A stretch of DNA of 64,000 nucleotides, taken from Bradyrhizobium ottawaense (GTDB taxonomy: Bacteria; Pseudomonadota; Alphaproteobacteria; Rhizobiales; Xanthobacteraceae). The notes under the pieces are model-generated. The model was given only the letters and a program-made list of their open reading frames with translations. It did no database searches and was not told the DNA's origin. The stretch covers positions 5,804,001-5,868,000 of the forward strand of contig NZ_CP029425.2 in assembly GCF_002278135.3 (NCBI RefSeq), read 5' to 3'. Position 1 is the first letter of the stretch. Each line of letters starts with the position of its first letter. Of this stretch, positions 1 to 64,000 are shown one piece after another. Made by a program: the position numbers and the translations under genes.

Positions 1-54
1 ATCCCCCGACGAGCCCACCCGGCGACCGGCCGGAAATTCAATGATGGTCCCCAT
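1..54 (-). CDS. N-terminus of a small protein, gene runs out of the window
   Basis: The minus strand from position 54 reads ATG and stays open to the window edge, giving 18 residues that begin MGTIIEFPAGRR. A GAAGAGAG stretch lies about 6-8 bases upstream as a ribosome binding site. Short proteins starting with an MGT(I/V)IEFP-like segment are familiar to me from bradyrhizobia, but I cannot assign a function. The call rests on start codon, ribosome binding site and the open frame only. Confidence 0.5.
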   Translation of the reverse strand, partial: MGTIIEFPAGRRVGSSGD

Positions 55-125
55 GTCAGCTCTCTTCAATTGCCGCGCGACCGAGCGCGCTCATGCAACA
101 TGCATTCATTAAGATCAGTTCATGG

Positions 126-140
126 TTAACGGGGTGTAAA
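126..140. promoter_or_regulatory. Imperfect CtrA-type site (TTAA-N7-TAAA)
   Basis: The sequence TTAACGGGGTGTAAA has one intact half-site and a second half-site matching three of four bases at the correct 7-base spacing. It lies about 100 bases upstream of the perfect site at 239-253 in the same divergent intergenic region, so the two may act together. Inference only. Confidence 0.3.
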
Positions 141-238
141 CGTCGCGGTCGGACCGTAACCGCACGGGCCGCCCGCGACGTCCCGTTGCGGCACGAGATC
201 GCTCCAAATCGAGCGTTCGGCTTCACGCCTCGTTTTCC

Positions 239-253
239 TTAACGAGCCTTTAA
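239..253. promoter_or_regulatory. Perfect CtrA-type binding site TTAA-N7-TTAA
   Basis: TTAACGAGCCTTTAA matches the alphaproteobacterial CtrA consensus (TTAA, seven bases, TTAA) exactly, including the C following the first half-site. It ends 54 bases before the start codon of the DUF2336 gene at 308, close enough to overlap its promoter. CtrA is the cell-cycle master regulator in this class. The motif is directly visible; regulation by CtrA is inferred. Confidence 0.55.
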
Positions 254-307
254 AGGAGCCTGCGATAGGCTGGCGGGCAGTATCTCTTCCAGGTCGCGTA
301 TCTCTCC

Positions 308-1285
308 ATGACCAAGTCGCTGTTTCCCGGATTCGACGGGCTGATGTCGCTCTCCCGTCGCGAAGGCGTCGATGTTCGGCCGACGCTGCTGCGCGTGCTG
401 ACCGACCTCTATGTGCAGACCCGCATCCACAGTGACGACGAGCAGCGCCAGTTCACCGAGCTTGCAACGCGGCTGATCGACCAGGTCGACGATGCGACCC
501 GCGCGGCCATCAAGGCCAAGCTCGCGATCTATCCGTCGACGCCCGTCCCGGTTCTCCAGAAGCTCGGGCTGGTTGCCGCACATGAAGGCCGCAGGGTTCC
601 ACTGGCGCGTGAAATCCCCACGCCCGCACCCGCCCCCGCGCCGGCCCGCACGCCGACCGACGCCGAGCTGCGCATGGCCGCGAACATGGCGATGCAGCCG
701 AAGGACGCCGCCGAGATCCACGACATGTTCTTCCGCGCCGGCGCCTCCGAGCGCGCGCTGATCCTGCACAACCTGGCGCAGACCCCGCTGAAGGCGGCGC
801 CCCGCATTCCGACCGTGCGCGCCAAGCGCGCGATTCAGATCCTGGAGATGGCGGCGATCGCGGGCGACGTCGAGAATTTCACCCTCGAGCTCGGCGACAG
901 CCTGATCCTGCCCTCGCGCGTCGCGGCCCAGATCGTCGACGATGCCGGCGGCGAGGCGCTCGCGGTCGCCGCGCGCGCGCTCGACATGCCGAGCCCCAAC
1001 TTCCAGCGCATCCTGCTGTTCTTCAAGCCGGAGATCGGCACGTCCGTGAACGAGGTCTACCGGCTATCGCGGCTCTACGATCGTCTCAACGACCGCTCGG
1101 CGCTGGTGATGCTGGCAGCCTGGCGCGGCTCGACGCTCGCCGTCACCCGCGCAAAGTACCAGTCGTCACTGCATGACGGCGAACGCCAGCGCGCCCGCGC
1201 GGGCGCAAGCCAGACGCGGCCGGGCGTGCAGCCCGGCGCAATGCCGCCGCGCCGCACCGGCACCGACGGGTCGTCGGAGCGTTGA
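308..1285 (+). CDS. DUF2336 domain protein
   Basis: This 325-residue cytoplasmic protein is mostly alpha-helical and belongs to the DUF2336 family, whose members occur in alphaproteobacteria and have no settled biochemical role. The first ~95 residues form a conserved helical block. A proline/alanine-rich linker (PAPAPAPAR, about residues 107-115) follows, then a second helical region to about 290 and a basic, low-complexity tail. The ATG at 308 is preceded by a perfect CtrA-type site ending at 253, which suggests cell-cycle regulation. A second DUF2336 protein is encoded at 38542. No catalytic motif is visible. The family call is fairly secure; the role is unknown. Confidence 0.8.
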   Translation: MTKSLFPGFDGLMSLSRREGVDVRPTLLRVLTDLYVQTRIHSDDEQRQFTELATRLIDQVDDATRAAIKAKLAIYPSTPVPVLQKLGLVAAHEGRRVPLAREIPTPAPAPAPARTPTDAELRMAANMAMQPKDAAEIHDMFFRAGASERALILHNLAQTPLKAAPRIPTVRAKRAIQILEMAAIAGDVENFTLELGDSLILPSRVAAQIVDDAGGEALAVAARALDMPSPNFQRILLFFKPEIGTSVNEVYRLSRLYDRLNDRSALVMLAAWRGSTLAVTRAKYQSSLHDGERQRARAGASQTRPGVQPGAMPPRRTGTDGSSER

Positions 1286-1349
1286 ACAACTCGCGCTGAG
1301 GGAGATCCCGCGTCGTCCAAGCTCGTCATTGCGAGCGCAGCGCGCAGTC

Positions 1350-1486
1350 GTGCCCCGGACGCAGCGCAGCGCCCCTCCGGCGATGCGCTGCTGAGCCGGG
1401 GCCCATCTCTCCGCCTTCGTTGATGCAGCCTTATGGGTCTCGGCTCTGCACGGCAACGCTGGCGCGTCGCCGCTTGTCCGGGACAC
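1350..1486. repeat. Dispersed intergenic inverted repeat (GTGCCCCGGAC class)
   Basis: The region opens with GTGCCCCGGAC and closes with GTCCGGGACAC, with internal complementary segments (GATGCGCTGCTGAGCCGGGGC, CTCGGCTCTGCACGGC). It resembles the composite palindromic repeats scattered through bradyrhizobial genomes. It fills the gap between the convergent DUF2336 and DUF1491 genes and could act as a bidirectional terminator. Confidence 0.55.
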
Positions 1487-1488
1487 AG

Positions 1489-1833
1489 CTACGCCTTCGC
1501 AAGCTCGAGGAAATGCCGTCCGGCACGATCCTCGGTCTCGACGATCCAGGCGTCCGGATCGAAGCGGATTTCCTTCGTCAGCCGCTCCTCGATCGTGTGC
1601 TCGGGCAGAGGTTGCTGCGCGACCGGCACGAAGAAGCGATCGACGGGGCGGCCGTCGTCGTAAGAGGTCTGCGGCGCCGGCGCGTACAGCATCGCATGGC
1701 CGTCGAGCAGCGACACTTTCACGAACACCGCGCCCGCCTCCTCGGCACCGCGACGGCGCACCGCGCCGAACACGCCCTCGGTCTGGCACCGGCGCAGGTA
1801 AGCCGCCACCCATATGTTGGATTTCAAACGCAT
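1489..1833 (-). CDS. DUF1491 family protein
   Basis: The 114-residue product starts MRLKSNIWVAAYLRRC and contains the alternating strand/helix pattern of DUF1491 (GAVFVKVSLLDG, then RFFVPVAQQPLPEHTIEERL, then DAWIVETEDRAGRHFLE). The family is small, soluble, alphaproteobacterial and uncharacterised. The full length agrees with the family. It is monocistronic, convergent with the DUF2336 gene across a dispersed repeat. Its reading frame is complete with an ATG start. Function is not known and I do not infer one. Confidence 0.8.
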   Translation of the reverse strand: MRLKSNIWVAAYLRRCQTEGVFGAVRRRGAEEAGAVFVKVSLLDGHAMLYAPAPQTSYDDGRPVDRFFVPVAQQPLPEHTIEERLTKEIRFDPDAWIVETEDRAGRHFLELAKA

Positions 1834-1886
1834 GAGTCGAACGATAGGCCAGCGTGACGCGCGCCGCCAGTCTCAGCGTCCGATTG

Positions 1887-2096
1887 TCACGCCTTGCTTA
1901 CACCTTGCCCGCCGTTGATCTGGCGTGCGACGAGGTATGACAGCGGCATCGCAAGTGCGAATCCCACGGCGACCGCATAGGGGATGTTCCTGATCGCGTC
2001 GGCGGCGAAGCTCGGCACCATCAGCACGACGATCAGACTGACGCCCGCCAGCACCGTACCCAGCATGATCCAGACCAGAACCGAGACCTTGAACAT
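1887..2096 (-). CDS. Small two-helix membrane protein
   Basis: From the ATG at 2096 this encodes 69 residues, MFKVSVLVWIMLGTVLAG..., with two hydrophobic segments (about residues 3-25 and 36-57) and a short polar C-terminus ending NGGQGVSKA. The start is chosen over an upstream ATG because GAGAGG sits 5-6 bases before it on the minus strand. A conserved-looking short membrane protein of unknown function. No neighbour relation is evident apart from lying between DUF1491 and the peptidoglycan-binding protein gene, all on the minus strand. Confidence 0.6.
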   Translation of the reverse strand: MFKVSVLVWIMLGTVLAGVSLIVVLMVPSFAADAIRNIPYAVAVGFALAMPLSYLVARQINGGQGVSKA

Positions 2097-2242
2097 GACA
2101 ACCTCTCTTCTTCGTTGAAGATGAGCGATCATGTTCCCCGAAGCTGTCGGCCGTCATTGATCCCAAGCAAATCGCCCGCGCGCGGGCGCGGCGGCGCGCG
2201 ATACCCGGAATTGATCGGCGTCAATGACAGCGGGCGGTGGGG

Positions 2243-2945
2243 TTATTCGACGGGATGGCCGATCGCGGCGCCGAGCTCGCGCAGCAGCCGGTCGGACAAC
2301 TGGCCGGTGACCTGCATCTTGTGCTCGCGCTCGAACTTCTGGATCGCGGACTGGGTCTCGCCGCTCATCGTGCCCGTGATCTTCAAATTCCCGTAGCCAT
2401 ATTCGGACAGCGCGCGCTGAACGCCGGCGATACGCCGGGCGGCGGGGCTCTGCGGCACGGGAATCGGCGCGGGCGGACGCATGGCGGACGGCGGCGTCGA
2501 GGTCGTCGCCTTGACCAGATTGGTCATGGGATCACTGCCCGCGCGCGGCGTCGATGCGGTCGCCTCGACGGGTTTCTCCGGCGGCTTCTCGGCGGCTCGC
2601 TCGGCAGGTTTCGGCTCGGCGCGGAACTCCGTCGCGCGCGGCTCGAGCGGCGAGGTATCGGCGCCGACCGGGCGCGGCCGCGGCATTGGGTTCGACAGCG
2701 CCACGGAGGACGGTGCGGGAAGATTGATCACGGTGCCGAACATCGGCGCCGGATGGCGGCCGGTCTGCAGGAACAGCGCATTGGCAACGATCGCGCCGAT
2801 CGCGGCGACGGCGACGAGACCGGCCAGCGTGTCCTTGGGGCTGTGCAGCAGCACGCGCATCACGAGGTTGCGCTCGGTCTCGACATCGACAACCGCGGCC
2901 TTGGCGCCACGGCGGCGCGGAGCGGCTTCGTCCTTGGTAGACTTC

Positions 2946-2953
<8 letters not shown>
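2243..2953 (-). CDS. Membrane-anchored peptidoglycan-binding (PF01471) protein
   Basis: The 236-residue protein has a basic N-terminus, one transmembrane helix (about residues 43-64, LAGLVAVAAIGAIVANALFL) and a long proline/alanine/glutamate-rich linker. A C-terminal PG_binding_1 domain (about 165-230) carries the family pattern GVQRALSEYGYGNLKI..GTMSGETQSAIQKFER. This topology places the binding domain in the periplasm, where it should contact murein. Its start overlaps the end of the upstream histidine kinase gene by 8 bases, so the two are probably translationally coupled. That suggests an envelope-related partner for the kinase, but the functional link is an inference. Confidence 0.8.
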
Positions 2954-4856
<1,903 letters not shown>

Positions 4857-5222
4857 CGCCTCCTTGTCGTTGAGCCACCGTGTCAGAGCGACCTTAAACG
4901 AGTGCTAAGGCGGCTCGGTGTGGGGCCGGACGCCGAGACATCGCGGGGCTTTTTAGACGATTTGGCGACGTCTTCGGCGAGGATGGTGAACACAGGGTTT
5001 CACACATCCCGGCATGGTTTCGAATTGGTGGATACGCATGCCAGCAGAATCACGGGCGCCGGCGTCAATCGAAAATTTACGACACCGTCGATCTCGAAGA
5101 ATTTTGCGTAAATTTTCCGCGAATTAAGCTCAAGGCAATCACTTGCGATTTATCGAGAGTTGCTAGGTCGAAACGCGCGCGGACCATCGCCGCGGGCGGG
5201 ATCTAACGAACAGGTCGATAAG
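4857..5222. other. Divergent intergenic region between the kinase and DUF5330 genes
   Basis: This 366-base stretch separates genes transcribed away from each other and must hold both promoters. Its right half (about 5080-5150) is conspicuously AT-rich for this genome (GAATTTTGCGTAAATTTTCC). No perfect TTAA-N7-TTAA site, terminator or small ORF with a ribosome binding site was found. Confidence 0.4.
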
Positions 5223-5657
5223 ATGCGCTTTCTGCTCCGCATCACATTCTGGCTCGGGCTGGTGCTGGTGCTCCTGCCCAGGGACAAGACGCCCGAATCG
5301 GAGAAGCTGCCCCAGATCGGTGCCGCCGACGCGGTGCAGGCTGCGACCGCGGCCGTCTCCGACATGACCCAGTTCTGCAAGCGCCAGCCGGCGGCCTGCG
5401 AGGTCGGCGGACAGGCCGCGACCATCATCGGCCAGCGCGCCCAGGACGGCGCGCGCAAGATCTACCAGATCATCAACGACAAGAAAGAACAGATCTCCAA
5501 CGACAAGAACGAGAAGAACGACAAGAAGGCGCCCGACCATACCGGCTCGATCGCGATGGCCGGCGAAGGCGATGCCGCATCGACCGAGGCACCGCGCGAT
5601 ACCCTGAGCCAGGACGACCTCGCGCTGGAATGGCGCGGCCCGGCGGCGGCGAATTAG
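5223..5657 (+). CDS. DUF5330 family small exported protein
   Basis: From the ATG at 5223 the product is 144 residues: a short N-terminal hydrophobic segment (MRFLLRITFWLGLVLVLLP), a conserved block with two cysteines (MTQFCKRQPAACEVGG, about residues 47-62) and a helix (ATIIGQRAQDGARKIYQII). A low-complexity Asn/Asp/Lys-rich tract (SNDKNEKNDKK) and an acidic tail follow. The two cysteines could form a disulphide if the protein is exported. The upstream in-frame ATG is rejected because the hydrophobic segment should be N-terminal. DUF5330 is an alphaproteobacterial family of unknown role. It lies 67 bases upstream of sufE on the same strand. Confidence 0.7.
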   Translation: MRFLLRITFWLGLVLVLLPRDKTPESEKLPQIGAADAVQAATAAVSDMTQFCKRQPAACEVGGQAATIIGQRAQDGARKIYQIINDKKEQISNDKNEKNDKKAPDHTGSIAMAGEGDAASTEAPRDTLSQDDLALEWRGPAAAN

Positions 5658-5724
5658 CGCCCAAACCCTATCGATTTCATCTCCTCGCATCCTTATATTG
5701 GCCCTAACGGGAACACGGGCCAAC

Positions 5725-6153
5725 ATGACGACGATCGACGAAATCAGGGACAATTTCGAGCTTCTGGACGAGTGGGACGACCGCTACCGGTACGTCATCG
5801 AGCTCGGCCGCACCCTGGAACCGATGCCCGAGGCGGAACACTCCGCCGAGAACAAGGTCAACGGCTGCGTCAGCCAGGTCTGGCTCCAGAAGCTGGTCGA
5901 CCGCGGCCATGGCTCGCCGATCCTGAAATATCGCGGCGACAGCGACGCGCATATCGTGCGCGGGCTGGTCGCGATCGTGCTCTCGCTCTATTCCGGTCGC
6001 ACGCCGCAGGAGATCATCGATACCGACGCGATCGCCGTGTTCAACGAGTTCGGCTTTCGCGATCATCTGACGCCGCAGCGCTCCAACGGCCTGCGCTCGA
6101 TGGTCGAGCGCATCAAGACCGATGCGAAAGAGGCGCTCGCGGAAGCGTCGTAG
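5725..6153 (+). CDS. sufE: SufE-like cysteine desulfuration protein
   Basis: SufE accepts persulfide sulfur from the cysteine desulfurase SufS and passes it to the SUF scaffold for Fe-S cluster assembly. The 142-residue product begins MTTIDEIRDNFELLDEWDDRYRY, the usual SufE opening. It contains the catalytic cysteine loop NKVNGCVSQVW (about residues 43-53) and the LSLYSGRTPQEI and GFRDHLTPQRSNGLRSM segments that follow in the family. Length is typical. The ATG at 5725 is preferred over one 27 bases upstream because it aligns with family N-termini. No other suf gene is nearby, as is common for the alphaproteobacterial stand-alone sufE. Confidence 0.93.
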   Translation: MTTIDEIRDNFELLDEWDDRYRYVIELGRTLEPMPEAEHSAENKVNGCVSQVWLQKLVDRGHGSPILKYRGDSDAHIVRGLVAIVLSLYSGRTPQEIIDTDAIAVFNEFGFRDHLTPQRSNGLRSMVERIKTDAKEALAEAS

Positions 6154-6504
6154 CGATCTTCACGTGAGGAGCGCGTGCTTCGAGCCACGCAGCAAGAATT
6201 CGTAGGGTGGGCAAAGCGGAGCGTGCCCACGATCTGCGTGTGACTGGTTGAGAATTCGTGGGCACGTCGCGCAAGAGCGCGCCTTTGCCCACCCTTGTAT
6301 TAGCGCGCCGGATTAGAATGGCCTGGTTCCGTGAGGAATGGCCCAGCCCGGGTGGCCGCCCGAGCTGGGCCGCCGATCGATCGGATCGATGCCCACCGAA
6401 GCCTTGAGGGCTGCGTTTTGTAGCAAGATCGCGGTCGGCACTTCATCGGGACCCGCATGGTTGAACGAACTTCAGGTTCGCATCACAAGGGAGGGTCGAG
6501 GAAG
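6154..6504. other. Intergenic region: dispersed repeat, hairpin and left flank of the IS110 gene
   Basis: After sufE comes the inverted repeat 6202-6295, then a strong hairpin with arms GGCCCAGC (6340-6347) and GCTGGGCC (6364-6371). Then comes about 130 bases leading to the original ATG of the transposase gene at 6505, preceded by GGGAGG and GAGGAAG. The left end of the insertion sequence must lie somewhere after about 6300. IS110 elements lack obvious terminal inverted repeats, so I cannot fix it. Confidence 0.4.
6202..6295. repeat. Dispersed inverted repeat, GTAGGGTGGGCAAAG class (copy 1)
   Basis: The unit starts GTAGGGTGGGCAAAGCGGAG and ends GCGCGCCTTTGCCCACCCT; the outer arms are complementary, as are inner CGTGCCCACG and CGTGGGCACG. 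The same architecture recurs at 12187-12274 and 53061-53152, with a divergent version at 30964-31088. Each lies between genes. It would fold into a long stem when transcribed. Confidence 0.75.
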
Positions 6505-7475
6505 ATGGCCAAACGTACACGATCTGTGCTGGAATCGATACCAGCAAAGATAAGCTCGACGTGGCGCTCGATGGCAGTTCGGAGGAGCTGCAGGTCAAGA
6601 ACACGGCGGAAGGCCACCAGGAGCTGGTGGAGTGGCTGAAGCGCCACAAGGTCAAGCGGGTTGGGATCGAGGCAAGCGGTGGTTACGAGCAGGCGGCGGT
6701 CGCCGAACTGCGACGCCAGCGGTTTGTCGTCATCGTGTTTCAGCCGATCCAGGTCCGCGCCTATGCCACGTTCCATTTGCAACGGGCCAAGAACGACAAA
6801 ATGGATGCCGCATTGATTGCGGCCTGCACCGCCGCGGTCAAGAAGATCCATCCCGCTCCAGACCCCCGGCTGCAGCCTTTTGCCGTGCATCTGACGATGA
6901 TCGACCAGATCAAGGAGGACATCGCAAAGCTCAAGAATCGGCTGGAGAGCTGCCCTGACGAACGTATCCAGAAGTTCTGGAAGGAGCAGATCGCTCTGTT
7001 GGCCAAGCACAGACGAGCCGAGTTCAAGGCCCTGGTGGCAGCGATCCGCAAGCATCGCGATCTCGCCGCACGGCTCGATCTGATCTACAGCGTTGGCGGC
7101 AGCGGCTTGCCGACCGCGGTTGCCATCTTGATCAGGATGCCCGAGATCGGTCAGATCACCCGCGAGCAAGCCGCAGCCCTCACCGGGCTTGCGCCGTACG
7201 ATGACGACAGCGGCAAGCATGTCGGCGCCCGCAGGATTGACGGCGGACGCCAGCGCTTGCGTCAGGCGCTCTACACCGCAGCTCTTCCGGCATCCTTCCG
7301 CTGGAATCCGCAGCTCATGGCCCTGTACAGCCGGCTGATCGCTGCCGGCAAGGGCCACAAGCGCGCGCTGGTCGCCTGTGCCAGGAAGCTGATCGTCATC
7401 ATCAACGCCGTCGTCGCCCGCGGAACACCGTGGGTCGCCGAACCGCCCAGAACCGCGAGTGTGTCCGTCACCTGA
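6505..7475 (+). pseudogene. IS110-family transposase gene with an N-terminal frameshift
   Basis: The long frame from 6561 encodes 304 residues of a DEDD transposase of the IS110 family: the RuvC-like part (VGIEASGGYEQAAVAELR, AKNDKMDAALIA), then a Transposase_20 domain (RMPEIGQITREQAAALTGLAPYDDDSG, ..HVGARRIDGGRQRLRQALY). The open frame extends upstream of 6561 through GIDTSKDKLDVAL, the segment with the first catalytic aspartate, but has no start codon there before a stop at 6462. The natural ATG with a good ribosome binding site (6505, MAKRTRSV) is in another frame. About one base has therefore been lost or gained near 6525-6530, separating start and catalytic Asp. The copy is probably inactive unless rescued by frameshifting. 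Confidence 0.75.
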
Positions 7476-7691
7476 TCTCGTTTCTTTGTTCGATCAGGCG
7501 ACCGTTTCTTCGTCCCGACCTGCCGTCAAGACGACGCCGCGCGCCGCGGCCGTCAAGGATGGCCGTCGCGCTCGTCTCACCTCACGTCGACTGCCGCCAG
7601 GCCACGCCTTGACGGCCGCAAGCACGGCGTCATGCTCGCGGAAATCGGGCGTGCTTTAATGGTTGCTACGAGAGCTGGCCGAGCGGACGAG

Positions 7692-8108
7692 CTACTTCCG
7701 CTTCCGCTGCTGCTGTCCGAGGCCCATCTGCTTGGCCAATTGCGAGCGCGCCACCGCATAGTTCGGCGCGACCATGGGGTAGTCGGCCGGCAGGCCCCAT
7801 TTCTCGCGGTATTGCTCCGGCGTCATGTTGTACTGCGTGCGCAGATGGCGCTTCAGCGACTTGAAGCGCTTGCCGTCTTCCAGGCAGACCAGATAGTCGG
7901 GCGCGATCGACTTCTTCAGCGAGACGGCCGGCTTGGCCGGCTCGAGCGGCGCGGTCTCGGTGCGGCCTGACGACACCCGCACCAATGCGCCATGCACCTG
8001 GCTGATCAGGTTCGGAATCTCCGCCGCAGGCGTCGGATTGTTGCCGAGATAGGCCGACACGATGCTCGCCGTCAGCTCGATGAAATTCTTAGCCCCGGCA
8101 TCCGACAT
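7692..8108 (-). CDS. mucR: MucR/Ros-family zinc-finger-like transcriptional regulator
   Basis: MucR/Ros proteins bind AT-rich promoters and control exopolysaccharide, motility and symbiosis genes in rhizobia. The 138 residues contain the characteristic core DYLVCLEDGKRFKSLKRHL followed by TPEQYREKWGLP and DYPMVAPNYAVARSQLAK. Compared with Ros (Cys-x2-Cys, His, His), the second cysteine is Asp (CLED) and the last histidine position is Tyr/Asn. This is thus a zinc-ligand-depleted variant, as known for some rhizobial homologues. The basic C-terminus ends GLGQQQRKRK. Monocistronic, with a 106-base gap to the next upstream gene end. The gene symbol is family-level; several paralogues are expected in such genomes. 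Confidence 0.88.
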   Translation of the reverse strand: MSDAGAKNFIELTASIVSAYLGNNPTPAAEIPNLISQVHGALVRVSSGRTETAPLEPAKPAVSLKKSIAPDYLVCLEDGKRFKSLKRHLRTQYNMTPEQYREKWGLPADYPMVAPNYAVARSQLAKQMGLGQQQRKRK

Positions 8109-8244
8109 GGGCCCGCCCTCTCTGCACCTTGCGCTTCACGGGATAGACGACGCCGAACCTTTCCGTGTCAACAATACGTTCGGCTGAAACAAGGGACTGA
8201 CGAGGCGACGACGATTGCGGCGCTTGACTGCTGCGCGGCAGAGT

Positions 8245-9138
8245 TCAGGACCGCTGGTCGAGATGGGCACGCAACTCGTCGATCGACGCAAAGCGCATCA
8301 TGCCCTCCGGCATCTGCGCTTCGATCGAGCCGTCGGAATAGAGCGAATAGGCCATGCCGTCGACGATGCCGGATTTGAGGACGGTCACGGGCGCCTGCTC
8401 GACGGGTGGTGGTGGGGGCGGCGGCTCGGGTGCAGGCGGCGGAGCGGCCTCCGCAAAGGTCGATGGCGAGCGCGGCGGCGGCCGGCGCAGGGCGGCCGGC
8501 GGCTCCGACGGACGCATGCGGTCCGGCTTCGGCCAGGCATCGTCAAAGCTTGCAGGCGGAGTATCCAGGGCCTCACCGGGCTCCGCAGGTAGCTGCGGCG
8601 GCGCGTCCTCGATGGCCTTCGCCTCCGCACGCTCCCGCTCCTTGCGCGAGGTCGAGGCGAACAACAGGTTGCGCCGGCGCGGCGCTTCCGGAGCCGCGGG
8701 CGGCGTTGGAGCTTCCGGCACCGGCGGAGCCTCGACGCGCGGACGCTCGCGCGCGGCAGCTTCGCTCTGCCACGGCGGCGGGCCTGCAGCAGGTGGCGGC
8801 GGCGGTGGCTGCTCGATCCTTCCTTCGGCCCTTCCCTCGATCCTTGCCGCCGCAGCGGCAGCCATCGACTCGGGCGCAGCGCCTGATGCGGCGAGGCCCG
8901 GCAGCACGGGCCTGACCCGAACCTCGGACGGCGCACCGGCCAGCCGACGCGCGAGGCCCTTCAGTTCCGTGACCACGACATAGAGGCCGGCCAGTAACAT
9001 TCCGGAGCAGACGGCGATCGTGCCCGAGATTATGAGGGGGCTGCCGAGGCTGAACTCCCTGACGGAGAAGCCAAACAGGATCGAAAGGAAGCCCGCCACG
9101 ACGGCGAAAATCCCCGCGATCAACAATGCCAGATTCAT
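8245..9138 (-). CDS. Proline-rich membrane-anchored protein of unknown function
   Basis: The 297-residue product (start ATG at 9138, preceded by GGGGGTGAG) has two N-terminal transmembrane helices (about 1-24 and 34-58) and a very long Pro/Ala/Glu/Arg-rich linker with runs of proline. A compact C-terminal module of about 45 residues (VLKSGIVDGMAYSLYSDG, then GMMRFASIDELRAHLDQ) follows. The C-terminal module looks folded and conserved, and the linker would let it reach away from the membrane. I know similar bradyrhizobial proteins only as uncharacterised (sometimes labelled DUF308). Monocistronic, and divergent from the glycosyltransferase gene at 9451. Confidence 0.65.
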   Translation of the reverse strand: MNLALLIAGIFAVVAGFLSILFGFSVREFSLGSPLIISGTIAVCSGMLLAGLYVVVTELKGLARRLAGAPSEVRVRPVLPGLAASGAAPESMAAAAAARIEGRAEGRIEQPPPPPPAAGPPPWQSEAAARERPRVEAPPVPEAPTPPAAPEAPRRRNLLFASTSRKERERAEAKAIEDAPPQLPAEPGEALDTPPASFDDAWPKPDRMRPSEPPAALRRPPPRSPSTFAEAAPPPAPEPPPPPPPVEQAPVTVLKSGIVDGMAYSLYSDGSIEAQMPEGMMRFASIDELRAHLDQRS

Positions 9139-9450
9139 CGAACTCACCCCCGGTCGCCATCCACACGCGACAACCGCTACGCCACGATACCGTCATCCGG
9201 TGTTCCACGCCAACGAGGAATCGTCGGTAGCGTTCCTAAAGGGAAGGAAATCAGGGACTTATTCACATTCCCTTCAGCTACGGCTCGCTACTGCTTAGAC
9301 TGCTCTCAAGTAACCGGAATTGCTGCGTCGCATCAGGAATTTAGCCATAATGCCCAATTACTTGGTAATGGAACTGCGCTATAGGGAGTCCGGGGAACAG
9401 GCCCGCGCGCACCAGCAGGGCCAAGAGGGGATTCCGGGGCACCGATAGCC
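9139..9450. other. Divergent intergenic region, no gene
   Basis: This 312-base stretch lies between divergent genes. It has an AT-richer core (about 9235-9370) containing a small inverted repeat ATTAC-TTG-GTAAT near 9357-9369. I could not identify a convincing promoter pair, terminator or small ORF. Confidence 0.35.
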
Positions 9451-11100
9451 ATGACATCCATCACGACTTCGGCGATCGACACGCCTCTGCGGCGCTCGGT
9501 CGAACGGACTTGCGACGATCTCGCCATGCTGGTGCTGGCCGCGGTCGCGGTCGTTGCAGGCCTGACGTTCCGCGACTACGGCCTCGGCTGGGACGACTAC
9601 ACCCACGCTGAATATGCCGATTTGCTGCTGCGCATGTTCGGTTCCGGCTTCAAGGATACTGCGGCGCTCTCCTTCGCCAATCTCTACATGTATGGCGGCG
9701 GCTTCGACATGGTCGCGGCCCTCCTGCACAAAATCATTCCGCTGGAGCTGTTCGAGACGCGACGTCTGGTCGGCGCCATTGTCGGCGTGGTCGGACTTGC
9801 GGTGACGTGGCGGCTCGGCCGTCGCATCGGCGGGCCCCTTGCCGGTCTTGCCTCGCTGCTGCTGCTCGCGCTGTGCCCGATCTTCTACGGCCACATGTTC
9901 ATGAATCCGAAGGATGCACCCTTCGCGGTGGCCATGATCATCCTGATGCTCGGCCTGGTCCGGCTCGCCGAGGAATATCCCAAGCCGTCGCCGCGCACGA
10001 TCCTGATCGTCGGCCTGGGTGCCGGCCTTTCGCTGGGCTGCCGCGTTCTCGGCGGGCTCGCGCTGGTCTACGCCGTGCTCGGCTTCGTCCCGCTGTTCCT
10101 GGAGGAACTGCGCAGCGAGGGCCTGCGCGAGTCGGTCCGCCGCTTCGCCCATGTCGTCTATGTGCTGCTGCCCGGCTTGGCGTTCGGCTATCTCGTGATG
10201 GGCCTGATTTGGCCGTGGTCGATCATGGAGCCCGGCAATCCCTTCGAGGCGCTGACCTACTTCTCGCACTTCTTCGAGAAGCCGTGGAAGGAGATGTTCG
10301 ACGGCGCGATCGTGTCCGTGCCGGACATGCCCTGGTCCTATCTGCCGACGCTGTTCGCGCTGCAGCTGCCCGAGGTGATGCTGGTGCTGATGGCCGGCGC
10401 CGTGGTCAGCACCTTCGCCATGCTGCCGCGAAGCGAGGTGCCGGCGCGGCGCAAGACCATCATGCTGATGCTGACGCTGGCTGCGACCCTGCCGCTCGCG
10501 ATCGCGATGGTGAAGCGGCCGGCGCTGTACAACGGCATCCGCCATTTCGTGTTCGTGATCCCGCCAATGGCGGTGCTCGGCGGCGTCGCTTTCGCGTGGG
10601 CCATGGAGCGCCTGCGCGCCAATCACCGCACCTGGCAGCCGGTCGTGCTCGCCACGTTCTGCTTTGGCCTTGCGCTCTCGCTCGCCGAGATGATCCGGCT
10701 GCATCCCTATCAGTACACCCACTTCAACCATATCGCCGGCACCGTGCGCGGCGCCGACGACCGCTTCATGCTGGACTATTGGGGTCTCGCGCTGAAGCAG
10801 GCTTCGGATGAGCTGCGCGAGCAGATCGTCGAACGCCAGGAAGTGCCGCCGACCAATCGCAAATGGAAGGTCGCGGTCTGCGGTCCGCAGCGCCCCGCCC
10901 AGGTCGCGCTCGGGCCCGACTTCACCATCGGCTGGGATTCCAACGCGGCCGATTTCGCGATGACGCTCGGCGAGTTCTACTGCAAGGGCCTCACCGCGCC
11001 CGTGATGGTCGAGATCAAGCGCGACGACGTCGTGTTCGCCCGCGTCTACGACATCCGCGGCCGCAGCATTTCCAGCCTGCTCTCGATCCCGGCGCCGTAA
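9451..11100 (+). CDS. GT39-type (PMT/ArnT-like) polytopic membrane glycosyltransferase
   Basis: The 549-residue protein has about ten to twelve hydrophobic helices up to residue ~420 and a soluble C-terminal domain of ~130 residues. The first extracytoplasmic loop carries FRDYGLGWDDYTH, placing paired acidic residues where GT-C enzymes (protein O-mannosyltransferase, ArnT) keep their catalytic aspartates. It should transfer a sugar from a polyprenyl-phosphate donor on the periplasmic side to an unknown acceptor. The ATG at 9451 is used. It is monocistronic and there are no polysaccharide genes directly beside it, though a GT87-like gene lies 4 kb downstream on the other strand. Family assignment is good; acceptor unknown. 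Confidence 0.78.
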   Translation: MTSITTSAIDTPLRRSVERTCDDLAMLVLAAVAVVAGLTFRDYGLGWDDYTHAEYADLLLRMFGSGFKDTAALSFANLYMYGGGFDMVAALLHKIIPLELFETRRLVGAIVGVVGLAVTWRLGRRIGGPLAGLASLLLLALCPIFYGHMFMNPKDAPFAVAMIILMLGLVRLAEEYPKPSPRTILIVGLGAGLSLGCRVLGGLALVYAVLGFVPLFLEELRSEGLRESVRRFAHVVYVLLPGLAFGYLVMGLIWPWSIMEPGNPFEALTYFSHFFEKPWKEMFDGAIVSVPDMPWSYLPTLFALQLPEVMLVLMAGAVVSTFAMLPRSEVPARRKTIMLMLTLAATLPLAIAMVKRPALYNGIRHFVFVIPPMAVLGGVAFAWAMERLRANHRTWQPVVLATFCFGLALSLAEMIRLHPYQYTHFNHIAGTVRGADDRFMLDYWGLALKQASDELREQIVERQEVPPTNRKWKVAVCGPQRPAQVALGPDFTIGWDSNAADFAMTLGEFYCKGLTAPVMVEIKRDDVVFARVYDIRGRSISSLLSIPAP

Positions 11101-11120
11101 TAATTTTCTCTAGGGCGAAA

Positions 11121-11203
11121 CCCGGATGAGCGAAAGCGACATCCGGGATTTCTCTCTGAGCGGCCCCCATGTCGCTCCGCTCATGCGGGCTGCGCTTGAC
11201 TGC
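11121..11203. repeat. Dispersed palindromic repeat (CCCGGATGAGCG / CGCTCATGCGGG class)
   Basis: ACCCGGATGAGCGAAAGCGACATCC pairs in part with GATGTCGCTCCGCTCATGCGGGC further on, around the core CGGGATTTC. This is typical of bradyrhizobial intergenic repeats. It sits between the glycosyltransferase and aldolase-like genes. Confidence 0.45.
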
Positions 11204-11285
11204 CGCGCGCTTGTCGCGCCTTGCTGCTTGCCACGAGCGGTACTACGCTCCCTCCCCGCAACAACGATGTTCGGAGAGATCAGCC

Positions 11286-12065
11286 ATGTCGCCAGCGGAA
11301 GCGCGCCTGAAGGAAGTGCCGTCTGATATGACGGAGGCTGAGTGGCAGCAACGGGTCAATCTCGCCGCCTGCTACCGCCTTGTCGCGCTGTACGGCTGGG
11401 ACGATCTGGTCGATACCCACATCTCCGCGCGGGTGCCCGGCCCCGACCATCATTTTCTCATCAACCCCTACGGGCTGATGTTCGACGAGATCACCGCCTC
11501 GAGCCTCGTCAAGGTCGATTTGCACGGCAACCAGCTCTCCGAGAGCGAATACAGCATCAACCCGGCGGGCTTCACCATCCATTCGGCGATCCACGAGGTG
11601 CGCGAGGACGCGATCTGCGTGCTGCATCTCCACACCCTCGACGGCACCGCGGTGTCGAGCAGCGCGGAGGGCCTCTTGCCGCTGAACCAGACCGCCCAGC
11701 TCGTCACCCACGACCTCGCCTATCACGACTATGAAGGCATCGCGCTCGATCACGACGAGCGGCCGCGGCTGCAGAAGGATCTCGGCGACCACAACCACAT
11801 GCTGCTGCGCAATCACGGCACGCTCACCGTCGGCCGCTCGGTCGCCTCCGCCTTCGAGCGCATGTATCACCTCGAGCGCGCCTGCTCGATGCAGGTGCGC
11901 ACGCGCGCGCTCGGCACGCCGGTCTATCCGGTCGACGATATTGCTATCGACAAGAACACCGAGCTGCTCGCCAACCGCGACCGCGCCGAGCTGCGCGCCA
12001 CCAACCTCGTGTGGCCGCCGCTGCTGCGCAAGCTCGACCGCGAGCTTCCGGGCTACCGGTCTTGA
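11286..12065 (+). CDS. Class II aldolase/adducin family protein
   Basis: Members of this fold use a divalent metal bound by three histidines for aldol cleavage of sugar phosphates, although many homologues have other roles. The 259 residues (start ATG 11286 behind GGAGAGATCAGCC) show the metal-binding pair in VLHLHTLDG (His114 and His116), the third in MLLRNHGTLTVG (about His175) and the SINPAGFTIHSAI loop. The N-terminal NLAACYRLVALYGWDD is the usual start of the domain. Substrate cannot be read from sequence. A strong intrinsic terminator follows 58 bases after the stop, so the gene is a single transcription unit or the last of one. Confidence 0.85.
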   Translation: MSPAEARLKEVPSDMTEAEWQQRVNLAACYRLVALYGWDDLVDTHISARVPGPDHHFLINPYGLMFDEITASSLVKVDLHGNQLSESEYSINPAGFTIHSAIHEVREDAICVLHLHTLDGTAVSSSAEGLLPLNQTAQLVTHDLAYHDYEGIALDHDERPRLQKDLGDHNHMLLRNHGTLTVGRSVASAFERMYHLERACSMQVRTRALGTPVYPVDDIAIDKNTELLANRDRAELRATNLVWPPLLRKLDRELPGYRS

Positions 12066-12122
12066 GATTTTCGGGATTTGGTGTAGGGTAGCGCCCAACG
12101 AACCTCTACGCCTTTTGGAATG

Positions 12123-12157
12123 AAACGCCGCCCAATTCCGGGCGGCGTTTTTATTTT
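12123..12157 (+). terminator. Rho-independent terminator after the aldolase-like gene
   Basis: Arms AAACGCCGCCC (12123-12133) and GGGCGGCGTTT (12140-12150) are perfectly complementary around the loop AATTCC and are followed by TTATTTT. This is the cleanest intrinsic terminator in the window. Confidence 0.92.
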
Positions 12158-12186
12158 GGGGCGGTGGTCGCCACGACAACAGAGCC

Positions 12187-12274
12187 GTAGGGTGGGCAAA
12201 GCGGAGCGTGCCCACGTTCTTTCATAATCACTGAGAGATTGGTGGGCACGGCGCTGCGCGCCTTTGCCCACCCT
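12187..12274. repeat. Dispersed inverted repeat, GTAGGGTGGGCAAAG class (copy 2)
   Basis: It starts GTAGGGTGGGCAAAGCGGAG and ends GCGCGCCTTTGCCCACCCT, nearly identical in both arms to copy 1 at 6202 while the central spacer differs. It sits between the convergent aldolase-like and dipeptidase genes. Confidence 0.75.
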
Positions 12275-12300
12275 AATGCAGCTCCCTACGGCCCCGTGCC

Positions 12301-13695
12301 CTACTTCACCTCCGCCAGCGCCGCGAGGATGCGGGCCCAGGAGCGGATGCCCTTCTGGAAGCTGCGAAGATCGTACTTCTCGTTCGGCGAATGGATGTTG
12401 TCGTCGTCCAATCCGAATCCGACCAGCAGCGAGTCGAGGCCAAGCGTGCGCTTGAAGTCGGCGACGATCGGGATCGAGGCGCCGGAGCCCATCAGCACGG
12501 TCTCCTTGCCCCATTCCTCCGTCAGCGCCTTGCTGGCGGCGGCGAGCGGCTTCATGTTCCAGTCGAGCGCGACAGCGGGCGCGGCGGAATGGTCGCCGAA
12601 CTCGACCTTGCAGTCGCCGGGAATGCGCGCCGTCACGTAGTCGCGGAACGCCTTGCGGATCTTTTGCGGGTCCTGCCCCTCGACCAGGCGGAACGAGACC
12701 TTGGCCGAAGCATGCGACGGGATCACCGTCTTGGAGCCCTCGCCGATATAGCCGCCCCAGATGCCGTTGACGTCGCAGGTCGGGCGCGATGAGGCCTGCT
12801 CGATCAGCAGGCGTCCCTTCTCGCCAGCGGGGATCGACAGGCCGATCGGCTTGAGGAACATCTCCGGCGTCAGATTGAGCTTCTTCCACTGCTCCAGGAT
12901 ATCGGGCGGCAGGTCCTTCACGCCGTCGTAGAAGCCGGGAATGGTGATGCGGTTGTCGTCGTCGAACAGGCCGCCCAGAATTTTGGTGAGCACCCGGATC
13001 GGGTTCATCGCGCTGCCGCCGAACACGCCGGAATGCAAATCGCGATTGGCGGCGGTGATCTTCAGCTCTTCGTAGAGCAGGCCGCGCAGCGAGGTCGTGA
13101 TCGCCGGCGTGTTGCGGTCCCACATGCCGGTGTCGCAGACCAGCACGTAGTCGGCCTTGAACTCGTCCTTGTTGGCCTCAATGAAGGGCACGAAATTCTT
13201 CGAGCCGACCTCCTCCTCGCCTTCGATCAGGAAGGTGATGTCGACCGGCAGCGAGCCCGTCACCTTCTTCCAGGCGCGGCAGGCTTCGACGAAGGTCATC
13301 ACCTGGCCCTTGTCGTCCTCGGCGCCGCGCGCGACGATGATCTTGCGGCCGTCGGCATGATCGGTGACGACGGGCTCGAACGGCGGACGGTGCCAGAGAT
13401 CGAGCGGGTCGACCGGCTGCACGTCGTAATGGCCGTAAAAGATCACATGCGGCCGTCCACCGGCACCGGTCTTGCCGACGATGGCGGGATGCCCGGCCGT
13501 CGGCCTCACTTCAGTGGCGACGCCGAGGCTCGCGATGTCCTTGGCGAGATGCTCGGCCGCCGCCTTGCAATCCCCGGCGAAGGCCGGATCGGCGGAGATC
13601 GACTTGATCCGGAGCAGCGCGAACAGGCGCTCCAGGCTGTTGTCGAAATCCTTGTCGATGTGGTCGAGCACGGATTGAAGCTGCGCATTGGCCAT
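12301..13695 (-). CDS. M20 family metallopeptidase (dipeptidase)
   Basis: The 464-residue protein is a di-zinc M20 peptidase of the CNDP/PepV-like type acting in the cytoplasm on small peptides. Ligands are visible: His in VIFYGHYDVQP, bridging Asp in ARGAEDDKG, the catalytic/ligand Glu pair in LIEGEEEVGS, Asp in VLVCDTGMW and the final His in DDDNIHSPNEKYD. The dimerisation domain lies between (residues ~200-330, with ANRDLHSGVFGG). The start at 13695 is preferred to the ATG at 13713 because AGGA precedes it by 9 bases. It follows the GT87-like gene by about 25 bases on the same strand, so the two are probably co-transcribed. Confidence 0.9.
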   Translation of the reverse strand: MANAQLQSVLDHIDKDFDNSLERLFALLRIKSISADPAFAGDCKAAAEHLAKDIASLGVATEVRPTAGHPAIVGKTGAGGRPHVIFYGHYDVQPVDPLDLWHRPPFEPVVTDHADGRKIIVARGAEDDKGQVMTFVEACRAWKKVTGSLPVDITFLIEGEEEVGSKNFVPFIEANKDEFKADYVLVCDTGMWDRNTPAITTSLRGLLYEELKITAANRDLHSGVFGGSAMNPIRVLTKILGGLFDDDNRITIPGFYDGVKDLPPDILEQWKKLNLTPEMFLKPIGLSIPAGEKGRLLIEQASSRPTCDVNGIWGGYIGEGSKTVIPSHASAKVSFRLVEGQDPQKIRKAFRDYVTARIPGDCKVEFGDHSAAPAVALDWNMKPLAAASKALTEEWGKETVLMGSGASIPIVADFKRTLGLDSLLVGFGLDDDNIHSPNEKYDLRSFQKGIRSWARILAALAEVK

Positions 13696-13720
13696 GGTTG
13701 TGGGTCCTGACATTCGAGTC

Positions 13721-15049
13721 TCAAGAGGTACCGGGTTTTAGCGCCGTCGCAGGCTCGGAGCCAGCCGCAACGGGCGGATGCCGGATGTGCCATGCAAGAC
13801 TACCTGCAAGTACGGCGGTCGCGAGGAGATTGTTGCCCCAGGCCTGGAGGACAGTTGGAAACCACGGCAGCGCCAGCAGCATGAGAATGCCGGCCGCGCC
13901 GAGCGCGAGCCAGGTTCCGAGACGCACATTCGCCCGCTCGTCGAAGGCGGCGCGATGCATCAGCACCGTCATCGGGAAGAACAGCCACATGAAGTAGTAT
14001 TGCCGTGCCAAAGGCGAGGCCACCGTGATCAGGCAGAACAGGATGGCGAGCTCCTCCGCATCCGAGCGCGCCGTTCGCCGTGCTTGCTGCGGCATGATCG
14101 CGACGAAGCCGAGCCCGAGCAAGGCCGACAGCACCAGCACGATCCAGTTCGCCGTCCTGTAGTCGACGTCGATGATGTTCATCGTGCGCGGCGGCTTGCC
14201 GGGATCCTCCAGATTGAAGTTGATCGGACGGACCAGGCGGTGCGTGACGGCGATGAGGGACTGGTTGACCCACGACCAGTTCTGCTCGTCACGCTGGCCA
14301 AAGCCCTTTTCCGAGCTCGTTCCGACCATGCCCTGATACCAGGTCGCAAGCTCGGCCGCGTTGCGCTCGAAGCCGCGGATCGGCGCCGGCACCACATAGA
14401 GAAGGATGCCGGTGAAGGCGACCGTGGCGGCAGCCGCCGCCCATTTCCGCCGCCAGACCAGATACGGCAGGACCGCGATCGGAAACACCTTGATGGCAGC
14501 GGCGAGCGCGAACATGAAGCCCGCAAGCCAGGGACGTTGGTGCCGCAAGCTCCAGAAACCGTAGAGCATCATGGCCAGCAGGACGAGGTTCGGCTGGCCG
14601 AGGTCGAACATGTCGAACACGAAGGGCACGGTGACGACGGCGGGCAGCGCCTCCAGCCAGCGGCCGGGGCTGCGCCCCGAGCCGGCCATGACCTGGGAGA
14701 ACGTCCCGGTGTACCACCACGCTACGGCGTTCAGGATCGACAGGACGACATAGAGCGGGATCTTGCCGAACCAGCTCGGGATCGCCAGCAGGATCGCCGG
14801 CAACGGCGGATAGATGAACTCGAAGTACTCGACGGCCGTGGCGGGATAGAGTGGCTCACCCTGCAGGACCTGCTGCCCGGCCCACAGCCACAGCGGGTAA
14901 TCCTTGGTCTTGCCGCTGCCGAAGATCTCGGGAACGAGCACGTCGGCGGCGAGCAGGACGCAGCAGAACAGAAACAGCAGATCCAGCGGCGCGCGCAGCG
15001 ACAGGTGTCGGGGCGCGTCAGGCTTGGCTAACGGGGCGGGCGGGGTCAC
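13721..15049 (-). CDS. GT87-like (DUF2029) polytopic mannosyltransferase-family protein
   Basis: About 442 residues with roughly ten transmembrane helices. Near the start of the enzyme part is DYPLWLWAGQQVLQGEPLYP, and a later loop has FDMFDLGQPNLVLLAMM, the layout of DUF2029/GT87 enzymes that use polyprenyl-phosphate mannose. I chose the GTG at 15049 (VTPPAPLAKPD...) because AGGACC lies 7-8 bases upstream; the longer open frame to 15151 only offers TTG. It lies between the HerA-like ATPase gene upstream and the dipeptidase gene downstream, all on the minus strand. Substrate and product are unknown; the family call is moderately confident. Confidence 0.78.
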   Translation of the reverse strand: MTPPAPLAKPDAPRHLSLRAPLDLLFLFCCVLLAADVLVPEIFGSGKTKDYPLWLWAGQQVLQGEPLYPATAVEYFEFIYPPLPAILLAIPSWFGKIPLYVVLSILNAVAWWYTGTFSQVMAGSGRSPGRWLEALPAVVTVPFVFDMFDLGQPNLVLLAMMLYGFWSLRHQRPWLAGFMFALAAAIKVFPIAVLPYLVWRRKWAAAAATVAFTGILLYVVPAPIRGFERNAAELATWYQGMVGTSSEKGFGQRDEQNWSWVNQSLIAVTHRLVRPINFNLEDPGKPPRTMNIIDVDYRTANWIVLVLSALLGLGFVAIMPQQARRTARSDAEELAILFCLITVASPLARQYYFMWLFFPMTVLMHRAAFDERANVRLGTWLALGAAGILMLLALPWFPTVLQAWGNNLLATAVLAGSLAWHIRHPPVAAGSEPATALKPGTS

Positions 15050-15175
15050 GGAGTGGTCCTGTGCGGCGGCGAACAGGACGTAGCAGACCGGCGCAGGCTT
15101 GGAGAGCCCCTCACCTGAAATTGTACCGGTGGTGGCCTCGGGCAACGGCAAGCGGAATTGCCCAAAGCGGCCTGC

Positions 15176-16798
15176 CTACCGCCGCAGCAATCCGCCGAGC
15201 GCGCCGCGAACCAGCGTACGGCCGATCGAGCCGCCGAGCTGGCCACCGACCGACTTGCCGATATTGGCGGCCATCCCGCCGATCACCTGGTTGGTGACCG
15301 ATCGCGTCACGTCCCGCGCAATGACCTGGCCGGTCGACAGGCGGCCGCGCTTGACGTTGGTGCCGAAGATGGTGCCGACGATCGAGCCGATCTGGCCGAG
15401 AAGGCCGCCGCCATTTCCGCCAGCCGGGCCGTCCGCGGTGGCCGCCGTGCCGGCAATGCGCTTCTGGATCATCTCGTAGGCGGATTCTTCGTCGACGGCG
15501 GTGTCGTATTTGCCCTTCACCGGGCTCGCAGCCATGATCGCCTTGCGCTCGTCCGGCGTGATCGGCCCGATGCGAGCCGACGGCGGCCGGATCATCACCC
15601 GCTCCACCATCGCCGGCGTGCCGTTGCCCTCGAGGAAGGACACCAGCGCCTCGCCCTTGCCGAGCTCCATGATCACCTTGGCAGTGTCGAGCTTCGGGTT
15701 GGGCCGGAAGGTCTGGGCCGCAGCGGCGACCGCCTTCTGGTCCCGCGGGGTGAAGGCGCGCAGTGCGTGCTGCACCCGGTTGCCGAGCTGTCCGAGCACG
15801 CGGTCGGGGACGTCGACCGGGTTTTGCGTCACGAAGTAGACGCCGACGCCCTTGGAGCGGATCAGGCGGACCACCTGCTCGATCTTGTCCATCAGCGCCT
15901 TGGGCGCATCGTTGAACAGCAGATGCGCCTCGTCGAAGAAGAACACGAGCTTCGGCTTGGGCAGATCGCCGGCCTCGGGCAGCTCCTCGAAAAGCTCCGA
16001 CAACATCCACAGCAGGAATGTCGCGTAAAGCCTGGGGTTCTGGAGCAGCTTGTCGGCCACCAGAATGTTGACCATGCCGCGGCCGTCGCGGTCGGTCTTC
16101 ATGAAGTCCTTCAGCGTCAGCGCCGGCTCGCCGAAGAATTTGGTGCCGCCCTGGTTCTCCAGCACCAGCAGCTGGCGCTGGATGGTGCCGACGGTGGCCT
16201 TGGTGACGTTGCCGAACCCCTGCGCGGCCTTGCGGATGGCTGCGAGCGGATCCTCCTCCGCGTCCGCCCCCTTCTTCCCGCTATCGGGCACGATGGCATC
16301 GAGCAGCGCGCGCAGATCCTTCATGTCGATCAGGGTCAGCCCGGCGTCGTCGGCGACGCGGAAGGCAACGTTGAGCACGCCTTCCTGCACGTCGTTGAGG
16401 TCGAGCATGCGTGCGAGCAGAAGCGGCCCCATTTCCGTGACGGTCGCGCGCACCGGATGGCCCTGCTCGCCGAACACGTCCCAGAACACCGTCGAGAACT
16501 GATCGGGCTGGAAATTCAGCCCCATTCCGGAGGCGCGCTTGACGATGAAGTCTTTGGCTTCGCCGACCTCGGAGATGCCGGAGAGGTCGCCCTTGATGTC
16601 GGCGGCGAAGACCGGAACACCGGCGCGCGCAAATCCTTCCGCCATCACCTGCAGCGTCACAGTCTTACCGGTTCCGGTTGCACCTGTGACGAGGCCGTGG
16701 CGATTGGCGAGCGCCAGCGTCAGCCAGGCCTGCTCCTCTCCCTTGCCGACGAAGATCTTGTCGTCGGTATCGCCGAGCTTGCTGTCCTGTGCGGTCAT
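15176..16798 (-). CDS. HerA-like ATPase (DUF853 family, YjgR-like)
   Basis: This 540-residue protein is a P-loop ATPase of the FtsK/HerA superfamily, predicted to work on DNA or as a hexameric pump. It shows Walker A GATGTGKT (about residues 39-46), Walker [13 protein letters not shown] (about 286-297), a sensor-like [13 protein letters not shown] and the HerA-type C-terminus ([17 protein letters not shown]). A glycine-rich C-terminal extension follows from about residue 450. Full length for the family. It has no partner nuclease (NurA) gene next to it. ATG start at 16798. Cellular role is not established for this subfamily. Confidence 0.88.
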
Positions 16799-17149
16799 TA
16801 TTCTCTCTGATCTCTTCTTGCCGGGTTTCGCGTACCGAAACTCGAATGCTCCAGTTCCGTAGTTTAACGCATGTCGCGCACCGATTAAAACGGTTCAACG
16901 CGCTCCAAGCATGCGACATTGTCGGAAACAGACGGACGGTATCAGCCGAAAGTAGGAACGAGCTGTTCGCAACGCGGCAATTTTTCGCCGATTCCATCTC
17001 CGCTCTTGCACCGCTGCAACACCTTTCGCGCGTTCGAAGGTGAATCGCCACGGCGCGTGCGTTCATCGCTTGAATTTCACATCACACCGGCTCAAGATCA
17101 TTTTCGAAAGAAATACTCCGGCAAGCAAACCGGCTGAGGGGCGGGCCTT
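16799..17149. other. Divergent intergenic region, no gene
   Basis: This 351-base stretch separates the HerA-like gene from the DUF2267-like gene. It is less GC-rich than the flanking genes. A small hairpin (CGGCAATTTTTCGCCG, 16976-16991) is visible, but I found no ORF with a ribosome binding site or a known operator. Confidence 0.35.
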
Positions 17150-17515
17150 ATGGACGAGCTGATCGGGCGGCTGGCGACAAACGCCAGCATAGATAGTGCT
17201 GTCGCTGAAAAGAGCGTCGGCATTATCCTGGGCTTCCTCCGCAACGAGGGTCCTTCCGATAGCGTGCAGGCCCTGATCGACCAGATCCCTGGAGCGGAAG
17301 CCGCGATCGAGGCATCCAGGAGCGGCGGCGGACTGTCGCGGCTGATGGGCGGCGGCTTGATGGCGGTCGGCACGCGCCTGATGGGCCTGGGGCTCGGCAT
17401 GTCCGAAATTCAAAACGTCGCCCGTGAACTTTTCCGCTTCGGCCGAGACAAAATCGGAGCAGATCAGATGGGCAAGATCGTTGCGGGGACGCCAGGCCTC
17501 AGCCAGTTCGCCTGA
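17150..17515 (+). CDS. Small DUF2267-like protein
   Basis: The 121-residue product begins MDELIGRLATNASIDSAVAE and has an N-terminal helical half (GIILGFLRNEGPSDSVQALI), a glycine-rich middle (SRLMGGGLMAVGTRLMGLGLG) and a C-terminal helix (VARELFRFGRDKIGADQM). The pattern of short helices ending in a glycine/methionine-rich turn resembles DUF2267-type bacterial proteins. No signal peptide, and no catalytic motif. It lies 26 bases upstream of the DUF4332 gene on the same strand, a probable two-gene unit. Confidence 0.6.
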   Translation: MDELIGRLATNASIDSAVAEKSVGIILGFLRNEGPSDSVQALIDQIPGAEAAIEASRSGGGLSRLMGGGLMAVGTRLMGLGLGMSEIQNVARELFRFGRDKIGADQMGKIVAGTPGLSQFA

Positions 17516-17541
17516 AGCTTTGGCAATTCATATCGAGTATC

Positions 17542-17949
17542 ATGACATATCCGATCACCGAGATTGAGGGCCTGTCGGTCTTTGCCGCCAACAAGTTGAA
17601 GGCGCAAGGTATCCGCACCACCGACGGGCTGCTCGAGGCGGCCGGCACGGTGAAGGGCCGCAAAGCGCTTTCCGCCAAGACCGGCATCAGCGAGCAGCTG
17701 CTGCTGGAATGGGCCAACGTCTCCGACTACATGCGTATCCCCGGCATGGGCCGGGCCAAGGTCGGCCTGGTCCGCGCCGCCGGCGTCACCACCGTGCGCG
17801 AGCTCGCCTATCGGAATCCGGCAAGGCTCGCCCAGAGCATGCGCGACGCCAACGAGAAGAAGAAGCTGCTGCGCATCCTGCCTTCGGAGAAGTCGGTCGG
17901 CGACATCATCGCCAAGGCGAAGAAGCTGCCGCCGAAGATCACGTATTAG
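17542..17949 (+). CDS. DUF4332 helix-hairpin-helix protein
   Basis: The 135 residues consist of tandem helix-hairpin-helix-like units: ITEIEGLSVFAANKLKAQGI (3-25) and YMRIPGMGRAKVGLVRAAGV (about 61-80). The spacing matches DUF4332, a family built from such repeats that in other proteins bind DNA without sequence specificity. No nuclease or enzyme domain is attached. The C-terminus is basic. Probably co-transcribed with the DUF2267-like gene just upstream. It is followed by a long dispersed inverted repeat (17989-18115). Confidence 0.78.
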   Translation: MTYPITEIEGLSVFAANKLKAQGIRTTDGLLEAAGTVKGRKALSAKTGISEQLLLEWANVSDYMRIPGMGRAKVGLVRAAGVTTVRELAYRNPARLAQSMRDANEKKKLLRILPSEKSVGDIIAKAKKLPPKITY

Positions 17950-17988
17950 GGGTCTTTCGAGAACGGATTCCCGCGCCACCTTTTCGGT

Positions 17989-18115
17989 GTCGTCCCGGCG
18001 AACGCCGGGACCCATACCGCGGAATCTATCGGTCACAGACGGTGGCAGTACCGGACTACGAGTCTTCGCCAAACTTTACCCTGGGGGTATGGGTCCCGGC
18101 GTTCGCCGGGACGAC
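17989..18115. repeat. Long dispersed inverted repeat (GTCGTCCCGGCGAACGCCGGGAC class)
   Basis: The left end GTCGTCCCGGCGAACGCCGG continues GACCCATACC. The right end reads GGTATGGGTCCCGGCGTTCG continuing CCGGGACGAC. The outer arms are about 30 bases and almost perfectly complementary, each also containing its own small palindrome (CCGGCGAACGCCGG). The loop is about 65 bases. It occupies the gap between the DUF4332 gene and folP. Confidence 0.8.
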
Positions 18116-18214
18116 AGCTGGGGTGATGCGCGAGAGTGCCACAATATCGATGCCGCCCGCCGACACCGCCATCCCGCCTTGACTCCCCCTCGCCGACCGC
18201 GCAAAGCCACCCAC

Positions 18215-19075
18215 ATGAATGCCTCGCCCTCCCCATCCGTCCCGCCGGCCGGCTCGGCCGGGCCAGATGCGCTGCGGAAACTGCTGGAACGACCGATCCC
18301 GGCGGTGATGGGCGTGCTCAACATCACCCCGGATTCCTTCTCCGACGGCGGCGAGTTCATCGGGCCCGAGCAGGCGCTCGCGCGGGCGCGGGCGATGATC
18401 GCGGATGGCGTCGACATCATCGATATCGGCGCCGAGTCCACCCGGCCCTACAAGGGTGCGAAGGCCGTCACGGCGGAAAGCGAGCTGGCCCGGCTCAAGC
18501 CGGTGCTGGCGGGCGTCGTGGCCCTCGGCGTGCCCGTGTCGATCGACAGCATGAAGGCGGAGGTGGTGGCCTATGCGCTCGACCAGGGCGCGGCGATCGC
18601 CAATGACGTCTGGGGTCTGCAACGCGACGCCGCGATGGCGCCGCTGGTGGCCGCAAGAGGCGTTCCCGTCATCGTCATGCACAACCGCGACGACGCCGAT
18701 CCCGCCATCGACATCATCACGGACATGAAGACGTTCTTCCTGCGCTCGCTGGACATCGCCGCAAAGGCCGGCATCGCGCGCGAAAAAATCGTGCTCGATC
18801 CCGGCATCGGCTTCGGCAAGACCGCCGAGCAGAGCATGACCGCGCTGGCACGCTTGCGCGAATTCGAGATGTTCGGCCTGCCGATCCTCGTCGGTGCCTC
18901 GCGCAAACGCTTCATCGCCTCGGTGTCGCCGTCGGAGCCGAAGGAGCGGCTCGCCGGCTCGATCGCCGCGCATCTGATCGCCGCGCAACGCGGCGCGAAG
19001 ATCATCCGGACTCATGACGTCGCCGAGACCCTGCAGGCGCTGCGGGTAGCGAACGCAATCGAGGGCAAGCAATGA
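18215..19075 (+). CDS. folP: Dihydropteroate synthase
   Basis: FolP condenses p-aminobenzoate with dihydropterin pyrophosphate in folate synthesis and is the sulfonamide target. The 286 residues contain the family landmarks in order: MGVLNITPDSFSDGG (pterin loop 1), DIIDIGAESTRP (loop 2), VSIDSMKAEV, IANDVWGLQRD, VIVMHNRDD, VLDPGIGFGKT and VGASRKRFI. The start at 18215 follows the repeat 17989-18115; a longer upstream frame runs through that repeat and is rejected. It overlaps folB by four bases (ATGA), so folP, folB and folK form a coupled operon. Confidence 0.96.
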   Translation: MNASPSPSVPPAGSAGPDALRKLLERPIPAVMGVLNITPDSFSDGGEFIGPEQALARARAMIADGVDIIDIGAESTRPYKGAKAVTAESELARLKPVLAGVVALGVPVSIDSMKAEVVAYALDQGAAIANDVWGLQRDAAMAPLVAARGVPVIVMHNRDDADPAIDIITDMKTFFLRSLDIAAKAGIAREKIVLDPGIGFGKTAEQSMTALARLREFEMFGLPILVGASRKRFIASVSPSEPKERLAGSIAAHLIAAQRGAKIIRTHDVAETLQALRVANAIEGKQ

Positions 19076-19440
19076 CCGATACGATCTTCGTCACCGGCCT
19101 GTCGATCCACGCCCGCCACGGCGTGATGGATCACGAGACCGAAGTCGGCCAGCGCTTCGTCATCGATCTCGAACTCTATACCGACCTGTCGGAGCCCTCG
19201 CGCAGCGACCGGCTCGCCGACACGGTGTCCTACGCCGACGTCGTGGCGACGACGACGGCGGCGTTCAAGAATACCAATTACAAGCTCCTGGAGCGCGCGG
19301 CCGGCGCGGTGGCCGACGCCATCCTGTCGCACTTCCCGCGCATCCGCGCCGTGAAGATCACCGTGCACAAGCCGCATGCGCCGATCGCCGCGATCTTCGA
19401 CGACGTCGGCATCATGCTGACGCGCTCGCGGCACCCCTGA
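19072..19440 (+). CDS. folB: Dihydroneopterin aldolase
   Basis: FolB cleaves 7,8-dihydroneopterin to 6-hydroxymethyl-7,8-dihydropterin. The 122-residue length is typical. Visible motifs are IFVTGLSIHARHGVMDHE at the N-terminus, DTVSYADVV, the catalytic Glu in YKLLERAAG and the Lys in VKITVHKPHAPI. The start codon overlaps the folP stop (ATGA at 19072-19075) and its own stop shares a base with the folK start. Its product is the substrate of the next enzyme, FolK, so gene order and overlaps fit a dedicated folate operon. Confidence 0.95.
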   Translation: MTDTIFVTGLSIHARHGVMDHETEVGQRFVIDLELYTDLSEPSRSDRLADTVSYADVVATTTAAFKNTNYKLLERAAGAVADAILSHFPRIRAVKITVHKPHAPIAAIFDDVGIMLTRSRHP

Positions 19441-19931
19441 TGGCAAGCGTGCTGATCGCACTCGGCGGCAATGTCGGCGATGTCCGCGCGACGTTCGCCA
19501 AGGCGATCGCCCATATCTGCGGCATGGCGCAAGCTGCGCTAATCGCGCGATCCTCGGATTATGCGACGCCGCCGTGGGGCGACGAGGAGCAGGCTCCCTT
19601 CATCAATGCCTGCATCGAGATCGAGACCGGCCTCGATCCGCACGCTCTGCTGTTCGTGCTGCAGAAGGTCGAGCAGAAATTCGGCCGCACGCGGGACAAG
19701 GAGCGGCGCTGGGGCCCGCGCACGCTCGATCTCGACATGATCGCCTATGACGATGTCAGCTTGCAGAAGCCGGATCTGACCCTGCCGCATCCGCGCCTGT
19801 TCGAGCGCGCTTTCGTGCTGGCACCGCTGGCCGAAATCGCGCCGGACCGCGTGATCTCGGGCATTCCAGTGCGTGACGGGCTCGCCAGCGTCTCGACGCA
19901 AGGCATTGAGCGGCTTCCGGATACCGGTTAA
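19440..19931 (+). CDS. folK: 6-hydroxymethyl-7,8-dihydropterin pyrophosphokinase
   Basis: FolK transfers pyrophosphate from ATP to hydroxymethyl-dihydropterin, making the FolP substrate. The 163 residues start VLIALGGNVGDVRATF-like (residues 4-19) and contain ERRWGPRTLDLDMIAYDD, the signature with the two Mg-binding aspartates, then LPHPRLFERAFVLAPLAEIAP. The ATG uses the last base of the folB stop codon. It closes the folP-folB-folK operon. The next gene starts 80 bases downstream and belongs to a different pathway. Confidence 0.95.
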   Translation: MASVLIALGGNVGDVRATFAKAIAHICGMAQAALIARSSDYATPPWGDEEQAPFINACIEIETGLDPHALLFVLQKVEQKFGRTRDKERRWGPRTLDLDMIAYDDVSLQKPDLTLPHPRLFERAFVLAPLAEIAPDRVISGIPVRDGLASVSTQGIERLPDTG

Positions 19932-20011
19932 CCAAAAACAACCGTTTGCAGGGGCGGCCCGCCGTGGCAATTTCGCCTGCGAATAACGATACGTTGGGAG
20001 CCCTTGGCCGC

Positions 20012-21883
20012 ATGACCTCCGTGACCGACGACCTGCCGCTGGCGGCCGATTTTCCCAAGGCGAGCGTCGAGGACTGGCGCAAGCTGGTCGACGGCGTGCT
20101 GAAGGGCGCGCCGTTCGAGAAGCTGGTCGGCAAGACCTACGACGGAATCAAGATCGAACCGCTCTATCCGCGCGCCAAGGGCGTTGCGCCCGTGATGGGA
20201 CGGCCGGCGGCGGCGCCCTGGCAAATCGTGCAGCGGATCGACCATCCCGATGCGGCGCTCGCGAATGCGCAGGCTTTGCAGGACCTGGAGAACGGCGCGA
20301 CGGGGCTCGCGCTGGTGTTCGCCGGCGCCAATGGTGCTCGCGGTTTCGGTCTGGAACCGTCGGCCGAGGCCGTAGCAAAGGTGTTGAAGGACATCCATCT
20401 CGATGCCGGCATCGGCCTCGATCTCGAGATCGGTCCGCAATCGCGGATGGCCGCGATCCACGTCGCGGAATATGTGAAGAGCAATGGCCTCGATCCCGCC
20501 GCCTGCAATATTCGCTTCGGCCTCGATCCGCTCGCGGCCGGCGCGGTGTGGGGCCACAGCCCCTATACCTGGGAGGAGATCGCTCCCGCCGTCACCGGCG
20601 CGATCAAGGGCCTCGCCGGGCTCGGCTTCAAGGGACCGTTCGCGTCCGCCGACGGACGCGTGATCCACGATGCCGGCGGCTCCGAGGTGCAGGAGCTCGC
20701 CTTCGTGCTCGCCTGCGGCGTCGCTTATCTCCGCGCGATCGAAGGCGCCGGCATTCCGCTGGAAGCCGCGCAAGGCATGGTCTATGCGCGGCTTGCCGCG
20801 GATGCCGACCAGTTTTTGACCATGGCCAAATTCCGCGCGCTGCGGCTGTTGTGGGCGCGTATCGAAACAGCGTGCGGGCTGACGCCCAAGCCATTGTTCA
20901 TCGCCGCCGATACGGCCTGGCGCATGCTGACGCAGCGCGATCCCTATGTGAACATGCTGCGGGCGACCATCGCGACATTCGCGGCAGGGCTTGCCGGTGC
21001 CAACGCGATCACCGTGCTGCCGCACACGCTGGCGCTCGGCCTGCCCGACCCGTTCGCACGCCGCGTGGCGCGCAACACGCAAGCCCTGCTGCTGGAAGAG
21101 AGCAACCTCGCCAAGGTCTCTGATCCCGCCGCCGGCGCAGGCGGCATCGAGACGCTGAGCGCGCAGCTTTGCGAGGCGGCCTGGGCGCTGTTCCAGGAGA
21201 GCGAGACAGCCGGCGGCGCCTTCGCCGCGCTTCAGCAAGGCGTATTCCAGAGCAAGGTCGCGGCCGCGCGAAAAGCGCGTGACGCCAACATCGCAAAGCG
21301 CCGCGACGTGCTGACCGGCGCCAGCGAGTTTCCGAACCTGCACGAGAGCGAAGCCACGGTGCTGAAGGCAACGCCGGTTGCGCTCGCGCCTTACGGGGAA
21401 CAGAAATACAAGTTCGATGCGCTGCCGCCGATCCGGCTGGCGGAACCGTTCGAGGCGCTGCGCGACAAGTCGGATGCAGCACTCAAATCGCGTGGTGCGC
21501 GGCCAAAAGTGTTCCTGGCCAATCTCGGCACGGCCGCCGATTTCACGGCGCGCGCGACTTTCGCCAAGAGCTTCTTCGAGGCCGGCGGCATCCAGGCTGT
21601 CGACAGCGAGGGCTTTGCCGATCCGGCCAAGCTCGCCGCCGCCTTCAAGACTTCGGGCGCCGAGCTTGCCTGTCTTTGTTCCAGTGACAAGGTCTATGCG
21701 GAACACGCCGAAGCTGCAGCGAAGGCCCTGCAAACGGCCGGCGGGCGACATATCTATCTGGCAGGCCGCCCGAGCGAGACCGAGGCGGCGTTGCGGGCCG
21801 CCGGCGTCACGGGTTTTGTCTTCGCCGGAGGCGATGCGCTTGCCACGCTGCAAGACGCCTATCGACGGATGGAGCAGACATGA
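20012..21883 (+). CDS. mutA: Methylmalonyl-CoA mutase small (beta) subunit
   Basis: The heterodimeric mutase interconverts (R)-methylmalonyl-CoA and succinyl-CoA in propionate and odd-chain fatty acid catabolism. The small subunit is structural and lacks a working B12 site. The 623-residue product has a mutase TIM-barrel part (VQRIDHPDAALANAQALQD, AVWGHSPYTWEEIAP, then FRALRLLWARIETACG). The C-terminal flavodoxin-like domain (~500-620) lacks the DxHxxG motif. ATG 20012 is chosen because GGGAG lies upstream and it matches family N-termini (MTSVTDDLPLAADFPK). It overlaps the following GFA gene by four bases (ATGA). Confidence 0.92.
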   Translation: MTSVTDDLPLAADFPKASVEDWRKLVDGVLKGAPFEKLVGKTYDGIKIEPLYPRAKGVAPVMGRPAAAPWQIVQRIDHPDAALANAQALQDLENGATGLALVFAGANGARGFGLEPSAEAVAKVLKDIHLDAGIGLDLEIGPQSRMAAIHVAEYVKSNGLDPAACNIRFGLDPLAAGAVWGHSPYTWEEIAPAVTGAIKGLAGLGFKGPFASADGRVIHDAGGSEVQELAFVLACGVAYLRAIEGAGIPLEAAQGMVYARLAADADQFLTMAKFRALRLLWARIETACGLTPKPLFIAADTAWRMLTQRDPYVNMLRATIATFAAGLAGANAITVLPHTLALGLPDPFARRVARNTQALLLEESNLAKVSDPAAGAGGIETLSAQLCEAAWALFQESETAGGAFAALQQGVFQSKVAAARKARDANIAKRRDVLTGASEFPNLHESEATVLKATPVALAPYGEQKYKFDALPPIRLAEPFEALRDKSDAALKSRGARPKVFLANLGTAADFTARATFAKSFFEAGGIQAVDSEGFADPAKLAAAFKTSGAELACLCSSDKVYAEHAEAAAKALQTAGGRHIYLAGRPSETEAALRAAGVTGFVFAGGDALATLQDAYRRMEQT

Positions 21884-22344
21884 CCGAACCAGGCAAACCA
21901 GTTCTCAGCGGCGGCTGCCAATGCGGGGCCGTGCGCTTTGGCGTCACGACGGCGCCAACCAGGATTTCGATCTGCCACTGCCGCATGTGCCAGAAGGCGG
22001 CCGGCGCGCCGTTCGCTTCCTTTGCCGACATCAACAAGACGGACTTTGCCTGGACCAAGGGGCAGCCGTCGTTCTTCCGCTCCTCCACCATCGCCGAGCG
22101 CGGCTTTTGCGCGGCCTGCGGCACGCCGCTGAGCTTCGGCCGCATCGGCGGCGACCGGATCGAGATCATGACCGGCGCGTTCGACCGTCCTGACCAGATC
22201 ATTCCGACGCGACAGTTCGGCACAGAATCCCGTCTCGGCTGGGTGGTCGGCATCGCCAATTTGCCGAGCCAGACCACGCAACAGAATTACGGACCGGAGA
22301 AGATGGCAACCATCGTCAGCCATCAGCATCCGGATCATGATTGA
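21880..22344 (+). CDS. GFA family (glutathione-dependent formaldehyde-activating-like) protein
   Basis: This 154-residue protein has the GFA zinc-site pattern: [10 protein letters not shown] (residues 11-20), [17 protein letters not shown] (about 29-46) and [10 protein letters not shown] (about 75-84). That gives two CxC-type ligand sets and a CxxC knuckle. The fold binds one or two zinc ions. True Gfa condenses formaldehyde with glutathione, but most homologues are uncharacterised. It is fused into the mutase operon: its ATG overlaps the mutA stop (ATGA at 21880-21883) and its stop lies within or just before the start of the large-subunit gene. Why it sits between the two mutase subunits is unclear. 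Confidence 0.88.
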
Positions 22345-22360
22345 GGATATGGTTGAAACC

Positions 22361-24517
<2,157 letters not shown>

Positions 24518-24555
24518 CTTCGCCGTCTACTTCCCGACAAGAAGGAATTTGCGTG

Positions 24556-25344
24556 ATGTTTTTCGCGCCCACGTTCATGCGCGCGCTCGCTGCTGCCGCA
24601 GTTTGCAGCGCATTGTTCGGTCCCGCCCACGCCGCCGACCCCAAGCCAGACGCCGTCATCAAGACCAAGAGCATCGAGGCCCGCGTGTTCCTCGACGACA
24701 AGATCAAGGCGGATGCGGCGCTGGCGGCGGATTGCCTGGCCGAGGGCAAGAAATGGCTCGACAAGAACGCCGCCGAAGCGGCCGCCTCGCGCAAAGCCGA
24801 TCCGCAGTTCTTCAAGGACGGCGGCTGGGATTTCGAGCGCAAATATGAGATCCGCTCGGTCGTCGCCGACCGCTACGTCAGCATCCTCCGCAACGACTAC
24901 ATGAACACCCATGGCGCCCATCCCAATTCGAACGTGGATACGATCCTGTGGGACAAGGCCGACAACAAGCGCATCTCGATCCGCCCGCTCTTCACCGAGA
25001 CCGCCGATAACGGGGCGACGATGAAGGCGATGGTGAAGGCCATCATCGCCTCGCTCCGCACCGAGAAGAAAAAGCGCGATGCCGGCGAGACCGCGACTGA
25101 CGAATGGTTCAAGGGCGTCGCGCCGAGCCTGCTCAAGGTCGGTGCGGTGACGCTCGCGCCCTCGACCGAGGCGGGCAAGAGCTCCGGGCTGACCTTCCAC
25201 TATCCGCCCTACGCCGTCGGCCCCTACGTCGAGGGCGAGTATGTCGCCTTCGTGCCGTGGGAAACGCTGAAGCCTTATTGGACCGCGGAAGGCGCGCGCA
25301 TCTTCGGCGGCGCGCGGCCGAAGGGTGACGCCGAGGAGCCGTGA
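24556..25344 (+). CDS. Secreted DUF3298/DUF4163-like protein
   Basis: The 262-residue product has a cleavable signal peptide (MFFAPTFMRALAAAAVCSAL, likely cut after AHA). Then comes a DUF4163/PdaC-like part (KYEIRSVVADRYVSILRNDY, THGAHPNSNVDTILWD) and a DUF3298 C-terminal part (GLTFHYPPYAVGPYVEG.YVAFVPWETLKPYW). Such proteins are periplasmic and of unclear role; the fold occurs alone and in RsgI-type anti-sigma proteins and polysaccharide deacetylases. AAGGA precedes the start by about nine bases. It follows mutB by 38 bases and could be read through from it. It is convergent with the SRPBCC gene only seven bases away. Confidence 0.75.
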   Translation: MFFAPTFMRALAAAAVCSALFGPAHAADPKPDAVIKTKSIEARVFLDDKIKADAALAADCLAEGKKWLDKNAAEAAASRKADPQFFKDGGWDFERKYEIRSVVADRYVSILRNDYMNTHGAHPNSNVDTILWDKADNKRISIRPLFTETADNGATMKAMVKAIIASLRTEKKKRDAGETATDEWFKGVAPSLLKVGAVTLAPSTEAGKSSGLTFHYPPYAVGPYVEGEYVAFVPWETLKPYWTAEGARIFGGARPKGDAEEP

Positions 25345-25351
25345 GCGGTCG

Positions 25352-25819
25352 CTAACTGGCCCGCGCCAGCGTCCGCGCAAGTGAGTCCGTCCAATCGGGA
25401 ATCCAGGAGGCGAATAGCGCCTGCCAGCGATCGGCATCCGCCGGCTCGGTATCAAGGGAGACCGACCATTCGATGAGGGTACGATCGCCCTCGACGATCG
25501 GGCGCAGATGCATGGTGCCTTGATAGCGCGTCGGCGCCGGCGTCTGGCTTCCGTCATCTTGCGGATACGGCAGCGCTTCGAGACCGGCATAGGTCAGGGT
25601 ATGCTGCCGGTCCGAGTGATCGACCAGGCGCTGGCGGATCCAGTTTCCGAGATAGCAGAAGCGTCTGACGGCGCCGACTTCATCGCCGCGCTTGTCGTCT
25701 TCGATCTCGCTCTCGCTCACGCCGTCGATGTAAGCGGGATAGTTGTTGAAGTCGCGGATCAGCGACCAGACTTCGTCCAGCGGGCGGTCCAGCACGGCGC
25801 TGTAATAAGCTTGGGTCAT
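25352..25819 (-). CDS. SRPBCC (START-like) domain protein
   Basis: The 155 residues form a single START-like lipid/ligand-binding fold: YYSAVLDRPLDEVWSLIRDF at the N-terminus, GAVRRFCYLGNWIRQRLVDH in the sheet and a C-terminal amphipathic helix (RWQALFASWIPDWTDSLART). This is the polyketide-cyclase/MxaD type used to bind small hydrophobic ligands. The start at 25819 (MTQAYYSAVL) is chosen over longer frames since it aligns with the first strand of the fold. Single gene, convergent with the secreted DUF3298-like gene. Ligand unknown. Confidence 0.82.
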   Translation of the reverse strand: MTQAYYSAVLDRPLDEVWSLIRDFNNYPAYIDGVSESEIEDDKRGDEVGAVRRFCYLGNWIRQRLVDHSDRQHTLTYAGLEALPYPQDDGSQTPAPTRYQGTMHLRPIVEGDRTLIEWSVSLDTEPADADRWQALFASWIPDWTDSLARTLARAS

Positions 25820-26034
25820 CGGTGGCTTGCCTTTGGATTTCGTTACGCGCAGAGGTTGGCGAATTGCGCGGGCAAAACCCACCCGATTTCCGACTGCCCA
25901 TCCGATGGGCATGCTGTTTTCACACAACATGGCGATCTCGTTGGTAGCGCTACCTTGCGGGGGCGCTGCAAAGCCGACTAGAATGGCGCATTGAGAAGAG
26001 CACCCGACGTCACGGGCGCCGCTGGGAGGATTCA

Positions 26035-27027
26035 ATGTCCAAGATTTCGCGCCGCACCTTTGCGGCTTCGACCGCCGCAGTTGCGGCATCCGCCGCTTTC
26101 GGCTTCAAGCCAGCGCTTGCGCAAGCCTATCCGGCCCGGCCGGTCACCGTGATCGTGCCATGGGGCGCGGGCGGCGGAACCGATGCGACCGCGCGCATCG
26201 TCGCAGCGCTGCTGGAAAAGGACCTCGGCCAGCCCTTCAACGTGGTCAACCGCACCGGCGGTTCCGGCGTGGTCGGCCATAGCGCGATCGCGACCGCACA
26301 GCCCGACGGCTACACCATCGGCATGCTCACCGTCGAAATCTCGATGATGCACTGGCAGGGCCTCACCGAGCTGACGCCGAAGAGTTACACGCCGCTGGCG
26401 CTGATGAACGAGGACCCCCCGGGCATCCAGGTCTCCTCCTCGTCGCCCTACAAGACGGTCAAGGAACTCGCCGAGGCGATCAAGGCGGCGCCTCCCGGCA
26501 AGTTCAAGGCCTCCGGCACCGGCCAGGGCGGCATCTGGCATCTGGCGCTGGTCGGCTGGATGCAGGCGATGGGCCTGCCCGCCAACCAGGTCGCCTGGGT
26601 GCCCTCGAACGGCGCGGCGCCTGCAATGCAGGATCTCGCCGCCGGCGGCCTCGACCTCACCACCTGCTCGGTGCCGGAGGCGCGCGCCATCATCGAGGCC
26701 GGCAAGGCCAGGAGCCTCGCCATCATGGCCCCCGCGCGCAACCCGATCTTCAAGGACGTGCCGACGCTGAAGGAAGCGATGGGCATCGACTATGCGACCG
26801 GCGCCTGGCGCGGCATCGGCGCCCCGAAGAACCTGCCGCCGGAGATCGCAACCAGGCTCACTGCGGCGCTGAAGAAGGTCTACGAGTCCGCTGAGTTCAA
26901 GGACTTCATGAGCAATCGCGGCTTCGGCACCGTGTGGGGCGATGCCGGCCAGTTCGCAGGCTTCATGGACAAGGGCGACGCCCAGATGGGCGAAGCGATG
27001 AAAGCGGCGGGCTTGAGCAAAGCGTGA
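26035..27027 (+). CDS. tctC: Tripartite tricarboxylate transporter substrate-binding protein (TctC/Bug)
   Basis: The 330-residue periplasmic receptor has a Tat-like twin-arginine signal (MSKISRRTFAASTAAVAASA, cut near ALAQA). The mature part opens YPARPVTVIVPWGAGGGTDATA, the Bug-family carboxylate-binding loop. GGSGVVGHSAIATAQPDGYT and FKASGTGQGGIWHLA are the second and third ligand loops. It follows GGGAGG seven bases upstream. tctB and tctA follow after a 225-base gap holding a dispersed repeat, giving a complete transporter cassette for a carboxylate that cannot be specified from sequence. Confidence 0.93.
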   Translation: MSKISRRTFAASTAAVAASAAFGFKPALAQAYPARPVTVIVPWGAGGGTDATARIVAALLEKDLGQPFNVVNRTGGSGVVGHSAIATAQPDGYTIGMLTVEISMMHWQGLTELTPKSYTPLALMNEDPPGIQVSSSSPYKTVKELAEAIKAAPPGKFKASGTGQGGIWHLALVGWMQAMGLPANQVAWVPSNGAAPAMQDLAAGGLDLTTCSVPEARAIIEAGKARSLAIMAPARNPIFKDVPTLKEAMGIDYATGAWRGIGAPKNLPPEIATRLTAALKKVYESAEFKDFMSNRGFGTVWGDAGQFAGFMDKGDAQMGEAMKAAGLSKA

Positions 27028-27085
27028 CGTTTCACATAGCTCACGCGTGAGATGACTTTGATTGATGGTCACGGCACTTCTTCAA

Positions 27086-27226
27086 CCTCTCCCCGCTTGC
27101 GGGGAGAGGTCGGATCGCATCGCAGATGCGATCCGGGTGAGGGGGAGTCTCCGCAAATCCAATTCTCACCTCCCCCGCGGAGAGCCCCCCTCACCCCAAC
27201 CCTCTCCCCGCAAGCGGGGCGAGGGA
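27086..27226. repeat. Dispersed inverted repeat (CCTCTCCCCGCTTGCGGGGAGAGG class)
   Basis: The left part is the hairpin CTCTCCCCGCTTGCGGGGAG and includes GATCGCATCGCAGATGCGATC. The right part repeats CCTCTCCCCGCAAGCGGGGC after CCCCTCACCCCAACC. This unit is among the commonest intergenic repeats in Bradyrhizobiaceae. It separates tctC from tctB and may attenuate read-through from the receptor gene to the membrane genes. Confidence 0.8.
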
Positions 27227-27251
27227 GAACATCGTACGTAGGACTTCTCCC

Positions 27252-27758
27252 ATGCGTCTTCCCGACTCCGTTACGGGATCGTTTCTCGTCGTGCTTGGTG
27301 CTGCGGCTGCCTATGGCGGCTGGATCTTGCCGCCGGTGCCGGGCCAGCCGGTCGGCCCCAACGTGTTTCCGCTCGTGATCGGCAGCGGCCTTGCGCTGTG
27401 CGGGCTCGCGATCGTGTTCGGGATCGGCCATTCCTTCGAGGAGGAGGAAGAGCTGATCCCGCTGGAGGACGGCCAGGCGGCGGCCGCTCCACCGCCGCAA
27501 GGAAAACTCGAAGGCAAGCTCTACGGCCTGCGCGCCTTGCTGCCGCCGGCGCTGCTGCTGTTCTACGTCGTCGCCGCCGACCGGCTCGGCTTCATCATCA
27601 CTGCGGCGATCATGGTCTATGTGACGTCCACCGCGCTCGGTGCGAAGTGGAAGCTGGCGCTGCCGCTTGCCGCGCTGTCGCCGTTCGCCATCCACCTCAT
27701 CTTCGGCAAGCTGCTGCGCGTGCCGCTGCCTGCCGGCCTGCTGCCGACGCCCTGGTAA
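27252..27758 (+). CDS. tctB: Tripartite tricarboxylate transporter small membrane subunit (TctB)
   Basis: The 168-residue protein has four hydrophobic helices (about residues 8-26, 38-58, 92-130 as a pair, 133-153). Between helices 2 and 3 is an acidic cytoplasmic loop (EEEEELIPLEDG). The N-terminus holds the TctB-like ILPPVPGQPVGPNVFPLVIG. It works with the large permease TctA encoded six bases downstream and with the receptor TctC upstream. ATG start at 27252, with the repeat 27086-27226 immediately before it. Confidence 0.9.
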   Translation: MRLPDSVTGSFLVVLGAAAAYGGWILPPVPGQPVGPNVFPLVIGSGLALCGLAIVFGIGHSFEEEEELIPLEDGQAAAAPPPQGKLEGKLYGLRALLPPALLLFYVVAADRLGFIITAAIMVYVTSTALGAKWKLALPLAALSPFAIHLIFGKLLRVPLPAGLLPTPW

Positions 27759-27764
27759 TCCCCC

Positions 27765-29276
27765 ATGCTCAAGACCCTGATTGAAGCATTCGCGCTGATC
27801 TCCACCTGGGAGGTCATCATCGCAATGTTCGCAGCCTCCGTGTACGGGCTCGTGATCGGCTCGCTGCCCGGCCTGTCGGCGACGATGGCGACCGCCCTGC
27901 TCGTCCCCGTCACCTTCTACCTCTCGCCGATCGCGGCGATCGCAACCATCGTCGCGGCGTCCTCGATGGCGATCTTCTCCGGCGACATTCCGGGCGCACT
28001 GCTGCGCATTCCCGGTACGCCTGCCTCGGCCGCCTATGCCGACGAGGCCTATGCCATGACGCGCAAGGGCCAGGCCGAGCTCGCACTCGGAGCCGGCGTC
28101 TGGTTCTCCGCCGTCGGCGGCATCGCCGGCGTGCTGTCGCTGATGATCCTGGCGCCGCCGCTCGCCGAGATCGCGTTGTCGTTCTCGACCTTCGAATATT
28201 TCTGGCTGGCTCTGCTCGGCCTGATGTGCGCCACCTTGGTGGCGCGCTCCTCCCCGGTGAAGGCGATCGCCGGCATGTTCCTCGGCCTGCTGGTGTCCTG
28301 CATCGGCATCGAGAATCCCGGCGGCGTGCCGCGCTTCACCTTTGGCCTCACCGATCTCTTCGGCGGCATCGAGCCGATCCCGGCGCTGGTCGGCGTGTTC
28401 GCGGTGGCGCAGGTGATGCGCGCGATGCTGACGCCGGAGCCGCCGCCGCTGCCGCGGCGAAAATTCGGAAGCATCATGGCGGGACAGTGGAGGCTGACCA
28501 AGCTGTATCACTGGCAGATGACGCGCGGGAACATCGTCGGCATCATCATCGGCGTGCTGCCCGGCGCCGGTGCCGACATGGCCGCCTGGGTCTCCTACGC
28601 GATGTCGAAGCGCTTCTCCAAGGAGCCGGAAAAATTCGGCACCGGCCATGTCGAGGGCCTGGTCGAGGCCGGCGCCAGCAACAATGCCAGCATCGCTTCG
28701 GGCTGGGTGCCCTCGCTGCTGTTCGGCATCCCCGGCGACACCATCGCCGCGATCGCGATCGGCGTGCTCTACATGAAGGGCCTCAATCCGGGCCCGACGC
28801 TGTTCACCGAGAAGGCGTCGAGCATGTACGCGATCTACCTGATGTTCATCATCGCGAACATCATGATGATCCCGCTCGGCATCGCCATGATCCGGGTCGC
28901 GGCCTACATCCTGCTGGCGCCGCGCTCCGCGATCATGCCGGTCATCATGCTGTGCTGCGCGGTCGGCTCGTTCGCGATCGGCAACAACATGTTCGGCGTC
29001 GTCACCGTCGCCGCCTTCGGCGTGATCGGCTACGTGATGGAGGCGAACGGCTATCCCGTCGCCGCCATGGTGCTCGGCATCGTCATGGGGACCATGGTCG
29101 AACAGGCCTTCGTCACCTCGCTGATCAAGTCCGACGGCAGTATCCTGCCGTTCTTCGAGCGCCCGGTCGCGGCGATCCTCGCCGCGATGGCGATCGGCGC
29201 CCTGCTGTGGCCGGTGATGGTGTGGGTCTGGCGCAAGATGAAACCGGTGCAGACGGCGGTGGCGACAAGCAGGTGA
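27765..29276 (+). CDS. tctA: Tripartite tricarboxylate transporter large permease (TctA)
   Basis: The 503-residue protein has about eleven to twelve transmembrane helices and the TctA glycine/proline-rich signatures VIGSLPGLSATMATALLVPV (about 29-48), GDIPGALLRIPGTPASAAY (about 76-94) and, in the second half, GIIIGVLPGAGADMAAWVSY and GIPGDTIAAIAIG. It forms the membrane channel of the cassette and is driven by ion gradients. The gene directly follows tctB, and meaB follows after 51 bases on the same strand. Confidence 0.95.
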   Translation: MLKTLIEAFALISTWEVIIAMFAASVYGLVIGSLPGLSATMATALLVPVTFYLSPIAAIATIVAASSMAIFSGDIPGALLRIPGTPASAAYADEAYAMTRKGQAELALGAGVWFSAVGGIAGVLSLMILAPPLAEIALSFSTFEYFWLALLGLMCATLVARSSPVKAIAGMFLGLLVSCIGIENPGGVPRFTFGLTDLFGGIEPIPALVGVFAVAQVMRAMLTPEPPPLPRRKFGSIMAGQWRLTKLYHWQMTRGNIVGIIIGVLPGAGADMAAWVSYAMSKRFSKEPEKFGTGHVEGLVEAGASNNASIASGWVPSLLFGIPGDTIAAIAIGVLYMKGLNPGPTLFTEKASSMYAIYLMFIIANIMMIPLGIAMIRVAAYILLAPRSAIMPVIMLCCAVGSFAIGNNMFGVVTVAAFGVIGYVMEANGYPVAAMVLGIVMGTMVEQAFVTSLIKSDGSILPFFERPVAAILAAMAIGALLWPVMVWVWRKMKPVQTAVATSR

Positions 29277-29327
29277 TTCCGGGCGAGCGGCCCTCGCCTG
29301 CCCCGCCTCGGCGTTGTAAAGCAGGGC

Positions 29328-30317
29328 ATGACTGAGAAGAAGGCCTCGCTGGACATCAAATCCCTCGCCCGCGACTTGCGCGCCGGCAGCCGCGCGGCGC
29401 TGGCGCGGGCCATCACGCTGGTGGAGAGCCGGCGCGGCGACCACCAGGCGCTGGCGCGCGAGCTGGTGCAGATGCTGCTGCCCGACACCGGCAAAGCGTT
29501 CCGCGTCGGCATCACGGGGTCGCCCGGCGTCGGCAAGTCCACCACCATCGATGTGCTCGGGACCTATCTGATCGAGCAGGGCCACAAGGTCGCGGTGCTC
29601 GCGGTCGACCCGTCCTCGGCACGCAGCGGCGGCTCGATCCTCGGCGACAAGACGCGAATGGCGCGGCTATCAGCATCCGACGATGCCTTCATCCGCCCCT
29701 CGCCGTCCTCGGGCACGCTCGGCGGCGTCGCGGCAAAAACGCGCGAGGCGATGCTGCTCTGCGAGGCGGCGGGCTTCGACGTCGTGCTGGTCGAGACCGT
29801 CGGGATCGGCCAGTCCGAGACCGCGGTCTGCGACATGACGGATTTCTTCCTCGCACTGATGCTGCCGGGAGGCGGCGACGAACTGCAAGGCATCAAGAAG
29901 GGCCTGGTCGAGCTCGCCGACATGATCGCGATCAACAAGGCCGACGGCGACAATCTCAAGCGCGCCAAGATCACCGCCGCCGATTATCGCGGCGCGCTGC
30001 ATATTTTGGCGCCGCGGTCCGAACATTGGCACCCACCCGTCGTCACCTATTCGGCGCTGGCCGGCACCGGCATCACCGAGCTCTGGCAGAAGGTTCTGGA
30101 CCATCGCAAGGCGATGAACGCGTCCGGCGATTTCGCCGCGCGGCGGCGTCAGCAGCAGGTGAAATGGATGTGGTCGATGCTGGAGCAACGGATGCTGGCG
30201 CGGCTGCGCAGCGAGGCCCCGGTTCGCAGCAAGGTCCGGAAGATCGAAACCGAGGTCGCCGACGGCCATCTCACGCCGGCCCTCGCCGCCGAGCAGATCC
30301 TGGAGTTGCTGCAATGA
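29328..30317 (+). CDS. meaB: Methylmalonyl-CoA mutase-associated GTPase MeaB
   Basis: MeaB is a G3E-type GTPase that gates cofactor loading and protects B12-dependent methylmalonyl-CoA mutase. The 329 residues show Walker A GITGSPGVGKSTTID (about 60-74), the base II/III stretch VLAVDPSSARSGGSILGDKTRM, the switch region VETVGIGQSETAV and the guanine-specificity motif INKADGDN. The C-terminal dimerisation arm is complete. Its partner mutase genes are 20012-24517, separated by an unrelated transporter cassette. It overlaps the next gene by four bases (ATGA). Confidence 0.95.
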   Translation: MTEKKASLDIKSLARDLRAGSRAALARAITLVESRRGDHQALARELVQMLLPDTGKAFRVGITGSPGVGKSTTIDVLGTYLIEQGHKVAVLAVDPSSARSGGSILGDKTRMARLSASDDAFIRPSPSSGTLGGVAAKTREAMLLCEAAGFDVVLVETVGIGQSETAVCDMTDFFLALMLPGGGDELQGIKKGLVELADMIAINKADGDNLKRAKITAADYRGALHILAPRSEHWHPPVVTYSALAGTGITELWQKVLDHRKAMNASGDFAARRRQQQVKWMWSMLEQRMLARLRSEAPVRSKVRKIETEVADGHLTPALAAEQILELLQ

Positions 30318-30967
30318 GCGAAAAGCTCCGCATTCTCCTCACCGGTTTCGGCCCGTTTCCCGGCGCGCCCTTTAACCCGACCCGGCCGCTGGTCGCGCGG
30401 CTCGCGCAACTGCGCCGTCCGGCCCTCGATGATGTCGCGCTCTCCAGCCACATCTTCCCGGTCACCTATGCCGCAGTCGACCGGCAATTGCCGGAGGTGC
30501 TCGCGAAGGTGAAGCCGGATGCGCTGTTGATGTTCGGCCTCGCCGCGCGCACGCCTTACCTGCGCATCGAGACCCGCGCCCGCAACGCCGTCACCATGCT
30601 CTGGCCCGATGCCGCCAACACCCGATCGAGCAAGCGCGGCATCGCCGGCGATGCCGACGCGATGAATTTCGGTCCGCACACGGCAAGGCTGCTGCGCGCC
30701 GCGCGCCTCACCGGCATCGATGCGCGCGCCTCGCGCGATGCCGGCGCCTATCTCTGCAACTATCTGAGCTGGCGCGCGATCGAGAATGTGAAGGCGGGCG
30801 GGCCGCAGCTTGCGGCGTTCATCCACATTCCCCTGCTCGCGCGCGGCGGTGCAGTGCGGCGCAAGGGCGCGCCGCGGATCACGCTGGACGAGCTGGTGGA
30901 TGCGGGGGAAGCGATGCTGATGGAGATGGTGGCGTTGGCAAGGAAGGCAGGGAACAAGGCTTCGTAG
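30314..30967 (+). CDS. Pyroglutamyl-peptidase I family (C15) cysteine peptidase
   Basis: This cytosolic enzyme family removes N-terminal pyroglutamate from peptides. The 217 residues carry the C15 landmarks: ILLTGFGPFPGAPFNPT at the N-terminus, MFGLAARTPYLRIETRARN with the substrate-binding and catalytic Glu region, the nucleophile in DAGAYLCNYLSW, and the catalytic His in AAFIHIPLLAR. The start at 30314 overlaps the meaB stop (ATGA), showing translational coupling although the two functions are unrelated. Followed immediately by a dispersed repeat. Confidence 0.9.
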   Translation: MSEKLRILLTGFGPFPGAPFNPTRPLVARLAQLRRPALDDVALSSHIFPVTYAAVDRQLPEVLAKVKPDALLMFGLAARTPYLRIETRARNAVTMLWPDAANTRSSKRGIAGDADAMNFGPHTARLLRAARLTGIDARASRDAGAYLCNYLSWRAIENVKAGGPQLAAFIHIPLLARGGAVRRKGAPRITLDELVDAGEAMLMEMVALARKAGNKAS

Positions 30968-31088
30968 GGTGGATTAGCGAAGCGTAATCCACCATTTTGG
31001 CTTCAGCACACACCGTAGTCGCGGTGAGATGGTGAGTTACGCCGCGCGGACTGCGCTTCGCGCAGCCGCGGGGCTAACCCACCCTACG
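30964..31088. repeat. Dispersed inverted repeat, GTAGGGTGGATTAGCG variant
   Basis: The unit starts GTAGGGTGGATTAGCGAAGC and ends GGGCTAACCCACCCTACGG; the ends are complementary, and an inner hairpin GCGGACTGCGCTTCGCGCAG is visible. It shares its outer GTAGGGTGG/CCACCCTAC boundary with the copies at 6202, 12187 and 53061 but has a different inner sequence. The left end overlaps the stop codon of the C15 peptidase gene. Confidence 0.7.
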
Positions 31089-31197
31089 GCACCGCCTCTG
31101 CGTAAACATTTAACCCTACCGCGAACTATCCTCACGACCCCGGTCGCCCTGCGCTACCTAGTCGGCGCGGACCCCCGCGTCCGCCGGAGGACGCGTC

Positions 31198-32568
31198 ATG
31201 GACCTCAATCGCCGCCATCTCATCGGAGCTTCGACCGCAGGTATCGCGGGCGCCCTCGCCATGCCGGCCGACGCCGCGCGCGCGGCGCCGCTGACATCCC
31301 TGCTGGGCCGCGATGCCACGCAATACGGCGTGCGGCCCGGCAGCAGCGAGGATCAGACCCGCGCGCTGCAACGCGCGATCGATGAGGCCGCGCGGGCGCA
31401 GATGCCGCTGGCGTTTCCGCCCGGTATCTACCGCAGCGGGCTGCTCCGGCTGCCGAACGGCGCACAATTGATCGGCGTCCGCGGGGCGACAAAATTCGTC
31501 TTCACCGGCGGGGCATCGGCGATCCAGAGCGACGGTTCGGACTCCCTTGGCCTCACCGGCATCACTTTCGACGGCGGCAACATCCCGCTGCCGGCGCGGC
31601 GCGGGCTGATCAATGTCCTCGGCGGGCGCGATACGCGCATCACTGATTGCGAGATCACGAATTCAGGCGGCAGCGGCATCTGGCTCGAGCAGGTGTCCGG
31701 CGACATCTCCGGTAACATCTTCACTGACATCGCGGTGACCGCGGTGGTCTCGTTCGATGCCAGGGGCCTCAGCGTCTCCCGCAACACGATCATCGGCACC
31801 AACGACAACGGCATCGAGATCCTGCGCAGCGCGATCGGCGACGACGGCACGCTGGTTGCCGACAACCGCATCGAGAACATCAAGGCCGGCCCCGGCGGCT
31901 CCGGCCAGTACGGAAACGCCATCAATGCCTTCCGCGCCGGCAACGTGATCGTGCGCGGCAACCGCATCAGGAACTGCGATTACTCCGCCGTGCGCGGCAA
32001 CTCCGCCTCGAACATCCAGATATCAGGCAACAGCGTCAGCGACGTGCGCGAGGTCGCGCTCTATTCGGAGTTTGCGTTCGAGGCCGCGGTGATCGCCAAC
32101 AACACGGTCGACGGCGCGGCTGTCGGCGTCTCCGTCTGCAATTTCAACGAAGGCGGCCGCATCGCGGTGGTCCAGGGCAACATCATCCGCAACCTGATCC
32201 CGAAGCGCCCGATCGGCACCGCGCCCGACGACGACGCCGGCGTCGGCATCTACATCGAGGCGGATACCTCGGTGACCGGGAATTTGATCGAGAACGCGCC
32301 GTCCTACGGCATCGTCGCCGGCTGGGGCAAATATCTGCGCGACGTCGCGATCACGGGCAACGTGATCCGCAAGGCCCTCGCCGGCGTCGGCGTCTCCGTC
32401 GTGCCGGGCGCCGGCATGGCGCTGGTCAACAACAACATGATCTCCGAGACCCCGCGCGGCGCCGTGGTCGGCCTCGATCACGCGCGGGCCGTAACCTCGG
32501 ATCTGTCAGCCGACGGCGCGCAACGATTTGCGCAGGTGGTGCTCGGCGGCAATGCAGTGCGAAGGTAG
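31198..32568 (+). CDS. TIGR03808-family Tat-exported beta-helix repeat protein
   Basis: The 456-residue protein has a twin-arginine signal (MDLNRRHLIGASTAGIAGAL, cut near AARAA). It then follows a pectate-lyase-like right-handed beta-helix built from imperfect ~22-residue repeats of the type G.ISGNIFTDI, VIVRGNRIRNC and VAITGNVIRKA. The start region DATQYGVRPGSSEDQTRALQ is like the Pectate_lyase_3 entry to such helices. This matches TIGR03808, a family of Tat-exported repeat proteins of alphaproteobacteria with unknown substrate. The gene for its habitual companion, TIGR03809, lies convergently at 32697. Confidence 0.88.
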   Translation: MDLNRRHLIGASTAGIAGALAMPADAARAAPLTSLLGRDATQYGVRPGSSEDQTRALQRAIDEAARAQMPLAFPPGIYRSGLLRLPNGAQLIGVRGATKFVFTGGASAIQSDGSDSLGLTGITFDGGNIPLPARRGLINVLGGRDTRITDCEITNSGGSGIWLEQVSGDISGNIFTDIAVTAVVSFDARGLSVSRNTIIGTNDNGIEILRSAIGDDGTLVADNRIENIKAGPGGSGQYGNAINAFRAGNVIVRGNRIRNCDYSAVRGNSASNIQISGNSVSDVREVALYSEFAFEAAVIANNTVDGAAVGVSVCNFNEGGRIAVVQGNIIRNLIPKRPIGTAPDDDAGVGIYIEADTSVTGNLIENAPSYGIVAGWGKYLRDVAITGNVIRKALAGVGVSVVPGAGMALVNNNMISETPRGAVVGLDHARAVTSDLSADGAQRFAQVVLGGNAVRR

Positions 32569-32589
32569 GCATCGGCCTGCAGCTGGGCC

Positions 32590-32654
32590 GTTCATCCTTC
32601 GAGGCTCCCCACGCGGCGCGTTGCGCCACGTGTCTCGCACCTCAGGATGACGGT
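32590..32654. repeat. Dispersed palindromic repeat (TCATCCTTCGAGGC...CCTCAGGATGA class)
   Basis: TCATCCTTCGAGGCTCCCCA pairs across ACGCGGCGCGTTGCGCC with CACCTCAGGATGA. It lies between the convergent TIGR03808 and TIGR03809 genes and may serve as a shared terminator. Confidence 0.6.
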
Positions 32655-32696
32655 GCAAGAGAGCCGGTTGCCTCTCCTCCATCCCCACCTTAACGG

Positions 32697-33404
32697 CTAG
32701 AACGCGTTCCTGAGCAGCGGGTACTTGGCTTCAAGGCCGTCGAGGCTAAAGGTGAATTCGACGACGCGCTCGGGGGCTGCGACGATTTCGGCGGCCGGCG
32801 GGGCGAACTGCGGCAGGAGCGATGCCATCGCAGCAGGCGCGGCGAGCGGTGACCTCACGGCAGGTGCGATCAGCGGCGCCCTCGCAGCCGGAGCCTTGAG
32901 CGGCGGCATCTCGGCAGGCGCGATGAACGACGCCATCGCAGCGGAGGCTGCGGGCGCGGCGAGTGGCGCGATCGGGGCTTCGGTGATCTCGGCGAGAACG
33001 TCCGGCTTCGGGTCGAGCCTGACCGGCACGGCGGTCTCGGGGGCGATGTGGACGGCCTTTGGGTGCAGGGTCTTGGGCTGCAAGATCTGCGCCTGCTGCT
33101 CGCGCGGAAACACACGGGGCATGGTCGCCGGCGACCAACCGAATGCCGGCGTCACGCTTGCAGCGGCCTCGGCGACGTCAGCACCGGTCGCAAGCGCGCG
33201 CCAGGTCTGGACCGCGCGCTTGGCTTCCTGGATATTTTCGAGGAATGCGATCTCTGAGTGATAACGGCGCCAGCGGCCGGTCTCGAACATTTCGGAGAGA
33301 TGTTGCAGCCGCTGCTCGGCGAGAGCGCACCAGCGCGCCGCGACGTCGCGGCCAGCAACCACGGCACGCGCAGACGCGCAATCAGACTCTTGGCGATGTG
33401 TCAT
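32697..33404 (-). CDS. TIGR03809 family protein
   Basis: The start MTHRQESDCASARAVVAGRD at 33404 opens a ~75-residue helical domain (RWCALAEQRLQHLSEMFETG, IAFLENIQEAKRAVQTWRAL) that matches TIGR03809, known from Bradyrhizobium and relatives. The remaining ~160 residues are an Ala/Pro-rich tract (repeated IAP and APAA units) ending in a short hydrophobic/charged tail, EFTFSLDGLEAKYPLLRNAF. In related genomes the family tends to accompany TIGR03808, encoded here convergently. No catalytic residues are evident. Function unknown. Confidence 0.75.
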   Translation of the reverse strand: MTHRQESDCASARAVVAGRDVAARWCALAEQRLQHLSEMFETGRWRRYHSEIAFLENIQEAKRAVQTWRALATGADVAEAAASVTPAFGWSPATMPRVFPREQQAQILQPKTLHPKAVHIAPETAVPVRLDPKPDVLAEITEAPIAPLAAPAASAAMASFIAPAEMPPLKAPAARAPLIAPAVRSPLAAPAAMASLLPQFAPPAAEIVAAPERVVEFTFSLDGLEAKYPLLRNAF

Positions 33405-33888
33405 GAACCAGCCCGTCAGGGGAAAACACGGACGCGGGGGACGCAACGCACACGAATCAATTTAGACGCGACATGAATATTTTGTGGAAAAGTTTTGACT
33501 TGTCCAGCAACGACACGCCAGTCGTCGTCAATCACCGTAGTCGTGCGGAGATTTGCTGTGTTTTCGAGTCAAGCCTCGCACAAGCATAGCGGAGGTGCGA
33601 CGCGCTGAGCGAACAGCCGACTCGAACACAGGGGCGTCCGATCAACCGCAAGCTGAACGAACGCGAAGGCTTCGAAGAACCGGATGCCCAAAAGAAAAGA
33701 CCCGTCCGGGGGGACAACCGGACGGGTCAAGCCATATGGGCGCTTGGGGTGGATGGGCGCTCGCGCCTGATATGACTGATGGGGAGGGATGACCGCTCCC
33801 ACATAATTTGGTCGTGGCAGCTGGCTGAACGTTCAATGCGGGGTTCGCTTTTTTGAGCTTGGACGTGCGCGCATCTTTGTCGCAGCCG
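33405..33888. other. Intergenic region with a terminator, no gene
   Basis: This 484-base stretch lies between two minus-strand genes. It holds the intrinsic terminator of the upstream subtilase gene (33690-33728) and, nearer 33480-33540, an AT-rich patch (GAATATTTTGTGGAAAAGTT) that probably contains the promoter of the TIGR03809 gene. No convincing small ORF was found. Confidence 0.45.
33690..33728 (-). terminator. Rho-independent terminator of the sigma/anti-sigma/subtilase operon
   Basis: On the minus strand GACCCGTCCGG (33728-33718) pairs with CCGGACGGGTC (33709-33699) and is followed by TTTTCTTTT. It lies 160 bases beyond the stop of the subtilase gene and is oriented to end that operon's transcript. 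Confidence 0.85.
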
Positions 33889-35604
33889 CTATCGCGTCGC
33901 CGGCCTATCCGCCTGAGAAATCGTGGATTTATCGTCCGCACTCGACAGCGAGGGTTGTTCGATCGCGCGGGTGCCAGGCTCATCGCGACGCTTCCCGGCA
34001 TCTTCACGTTTTGTTGTACCGGACGCAGCCGCGACCGGCGTCGCGCTGTCGGCGGGAACAGCCATGACCGCGGCAAACGCATCGGTCTGGCCGTCGCCGA
34101 AAAGCTCGTCACGCCCGGGGGAGCCGAGGTCGCGCGCGGTCTTCGCCAGCGTCATGCGCAGCGCCTCCGGCTTCAAGGTGTAATTGCGCTCGAGCAGCAA
34201 CGCCGCGACGCCGGAGACATAGGCAGCCGAGAACGAGGTTCCCGACGTCATCTGGTACTTGCCGTCCGGCGCCGGCAGGAAGATGTCGACCCCGGGCGCC
34301 GAGACGGCGATGTAATTGCCGCGGTTGGATGCCGTAAACAGCCTGTCCTGCTGATCGGTCGCGCTGACCGCGATCACGTTGGGATTGGCGGCCGGATAGA
34401 GCGGCGGCGATTTTGCCCCGGCATTGCCGGCGGCGGCGATCAGCACGAGACCGCGCGCGGCGGTCGCCGCGATGGCGCGCTCGATCACGGCGTCCTTCGG
34501 ACCGGCAAAGCTCATATTGACGATCTGCGCGCCGTGCTCGGCGGCGTAATTCAGCGACCGCAGGATGATGTAGGACGAACTCTCGGCGCCGCCATTGCTG
34601 CCACCGAAGGCACGGATCGCGATGATGCGCGCCTGGGGGGCGCTGCCCATCAGCCGGTCATGCGCCACGATGGCGCCGGCGATGCCGGTGCCGTGGACGT
34701 GCGGCCCCTCCGCGCTGCCGAGCGCATCGAAATTGTCGGCGACGGAATTGGCCAGCTCTGGATGCTTGGTGTCGATGCCGGAGTCGATCACGGCGACCGT
34801 GACGTTGGCGCCGTGCGCCAGCGTATGCGCCTGCGGCAGGCGGAGCTTTGTCAGTGCATATTGCGCAGGATCGCCTTCGCTGGGCGGCGTCGATTTCTGG
34901 TCCTGCAGCACATAGCGGAAGTTCGGCTGGAGCGAGCGCACGCTGCCGTCGGCCGCGAATTCGCGCCGCACCGCCTCGTACGGCCGGCCATCCGTGACAC
35001 GAAACAGACCGAACGTAGCCCCGATCAGCGGGAAGCTCTCCGACGAGATCCGCGTCAAGCCGTGCCGGCGGGCCAACGCGTCAGCATCATCGGGCGACAA
35101 TGTGCCGTCGATCTCGGCCACGAATTCGTTGGCGAAGCTGCGAAGATTGGCGGCGGCCGGCGTGGCGTTGCCGCGGCCCTTGCCGGCGCTCTTCTTGGCG
35201 GGTTTGCCCGAGCCACCGCCGCCGGCATTCGGCTGCGCCAGGCATTCGCCCTCGGCATCGCGATAGGGAGCGGTGCAGGCCGGATACAGGTTCGGCGAGT
35301 AGCGCGCATAGGGCAGCACCGTCGTCGTCGGCCGCAGGCGCGACGTCGTGGTGTGGGGAATGGTCGCCATCGTCCGCGGGCCGCGGTCGACGGACACCGC
35401 CCTGGCCGAGATGGTCGGAGCGATGCGCGGGGCGATGCTCGGAGAGATGGTCGGCGTTCGCATGGGCACGCTGATCGTCGGCGTGCGCATGATCGCCTGC
35501 GCCTGCGCAACCTCGACGCCGAGACAGGCGGCGATCAAAAGCGCCGCGCCGACCGATGAAGCGTAGGCCCCGGCGCGCACCCTGCTCTCGGACTTGCCTG
35601 TCAT
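33889..35604 (-). CDS. Secreted S8 family serine peptidase (subtilase)
   Basis: The 571-residue protein has a signal peptide (about 11-35, ending VAQAQA), a threonine/proline-rich segment with two MRTPTIS units, two cysteines (110 and 121) and a Gly/Lys linker. A pro-domain-like part (about 150-235) precedes the catalytic domain. The triad is intact: Asp274 in VAVIDSGID, His304 in HVHGTGIAG, Ser457 in TSGTSFSAAYVSG, with the oxyanion Asn394 in AAGNAG. A basic low-complexity tail follows. It is the last gene of an ECF sigma - anti-sigma - protease operon, 16 bases after the anti-sigma gene. It may process an envelope substrate or the anti-sigma factor itself; that is inference. Confidence 0.9.
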   Translation of the reverse strand: MTGKSESRVRAGAYASSVGAALLIAACLGVEVAQAQAIMRTPTISVPMRTPTISPSIAPRIAPTISARAVSVDRGPRTMATIPHTTTSRLRPTTTVLPYARYSPNLYPACTAPYRDAEGECLAQPNAGGGGSGKPAKKSAGKGRGNATPAAANLRSFANEFVAEIDGTLSPDDADALARRHGLTRISSESFPLIGATFGLFRVTDGRPYEAVRREFAADGSVRSLQPNFRYVLQDQKSTPPSEGDPAQYALTKLRLPQAHTLAHGANVTVAVIDSGIDTKHPELANSVADNFDALGSAEGPHVHGTGIAGAIVAHDRLMGSAPQARIIAIRAFGGSNGGAESSSYIILRSLNYAAEHGAQIVNMSFAGPKDAVIERAIAATAARGLVLIAAAGNAGAKSPPLYPAANPNVIAVSATDQQDRLFTASNRGNYIAVSAPGVDIFLPAPDGKYQMTSGTSFSAAYVSGVAALLLERNYTLKPEALRMTLAKTARDLGSPGRDELFGDGQTDAFAAVMAVPADSATPVAAASGTTKREDAGKRRDEPGTRAIEQPSLSSADDKSTISQADRPATR

Positions 35605-35620
35605 CGGATCAGCGGCGCGC

Positions 35621-36316
35621 TTAAGGCGCCGCGACGGCGAGGTTGACGAACTTCTCGCGCTGCATCTTGCCGAGCAGCGAGGCGAGTTCGTCCTGGCTCA
35701 TCGCCTTGTCGAACTGGAGGCGGAACATGCCGCCCTTGGCATCGCCGATGATCGAGGCCTGATAGCTGTCGAGCAGCGCGGTGATGTCGGCGACGCGGGC
35801 CTCGGGCGTGAAGCGCACCAGCGCGCGCGCCGGCGGAACAGTCGTACCGAGTTCGCGTGTGATCGGACCGCTGGTCGAGAGCGAAGCGGTCTGGAAGGTC
35901 GCGGGCTGGTTCTTCATCAGCACGGCGCCGATGATTCCGGCTTGCAGCATCAGCGCGATGGCGCCGAGGCTCGCCGACCACGCCAGCGTGCGCGGCGACA
36001 GGCTCGCGAAGAAGGTCGAAATGCGCGCCGACAGCGGCAGCGAGCCGCTTGCCCGCGCAGGCTCGGCGTCGATCGAGGCGAACAGCTTCTGCAGCGCGCG
36101 CGCCGACGGAGCCCCCAAGCTCTCGTTCAGATGAATGGTCTCTTCGTACTCGCCGCGGATTGCCGCATATTGCCTGGCAAGCCCGGGATCGCGCGCCAGC
36201 GCTTCCTCGACCCGCCGCGCATCGCGTGCGTTCAGCGTGCCGGCCGCGTGCCACGGCAGCAGCAGTTCAATTTCACTGGGCTCTTGCTCCAGCATCTTCT
36301 TGCTCAAAGCCATCAT
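35621..36316 (-). CDS. Single-pass membrane anti-sigma factor
   Basis: The 231 residues split into a cytoplasmic anti-sigma domain (about 15-75; IELLLPWHAAGTLNARDARR, then EALARDPGLARQYAAIRGEY), one transmembrane helix (about 112-134) and a ~95-residue periplasmic domain. The zinc-binding cysteines of ZAS-type anti-sigma factors are absent. The ATG overlaps the stop of the ECF sigma gene (ATGA, 36313-36316), the standard coupling for sigma/anti-sigma pairs. The periplasmic domain (VRFTPEARVADITALLDSY, then FRLQFDKAMSQDELASLL) looks like a sensor or protease target, with the secreted subtilase encoded next. Confidence 0.82.
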   Translation of the reverse strand: MMALSKKMLEQEPSEIELLLPWHAAGTLNARDARRVEEALARDPGLARQYAAIRGEYEETIHLNESLGAPSARALQKLFASIDAEPARASGSLPLSARISTFFASLSPRTLAWSASLGAIALMLQAGIIGAVLMKNQPATFQTASLSTSGPITRELGTTVPPARALVRFTPEARVADITALLDSYQASIIGDAKGGMFRLQFDKAMSQDELASLLGKMQREKFVNLAVAAP

Positions 36317-36882
36317 GGCCAGCCTCGCTCAACGCCGGCTGCCTTCAGCAGTTCGGCCAGTTTCTTGCGCGCATAGAACAAGCGCGTCTTCACAGTGTTC
36401 TCCGGTATTCCGACGATTTCGGCCACCTCTTCCACGGACTTCTCGTGGTAGTAGACGAGATCGACGATTTCCCGATGGTCCGGCGAGAGGCCCGTCAGAC
36501 ACTCCCGCAACGCTTCACTGGTATCCTTTTTCTGCACCACCGTTTCCGGATTGTCGGACGTATCCTCGATCGCGTTGGCGGCGTCTTCGTCCAGCTCGAA
36601 ATCCTTCCTGCGCCGGAGCGCAGACAGGGCCTTGAAACGGGTGATTGCCAGCAGCCAGGTAGAAACGGCGGATCGGCCCTCGAACTTGCCGGCTTGACGC
36701 CAGACGTCGAGAAACACCTCGCTGATGAGGTCTTCCGCCGCCTGCTCGTCCCGCACGAGCCTCAGCCCGAACCTGTAGACCCTGACATGGTGCCGCCCGT
36801 ACAGCACCTGCATGGCGAGCCGGTCACCTTGGGCGATCCTGGCGATCAGGACCTCGTCCGAAGCCGCCTGTGTCACGCTCAA
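36313..36882 (-). CDS. ECF-type RNA polymerase sigma factor
   Basis: The 189 residues contain region 2 (YGRHHVRVYRFGLRLVRDEQ, AAEDLISEVFLDVWRQAGKF, STWLLAITRFKALSALRRRK) and region 4 (GLSPDHREIVDLVYYHEKSV, EEVAEIVGIPENTVKTRLFY), the two domains of ECF sigmas. The start is a TTG at 36882, or a GTG two codons later; no ATG is available. It is the first gene of an operon with its membrane anti-sigma factor and a secreted subtilase. A possible own promoter lies at 36927-36948. The stimulus is unknown, but the operon layout suggests envelope-stress or cell-surface signalling. Confidence 0.92.
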   Translation of the reverse strand: MSVTQAASDEVLIARIAQGDRLAMQVLYGRHHVRVYRFGLRLVRDEQAAEDLISEVFLDVWRQAGKFEGRSAVSTWLLAITRFKALSALRRRKDFELDEDAANAIEDTSDNPETVVQKKDTSEALRECLTGLSPDHREIVDLVYYHEKSVEEVAEIVGIPENTVKTRLFYARKKLAELLKAAGVERGWP

Positions 36883-37320
36883 TGCCCGTCTCGCAAAGTT
36901 GGTCGGGTCGGCGCGGCGGACGGTTCGACCGGGGGTGCAAAATTGTTCAGCGTACCGCAGTCATACGGTGGCCTATGTGACCTACCCCACATACGCGTAT
37001 TTTTCTTGTCCCATCCGCGGCCGTCGGCCGCCTTCATCCAGATCGGTAACATAATACTGCGATACTTCCCTGCGGAATGCCTGTCCGGCACAGGCGGCCC
37101 GGCCTCGTCCGGTTCCATAGCAGCCCTGCACGACATATGTCTCGCCAAGCCCGGCTTAGGCTCGATCGCATCGCAAACGGATACCTGATCGCCGGCAAAA
37201 TTTCTCCCGCCAGCCGACCGCCTTGTTCCGCGCTGCACGGTTCGGATTCGGTTTCCAAGGATACCAAACCTAAAGGCTTGCCACGTAGATTTTTACGCTG
37301 ACATCACCATTGGCGGGACC
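36883..37320. other. Divergent intergenic region between the ECF sigma and GGDEF genes
   Basis: This 438-base stretch carries both promoters. Near the sigma gene the minus strand has a GAAC-N15-GTC arrangement (36927-36948). The GGDEF side has GGCGGGACC just before the ATG. The central part is AT-richer (ACATACGCGTATTTTTCTTG). No small ORF convinced me. Confidence 0.4.
36927..36948 (-). promoter_or_regulatory. Possible ECF-type promoter of the sigma factor operon
   Basis: On the minus strand TGAAC (ending 36945) is followed after 15 bases by GTCGAA. This resembles the AAC/GTC elements of ECF promoters and is 45 bases before the start codon. Spacing is a base short of the usual 16-17, so this is a weak candidate for autoregulation. 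Confidence 0.3.
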
Positions 37321-38478
37321 ATGAGCACGGCCGCGACGTCCTTTCCCGAGAGGAATGCCGCTGAGGTCGCGGATCTCGTGCTCACGCCCGAGGCGGCGGC
37401 TTCCGAAGTGCTGGCGCGCCGGGCCCGGCAGCGCCGCCAGATGTATATCGGCCAGGTGGCGAGCTATTCGCTGGGCGCCTCGGTCCTGCTGCTCTACGCC
37501 TATGGCGGCGCCGTCTCCATGGCCGTTCCATCGCTGTTCTGGCTCGGCGGCCTCCTGATCATCGGTACGTTCACCGTGCTCTCGGAAGCCGGCTTCGGCG
37601 ACCGGTTCGAGGATCATTACCTCACCGTCTTCCAGATCTCGGCGCATATGGCGTTGCAGCTGCTGTTCCTGCTCGCAGTGCCGACGGTCGGGGTCGCGTT
37701 CATCGCCGTGCTGTTTCTGATCTTCGCGTTTGGCACGCTGCGGATGACCTCGAGCCAGGCGATGGTGACCTGGGGCCTTGCCACCTGCGGGCTCGCCCTG
37801 GTCTTCCTGGGCTCGGACCTGCCGATCGGACTGCCGGTTGAAACCCGCCTGGAGCGAACCGCATCGATGCTCTGCTTCGTGCTGGTGATCGGCCAGTGCG
37901 CCTTCCTCGGCCTGTTCGGCGCCACCCTGCGCAAGATCCTGTACCGGCGCAGCATCGAGCTGAAGGCCGCCTATCAGCGCATCGAGGAGCTGGCCGAGCT
38001 CGACGAGCTCACCGGCTCCTACAACCGCCGCTGCATCATGCGCCTGCTCGACGCCGAGATCGAAAAGTCGCGGCAGACATCGATGCCCTGCGCGATCGCA
38101 CTGATCGATCTCGACTGGTTCAAGCGCATCAACGACGCCCACGGCCATCCCGTCGGCGACGAGGTGCTGCGCACCTTCGCGATCACCATGTTCGCCAACA
38201 TCCGCCCGGCCGACTGCTTCGGCCGCTACGGCGGCGAGGAATTCCTCCTGCTGCTGCCGGACACGTCGGACGACGCCGCACAGCGCATGCTCGAGCGCTT
38301 GCGCGGTATCATCGCCGATCTCGACTGGAGCGCATTCTCCCTGAATATGCGGGTGACCATTTCCGCGGGCGTGGTGACGCTGCGCGACGTCGATACTGCC
38401 GACACGTTTCTCGCGCGCGCCGATCGCGCGCTCTATTCCGCCAAGGCGCAAGGGCGCAACCGCATTGCAACGAGCTGA
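37321..38478 (+). CDS. Membrane-bound GGDEF diguanylate cyclase
   Basis: The protein should make cyclic di-GMP. Of 385 residues, about 40-205 form six transmembrane helices, residues ~210-225 a linker helix and ~225-385 a GGDEF domain. The active site is GGEEF (304-308), preceded by the inhibitory-site motif RPAD (295-298) at the correct five-residue distance; DLDWFKRINDAHGHPVGDE is the substrate-binding segment. Both active and feedback sites are therefore intact. No extracellular sensor domain is present, so sensing is likely within the membrane part. The DUF2336 gene follows after 63 bases on the same strand. Confidence 0.93.
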   Translation: MSTAATSFPERNAAEVADLVLTPEAAASEVLARRARQRRQMYIGQVASYSLGASVLLLYAYGGAVSMAVPSLFWLGGLLIIGTFTVLSEAGFGDRFEDHYLTVFQISAHMALQLLFLLAVPTVGVAFIAVLFLIFAFGTLRMTSSQAMVTWGLATCGLALVFLGSDLPIGLPVETRLERTASMLCFVLVIGQCAFLGLFGATLRKILYRRSIELKAAYQRIEELAELDELTGSYNRRCIMRLLDAEIEKSRQTSMPCAIALIDLDWFKRINDAHGHPVGDEVLRTFAITMFANIRPADCFGRYGGEEFLLLLPDTSDDAAQRMLERLRGIIADLDWSAFSLNMRVTISAGVVTLRDVDTADTFLARADRALYSAKAQGRNRIATS

Positions 38479-38541
38479 CCAATCCATTTTTTCCCGCTGC
38501 GACAGAACCCGCCGCCGGACCGAGCGCTCCAGGACAGGGCC

Positions 38542-39645
38542 ATGAGATCCAGATCCGCAAAAACATCCGAGAATCTGCTCGAGGAACTGCAGGCTGCGCT
38601 CTCGCACGGCACGGTCGCGCGCCGGGTCGAGACGCTGCGCCGCGTCACCGATCTGTTCGTGGGCAATTCGGTGGACTATTCCGATGACCACATCCGCGTG
38701 TTCGACGACGTGTTCCAGTGCCTGATTGAGCAGATCGAGACGTCGGCCAAGGCGCTGCTCGCCGACCGCCTCGCACCGATCGCGGCCGCGCCACCGAAAA
38801 TCATGCGCACGCTCGCGCTCGACGAAGTCATCGAGGTCTCCGGCCCCGTGCTGTCGAAATCGGAACGGCTGGACGAGACGACCCTGATCGAGATCGCGCG
38901 CACGAGGGGCCAAGCCCATCTCAAGGCGATCTCGCTGCGGCGGGTGCTGTCGGAAGCGCTGACCGACGTGCTGGTGACGCGCGGCAACGAGGACGTGGTG
39001 CAGTCGACCGTCGGCAATCCGGGCGCACGGCTCTCCGAGGGAAGCCTCACCGATCTCGTCACCCGCGCCGAACGCGACGACGACCTCGCCACCTGCATCG
39101 GTCAGCGGCCGGACCTGCCGCGCCATCACTATTTGAAGCTGGTTGCGAAGGCGTCCTTGAGCGTGCGCAGGAAGCTCGAGGCCGCGCATCCGGAGCTCGT
39201 GGACGAGGTGTCGAGCGTGGTGCAGGAAGTGGCCCAGAGGGTCCGCGCTGCCGCCATGACGAAGCAGACCGAGATGGCGCGCGCGCTGGTGAAGTCGCTG
39301 CACGAGGACGGCCGCCTCAACGAATTCCAGGTCACCAGTTTCGCCGAGCAGGGCAAGTTCGACGAAACCAATGCGGGGCTCGCGGCGCTCGCCGGCGTCG
39401 CGGTCGAGACCGCCGAGACCATGATGATCGAAAGCCGCACCGAGGGCGTGATGATCCTCGCCAAGGTCGCCGGCATGTCCTGGCCGAGCGTGCGGGCCAT
39501 CATCGCGATGCGCGAGAAGCTCTCCGGCGGCTCGCAGACCGACATGCTGACGCTGCGCGACGTTTACGAGGCGCTGCGCTCATCGACCGCGCAGCAGGTG
39601 CTGCGCTTCCACCGCATGCAGCTGGGCACGACGCCGGCGGCGTGA
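38542..39645 (+). CDS. DUF2336 domain protein (second copy)
   Basis: The 367-residue, almost wholly helical protein belongs to DUF2336. The family region covers most of its length (ALSHGTVARRVETLRRVTDL; HIRVFDDVFQCLIEQIETSA; PVLSKSERLDETTLIEIART; LPRHHYLKLVAKASLSVRRK). There is no signal peptide or enzyme motif. Being 63 bases behind a diguanylate cyclase suggests co-transcription and perhaps a signalling role. DUF2336 proteins often accompany cyclic-di-GMP or cell-cycle genes, but no mechanism is known. Compare the CtrA-site-preceded copy at 308. Confidence 0.85.
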   Translation: MRSRSAKTSENLLEELQAALSHGTVARRVETLRRVTDLFVGNSVDYSDDHIRVFDDVFQCLIEQIETSAKALLADRLAPIAAAPPKIMRTLALDEVIEVSGPVLSKSERLDETTLIEIARTRGQAHLKAISLRRVLSEALTDVLVTRGNEDVVQSTVGNPGARLSEGSLTDLVTRAERDDDLATCIGQRPDLPRHHYLKLVAKASLSVRRKLEAAHPELVDEVSSVVQEVAQRVRAAAMTKQTEMARALVKSLHEDGRLNEFQVTSFAEQGKFDETNAGLAALAGVAVETAETMMIESRTEGVMILAKVAGMSWPSVRAIIAMREKLSGGSQTDMLTLRDVYEALRSSTAQQVLRFHRMQLGTTPAA

Positions 39646-39657
39646 GGCCCGGCGCGG

Positions 39658-40296
39658 TCAGTATCTCAGGACCCTCGCCCCGACCGCCGCGCCGATCGCC
39701 GTCACCAGCGCGGTCGCGAGCGTGTACCAGGTCGCGACGAACAGGGGCGAATCGTCGGTGCAGTGCGAGGCATAGAGCGTCGCGGCAAGGCCGGCCGACA
39801 CCAGGCCGGCGAGCGCTCCGGCAAGCGCCGGGCGCGACGGCGCGCCATGGCGCAGGCCGAACAGCGCCCCCGCAAGCAGCGGCAGCGACATCGCCGGAAT
39901 TGCGACCAGGCACACCCTGGAGTTCTTGCCCATCAAGCGCATCGTCATCGGCATGGCCGGCGCCATCATCGCCTCACTGCCGATCGCGACCGCGAGCAGC
40001 CCGACGGGAAGCAGCAGCAGCCAGCCCCAGCCGCGCAGCAGGGCCTCGGGACGCGACAGATGCAGGCTGACGATGATGGCGGGAATCGCGAGCGACAGCG
40101 TCACCGCGAACTTCATATCGAAGAACGGGTTGTGCATCGCGCTCATCACGTCGTGACGCACGCCGAGGAACGTCGCGAAGATCAGGATCGACAAGGGCGC
40201 GGCCACCAGGAGCGCCATGGTCAGCACCGCGCCGACGCGCGGCGCGCGATGCGCATTGTCGGCTGCGAGCGAACGGATGAGTTGATCGGTGTCCAT
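39658..40296 (-). CDS. osrA: NrsF/OsrA family (DUF1109) membrane anti-sigma factor
   Basis: The 212 residues start MDTDQLIRSLAADNAHRAP, the conserved cytoplasmic opening of DUF1109, and then show six transmembrane helices. It keeps exactly two prominent cysteines, Cys129 (SRVCLVAIP) and Cys179 (ASHCTDDSP). As I recall the work on B. japonicum OsrA, two conserved cysteines at these positions were needed for response of the partner EcfF to reactive oxygen or hypochlorite-type stress; this should be checked. It begins two bases after the stop of the sigma gene. Convergent with the DUF2336 gene. Confidence 0.85.
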   Translation of the reverse strand: MDTDQLIRSLAADNAHRAPRVGAVLTMALLVAAPLSILIFATFLGVRHDVMSAMHNPFFDMKFAVTLSLAIPAIIVSLHLSRPEALLRGWGWLLLLPVGLLAVAIGSEAMMAPAMPMTMRLMGKNSRVCLVAIPAMSLPLLAGALFGLRHGAPSRPALAGALAGLVSAGLAATLYASHCTDDSPLFVATWYTLATALVTAIGAAVGARVLRY

Positions 40297-40298
40297 GA

Positions 40299-40844
40299 CT
40301 ACTGGTCCCGCAGTTTAGTCGTCAGCGCCGCAAGTCCGCGATGCAGCGCGACGCGCACCGCGCCCTCGCTCATCGAAAACTTCGCCGCCGTATCCTTGAT
40401 CGAGGCGCTCTCGACCGCGATCGACTGCAGCACGTCGCGCTGGCGCTGCGGCAGGGTGTTGAGCTGGGCTGCGACCTCGCCCGCGGAGGCGGTTTCCTCG
40501 GGCGCCTCGCCCGGCAGGGTTTCGGCGAAATCGTCGATATTGACGAAGACGCGCCTGCCGCGCCGGCGCAGCGAGTCGATCAGCTTGTTGCGGCCGATGG
40601 CAAACAGCCAGGGCGCGAAGGGGGCTTCGCTGTCCCAGGTGTGCCGCTTCAGATGCACCGCCAACAGAATCTCCTGCACGATATCCTCGGCCTGGTCGGG
40701 AGGCTGGCCTGCCCGTGCCAGGCCTCGCCTCGCTGCAGCGCGCAGCACCGGCGTGACCGCCCTCAACAGGCGATGATAGGCCGCATCATCGCCAGCCATG
40801 GCCGACCGCATCAGGCCGGTCCATTCGTCCTCACTTCCGCGCAC
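40299..40844 (-). CDS. ecfF: ECF sigma factor, EcfF/SigF type
   Basis: The 181-residue protein has ECF regions 2 (DQAEDIVQEILLAVHLKRHT, PFAPWLFAIGRNKLIDSLRR) and 4 (LPQRQRDVLQSIAVESASIK, SMSEGAVRVALHRGLAALTT). It pairs with the DUF1109 anti-sigma gene two bases downstream, the arrangement of Caulobacter sigF-nrsF and bradyrhizobial ecfF-osrA. Start ATG at 40844 (MRGSEDEWTG). A GTAACA-N15-CGAAT element lies 20-45 bases upstream, near the GTAACC/CGAA motif described for this sigma group, so it probably activates its own operon. Symbol by homology. Confidence 0.88.
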   Translation of the reverse strand: MRGSEDEWTGLMRSAMAGDDAAYHRLLRAVTPVLRAAARRGLARAGQPPDQAEDIVQEILLAVHLKRHTWDSEAPFAPWLFAIGRNKLIDSLRRRGRRVFVNIDDFAETLPGEAPEETASAGEVAAQLNTLPQRQRDVLQSIAVESASIKDTAAKFSMSEGAVRVALHRGLAALTTKLRDQ

Positions 40845-40863
40845 GCGCGCCCCTCACCATGCA

Positions 40864-40889
40864 ATTCGGCCGTCCGTTCAATTTGTTAC
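40864..40889 (-). promoter_or_regulatory. Predicted EcfF/SigF-type promoter
   Basis: On the minus strand GTAACA (40889-40884) and CGAAT (40868-40864) are 15 bases apart, with the ecfF start codon 20 bases further on. The elements match the GTAAC..CGAA pattern known for SigF-group sigmas in Caulobacter apart from one base of spacing. Autoregulation is inferred. Confidence 0.5.
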
Positions 40890-40903
40890 GCGGGTTCGAC
40901 GAA

Positions 40904-40919
40904 ATCACGAATTCGTGAT
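40904..40919. promoter_or_regulatory. Perfect 16-base palindrome upstream of the ecfF promoter
   Basis: ATCACGAATTCGTGAT equals its own reverse complement and sits 15 bases upstream of the ecfF -35 element. It looks like the operator of a homodimeric regulator; I cannot name which. Confidence 0.4.
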
Positions 40920-41135
40920 ATGCCCTGGACCGCGCGACCGATCCGGCCGTAAACGTCTGCGACGGCTCATAACACCGATCGGCCCGTCCCGCACCCGGCG
41001 GCTGGCTTCAGGGGGTCCGGTCTGCCCCGGTTTTGCCCGTTGTGGCCCGAAGATTCCCATTTTCTGCCCCGCTGTCGTCACGCCCCGGGGTCTCTGTTCG
41101 TGTCCGGGACGGGCGGAATTGGGGAGATCATCACC

Positions 41136-41822
41136 ATGATGAAAGCCAGCGGGCGCGCGGCCCTGATTGTTCTTGCCGGCCTTTTGTTGCTGTTCGGAGG
41201 CCTTGCACAGGCGGCCCCAAACTCGGCCACAAGCAATTCGGACAGCGCGGGCAAGCAGGCCGACGCGGCCAAGCCGAGCAAGCACCGGCGCCATGAGTCA
41301 CGCCGCACCACCACCAGCGGCAAGACAGCACAGAAATCCGACGACAAGGCCGACAAGAACGCCGCTCCGGCCAAGGCCGACAACAAGGCCGACGAGACGA
41401 AGGCCGACAGCACGGCCGACAATAACGTCCCGGCCTCGACCCAGATGCCGCCAGCGGTCGCCAACGCCAATGCGCAGCTCGCCACCACCGACACCCCGAC
41501 TGCGGCAGCGGCCTCGGCAATGACAGACCGCGCCAACACCAATGTCCAGGCAGCGGCCGATAATACCAACGCTGCGAACGCCGAGAGCCAGGTGGTCGCC
41601 CCCGATCAGCTCAACGACATCGACCGCGCCGCGCAACAGGACAACCCGCCCGCGCAGAAGGCGGTGATTGCCGCAACCGAGGCCCAGCCCCGGCCGGCAC
41701 CGGTGATGGCAAGCACCCAGCAGAGCTCTGCCTGGGACCAGAGCTCCCTGATCGGCAAGATCTTCATCGGCGTCGGCACGCTGCTGACGCTGGCGTCCGC
41801 CGCCCGCATGTTCATGGCGTGA
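41136..41822 (+). CDS. Secreted low-complexity protein with C-terminal membrane helix
   Basis: From ATG 41136 (behind GGGGAGATCATCACC) the 228 residues begin with a signal peptide (MMKASGRAALIVLAGLLLLF, cut near AQA). A basic segment (KPSKHRRHESRRTTTSG) and a run of repeated K-A-D units (DDKADKNAAP, ADNKADETKADSTADNN) follow, then a long Ala/Asn/Gln/Thr-rich region. A hydrophobic C-terminal helix (SSLIGKIFIGVGTLLTLASA) ends the protein. No domain is recognisable. It may span the periplasm, anchored at its C-terminus. Divergent from ecfF, but I find no EcfF-type promoter in its direction. Confidence 0.65.
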   Translation: MMKASGRAALIVLAGLLLLFGGLAQAAPNSATSNSDSAGKQADAAKPSKHRRHESRRTTTSGKTAQKSDDKADKNAAPAKADNKADETKADSTADNNVPASTQMPPAVANANAQLATTDTPTAAAASAMTDRANTNVQAAADNTNAANAESQVVAPDQLNDIDRAAQQDNPPAQKAVIAATEAQPRPAPVMASTQQSSAWDQSSLIGKIFIGVGTLLTLASAARMFMA

Positions 41823-41956
41823 TTGCGGGCCCGATCCTGGCCCGAGAGACCTCCCCGGAACGCGCATCTTGCTGCGTGTTCCGGCGGCCGTTAGCCCCTT
41901 GAAGCTCACCGCGCCAGCGGGCACATTGCCCGTCCAATCAAAAGCGTGGGTGGAGC

Positions 41957-42736
41957 ATGAGCACGTTCGAACACATCATCGTCGAAAGCAAAGGCGCGGT
42001 CGGCATCATCAAGCTGAACCGGCCGAAGTTGCTCAACGCGCTCTCCTTCGGCGTCTTCCGCGAGATCGCAGCTGCCGTCGACGATCTCGAGGCCGATGAC
42101 GCCATCGGCTGCATCGTCGTGACCGGCAGCGAGAAGGCCTTTGCCGCCGGCGCCGACATCAAGGAGATGCAGCCGAAGGGCTTCATCGACATGTTCTCCG
42201 AGGATTTCGCCGCGATCGGCGGCGACCGTATCGCGCGTTGCCGCAAGCCGACGGTTGCCGCGGTTGCCGGCTATGCGCTCGGCGGCGGCTGCGAGCTCGC
42301 CATGATGTGCGATTTCATCATCGCCGCCGACACCGCAAAGTTCGGCCAGCCCGAGATCACGCTCGGCACCATTCCCGGCATCGGCGGTACCCAGCGCCTG
42401 ACACGCGCGATCGGCAAGTCCAAGGCGATGGACCTGTGCCTCACCGGCCGCATGATGGATGCGGCGGAAGCCGAGAGAAGCGGCCTCGTCAGCCGCATCG
42501 TGCCTGCCGACAAGCTGATGGACGAAGTGATGGCGGCGGCCGAGAAGATCGCCGCGATGTCGCGCCCTGCGGCCGCGATGGCCAAGGAAGCGGTGAACCG
42601 CGCCTTCGAGACCACGCTCGCCGAGGGCATGAGCGTCGAGCGCAACCTGTTCCACTCGACCTTCGCGCTGGAGGACCGCTCCGAGGGCATGGCGGCGTTC
42701 ATCGAGAAGCGCAAGCCGGTGAACAAGAATCGGTAA
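41957..42736 (+). CDS. Enoyl-CoA hydratase
   Basis: The crotonase-fold enzyme hydrates trans-2-enoyl-CoA in fatty acid oxidation. The 259 residues have the oxyanion-hole segment [11 protein letters not shown] and the two catalytic glutamates in [14 protein letters not shown] and [20 protein letters not shown], both intact, which favours a true hydratase over an isomerase or an inactive relative. Full length. Stand-alone gene: no dehydrogenase or thiolase lies next to it, and TolC-family and secreted-protein genes flank it. Substrate chain length cannot be inferred. Confidence 0.94.
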
Positions 42737-42924
42737 CGTCAGGGAACGGGTCAGGCTGGTGTAAGGCTCGGCCGCGTTCCCTCAGAACTCCTGTGACGCA
42801 CCTGCAACAAGCACGGATTTCATGGGGGTTTCCCCCGCGGCAGTTTGCCTGCGGGACCTCGGCTGGTTAAACAGTTAAGAGGCCACCGTCGGCGGGGGCG
42901 GACAGCCGGGGTAAGCGGGATTAC

Positions 42925-44355
42925 ATGATTGGGCGTACCGCCAGAGCTGGTCGCGAGATGACGCGGCATCGATCGGGCGTGGGTCCTGTGCTTGCGACAT
43001 GGACCACGCTGGCGCTGTGTTGCGCCCTGCCCTCCGCCGCCTGGGCCGAAGCCCTGCCGGAGGCGCTCGCCAAGGCCTACCAGACCAATCCACAGCTCAA
43101 TGCCGAACGTGCGCGACAACGCGCCACGGACGAGAACGTGCCGCAGGCCCTCGCCGGTTACCGGCCGCAGATCGTGGCGAGCCTCAGCGCCGGCCTGCAA
43201 TCGGTGCGCAATCTGCTGCCCGACAACACCATCCAGACCGGCAATTTGAAGCCATGGATCATCGGCGTCACCGTGACGCAGACCCTGTTCAACGGCTTCC
43301 GCACCGCCAACAACGTGCGGGCCGCCGAGCTCCAGGTGCAGTCGGGCCGCGAGGCGCTGCGCAATGTCGGCCAGGGCGTGCTGCTCGACGCGGTCACCGC
43401 CTACACCAACGTGCTCGCCAACCAGTCGCTGGTCGAAGCGCAGCGTTCCAACGTCGCCTTCCTGCGCGAGACGCTCTCGGTCACCCAGCGCCGTCTCAAC
43501 GCCGGCGATGTCACGCCGACCGACAGCGCGCAGGCCGAAGCGCGCCTTAACCGCGGCCTTGCCGATCTCAACGCCGCCGAGGTCGCGCTTGCCGTCAGCC
43601 AAGCGACCTATGCGCAAGTGATCGGCAATGCGCCATCGCAGCTTCGGGCCGCCGAGGCCGTCGATCGCTATCTGCCGAAGAGCCGCGAAGACGCCATGAC
43701 CATGGCAATCCGCCAGCATCCGGCGGTGATGGCCGCCAGCTTCGACGTCGATGTCGCCTCCACCAACATCCGCATCGCCGAAGGCTCATTGCTGCCGAGC
43801 GCCACCATCCAGGGCAACGCCAGCAAGAGCCGCAACAACGACCCGACGCTCGGCACCTTCGCCGAGGACCAGGCCTCGATCGTCGCCAATGTCACCGCGC
43901 CGATCTACGACGGCGGCCAGGCCGCCGCGCAGACCCGGCAGGCCAAGGAGATCACGGCGCAGAGCCGGCTCGTGCTCGACCAGGTCCGCAACCAGGCTCG
44001 CACGGCGGCAGTGAGCGCCTGGGTCGCCAATGAAGGCGCCAAGATCACCGTGTCGGCCTCGGAATCCGAAGTGAAGGCTGCGACCGTCGCACTCCAGGGC
44101 GTGCAGCGCGAGGCCGCCGGCGGACAACGCACCACGGTCGACGTCTTGAACTCGCAGGCCGATTTGATCCAGGCCAAGGCCCGCCTGATCGGCGCCAACC
44201 GCGACCGCGTCATCGCATCCTACACGCTGCTCAGCGCCATCGGCCATCTCGACGTCAAGACGCTCAGCCTGAACACGCCGGATTATTTGCCCGAGGTTCA
44301 CTACCACCAGGTCCGCGACGCCTGGCACGGGCTGCGCACGCCGTCGGGGCAGTAG
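42925..44355 (+). CDS. tolC: TolC family outer membrane efflux/secretion channel
   Basis: The 476-residue protein has a signal peptide (about residues 20-41, ALCCALPSAAWAEA) and two repeated halves of coiled-coil and strand. Each is marked by a conserved stretch: LPEALAKAYQTNPQLNAERA, VTVTQTLFNGFRTANNVRAA in the first half and VTAPIYDGGQAAAQTRQAKE in the second. The layout fits the TolC/type I secretion group (TIGR01844). The trimer would form an outer-membrane channel with an unknown inner-membrane partner; the RND pump nearby is on the opposite strand. The first or the twelfth methionine could be the start. Confidence 0.9.
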   Translation: MIGRTARAGREMTRHRSGVGPVLATWTTLALCCALPSAAWAEALPEALAKAYQTNPQLNAERARQRATDENVPQALAGYRPQIVASLSAGLQSVRNLLPDNTIQTGNLKPWIIGVTVTQTLFNGFRTANNVRAAELQVQSGREALRNVGQGVLLDAVTAYTNVLANQSLVEAQRSNVAFLRETLSVTQRRLNAGDVTPTDSAQAEARLNRGLADLNAAEVALAVSQATYAQVIGNAPSQLRAAEAVDRYLPKSREDAMTMAIRQHPAVMAASFDVDVASTNIRIAEGSLLPSATIQGNASKSRNNDPTLGTFAEDQASIVANVTAPIYDGGQAAAQTRQAKEITAQSRLVLDQVRNQARTAAVSAWVANEGAKITVSASESEVKAATVALQGVQREAAGGQRTTVDVLNSQADLIQAKARLIGANRDRVIASYTLLSAIGHLDVKTLSLNTPDYLPEVHYHQVRDAWHGLRTPSGQ

Positions 44356-44379
44356 TTTCAATCTATCGGGCCGGTGCCC

Positions 44380-44746
44380 ATGAAAAGCCGCCGCATCCAT
44401 CTGACGGGCGCTTCGGGCTCCGGCGTGACGACGCTCGGCCGGGCGCTCGCGGGCCGGCTTCGTGACCGCGCCGCGCGAGATCCGGATGAAGCGATTGCGC
44501 GCCCGCGAGGCCGCCCATTTCGGCGCTGACGCCGTCGCGCCGGGCGGCTGGCGCCACGACGAGACCGAAGACTTCGTCGAATGGGCCTCTCATTACGAAG
44601 CGGGGGATCGCGAAGGTCGCAGTCTCGCCAAGCATGAAGCATGGCTCGCGGGCCTGCCCTGCCCGGTCGTGCGCGCGGACGGCTCACGTCTGCTTGCGGA
44701 CATTGTCGAGCAGCTATGCAACGAAGCGCAGCTTCGATCCGGCTGA
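44380..44746 (+). pseudogene. P-loop NTPase (adenylate-kinase-like) gene with internal out-of-frame deletion
   Basis: The ATG at 44380 begins MKSRRIHLTGASGSGVTTLG, a complete Walker A region. After about 27 codons the frame loses similarity. From about 44456 another frame encodes FVTAPREIRMKRLRAREAAH through DGSRLLADIVEQLC to a stop at 44746, which is the C-terminal part of the same protein family. The two frames differ by one register and the middle of the protein (roughly 75-90 residues including the substrate-binding lid) is missing. A deletion at about 44450-44457 explains this. Only the P-loop and the C-terminal third survive, so the gene is dead. Confidence 0.75.
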
Positions 44747-44797
44747 TGTGGTACCGTCCCGGCACACTGCCAAATAAAACAACCAGGGAGAGAAACC

Positions 44798-45760
44798 GTG
44801 CTCGATCGACGCAGCGTCCTGCTTGCCTCCCTCGCCGCCGGAGTAGCCATGACCAACAGAGCCCACGCCCGCGCGGCGCAGCCTGCGACGCCGGTCAATT
44901 TCGACGTCCCCGCGCATGCCTGCGACTGCCACACTCACATTCATGGCGACGTCGAGAAGTTTCCGTTCTTCGCCGGGCGCGTCTACACGCCCGAGCCGGC
45001 AAGCCCCGAAGAAATGGCTGCACTGCACAAGGCGCTGCATATCGAGCGCGTGGTGATCGTCACCCCCAGCGTCTACGGCACCGACAATTCGTCGACCTTG
45101 TTCGGCATGAAGGCACGCGGCGCCAATGCGCGCGGCGTCGCCGTGATCGACGACAAGACGACCGAGGCACAGCTCGATGCGATGCAGGCGGACGGTTTCC
45201 GCGGCATGCGCTTCAATCTCGCAACCGGCGGCGTCAACGACCCCAATGTCGGCAGGTCACGCTTCACCACCGCCGTCGAGCGCATGAAGGCGCGCGGCTG
45301 GCACGTGCAGCTCTACACCACGCTTCCTATGATCTCGGCGATCAAGGACCTCGTCGAGACGGCGCCGGTACCTGTCGTGTTCGACCATTTCGGCGGGCTG
45401 GAAGCTTCGCTCGGCCTGGAGCAGCCGGGTTTCTCCGATCTCGCTGCGCTGGTGAAGTCCGGCAAGGCCTATGTGAAGATCTCCGGCGCCTACCGCTCGT
45501 CAAAGCTCGCGCCCGACTATCAGGACATGGCGCCTTATGCACGTGCGCTGATCGCGGCGAATCCGGACCGCATCGTCTGGGGCACCGACTGGCCGCATCC
45601 GGATTCGAGCCGTGTCGAGGGACGCAAGCCGACCGACATCGCGCCGCTCTATCAGATCGACGACGCCCGCCTGCTCAACCAGCTTCCGGTGTGGGCACCG
45701 GATGCCGATGTGCGCAAGAAGATCCTGGTCGACAACCCGGCACGACTCTACGGATTCTGA
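44798..45760 (+). CDS. Tat-exported amidohydrolase (PF04909, 2-pyrone-4,6-dicarboxylate lactonase-like)
   Basis: The 320-residue protein has a Tat-type signal (MLDRRSVLLASLAAGVAMTN, cut near AHARA) and a metal-dependent TIM barrel. It opens ACDCHTHIHGDVEKFPF (His-x-His on strand 1), continues VVFDHFGGLE and ends IVWGTDWPHPD, the catalytic Asp motif of this group. The nearest named family hydrolyses pyrone dicarboxylate in lignin-aromatic breakdown, but export by Tat is unusual for it, so the true substrate is open. An AGGGAGAG ribosome binding site precedes the ATG. Convergent with the RND pump gene by only three bases. Confidence 0.85.
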   Translation: MLDRRSVLLASLAAGVAMTNRAHARAAQPATPVNFDVPAHACDCHTHIHGDVEKFPFFAGRVYTPEPASPEEMAALHKALHIERVVIVTPSVYGTDNSSTLFGMKARGANARGVAVIDDKTTEAQLDAMQADGFRGMRFNLATGGVNDPNVGRSRFTTAVERMKARGWHVQLYTTLPMISAIKDLVETAPVPVVFDHFGGLEASLGLEQPGFSDLAALVKSGKAYVKISGAYRSSKLAPDYQDMAPYARALIAANPDRIVWGTDWPHPDSSRVEGRKPTDIAPLYQIDDARLLNQLPVWAPDADVRKKILVDNPARLYGF

Positions 45761-45763
45761 CGG

Positions 45764-48880
<3,117 letters not shown>

Positions 48881-48918
48881 CAGGTCTTCAATTTGTCTTC
48901 AGTTTTTTGGGTCGTCGA

Positions 48919-50169
48919 TCAGCTGCCGGACGCCGCGCGGTCGATGAACAGGCTGCCTTTGGTGACGATCTGCTCGCCGGGTTTCAGATTGCTGGTGACC
49001 TCGACGAGGTTGCCGTTGATGAGGCCGATCTTGATCTGGCGCAGCTCGACCGACTTGTCCTCGCGCACGACCCAGATGCGGACCTTGTCGGCTTCATAGA
49101 TCAACGCCTGCTTCGGCACAGCGGGCGCGGCGCGATCGCCGGCCGAGTAGATCGTGACGTTGGCGAACATCTCGGGCTTGAGCAGCCCGTCCTTGTTGTC
49201 GATGGTGGCGCGGACCTGCAGGCGGCGGGTGTTGGGGTCGATCGCGGCAGCGACGTAATTGATCTTGGCGGTCAAGGGGCGGCCCGGCAGCGCCATCACG
49301 TTGACGGTGATGTCCTGGCCGATGCAGACCGCGGCGGCGTCGCTCTCGCGCACGAAGGCGGTGAGCCAGACCGTGGAGAGATCGCCGACCACGAAGACTG
49401 GATCGCTGGCGCCGGAATTGACGTACTGGCCGGGGCCGATCTTGCGCTGCACGACCGTGCCGGAGATCGGCGAATAGATCGTGACTTCCGGATTGATGGC
49501 GCCTTTGTCCTGGAACGCCTTGATGGTCTCGTCGGTGAAGCCGAGGATGCGCAGCTTGTTGCGCGCGGCTTCCAGCGCGGTCCCCGAGGAGCGCATGTCG
49601 TTGCGCGCCTGAACCTGGGTCGCTTCGGCCTGCTGATAATCCTTCAGCGGAATGGCATGGCCCTCGTAGAGGTCCTTGGCGCGCTTGAACTGGATGTCGG
49701 AGAGCTCGAGCGCCGACTTCGCCTTGTTCTGCGAGGTCATCGCCGCGATGAAATCGTTCTGGGCCTGCACGGTGTCGGCGGCCTCGATCGTGAACAGCGG
49801 TTGGCCCTGCTTCAGCATCTCACCCGGCTTGGCCAGCAGCTTGGTGACGCGGCCGGCATAGGGCGAGAACACCGGTGTCGAGCGGTCCTCGTCGACGGCG
49901 ACCTTGCCTTCCGTGACATATTCGGCGCGGAAGGCCTTGGCCTTGACCGGCTCGATCGTCAGCGTCGCCCATTCGGACGGCGTCGGCGTGAAGTTCTGCG
50001 CATTCCTGCGCGACTGGCTGGAGATCTCGGAGTGCTTCTTTTCCTTGGACCCGGAAGAGAGGAAGCCGTAGGCACCGGCGCCGACACCGGCAAGAGCTAG
50101 TAGAACTACGGATGTGATCACCCGTTGTTTTGTAAACACCTGCAATCGCTTGGTATTTTCAACTACCAT
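48919..50169 (-). CDS. RND efflux periplasmic adaptor (membrane fusion) subunit
   Basis: The 416 residues contain an N-terminal membrane anchor (about 17-38), lipoyl halves (VFSPYAGRVTKLLAKPGEML and TIYSPISGTVVQRKIGPGQY), an alpha-hairpin between them (AADTVQAQNDFIAAMTSQNK...), a beta-barrel (VVGDLSTVWLTAFVRESDAA) and a membrane-proximal domain. This is the CusB/HlyD-like adaptor that joins pump to outer-membrane channel. It has no His/Met-rich metal-binding N-terminal extension. First gene of the operon with the HME-RND pump. ATG at 50169. Confidence 0.92.
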   Translation of the reverse strand: MVVENTKRLQVFTKQRVITSVVLLALAGVGAGAYGFLSSGSKEKKHSEISSQSRRNAQNFTPTPSEWATLTIEPVKAKAFRAEYVTEGKVAVDEDRSTPVFSPYAGRVTKLLAKPGEMLKQGQPLFTIEAADTVQAQNDFIAAMTSQNKAKSALELSDIQFKRAKDLYEGHAIPLKDYQQAEATQVQARNDMRSSGTALEAARNKLRILGFTDETIKAFQDKGAINPEVTIYSPISGTVVQRKIGPGQYVNSGASDPVFVVGDLSTVWLTAFVRESDAAAVCIGQDITVNVMALPGRPLTAKINYVAAAIDPNTRRLQVRATIDNKDGLLKPEMFANVTIYSAGDRAAPAVPKQALIYEADKVRIWVVREDKSVELRQIKIGLINGNLVEVTSNLKPGEQIVTKGSLFIDRAASGS

Positions 50170-50314
50170 GGAGCCCGGTCGTGTCTGCGACGATCTCGGC
50201 AGATGCCTGCCTTATCGGTTGCGCTAATAGTGCCGAATTGGGAGTTCAAACAACCTAAAAAACGCCGGGCGCCTTTCGGTTTGCGTTAAAATTTCGCGAC
50301 ATGTCAGCTTCACG

Positions 50315-51715
50315 TCAGCTTCGCGCCGGCCACTGTGCCGGATGACTGCCGAGCGGCATTGCCGGACGGCTCCATTGCGCCGGCGTCTTCGACAGCATCG
50401 CCGAATGGCGCACCGCCTTCAACATGCCGAAGCCAGATGGCACGCTCTCGATGAACGCAGCATGTACAGCGTCGCCCGTAAGATCCGGGGTGTTCAGTCC
50501 GCCATCGAGCCGGCCGAGATTCCAAAGCCAGCGCCCGGTCTGCGCCAGCGACACACGCACGTGCCAGCTGCCGCCTTCGCGCGCCTGACGCGCCTTGGCC
50601 ATCATCGCGCCGAACGCCATCAGATAGCCGGTGGCGTGATCGAGCATCTGCGCCGGCAATTCCTTGGGGCCATCGAGACCGGCAGCGCGTCCCTCGGCGT
50701 GATTGAATCCGGTCGTGGTCTGCACGAGGGAATCGAAACCGCGCCGCTCGGCCCAGGGGCCGGCGTGGCCATAGGCCGACAGCGTCACATAGACGATGCC
50801 GGGATTGATCTGCGCTGCATCCTCGGGCGCAAAGCCGAGGGCGGCGAGCGCGCGCGGGCGATAGCCCTGCGAGAAGATGTCGGCGTCCCGCAACAGTTCG
50901 CGCAATTGCGCCCTGCCCGTCTCGCTTTTCAGTTCGATGAAGGTGGTGAGCTTGCCGCGGCCGGTGTCGATGGTGAGCCAGGGAATGGCGGGCAGCTCCG
51001 GCCCTGACACCAGCAGCACATCCGCACCATGCGCAGCGAGCGTGCGGCCGGCGACGGGCCCCGCGATGACTCGAGAGAGATCGAGCACGCGCAGGGCTGC
51101 AAGCGGACGATCGCCTTTTGGCCACGGCTTTGGCGGGGCCTCGCCGATCTTCTCGATCGAGAGCAGCGGCAACCCGGCGAGCGCACGCGCCTGCGGCAGC
51201 GCGGACCATTCGTCGTGGGAGCGCATGAGCGCGACGACGCCGCCCGCCGCGTAAGCCGCAGTCTCGAAATCCTCGCCCTTCCATTGCATCAGCGCGGCCT
51301 GCACCTTGTCGCGCTCCGCCTCGCAGCCGAGCACCTTGCAGACGGCGTCGCGATGATGCGGGAAATTGGTGTGGCAGCGAACGAAGCGATTGTCGCCGGT
51401 CCTGTAGACGCCGGCGATGGCGTCCCAGGCCGGGGGCGGCGGCTTGTCGTCGAGAAGCAGATAGCGCTCGGAGCGGCATTCGGCAACGGCGTGGCGCATG
51501 TCGACGGAGACATCCTGCGTCTGCCCGCAGCGCAGTCGCCAGATCTCCGCGGCGGCGAGGCCGGCCGCGGCGATGGTCGTCTGTCCGGCAATTGCGACGC
51601 GGAACGAGGACGGAAGCTGAGGCTCTTCGCCGCTCAGCCGTACGCGTTCGAGCGCTGGTGCATCGCCCCCGGCGGAGGTCCAGATGTCCTTGAGAATGTC
51701 GGCAGGGCTTTGCAT
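50315..51715 (-). CDS. CaiB/BaiF (family III) CoA-transferase with an unusual domain order
   Basis: Family III enzymes move CoA between carboxylates. In this 466-residue protein the canonical N-terminal motif, LRVLDLSRVIAGPVAGRTLA, only appears at about residue 210. The first ~200 residues look like the second half of a CoA-transferase domain (TIAAAGLAAAEIWRLRCGQT, QDVSVDMRHAVAECRSER), followed by a full first half and part of a second (LDHATGYLMAFGAMMAKARQ, WHVRVSLAQTGRWLWNLG). It is therefore a tandem or rearranged form. GGGAGAAG precedes the ATG at 51715. Divergent from a small membrane protein gene. Substrate unknown. Confidence 0.82.
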   Translation of the reverse strand: MQSPADILKDIWTSAGGDAPALERVRLSGEEPQLPSSFRVAIAGQTTIAAAGLAAAEIWRLRCGQTQDVSVDMRHAVAECRSERYLLLDDKPPPPAWDAIAGVYRTGDNRFVRCHTNFPHHRDAVCKVLGCEAERDKVQAALMQWKGEDFETAAYAAGGVVALMRSHDEWSALPQARALAGLPLLSIEKIGEAPPKPWPKGDRPLAALRVLDLSRVIAGPVAGRTLAAHGADVLLVSGPELPAIPWLTIDTGRGKLTTFIELKSETGRAQLRELLRDADIFSQGYRPRALAALGFAPEDAAQINPGIVYVTLSAYGHAGPWAERRGFDSLVQTTTGFNHAEGRAAGLDGPKELPAQMLDHATGYLMAFGAMMAKARQAREGGSWHVRVSLAQTGRWLWNLGRLDGGLNTPDLTGDAVHAAFIESVPSGFGMLKAVRHSAMLSKTPAQWSRPAMPLGSHPAQWPARS

Positions 51716-51773
51716 GGCCGCTTCTCTCCCTTAGTTTTTCAAGCGACCATCCATTAGCCCATAAGGAAATGCA

Positions 51774-52061
51774 ATGGCCGCCATCGACCCCCTTACCGCA
51801 GGCGCCGTGTTCATCGCAACGGCGGCCACAGACGCGGTCTATGTCATGTTCACCTCGGCCGTGATCGCGCGAAAACGCGTGCCGGCCGCGAACTGGAGTG
51901 CGGTCTGGTACCTGCTCTCCTCCTACGCCGTGATCAGCTACACCGAAAACGCCTTTTACGTTGCCTTCGCCGCGATCGGCTCCTGGGCCGGCGCTTATGC
52001 CTCGCTGACCTTCCTGCACCGCCCGCCCGGCGGCCCGCCGGTGGGCGCCGCGCCGGAGTGA
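51774..52061 (+). CDS. Small membrane protein of unknown function
   Basis: The 95-residue product has three hydrophobic stretches (about residues 8-30, 42-58 and 61-78) and a Pro/Gly-rich C-terminus (HRPPGGPPVGAAPE). AAGGAAATGCA precedes the ATG as a ribosome binding site. I recognise no domain. It lies head-to-head with the CoA-transferase gene, 58 bases apart, and is followed by a dispersed repeat before the SDR gene. Confidence 0.65.
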   Translation: MAAIDPLTAGAVFIATAATDAVYVMFTSAVIARKRVPAANWSAVWYLLSSYAVISYTENAFYVAFAAIGSWAGAYASLTFLHRPPGGPPVGAAPE

Positions 52062-52081
52062 GGAGGCCCCACCTCTCTCCA

Positions 52082-52194
52082 CGTCATTGCGAGGAGCTCG
52101 CGACAAGATTGCGTGGCAATTTTGTGCTGATGCGACCAAGCCAGTCTATTTCCGCAGATGCATTTCCGGATTGCTTCGCTGCGCCCGCAATGAC
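52082..52194. repeat. Dispersed inverted repeat (CGTCATTGCGAGGAGC class)
   Basis: It begins CGTCATTGCGAGGAGCTCGC and ends CTTCGCTGCGCCCGCAATGAC; the GTCATTGCG/CGCAATGAC ends are complementary. This unit is widespread between genes of Bradyrhizobiaceae and separates the small membrane protein gene from the SDR gene. Confidence 0.7.
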
Positions 52195-52263
52195 CATGTG
52201 GAGGCTTCTGGGCGTCTTCCGAAACAGCTACACTCCCGCGACCAACAAAAAGGAAACCCAACA

Positions 52264-53034
52264 ATGGATCTCGGTCTCAAAGGCAAGAACGCCATCGTGC
52301 TCGGCGGCACGCGCGGCATCGGGCGGGCGATTGCGGAGACGCTCGCCGGTGAAGGCACCAATGTCGCGGTGTGCGCGCGCAATGCAGATCAGGTTGCGGC
52401 TACCGTTGCCGAGCTGAAGGCGAAGGGCGTCAACGCCACCGGCGGCCCGGTCGACGTGACCGACGGCGCAGCGCTGAAATCCTGGATCGAGGGTGCCGCA
52501 AAAGAGCTCGGCGGCGTCGACCTGTTGTTCTCCAACGCCGGCGCGATGGCGCAAGGCCACGATCCCGCATCGTGGGAGCAGAACTTCCGGCTCGACCTGC
52601 TTGGCGCCGTGCACGCGTTCGACGCCGCGCGGCCGTTCCTCGAAGCGAGCGGCGAGAGAAGCGGCGACGCCGCCTTCGTCATCATCTCCTCGATCTCGGC
52701 GGCGCAGGCGGACACGGCCAGTTCCTACGGCCCGATCAAGGCGGCGCTGATCCACATGGCCAAGGGGCTGGCGCGGCAATATGCAAAGAAGAAGATCCGC
52801 GTGAATGTCGTGTCGCCCGGCACGGTCTATTTCAAGGGCGGCGTCTGGGAGATGGTCGAGAAGAACATGCCCGAGCGTTACGCCGACGCGATGAAGCGCA
52901 ATCCGACCGGCCGGATGGCCACGCCGCAGGAAATCGCGAGCGCCGCGGTGTTTCTGGCAAGCCCGGTGTCGGGGTTCACGACGGGATCGAATCTCGTCGT
53001 GGACGGCGCGATCTCGAACCGGGTGAATTTTTAA
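52264..53034 (+). CDS. Short-chain dehydrogenase/reductase (SDR)
   Basis: The 256-residue NAD(P)-dependent oxidoreductase has the Rossmann glycine motif VLGGTRGIGRAIAE (about 12-25), FSNAGAMA at the end of strand 4 and catalytic residues Ser (IISSISAAQ) and Tyr-x3-Lys (SSYGPIKAAL). The C-terminal consensus PQEIASAAVFLASPVSGFTT is also present. ATG 52264 follows AAAAAGGAAACCCAAC. The longer frame upstream runs through the repeat and is rejected. Alcohol substrate unknown; no pathway genes adjoin. Confidence 0.93.
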   Translation: MDLGLKGKNAIVLGGTRGIGRAIAETLAGEGTNVAVCARNADQVAATVAELKAKGVNATGGPVDVTDGAALKSWIEGAAKELGGVDLLFSNAGAMAQGHDPASWEQNFRLDLLGAVHAFDAARPFLEASGERSGDAAFVIISSISAAQADTASSYGPIKAALIHMAKGLARQYAKKKIRVNVVSPGTVYFKGGVWEMVEKNMPERYADAMKRNPTGRMATPQEIASAAVFLASPVSGFTTGSNLVVDGAISNRVNF

Positions 53035-53060
53035 GGCGCGACGTCATCATCGAGGAGCTC

Positions 53061-53152
53061 GTAGGGTAAACAAAGCAAAGCGTGCCCACGTCTTCGCGAC
53101 GAGCCGCAAAAGGAGGTGGGCACGGCGCTTACGCGCCTTTGCCCACCCTACG
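53061..53152. repeat. Dispersed inverted repeat, GTAGGGTGGGCAAAG class (copy 3)
   Basis: It starts GTAGGGTAAACAAAGCAAAG (arm decayed at three positions) and ends TACGCGCCTTTGCCCACCCT, with inner CGTGCCCACG pairing to GGTGGGCACG. It lies between the convergent SDR and dnaE2 genes. Confidence 0.7.
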
Positions 53153-53187
53153 GCAGCCGTGCGTGTGGCAGCACTTCGCCCCACCCC

Positions 53188-56100
53188 TCAATGAAAATCC
53201 CGCGACGGCGGCAGGATGCGGACGTTGCGGGGGTGGCGGATTTTCTGCGCCGGCATGTCCGCAAGCGCGCGAGAGTCTTCGTTGAGCGGCTCGACCACGG
53301 TGGCACCTGCCGGCACCGGATGCTTGCGGCTCAGCGCGTCGTTGGCGAGGCCGACCAGATCATGCGAGCGATCGATCATGCGTTGGGCGATGAGATGCGT
53401 CACCTTCTCGGGACTGCTCTGGATATAGCCTTCGACCAGGATGAGGCGCGCGCCCATGACTTCTTTCCGGTACTGCTCCATGATCTTGGGCCACACCACG
53501 ACATTGGCGATGCCGGTTTCGTCCTCCAGCGTCATGAACACGACGCCGCTGGCGCTGCCCGGCCGTTGCCGCACCAGCACCACGCCGGCGCAGCGGACGC
53601 GGCGACGCTCGTTCTCGTGACTGATATCCTTGCAGGCGACGACGCGCTCGCGCGAAAACATTTCGCGCAAGAATTCCATCGGGTGCCCCTTCAGCGATAG
53701 CCGGATGGTCTGGTAGTCCGCGACCACCTGCTCGGAACGCGGCATCACCGGCAGCGGTTGCGCGTGCTCGTCCGGCTGCTCGCGCGCGGTCGCCGCCTCG
53801 AACAGCGGCAGCGGCACGTCGTCGGGCAGCCGCCGCACCTGCCACAGCGCCTCGCGGCGGTCGAGCCCGAGCGAGCGAAACGCGTCGGCATCGGCCAGCA
53901 GGATCAGCGCGCGCTTGGGCAGGCCGGTGTCGCGGGCGAAATCCTCCAGCGAGGTAAAGGGGCGGCGGTTGCGGGCGGCGATGATGCGGTCGCCCCAGTC
54001 TTCCTGAGTGACATAGATCTTGCCTTGCCGCTTCGCCTGCTCCTTCTTGAGGGCCTCCTCATCGGGATCGAGCCAGTGGAAGCCGTCGATCTGGCGAAAG
54101 CCAAGGCGGACGGCACAATACCTGCCGTCAGTATTCTCCAGCGTGTTCTGCGCAAAACTACAGGACACGTCGATGTCGCGCACCTCGACGCCGTTCTTGC
54201 GGGCGTCGCTGACGATCTGTGCGGGCGCATAAAAGCCCATCGGCTGCGAGTTCAGGAGGCCACAGCAGAAAGCGTCGGGGTGATGATATTTCAGCCATGA
54301 CGAGATGTAGACGAGCTGGGCGAAGCTCGCGGCGTGGCTCTCCGGGAAACCGTAGGAGCCAAAGCCCTTGATCTGGTCAAAGCAGCTTCTGGCAAAATTG
54401 GCATCGTAACCGCGCGCGACCATGTTGCCGATCAGCTTCTCCTCGTATTGGCCAATGGTGCCTACATTGCGGAAGGTCGCCATCGAGCGGCGCAGGCCGT
54501 TGGCTTCCTCGGACGTGAATTTTGCCGCCTCGATCGCGATGCGCATGGCCTGCTCCTGGAACAGAGGCACGCCCTTCGTCTTGTGCAGCACCTTGTAGAG
54601 TTCGTCCGCGGGACCATGCTCGGGCGATGGCGAGGGATAGGTCACCTTCTCCAGGCCGTTCCGCCGACGCAAATACGGATGCACCATGTCGCCCTGGATC
54701 GGACCCGGCCGCACGATCGCGACTTCGATGACGAGGTCGTAGAAGGTCCGCGGCTTCAGGCGCGGCAGCATGTTCATCTGGGCGCGGCTCTCGACCTGGA
54801 ACACGCCGAGCGATTCCCCATCACACAGCATGTCGTAAACCTTGGGATCGTCCTGTGGAACGCTCGCCAGCACAAAACGCTCGCCTTTGTGGTCTGCGAT
54901 CAGATCAAAACATTTCCGGATGCAGGTCAGCATGCCCAGCGCGAGCACGTCGACCTTCATCATGTTGAGCGCGTCGACGTCGTCCTTGTCCCACTCGATG
55001 AAGGTGCGGTCGTCCATCGCCGCGTTGCCGATGGGGACATAGGTGTCGAGCCGGTCCTGGGTCAGCACATAACCGCCGACATGCTGGGAGAGATGGCGGG
55101 GGAATTCGATCAGCTCGGTTGCAAGCTCGACTGCAAGGTTGATCATGGGATTTTGCGGATCGAGCCCGGCCTGCCTGACCTGCATATCGTTGAGGCCCTT
55201 GCCCCAACTGCCCCAGACGGTGTCGGCGAGCGCAGCGGTGACGTCCTCGGTCAGGCCCAGCGCCTTGCCGACGTCGCGGATGGCGCTGCGCGGGCGATAG
55301 TGGATGACCGTTGCGATGATCGCGGCACGATGGCGGCCGTAGCGGCGATAGACATACTGCATCACCTCCTCGCGCCGGGAATGCTCGAAATCGACGTCGA
55401 TGTCAGGCGGCTCCAGGCGCTCCTTGGAGATGAAGCGCTCGAACAACAGATCGACCTTGGTCGGATCGACCGAGGTGATGCCGAGCACGTAGCACACGGC
55501 TGAGTTCGCTGCCGACCCCCGCCCCTGGCACAGGATGCTCTGGCTGCGCGCGTAATGCACGATGTCGTGCACGGTGAGGAAATAATGCGCGTATTTCAGC
55601 TCGGCGATCAGCGCGAGTTCTTTGTTCAACGTCGCGCGCAGCTTGTCGTCAATGTTCTCGATGCCGCCAAAGTATTTATCGACGCCCGCCCAGGTCAAAT
55701 CCTCCAGATGTCCTTGCGCGGTCTTGCCCGGCGGCACCGGCTCATCCGGATACTGGTATTTGAGCTGGTCGAGCGAGAAGTCGATCTTCCCCGCAAAACG
55801 CATGGTCTCCGCGATCGCCTCGGGGACATCGCGGAACAGCCGCGCCATCTCCCTAGGTGTTTTCAGAAAACGCTCGGCATTGGCTTCCAGCTTACGCCCC
55901 ACAGCCTCGATCGTGGTCTTTTCCCGGATGCAGGTCAGCACGTCCTGAAGCGGACGGCGGCCGGGATCGTGATAGAGCACCTCGTTGGTCGCGAGCAGCG
56001 GCACTTTTGCTTTGGCCGCGAGGTCATCGAGCCGTGCCAGGCGGCGCCGGTCGTCGCCGCGATAGACCAGGCTCGCTGCCAGCCACACGCCCTCGGCGCG

Positions 56101-56568
56101 GCTCGCCCTCAGCTTTGCAAGCACATCCAGCGCCTGCGCCGGCTCGAAGCGATGCGGCAACGTCAGGACCAAAAGCTGCCCCTCGGAGAATTCCAGGAGA
56201 TCGGCAAAGGTGAGACGGCACTCGCCCTTCTCGATCCGCGTGATGTCGTCGCCGCGCTTGCCTTTGGTCAGGAGCTGGCACAGCCGGCCATAGGCGGCGC
56301 GGTCGCGCGGGTAGACAAAAATGTCGGGCGTGCCGTCGATGAAGACGATGCGCGCACCGATCAGCAGTTTCGGCTTGTGCAGCACCTTGTCATTGTCGAG
56401 CTCATTCCAGGCCCGCACCACGCCGGCGAGCGTGTTGTGGTCGGCGATTCCGATCGCGGGAATGCCGAGCTTGCTCGCCTGATGCACATAGGCGCGCGGA
56501 TCCGAGCCGCCGCGCAGGAAGGAGAAATTGGTGGTGATGCCGATCTCGGCATAAGCGGGGCTATTCAT
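53188..56568 (-). CDS. dnaE2: Error-prone DNA polymerase DnaE2 (ImuC)
   Basis: DnaE2 is the C-family polymerase that, with ImuA and ImuB, carries out damage-induced mutagenic translesion synthesis in bacteria lacking UmuDC. The 1126-residue product starts MNSPAYAEIGITTNFSFLRG with a PHP domain (SKLGIPAIGIADHNTLAGVV), has the palm aspartates in LEPPDIDVDFEHSRREEV and the GFGSYGFPESHAASFA segment. A C-terminal OB-fold (VRCAGVVLVRQRPGSASGVV, MTLEDETGIANVVVW) and a typical end IRHPRNVRILPPSRDF follow. The ATG overlaps the imuB stop (ATGA, 56565-56568). Last gene of the LexA-controlled imu operon. Confidence 0.96.
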   Translation of the reverse strand: MNSPAYAEIGITTNFSFLRGGSDPRAYVHQASKLGIPAIGIADHNTLAGVVRAWNELDNDKVLHKPKLLIGARIVFIDGTPDIFVYPRDRAAYGRLCQLLTKGKRGDDITRIEKGECRLTFADLLEFSEGQLLVLTLPHRFEPAQALDVLAKLRASRAEGVWLAASLVYRGDDRRRLARLDDLAAKAKVPLLATNEVLYHDPGRRPLQDVLTCIREKTTIEAVGRKLEANAERFLKTPREMARLFRDVPEAIAETMRFAGKIDFSLDQLKYQYPDEPVPPGKTAQGHLEDLTWAGVDKYFGGIENIDDKLRATLNKELALIAELKYAHYFLTVHDIVHYARSQSILCQGRGSAANSAVCYVLGITSVDPTKVDLLFERFISKERLEPPDIDVDFEHSRREEVMQYVYRRYGRHRAAIIATVIHYRPRSAIRDVGKALGLTEDVTAALADTVWGSWGKGLNDMQVRQAGLDPQNPMINLAVELATELIEFPRHLSQHVGGYVLTQDRLDTYVPIGNAAMDDRTFIEWDKDDVDALNMMKVDVLALGMLTCIRKCFDLIADHKGERFVLASVPQDDPKVYDMLCDGESLGVFQVESRAQMNMLPRLKPRTFYDLVIEVAIVRPGPIQGDMVHPYLRRRNGLEKVTYPSPSPEHGPADELYKVLHKTKGVPLFQEQAMRIAIEAAKFTSEEANGLRRSMATFRNVGTIGQYEEKLIGNMVARGYDANFARSCFDQIKGFGSYGFPESHAASFAQLVYISSWLKYHHPDAFCCGLLNSQPMGFYAPAQIVSDARKNGVEVRDIDVSCSFAQNTLENTDGRYCAVRLGFRQIDGFHWLDPDEEALKKEQAKRQGKIYVTQEDWGDRIIAARNRRPFTSLEDFARDTGLPKRALILLADADAFRSLGLDRREALWQVRRLPDDVPLPLFEAATAREQPDEHAQPLPVMPRSEQVVADYQTIRLSLKGHPMEFLREMFSRERVVACKDISHENERRRVRCAGVVLVRQRPGSASGVVFMTLEDETGIANVVVWPKIMEQYRKEVMGARLILVEGYIQSSPEKVTHLIAQRMIDRSHDLVGLANDALSRKHPVPAGATVVEPLNEDSRALADMPAQKIRHPRNVRILPPSRDFH

Positions 56569-58160
56569 GCGAAGAGACCGTGCACATACCAGCCGGGAGA
56601 AGCAGGCTCGCCGTCGCCGTCGAACACCTCCCCCTCGTAAAGTCCGTCGCGAAAAATCCAGAAGCGCAGGCCCTCGGCATCCTCGATGCGAAAGTAATCC
56701 CGGGTCAGCTGCTTGCCGTCCTGCCGCCACCATTCCATCGCGATACGCTCGGGTCCTTCCACCCGCACCACGGCATGCAGCGCGCGGCGCCAGGTGAACT
56801 GATGCGGCGGACCATCCGGCACGGCCGCGAATGGCACCTTGATCGGCTCCGGCTTGTCGAACAGCCTTAAGGGACGCAGCGGTGGCTCGCTTTCGGTCCG
56901 TGCCGGCCATTCGGCCTGCATGGCGGCGGCGAGATGATGCTGCGCCGGGGCGGCCAGCACCGCACATTCAGGGATATGGGTATCCTCAGGCAGGTGCACG
57001 ACGACGCGCTTTCCGCCGATGCGCGCGGCAATGCGGTCGATCAGGGCGGCAAGCTCGTCATTGTCGTGGACATGGGCGTCGAGATCGCGCTGCTCCTGCA
57101 CCACGATCTCGGTGCGGCTCGCCGACAGGCGAACCATATCGAAGCCAAAACCGGGATCGAGGGGATCGGCGAGCGCATCGAGACGCTCGCGGAACAGCCG
57201 GTCGATCACCGCGCTTCGCGTCACCGGACGTCCGGTCTCGACCATGATCGCGCGCACCACGCCGTCGGTGCGGAAGAACGCGGCTTCCAGCCGGCGCGCG
57301 CCCTTGCCCTGCTTCTCCATGGAGGCAATCAGCGTGTCCGCCAGCCGCGACAGCGTCATCGCGATCATGGTGTCGGTCGCGATCGGCTCGGCGAAACGCT
57401 TCTCCACGATATAATCAGGCAGCGGTTTTCGCGGATTGATCGGCGCATCGCCCTGCCCCAGCGCATGCGCCAGCAGCGTGGAGAACCGCGCTCCGAACCG
57501 CGCCGTGATCTCGCTCGGCGAGCGCGTGGCGACGTCGCCGATGGTCTTGAGGCCGGCGCGGCGCAGGCCGGTGGTGATGGCCTCGCCCGCACCGAGCGCG
57601 GACACCGGAAACCGGCTGATCGCCTCCGCCTCGCCGCCATCGGCAACGATGGTGCCCGTGGTCTGCCGCGTCAGCGTGCGCGCGCAGACCGAGGTGCCGG
57701 CGATTGCCGCGCTGACGGCAAAGCCTTGTCGGCCGAGCGCCCGAACCAGCGCTTGCAACAGCGCAGCCTCGCCGCCGAACAGATGCGCACAGCCGGTGAT
57801 GTCGAGGAACAGCCCGTGCGGCGGATCGAGCGCGACCAGCGGCGTGAAGCGGTCGCACCAGTCGGCGATGTCGCTAAGCGTCTTCGCATCGGCCGCGACA
57901 TCGGCGTCGAACACGCGCAAATCCGGGCACATCGCCCGCGCATTGGCGAGCGGCTGACCTACGTACAGGCCGAGACGCTCGGCAGCCTCGTCCAGCGCAT
58001 GGATCACCAGCGCATTGTTGTCCTTGATGACGACGATGCTCGGCTCATTATTGGTTTTACCCAGCCCGGAGCTGTTGAAGAACCGCTGGATCCGGTCGAT
58101 GGGCAGGCGTGGCAGCCACAGGCTGAGAATACGTCGACGGTTCACTGAACTGGCACTCAT
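56565..58160 (-). CDS. imuB: ImuB, Y-family polymerase-like mutagenesis factor
   Basis: ImuB is a catalytically inactive Y-family protein that recruits DnaE2 to the beta clamp. From ATG 58160 it is 531 residues. The N-terminus RRILSLWLPRLPIDRIQR replaces the DxDxFF metal motif of true Y polymerases, and the second acidic motif is altered (LFLDITGCAHLFGGE), so it cannot polymerise. Little-finger-like and C-terminal ImuB-specific regions follow (RRALHAVVRVEGPERIAMEW; DYFRIEDAEGLRFWIFRDGL). Its 5' end overlaps imuA by 104 bases and its stop overlaps dnaE2 by four, so the three are tightly coupled. Confidence 0.93.
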   Translation of the reverse strand: MSASSVNRRRILSLWLPRLPIDRIQRFFNSSGLGKTNNEPSIVVIKDNNALVIHALDEAAERLGLYVGQPLANARAMCPDLRVFDADVAADAKTLSDIADWCDRFTPLVALDPPHGLFLDITGCAHLFGGEAALLQALVRALGRQGFAVSAAIAGTSVCARTLTRQTTGTIVADGGEAEAISRFPVSALGAGEAITTGLRRAGLKTIGDVATRSPSEITARFGARFSTLLAHALGQGDAPINPRKPLPDYIVEKRFAEPIATDTMIAMTLSRLADTLIASMEKQGKGARRLEAAFFRTDGVVRAIMVETGRPVTRSAVIDRLFRERLDALADPLDPGFGFDMVRLSASRTEIVVQEQRDLDAHVHDNDELAALIDRIAARIGGKRVVVHLPEDTHIPECAVLAAPAQHHLAAAMQAEWPARTESEPPLRPLRLFDKPEPIKVPFAAVPDGPPHQFTWRRALHAVVRVEGPERIAMEWWRQDGKQLTRDYFRIEDAEGLRFWIFRDGLYEGEVFDGDGEPASPGWYVHGLFA

Positions 58161-58845
58161 CACAATTCCATTCCATGATCCACCGGCCGCAGGGGCCATG
58201 ACGATTACGCAAGAGTTCGGCATCGAAGCGCGGCGCGCCCCATGCGTCCCACACCGACCCCGGCGGCGAATGCGCCGCGCGCAGCATCCACCTGGTCTCC
58301 GCCGTCGAAGGCAGCGGCTGCGCCGCCATCCGCAGCATCAGGCCGGTGACGCCGGAGCCTTGCGCGGCCAGCGTCAGCTTGCGGCTCGCCACGAGATCGA
58401 ACTGCCTGGTTTCGCCCCAGAGCTCGAGCACGACGGCGCCCAGCGCATCGCAGGCGAGCGCATCGGCCGAGGTACGCAGCGCGCTCTCGACATCGGCGGC
58501 GCGCACCATCACCACACGGCGCGGATCGAGGCCGAGCTCGGCGAGCCCGCTCATCGACAGCGCGCCTGCCTCTATCTCTGAAAAATCCTGCCGTACCCAC
58601 AGCAGCGGCCGCTGCGCCGAGACGCGCCCGGCAAGCCCCATGACGAAGCCGGTCGCGGCCGTCCCCTGAGACCCAGTGCAAAACACCTCGTGGATCGCCG
58701 CGCGCGCGAGCCCGCCCTTCAGCGCGTTGTCGGCTTCGCTGTGACCGAGCGCGACGCGATCGTGCGGATGCACGACCGTCGCCGTCTCGATGCGCTCGAT
58801 CTGGCCGCGCAAGGTCGCAAGCGCGCTTGTCCGTGCGCCGCTCAT
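58057..58845 (-). CDS. imuA: ImuA, RecA-like mutagenesis factor
   Basis: The 262-residue protein belongs to the ImuA family, RecA/SulA-related proteins needed with ImuB and DnaE2 for damage-induced mutagenesis. It begins TSALATLRGQIERIETATVV and contains AIHEVFCTGSQGTAATGFVM, RPLLWVRQDFSEIEAGALSM and GAVVLELWGETRQFDLVASR. The usual ATP-binding loop of RecA is degenerate. ATG at 58845. Its last ~100 bases overlap imuB in another frame. It is the first gene of the imuA-imuB-dnaE2 operon, 67 bases from the LexA box at 58912-58926. Confidence 0.9.
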   Translation of the reverse strand: MSGARTSALATLRGQIERIETATVVHPHDRVALGHSEADNALKGGLARAAIHEVFCTGSQGTAATGFVMGLAGRVSAQRPLLWVRQDFSEIEAGALSMSGLAELGLDPRRVVMVRAADVESALRTSADALACDALGAVVLELWGETRQFDLVASRKLTLAAQGSGVTGLMLRMAAQPLPSTAETRWMLRAAHSPPGSVWDAWGAPRFDAELLRNRHGPCGRWIMEWNCDECQFSEPSTYSQPVAATPAHRPDPAVLQQLRAG

Positions 58846-58911
58846 GCTCGCCGCTCCTTCAGGGGTGATTGCCGATGGCTCTCAAAAAGAGAACCAGCGG
58901 CTGGCTCATTT

Positions 58912-58926
58912 GTTCATGATATGTTC
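58912..58926. promoter_or_regulatory. LexA (SOS) box GTTC-N7-GTTC
   Basis: GTTCATGATATGTTC is an exact alphaproteobacterial LexA site, in an AT-rich divergent intergenic region (58846-59008). It lies 67 bases upstream of imuA and 83 bases upstream of the radical SAM gene, and could repress both operons. imuA-imuB-dnaE2 operons are established LexA targets in this class. Confidence 0.85.
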
Positions 58927-59008
58927 TAATATAAAGCTAACGGCGCGGAGAGAGTCAATCGAATTGGCGCGCAAGCGGATTCATGAGCTGAATCAAAGGG
59001 ATTCCAAG

Positions 59009-60244
59009 ATGGACGTACAACGCAAGCTGGAAATCCTGGCGGACGCCGCCAAATACGACGCGTCCTGCGCCTCCAGCGGCACGGAGAAGCGGGATTCCAG
59101 CGACGGCAAGGGCATGGGGTCGACCGCACCCGGCATGGGCATCTGCCATTCCTATGCGCCGGATGGACGCTGCATCTCGCTGCTCAAGGTGCTGCTGACC
59201 AACGCCTGCAATTACGATTGCCTCTATTGCGTCAACCGCGCCTCCTCGAACGTGCCGCGCGCCCGCTTCACCATCGACGAATTGGTCAAGCTGACGCTCG
59301 ACTTCTACCGGCGCAATTACATCGAGGGCCTGTTTCTCTCCTCCGGCATCATCCGCAACCCCGACTACACCATGGAGCAAGTGGTGAGCGTCGCGCGAAA
59401 GCTGCGCGAGGAGCATCACTTCCGCGGCTATATCCATCTCAAGACCATTCCCGAGGCCGACGATGCGCTGATCGCGGAAGCCGGCAAATATGCCGATCGT
59501 CTCTCCATCAACATCGAGATGCCCGAGGAAACGAGCCTGCAGCAATTCGCGCCGGAGAAGGACGTGCGCGCGATCCGCCGCACCATGGGCCGGCTGCGGC
59601 TGAAGCTGGACGAGGCCGAGGAAGGCCGCAGCGCGAAGACCAAGGCAAAGCCGCAGCGCTTCGCGCCGGCGGGCCAAAGCACGCAGATGATCGTCGGTGC
59701 TGATGCAGCCTCCGACCACACCATTCTCCACACCAGCGCCAATCTCTACGGCGCCTACCGTCTGCGGCGCGTCTACTACTCCGCCTTCAGCCCGATCCCC
59801 GACGCCAGCCGCGCCTTGCCTCTGGTGCAGCCGCCGCTGCTGCGCGAGCACCGGCTCTACCAGGCCGACTGGCTGATGCGGTTCTACGGTTTCGACGTTG
59901 CGGAGATCGTCGACGACAGCGCGATGCTGCCGCTCGACATCGATCCGAAGCTGGCCTGGGCGCTGCGTCATCGCGACCGCTTCCCGCTCGACGTCAACCG
60001 CGCCAGCCGCGAGGAGCTGCTGCGCGTGCCGGGCTTCGGCACCAAGGCGGTCGAGCGCATCATTGCAACACGGCGCACCACCACGATCCGCCTCGCCGAT
60101 CTCGCCCGCCTGCACGTGCCCCGCAACAAGGCGCTGCCGTTCATCGTCCTCAGCGATCACCGGCCCTCGCCGCACCGTCTTGATGCGGCCGGGCTGATCG
60201 AACGGTTCAAGCCGAAAGCAACGCAACTGGGATTTGGCTTCTGA
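59009..60244 (+). CDS. Radical SAM putative DNA modification/repair protein (TIGR03916 family)
   Basis: The 411-residue protein belongs to the radical SAM group genetically linked to uracil-DNA glycosylase-like proteins. The cluster motif is LLTNACNYDCLYCVNRAS (Cys-x3-Cys-x2-Cys), preceded by an N-terminal DVQRKLEILADAAKYDASC. The core barrel has YRRNYIEGLFLSSGIIRNPD and the C-terminus ends in a helix-hairpin-helix DNA-binding unit (NRASREELLRVPGFGTKAVE). ATG 59009 follows AAAGGG. It shares a base with the next gene's start and lies downstream of the LexA box. The reaction is unknown; a DNA or nucleotide substrate is inferred from the HhH and context. Confidence 0.88.
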   Translation: MDVQRKLEILADAAKYDASCASSGTEKRDSSDGKGMGSTAPGMGICHSYAPDGRCISLLKVLLTNACNYDCLYCVNRASSNVPRARFTIDELVKLTLDFYRRNYIEGLFLSSGIIRNPDYTMEQVVSVARKLREEHHFRGYIHLKTIPEADDALIAEAGKYADRLSINIEMPEETSLQQFAPEKDVRAIRRTMGRLRLKLDEAEEGRSAKTKAKPQRFAPAGQSTQMIVGADAASDHTILHTSANLYGAYRLRRVYYSAFSPIPDASRALPLVQPPLLREHRLYQADWLMRFYGFDVAEIVDDSAMLPLDIDPKLAWALRHRDRFPLDVNRASREELLRVPGFGTKAVERIIATRRTTTIRLADLARLHVPRNKALPFIVLSDHRPSPHRLDAAGLIERFKPKATQLGFGF

Positions 60245-61686
60245 TGCAGTACATCACCCTCGACACCGAAACCCATTTCGACGGCTGGCGCAAAGCCGCG
60301 CGCAGCCTCGTGCTTCATCACGTGCAGCCCACCGATGTCACCTGGACCGTGCAGGGCGGCGAGGCGGAGTTGTTCGCGCCGCAAGCACCGTCTCCGATCC
60401 TCGAGGCGAACGAAGGCACCTTCAACGTATCAGGCAAATTCGTCGAGCTAGCCCAGGCCGCAATCCTGCACCGCGATATCCAGCGCTTTGCGATCCTCTA
60501 TCGCCTGCTCTGGCGGCTGAAGGACAACCACGATCTCATCGAGGTCGCGACCGACCCTGACGTCGCGCAGGTCACGGCGATGGCTCGCGCGGTCCATCGC
60601 GACGAGCACAAGATGCACGCCTTCGTCCGCTTCCGCGAGATCGGACGCGAGCGCGCAGCACATTACGTCGCCTGGTTCGAGCCGGAGCATCACATCGTCG
60701 AGCTCGCCGCCCCGTTCTTCGCAAGACGCTTTGCCGACATGCCCTGGTCGATCCTGACGCCGGACCTCTGCGCGCATTGGGATGGCCACGCGCTCGCGTT
60801 CACGCCGGGCGTCAGCAAGAGCGAAGCACCGGGCGAAGACCGGCTGGAGGAAACCTGGCGGCGCTATTACGCCAGCATCTTCAATCCGGCCCGGCTCAAG
60901 GTGAAGGCGATGCAGGCCGAGATGCCGAAGAAATATTGGAGGAACCTGCCCGAGGCCTCGATCATTAAGCCCTTGATCGAGGACGCCGAACGCATGACCG
61001 GCGCCATGATCGCCAATGCGGCAACCGATCCGCACAAGCCTCAGAAGCGGCCGGAGGCTCCGATGAAACGCAAGCCAGCTGCCGACGATCTCGAAGCGCT
61101 CCGCGCGGAGGCCGCGCATTGCCGGGCCTGCCATCTCTACAAGGACGCGACCCAGACCGTGTTCGGCGAGGGCCCGAGATCCGCCAACATCATGCTGGTC
61201 GGCGAGCAGCCCGGCGACAAGGAAGACCTCGCCGGCCATCCGTTCGTCGGTCCGGCCGGCCAGATGCTCGACCGTGCGCTGGAGGAGGCCGGTGTCGACC
61301 GCAAGAAAGTTTATGTCACCAACGCGGTGAAGCACTTCAAATTCGTGCCGCGCGGAAAGATCCGCCTGCACCAGAAGCCGAATACGCCGGAGATCAAAGC
61401 GTGCCGGCAATGGTTCGAACGGGAAGTTTCGGCAATCCAGCCTGATCTGATCGTGGCGATGGGCGCCACCGCCGCGCAAAGCGTGTTCGGCAAGATCACT
61501 CCGATCGGCAAGACCCGCGGCCGGCTCATCGACCTTCCCGACGGACGCAAGGCTTTGGTGACGGTGCACCCGTCCTATCTGCTGCGGCTGCCCGATCCGG
61601 AAGCCAAGGTTCTGGAATATCAGCGCTTTGTCGACGATTTGAAGATCGTGGCCGGCTTGCAGAAGAAAGCCGCGCGGGCCGCCTAA
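60244..61686 (+). CDS. udgX: Fused TIGR03915/UdgX family uracil-DNA binding protein
   Basis: UdgX proteins recognise uracil in DNA and, uniquely, stay covalently attached through a histidine. This 480-residue protein has two parts. Residues ~1-250 are the TIGR03915-type domain (FAILYRLLWRLKDNHDLIEV; REIGRERAAHYVAWFEPEHH). Residues ~280-475 are a UdgX uracil-DNA glycosylase fold with C293 and C296 (HCRACHLYKDA), motif LVGEQPGDKEDLAGHPFVGP, the R-loop FVPRGKIRLHQKPN with the candidate covalent His376, C387 and VTVHPSYLLR. The loop reads KIRLH rather than KRRIH. The start shares a base with the radical SAM stop, so both are co-expressed. Confidence 0.88.
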   Translation: MQYITLDTETHFDGWRKAARSLVLHHVQPTDVTWTVQGGEAELFAPQAPSPILEANEGTFNVSGKFVELAQAAILHRDIQRFAILYRLLWRLKDNHDLIEVATDPDVAQVTAMARAVHRDEHKMHAFVRFREIGRERAAHYVAWFEPEHHIVELAAPFFARRFADMPWSILTPDLCAHWDGHALAFTPGVSKSEAPGEDRLEETWRRYYASIFNPARLKVKAMQAEMPKKYWRNLPEASIIKPLIEDAERMTGAMIANAATDPHKPQKRPEAPMKRKPAADDLEALRAEAAHCRACHLYKDATQTVFGEGPRSANIMLVGEQPGDKEDLAGHPFVGPAGQMLDRALEEAGVDRKKVYVTNAVKHFKFVPRGKIRLHQKPNTPEIKACRQWFEREVSAIQPDLIVAMGATAAQSVFGKITPIGKTRGRLIDLPDGRKALVTVHPSYLLRLPDPEAKVLEYQRFVDDLKIVAGLQKKAARAA

Positions 61687-61784
61687 ATACTGGCAGGAAA
61701 ACGGTTTTCAACCGCCGCTTGTCATCCAGCCTTCAAATCCATCGCGGACAATACCCTTACTTCAAAGTTAAGGGGCGTCCAGAC

Positions 61785-63413
61785 ATGACCGATGTTGCAT
61801 TCGACCGCGCGGTAGCCGATCCCGCGCCGATCCAGCCGGCCTCGCGGCCAAATCTCGACAAGGGCTTCAATCCGCTGACGATGATCCTGTTCTTCGGCAT
61901 CCTCGCCGCGGGGCTGCTGTTCGTCGCCTACAGCATCTATGTCGACGTCAACGCGACCGGCGCACGCGTGACGAGCTACCTGCCCTACATCCTGTTGTTC
62001 GTCGCGCTCCTGATCGCGCTCGGCTTCGAATTCGTCAACGGCTTCCACGACACCGCCAATGCGGTGGCGACCGTGATCTACACCCATTCGCTGCCGGCCG
62101 AAGTCGCGGTGATGTGGTCGGGCTTCTTCAACTTCCTCGGCGTGCTCATGTCCTCCGGCGCGGTCGCCTTCGGCATCGTCTCGCTGCTGCCGGTCGAGCT
62201 GATCCTGCAGGTCGGCTCCAGCGCCGGCTTCGCGATGGTGTTCGCGCTGCTGATCGCCGCGATCCTGTGGAATCTCGGCACCTGGTTCTTCGGCCTGCCC
62301 GCCTCCTCCTCGCACACGCTGATCGGCTCGATCATCGGCGTCGGCGTCGCCAACGCCGTCATGCGCGGCCGCGACGGCACCTCGGGCGTGGACTGGACCA
62401 AGGCGACCGAGATCGGCTACGCGCTGCTGCTGTCGCCGCTGTTCGGCTTCATCTGCGCCGCGACGCTGCTGCTGCTGCTCAAGTTCATCGTGCGCAACCC
62501 GGCCCTGTATGCTGCGCCCGAAGGCAACAAGGCGCCGCCGCTCTGGATCCGCGGCCTGCTGATCGCGACCTGCACCGGCGTCAGCTTCGCGCACGGTTCG
62601 AACGACGGCCAGAAGGGCATGGGCCTGATCATGCTGATCCTGATCGGTACCGTGCCGACCGCCTACGCGCTCAACCGCGCACTGCCGGAATCCCAGGTCG
62701 CCCAGTTCCAGAAGGTCTCGGATGCTGCTTCCAAGGTGATCGCGGCCAAGGGTGCCGGTCACTCGATCATCGGCGATCCCCGTCCTGCGGTGACCCAGTA
62801 CATCACCTCGCACCACATCAGCGAAGGCACCTACCCCTCGCTGTCGGTGCTGGTGAAGGATGTCGGCGACCAGGTCGCGAAATACGGCTCGCTCAACAAG
62901 GTGCCGGCGGAAGTGGTCGGCAACACCCGTAACGACATGTACCTGACCTCGGAAGCGATCCGCTTCCTGATGAAGGACAAGGAAAACGAGCTCAACAAGG
63001 AAGAGGTCGCGACCTTGAACGCCTACAAGGGCGGGCTCGACAGCGCCACGAAGTTCATCCCGACCTGGGTGAAGGTCGCCGTCGCCATCGCGCTCGGCCT
63101 CGGCACCATGATCGGCTGGAAGCGCATCGTCATCACGGTCGGCGAGAAGATCGGCAAGAGCCATTTGACCTACGCACAAGGCGCCTCGGCCGAGCTGGTG
63201 GCCGCCGCTACGATCGGCGCCGCCGACGTGTTCGGCCTGCCGGTTTCGACCACGCATGTGCTGTCGTCGGGCGTCGCCGGCACCATGGCGGCCAACGGCT
63301 CGGGCTTGCAAATGGCGACCATCCGCAATTTGCTGATGGCCTGGGTGCTGACGCTGCCCTGCGCGATCATGCTGTCGGCCACGCTCTACGTGATCTTCTC
63401 GCGGATGTTCTGA
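61785..63413 (+). CDS. pit: Pit family low-affinity inorganic phosphate transporter
   Basis: The 542-residue protein has ten or more membrane helices with the two inverted signatures of the PiT family: GFEFVNGFHDTANAVATVIY (about 85-105) and FGLPVSTTHVLSSGVAGTMA near the C-terminus. FAHGSNDGQKGMGLIM is in the middle and a long hydrophilic insertion follows (about 285-420). It imports metal-phosphate with protons. ATG 61785 follows AAGGGG. Unlike many rhizobial pit genes, no DUF47/PhoU-like partner gene precedes it. A weak Pho-box-like sequence lies upstream at 61720-61737. Confidence 0.93.
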   Translation: MTDVAFDRAVADPAPIQPASRPNLDKGFNPLTMILFFGILAAGLLFVAYSIYVDVNATGARVTSYLPYILLFVALLIALGFEFVNGFHDTANAVATVIYTHSLPAEVAVMWSGFFNFLGVLMSSGAVAFGIVSLLPVELILQVGSSAGFAMVFALLIAAILWNLGTWFFGLPASSSHTLIGSIIGVGVANAVMRGRDGTSGVDWTKATEIGYALLLSPLFGFICAATLLLLLKFIVRNPALYAAPEGNKAPPLWIRGLLIATCTGVSFAHGSNDGQKGMGLIMLILIGTVPTAYALNRALPESQVAQFQKVSDAASKVIAAKGAGHSIIGDPRPAVTQYITSHHISEGTYPSLSVLVKDVGDQVAKYGSLNKVPAEVVGNTRNDMYLTSEAIRFLMKDKENELNKEEVATLNAYKGGLDSATKFIPTWVKVAVAIALGLGTMIGWKRIVITVGEKIGKSHLTYAQGASAELVAAATIGAADVFGLPVSTTHVLSSGVAGTMAANGSGLQMATIRNLLMAWVLTLPCAIMLSATLYVIFSRMF

Positions 63414-63435
63414 GAAGAACGACACTCATCAACGC

Positions 63436-63555
63436 GAATGGCCGGGCTTGTCCCGGCCATTTGCATTCCAGGTTGTCATTCCGGGGTGGTCCGCAGGACC
63501 GAACCCGGAATCTCGAGATCCCGGGTTCGCCTCTGCGAGGCGCTCCGGGATGACG
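63436..63555. repeat. Composite dispersed repeat with terminator-like hairpin
   Basis: The first part is a perfect hairpin AATGGCCGGG-CTTGT-CCCGGCCATT (63437-63461). The second part, TTGTCATTCCGGGGTGGTCC to GCGCTCCGGGATGACG (63474-63555), has complementary ends around CCCGGAATCTCGAGATCCCGGG. Both are repeat types familiar in bradyrhizobia. They lie between the convergent pit and amidohydrolase genes and probably terminate both transcripts. Confidence 0.75.
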
Positions 63556-63562
63556 TCGGTAG

Positions 63563-64000
63563 TCACGCCGCCAGCGATTCCTCGACCAGCTTCACCCAGT
63601 AGGACGTGCCGAACACGATCGCCTCGTCGTTGAAATTGTAGGCGGGGTGATGCAGGCCGGCGCTGTCGCCGTTGCCGCAGAAGATGAAGGCGCCGGGTCG
63701 CGCTTCCAGCATGTAGGCGAAATCCTCGCCGCCCATCAGCGGCGGCATTTCGTGCACGTTGGCATCGCCAGCAACCTGCTTTGCAATGCGGCGCGCAACC
63801 TCGGTCTCCGCGGCGTGGTTGTTCACCACGGGGTAATTGCGGTGATAACGCAGGTCGATCTTCGCGCCGGTGATCTGCGCGACGCCCGCCACCACTTCAT
63901 GCACGCGCTTCTCGACCAGCTTGCGCACCTCGGGCGAGAGCGTGCGGATGGTGCCCTTCAGTGTCGCGGTCTGCGGAATGACGTTGCGGGCGTTGCCGGC
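63563..64000 (-). CDS. M20D family amidohydrolase (hippurate hydrolase-like), 3' part only
   Basis: The minus-strand frame is open from the window edge and ends at 63563, giving 145 C-terminal residues. It begins AGNARNVIPQTATLKGTIRT (end of the lid domain). It then carries RNYPVVNNHAAETEVARRIA, the zinc/catalytic loop MPPLMGGEDFAYMLEARPGA and the final ligand motif GLHHPAYNFNDEAI typical of M20D aminoacylases/hippurate hydrolases, which cleave N-acyl amino acids. The N-terminal two thirds lie outside the window. Confidence 0.9.
   Translation of the reverse strand, partial: AGNARNVIPQTATLKGTIRTLSPEVRKLVEKRVHEVVAGVAQITGAKIDLRYHRNYPVVNNHAAETEVARRIAKQVAGDANVHEMPPLMGGEDFAYMLEARPGAFIFCGNGDSAGLHHPAYNFNDEAIVFGTSYWVKLVEESLAA

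What the first reader, a model, noticed from the sequence alone, without database searches (positions are those of the whole stretch)
58057..61686. One LexA box serves two divergent DNA-damage operons
A perfect GTTC-N7-GTTC site (58912-58926) lies between imuA-imuB-dnaE2 on the minus strand and radical SAM-udgX on the plus strand, all within one 163-base divergent gap. The imu operon is a known SOS mutagenesis module. The location implies that the radical SAM/UdgX pair is part of the same SOS response, coupling translesion synthesis with a covalent uracil-DNA binder.
Basis: partly seen in the sequence, partly recalled or inferred. Interest (0 to 1): 0.7.

Follow-up and report, generated by a model that had tools for sequence, protein, structure and literature searches.

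The report
Shared SOS switch, mutasome and UdgX
In Bradyrhizobium a single likely DNA-damage switch sits between the genes for an error-prone DNA copying machine and the genes for a uracil-trapping protein; genome comparison supports the switch and suggests that the uracil trap is the partner that is seldom lost.

Summary
The site is real: GTTCATGATATGTTC (58912-58926) lies in the 163-bp gap between imuA-imuB-dnaE2 (minus) and rSAM - DUF4130::UdgX (plus). A bare GTTC-N7-GTTC is at chance frequency here; the form with an A/T-rich spacer is not (14 in the genome, 2 in the reversed control) and also lies before recA. In the 84 genomes read that have both operons, every gap has the box, 95-100 bp before rSAM in all but one. 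Away from imu the rSAM cassette has its own LexA-type box: 60 of 64 loci of the order without imuA in the locus, 103 of 108 alphaproteobacterial loci in all, and CTGT-N8-ACAG in 25 of 35 non-alpha loci against 0 of 108. SOS control of the cassette is thus supported by comparison; its kind is already in print (COG1573-COG4277 operon, PMC8565304). New here: one operator facing both operons, and an order of loss. In the genus rSAM is full length in 115 of 195 genomes (24 changes on an imuA tree), UdgX present in 188; 45 of 47 rSAM-less loci read keep DUF4130 and/or UdgX behind the same box. LexA binding, induction and joint action with the mutasome are inferred, not shown.

The parts
58912..58926 (+). 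LexA-type operator GTTC-N7-GTTC (GAACATATCATGAAC read towards imuA)
   Evidence: present in every measurable gap read in the genus; one of 14 refined-motif sites in the genome
58927..58961 (-). Inferred imu promoter: conserved TAATATAAAGCTAAC (58927-58941) with -10-like TATATT (minus, 58933-58928) and GAGTCAATCG (58952-58961) with -35-like TTGACT (minus, 58958-58953)
   Evidence: conserved with and without the rSAM cassette; no hexamer pair passes the consensus scan
58057..58845 (-). imuA (262 aa)
   Evidence: weak ImuA match below cut-off; gene order
56565..58160 (-). imuB (Y-family polymerase-like; open frame to 58223, start at 58160 inferred), overlaps imuA
   Evidence: IMS domains
53188..56568 (-). 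dnaE2 (start inferred, overlaps the imuB stop)
   Evidence: error-prone DNA polymerase, 1565 bits, cut-off 939
59009..60244 (+). radical SAM protein TIGR03916 (411 aa) with CxxxCxxC; weak C-terminal helix-hairpin-helix matches, below the Pfam cut-off
60244..61686 (+). DUF4130 (TIGR03915)::UdgX (TIGR03914) fusion, 480 aa; start shares one base with the rSAM stop
58871..58901 (-). predicted hairpin in the imuA leader RNA
   Evidence: alignment fold weak
58952..59004 (.). four GANTC sites (starting at 58952, 58978, 58990, 59000), possible CcrM methylation sites

Best explanation
One LexA operator in the divergent gap represses both imuA-imuB-dnaE2 and rSAM - DUF4130::UdgX; RecA-driven LexA cleavage after damage would release both together. 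Shown: the site, its conservation, the cassette's own LexA-type boxes elsewhere, repeated rSAM loss with UdgX kept. Inferred: LexA binding, the rightward promoter, induction. Likely role (inferred): UdgX removes uracil from single-stranded DNA at stalled forks or gaps and stays covalently bound to the abasic site, guarding it from cleavage until RecA-dependent recombination or DnaE2 synthesis deals with it; DUF4130 assists, and rSAM is an optional enzyme acting on DNA lesions.
For: Box and gap exact. Box in all 102 measurable gap rows (86 genomes: 84 with both operons, 2 with rSAM remnants); box start to rSAM start is 95-100 bp in 101 rows and 108 in one. Cassette boxes: 72 of 76 loci of the order (60 of 64 without imuA in the locus) and 31 of 32 further alphaproteobacterial loci carry GTTC-N7-GTTC within 110 bp of rSAM; each of eight other spacings at most 2 per set; 0 of 35 non-alpha loci; CTGT-N8-ACAG in 25 of 35 non-alpha and 0 of 108 alpha loci. 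The own gap has no second box with one mismatch or fewer. lexA has a box about 100 bp upstream; recA box. UdgX signature (GEQPGD, R-loop His, HPSYLLR) present. imuA in 195 of 195 genus genomes, UdgX in 188, full-length rSAM in 115. In print: SOS control of COG1573-COG4277 reported or predicted in other groups (PMC8565304, passages).
Against: The box is kept in L306 and L307, where no cassette was found, so need by imu alone could explain its conservation. L313, a related MAG, has the cassette with no imuA match and no box within 150 bp. The box lies 95-100 bp before rSAM; stand-alone cassettes mostly have it at about 20-55. The imuA side is also mostly of one length (near 65 bp), so the fixed rSAM side is weak evidence. 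No promoter passes a consensus scan in either direction. In Methylopila (L053, L317) and Henriciella (L370) two or more boxes lie before rSAM although imu is divergent. 10 of 35 non-alpha loci lack exact CTGT-N8-ACAG (5 of them within one mismatch); among named loci 0 of 8 gammaproteobacterial and 6 of 11 betaproteobacterial ones have it. No transcript data.
Confidence: 0.8

Rival explanations
1. The box is the operator of imu only; rSAM - DUF4130::UdgX has its own unregulated or differently regulated rightward promoter and is a neighbour by descent.
For: Box position fits an imu operator; box and flanks persist in L306 and L307, where no cassette was found; no recognisable rightward promoter at the box; L313 keeps the cassette without box and without an imuA match.
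Against: The cassette has a LexA-type box of its own in 60 of 64 loci of the order without imuA in the locus; the leader is kept in many loci where rSAM is deleted and DUF4130::UdgX has moved up to it.
Confidence: 0.14
2. The motif match is chance.
For: Bare GTTC-N7-GTTC is at chance frequency.
Against: Present in all measurable gaps while nearby columns vary; refined motif 14 against 2.
Confidence: 0.01
3. A second, cell-cycle input (CcrM methylation of the GANTC cluster read by GcrA) sets rightward expression, with or without LexA.
For: Four GANTC sites in 53 bp, the only cluster of three or more within 60 bp in the window; 4 in 63 of 85 distinct gaps, mean 3.75 against 1.09 in shuffles; three GcrA-family matches in the genome; imuA is among genes with conserved GANTC sites in Caulobacteraceae and Hyphomonadaceae (PMC7987155, passages).
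Against: For the own gap alone P = 0.014; none of the four sites fits the extended motif YGAKTCG (my reading); 48 of 64 rSAM upstream stretches of other lineages have no GANTC within 110 bp; one site overlaps the inferred imu -35 and one lies near the ribosome site; the GcrA model also rings in Sulfolobus among the controls.
Confidence: 0.1

Closest known systems
SOS-regulated uracil-DNA glycosylase operon COG1573-COG4277 (PMC8565304, passages read)
   Same: Two-gene UDG cassette under LexA-type control, reported in Verrucomicrobia and Alphaproteobacteria and predicted in Bacteroidetes; that COG4277 is the helix-hairpin-helix/rSAM protein is recalled
   Different: The passages read do not mention one operator shared with imu, UdgX by name, or loss of the rSAM gene with UdgX kept
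imuA-imuB-dnaE2 mutagenesis cassette
   Same: Gene order, overlapping genes, LexA-type box
   Different: Here the operator also faces a UdgX cassette
Mycobacterium smegmatis UdgX (6AJO and relatives)
   Different: Here fused behind DUF4130 and in an SOS-type operon
Divergent uvrA-ssb promoters of Sinorhizobium meliloti (a title seen in a reference list)
   Same: Divergent transcription of two DNA repair genes
   Different: Other genes; the paper itself was not read

Membership tests
LexA (SOS) operator of Alphaproteobacteria | GTTC-N7-GTTC direct repeat | tested here: met
   motif stated in PMC12700426 and PMC7987155 (passages)
LexA (SOS) operator of Alphaproteobacteria | Conserved before the same genes in relatives | tested here: met
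LexA (SOS) operator of Alphaproteobacteria | LexA binding and damage induction | not testable with these tools
   needs gel shift and transcripts
UdgX | GEQPG motif, R-loop with nucleophilic His, HPS motif | tested here: met
UdgX | Covalent complex with uracil-DNA | not testable with these tools
   biochemistry needed
TIGR03916 rSAM_link_UDG | Score over curated cut-off; CxxxCxxC | tested here: met
   564.4 of 343.5 bits; cysteines invariant in 13 sequences
imuA-imuB-dnaE2 cassette | DnaE2 over model cut-off and gene order | tested here: met
imuA-imuB-dnaE2 cassette | ImuA over NCBIfam NF033429 cut-off | tested here: not met
   39.3 of 150 bits; label rests on gene order, so 'ImuA-like'
GcrA-activated promoter | Extended motif YGAKTCG | tested here: not met
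   four sites read by eye against the motif named in PMC7987155 (passage)

The most novel reading that the evidence does not exclude
[quoted passage not shown] The rSAM enzyme is a dispensable helper, which is why it is lost again and again while UdgX stays behind the same operator.
Probability: 0.3. Interest if true: 0.75.

Novelty: new variant of a known kind. Interest (0 to 1): 0.5.

Why it matters
The cell role of UdgX is called largely unknown (PMC10359453, passages). A lineage-specific LexA-type box before its cassette, and its retention beside the mutasome when rSAM is lost, give a direct setting for a test: SOS mutagenesis epistasis between udgX and imu in a laboratory Bradyrhizobium.

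Tried and rejected
Upstream start of rSAM through the box (frame open from 58790): rejected, since box-to-start distance takes the values 95, 96, 97, 98, 99, 100 and 108 between loci, so the frame is not kept.

Standard promoter scan: none found in either direction. Rfam: one sub-threshold hit, E 0.93. RNAalifold over 92 leaders gave only a weak 4-pair structure, with 6 of 100 column shuffles as good, against the hairpin; folding each leader alone was clearer. A two-sequence leader alignment used wrong coordinates and is not used.

AlphaFold of rSAM was poor (pLDDT 61), so no fold search was made with it. The DUF4130 part of the fusion model gave no row in the PDB lists shown, but the UdgX domain fills those lists, so its fold stays open.

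The bare motif in the whole genome is not informative.

Primary papers for SOS control of the UDG cassette (refs 7 and 65 of PMC8565304) and two Erill papers are not held; I rely on the citing passages.

Full report
What is there. The window lies in an 8.59-Mb one-contig genome; its rSAM protein is 98% identical to one of Bradyrhizobium forestalis (L308). imuA (58845-58057), imuB and dnaE2 (to 53188) run left with overlapping ends; rSAM (59009-60244) and a 480-aa protein (60244-61686) run right, sharing one base. The 480-aa protein is DUF4130 fused to UdgX. The box 58912-58926 is as described.

Is it more than chance? The bare motif is not: window 2 against 1.68 expected, genome 159 against 231 in the reversed control. 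GTTC-N3-WWW-TGTTC is: 14 against 2. Among the 14 are this gap and sites before recA, an ssb-like gene and a SplB-like radical SAM gene (my reading of the translations; several other sites face short or unknown frames). lexA has its own bare-motif box about 100 bp upstream.

Genus test. Of 195 genus genomes, imuA matches in 195, full-length rSAM in 115 (my count of rows covering residues 1-411), UdgX at E below 1e-98 in 188 (my count; the other seven have only a match between 1e-30 and 1e-33, and one of these, G326, has rSAM near a contig end). I read gaps from 84 genomes with both operons (83 of the genus, a few of them outside the 195-genome sample, and the sister-genus genome G212) and from three rSAM remnants. 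One search lists 103 rows; 102 have a measurable gap (86 genomes) and all 102 have the box. The remaining row (L176, a remnant) was a failed gap extraction; its locus has the box. Box start to rSAM start is 95-100 bp in 101 rows and 108 in L156; the imuA side is 58-175 bp without remnants, mostly near 65, the longest values resting on uncertain imuA starts. Columns of the box, TAATATAAAGCTAAC and GAGTCAATCG are near invariant, with variable columns between them.

rSAM is lost, UdgX is kept. I read 47 rSAM-less loci (L113, L120, L124, L135, L176-L198, L288-L307), picked by me from the printed tables, not at random; 80 of 195 genomes lack full-length rSAM. All 47 have the box; 45 have DUF4130 and/or UdgX behind it; none was found in L306 and L307. 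L182 and L187 show UdgX and no DUF4130 match; L197 shows DUF4130 and no UdgX match. L188 joins the first 13 rSAM residues to DUF4130; L176-L178 hold rSAM remnants. From the printed coordinates, compared by eye, all 29 rSAM-less genomes for which both places were printed have UdgX divergent from and next to imuA. On an imuA tree of 125 sequences (78 with, 47 without rSAM) the label needs 24 changes, at least 14 forced by well-supported branches; the bootstrap had not settled. The UdgX signature is intact in 6 of 6 rSAM-less loci where all three motifs could be seen.

Wider test. In the order, 75 of 297 genomes pass the TIGR03916 cut-off. I read 76 loci (L004-L079: these 75, the own locus and a split gene included, and one partial gene). 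72 have GTTC-N7-GTTC within 110 bp of rSAM; 60 of the 64 without imuA in the locus do (30 of the 76 loci have only about 1.5 kb of flank or less). The four misses have a one-mismatch form. In the phylum, 103 of 397 pass; I read 32 further alphaproteobacterial loci (29 of 42 from other orders, 3 more of the order), 31 with the box, and all 35 non-alpha ones: 0 with the alpha box, 25 with CTGT-N8-ACAG, which is in 0 of 108 alpha loci. Eight other spacings of the alpha motif give at most 2 per set. That CTGT-N8-ACAG is the beta/gamma LexA motif is recalled.

Named loci (best 80 of a capped list; counts, within 150 bp): 51 of 55 alphaproteobacterial have GTTC-N7-GTTC; CTGT-N8-ACAG in 6 of 11 beta-, 0 of 8 gammaproteobacterial (mostly Xanthomonas and relatives), 1 of 2 Verrucomicrobiia and 0 of 1 Spartobacteria; of 3 unassigned, 2 have the alpha box. 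Other LexA motifs were not tested. One miss matters: L313, a MAG with rSAM 85% identical to ours, has DUF4130 and UdgX and the right-hand leader, but no imuA match and no box; other sequence joins just where the box would be.

Imu next to the cassette elsewhere. Methylopila (L317; L053, L057 and L060 are of the same type) and Henriciella pelagia (L370) have imu divergent from the cassette and two or more boxes before rSAM. Three loci of family f52 (L215, L218, L224) have imuB matches 1.4-1.5 kb upstream on the same strand, cut by the flank, and L264 of the same family has imuB upstream and dnaE2 downstream. How many independent origins there are was not tested.

Which side owns the box? It persists where no cassette was found (L306, L307), and the inferred imu -35 (TTGACT) and -10 (TATATT) place it at the imu start; this is inference, as the scan finds no consensus promoter. 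For the right side the box is the only candidate in the gap: the next best site has two mismatches.

Further features. Four GANTC sites lie between box and rSAM, with three GcrA-family matches in the genome; the extended GcrA motif is not matched. In Brucella, GcrA targets include lexA, but lexA induction by MMS did not need GcrA (PMC6813329, passages). The imuA leader folds into a hairpin: in 100 leaders GGUUC lies in a 5' arm in 84, median z -3.7; the alignment-based fold does not show it.

Known or new. PMC8565304 (passages) states SOS control of the COG1573-COG4277 operon in Verrucomicrobia and Alphaproteobacteria and predicts it in Bacteroidetes. PMC3765255 (passages) links DUF4130 to rSAM and UDG genes. 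Two UdgX papers (PMC10359453, PMC10776899) have no occurrence of 'SOS'. In the 20 of 57 papers listed and the 25 of 134 listed, none holds the word UdgX; one search lists 29 of 32 UdgX papers, mostly seen as list entries only. No paper joining UdgX, imu and LexA in one operator was seen; subscription journals are missing, so this is no proof of absence.

Verdict. Observation confirmed; SOS membership supported by comparison; functional coupling open. The most useful new facts are the shared operator and the order of loss: rSAM often, DUF4130 and UdgX seldom.

Noticed in passing
window 58871-58901 (minus); 100 genus leaders: A hairpin in the imuA leader RNA just after the LexA box is predicted when leaders are folded one by one (84 of 100 with GGUUC in a 5' arm) but not in the alignment fold; a terminator-like reading (58907-58891) overlaps it.
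   Followed up: partly
window 58952-59004: Cluster of four GANTC (CcrM-type) sites between box and rSAM, conserved in the genus; 48 of 64 other lineages' rSAM upstream stretches have none.
   Followed up: partly
L188, L176, L177, L178, L182, L187: Different rSAM remnants, an rSAM-start to DUF4130 join, and loci showing UdgX alone: several separate deletions at one locus.
   Followed up: yes
L313: Related MAG with the cassette and its leader, but other sequence in place of the box and no imuA match.
   Followed up: partly
L170, L169, L162: A second GTTC-N7-GTTC (minus) 21 bp before the main box in three loci with divergent imuA.
   Followed up: no
L264, L215, L218, L224: Cassette near imuB on the same strand (in L264 also dnaE2 downstream) in another alphaproteobacterial family.
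   Followed up: no
L399 (own genome, C1 near 6436725): Refined LexA-type box just before a SplB-like radical SAM gene.
   Followed up: no
window 37525-37539: Second bare GTTC-N7-GTTC of the window, inside an open frame; likely chance.
   Followed up: yes
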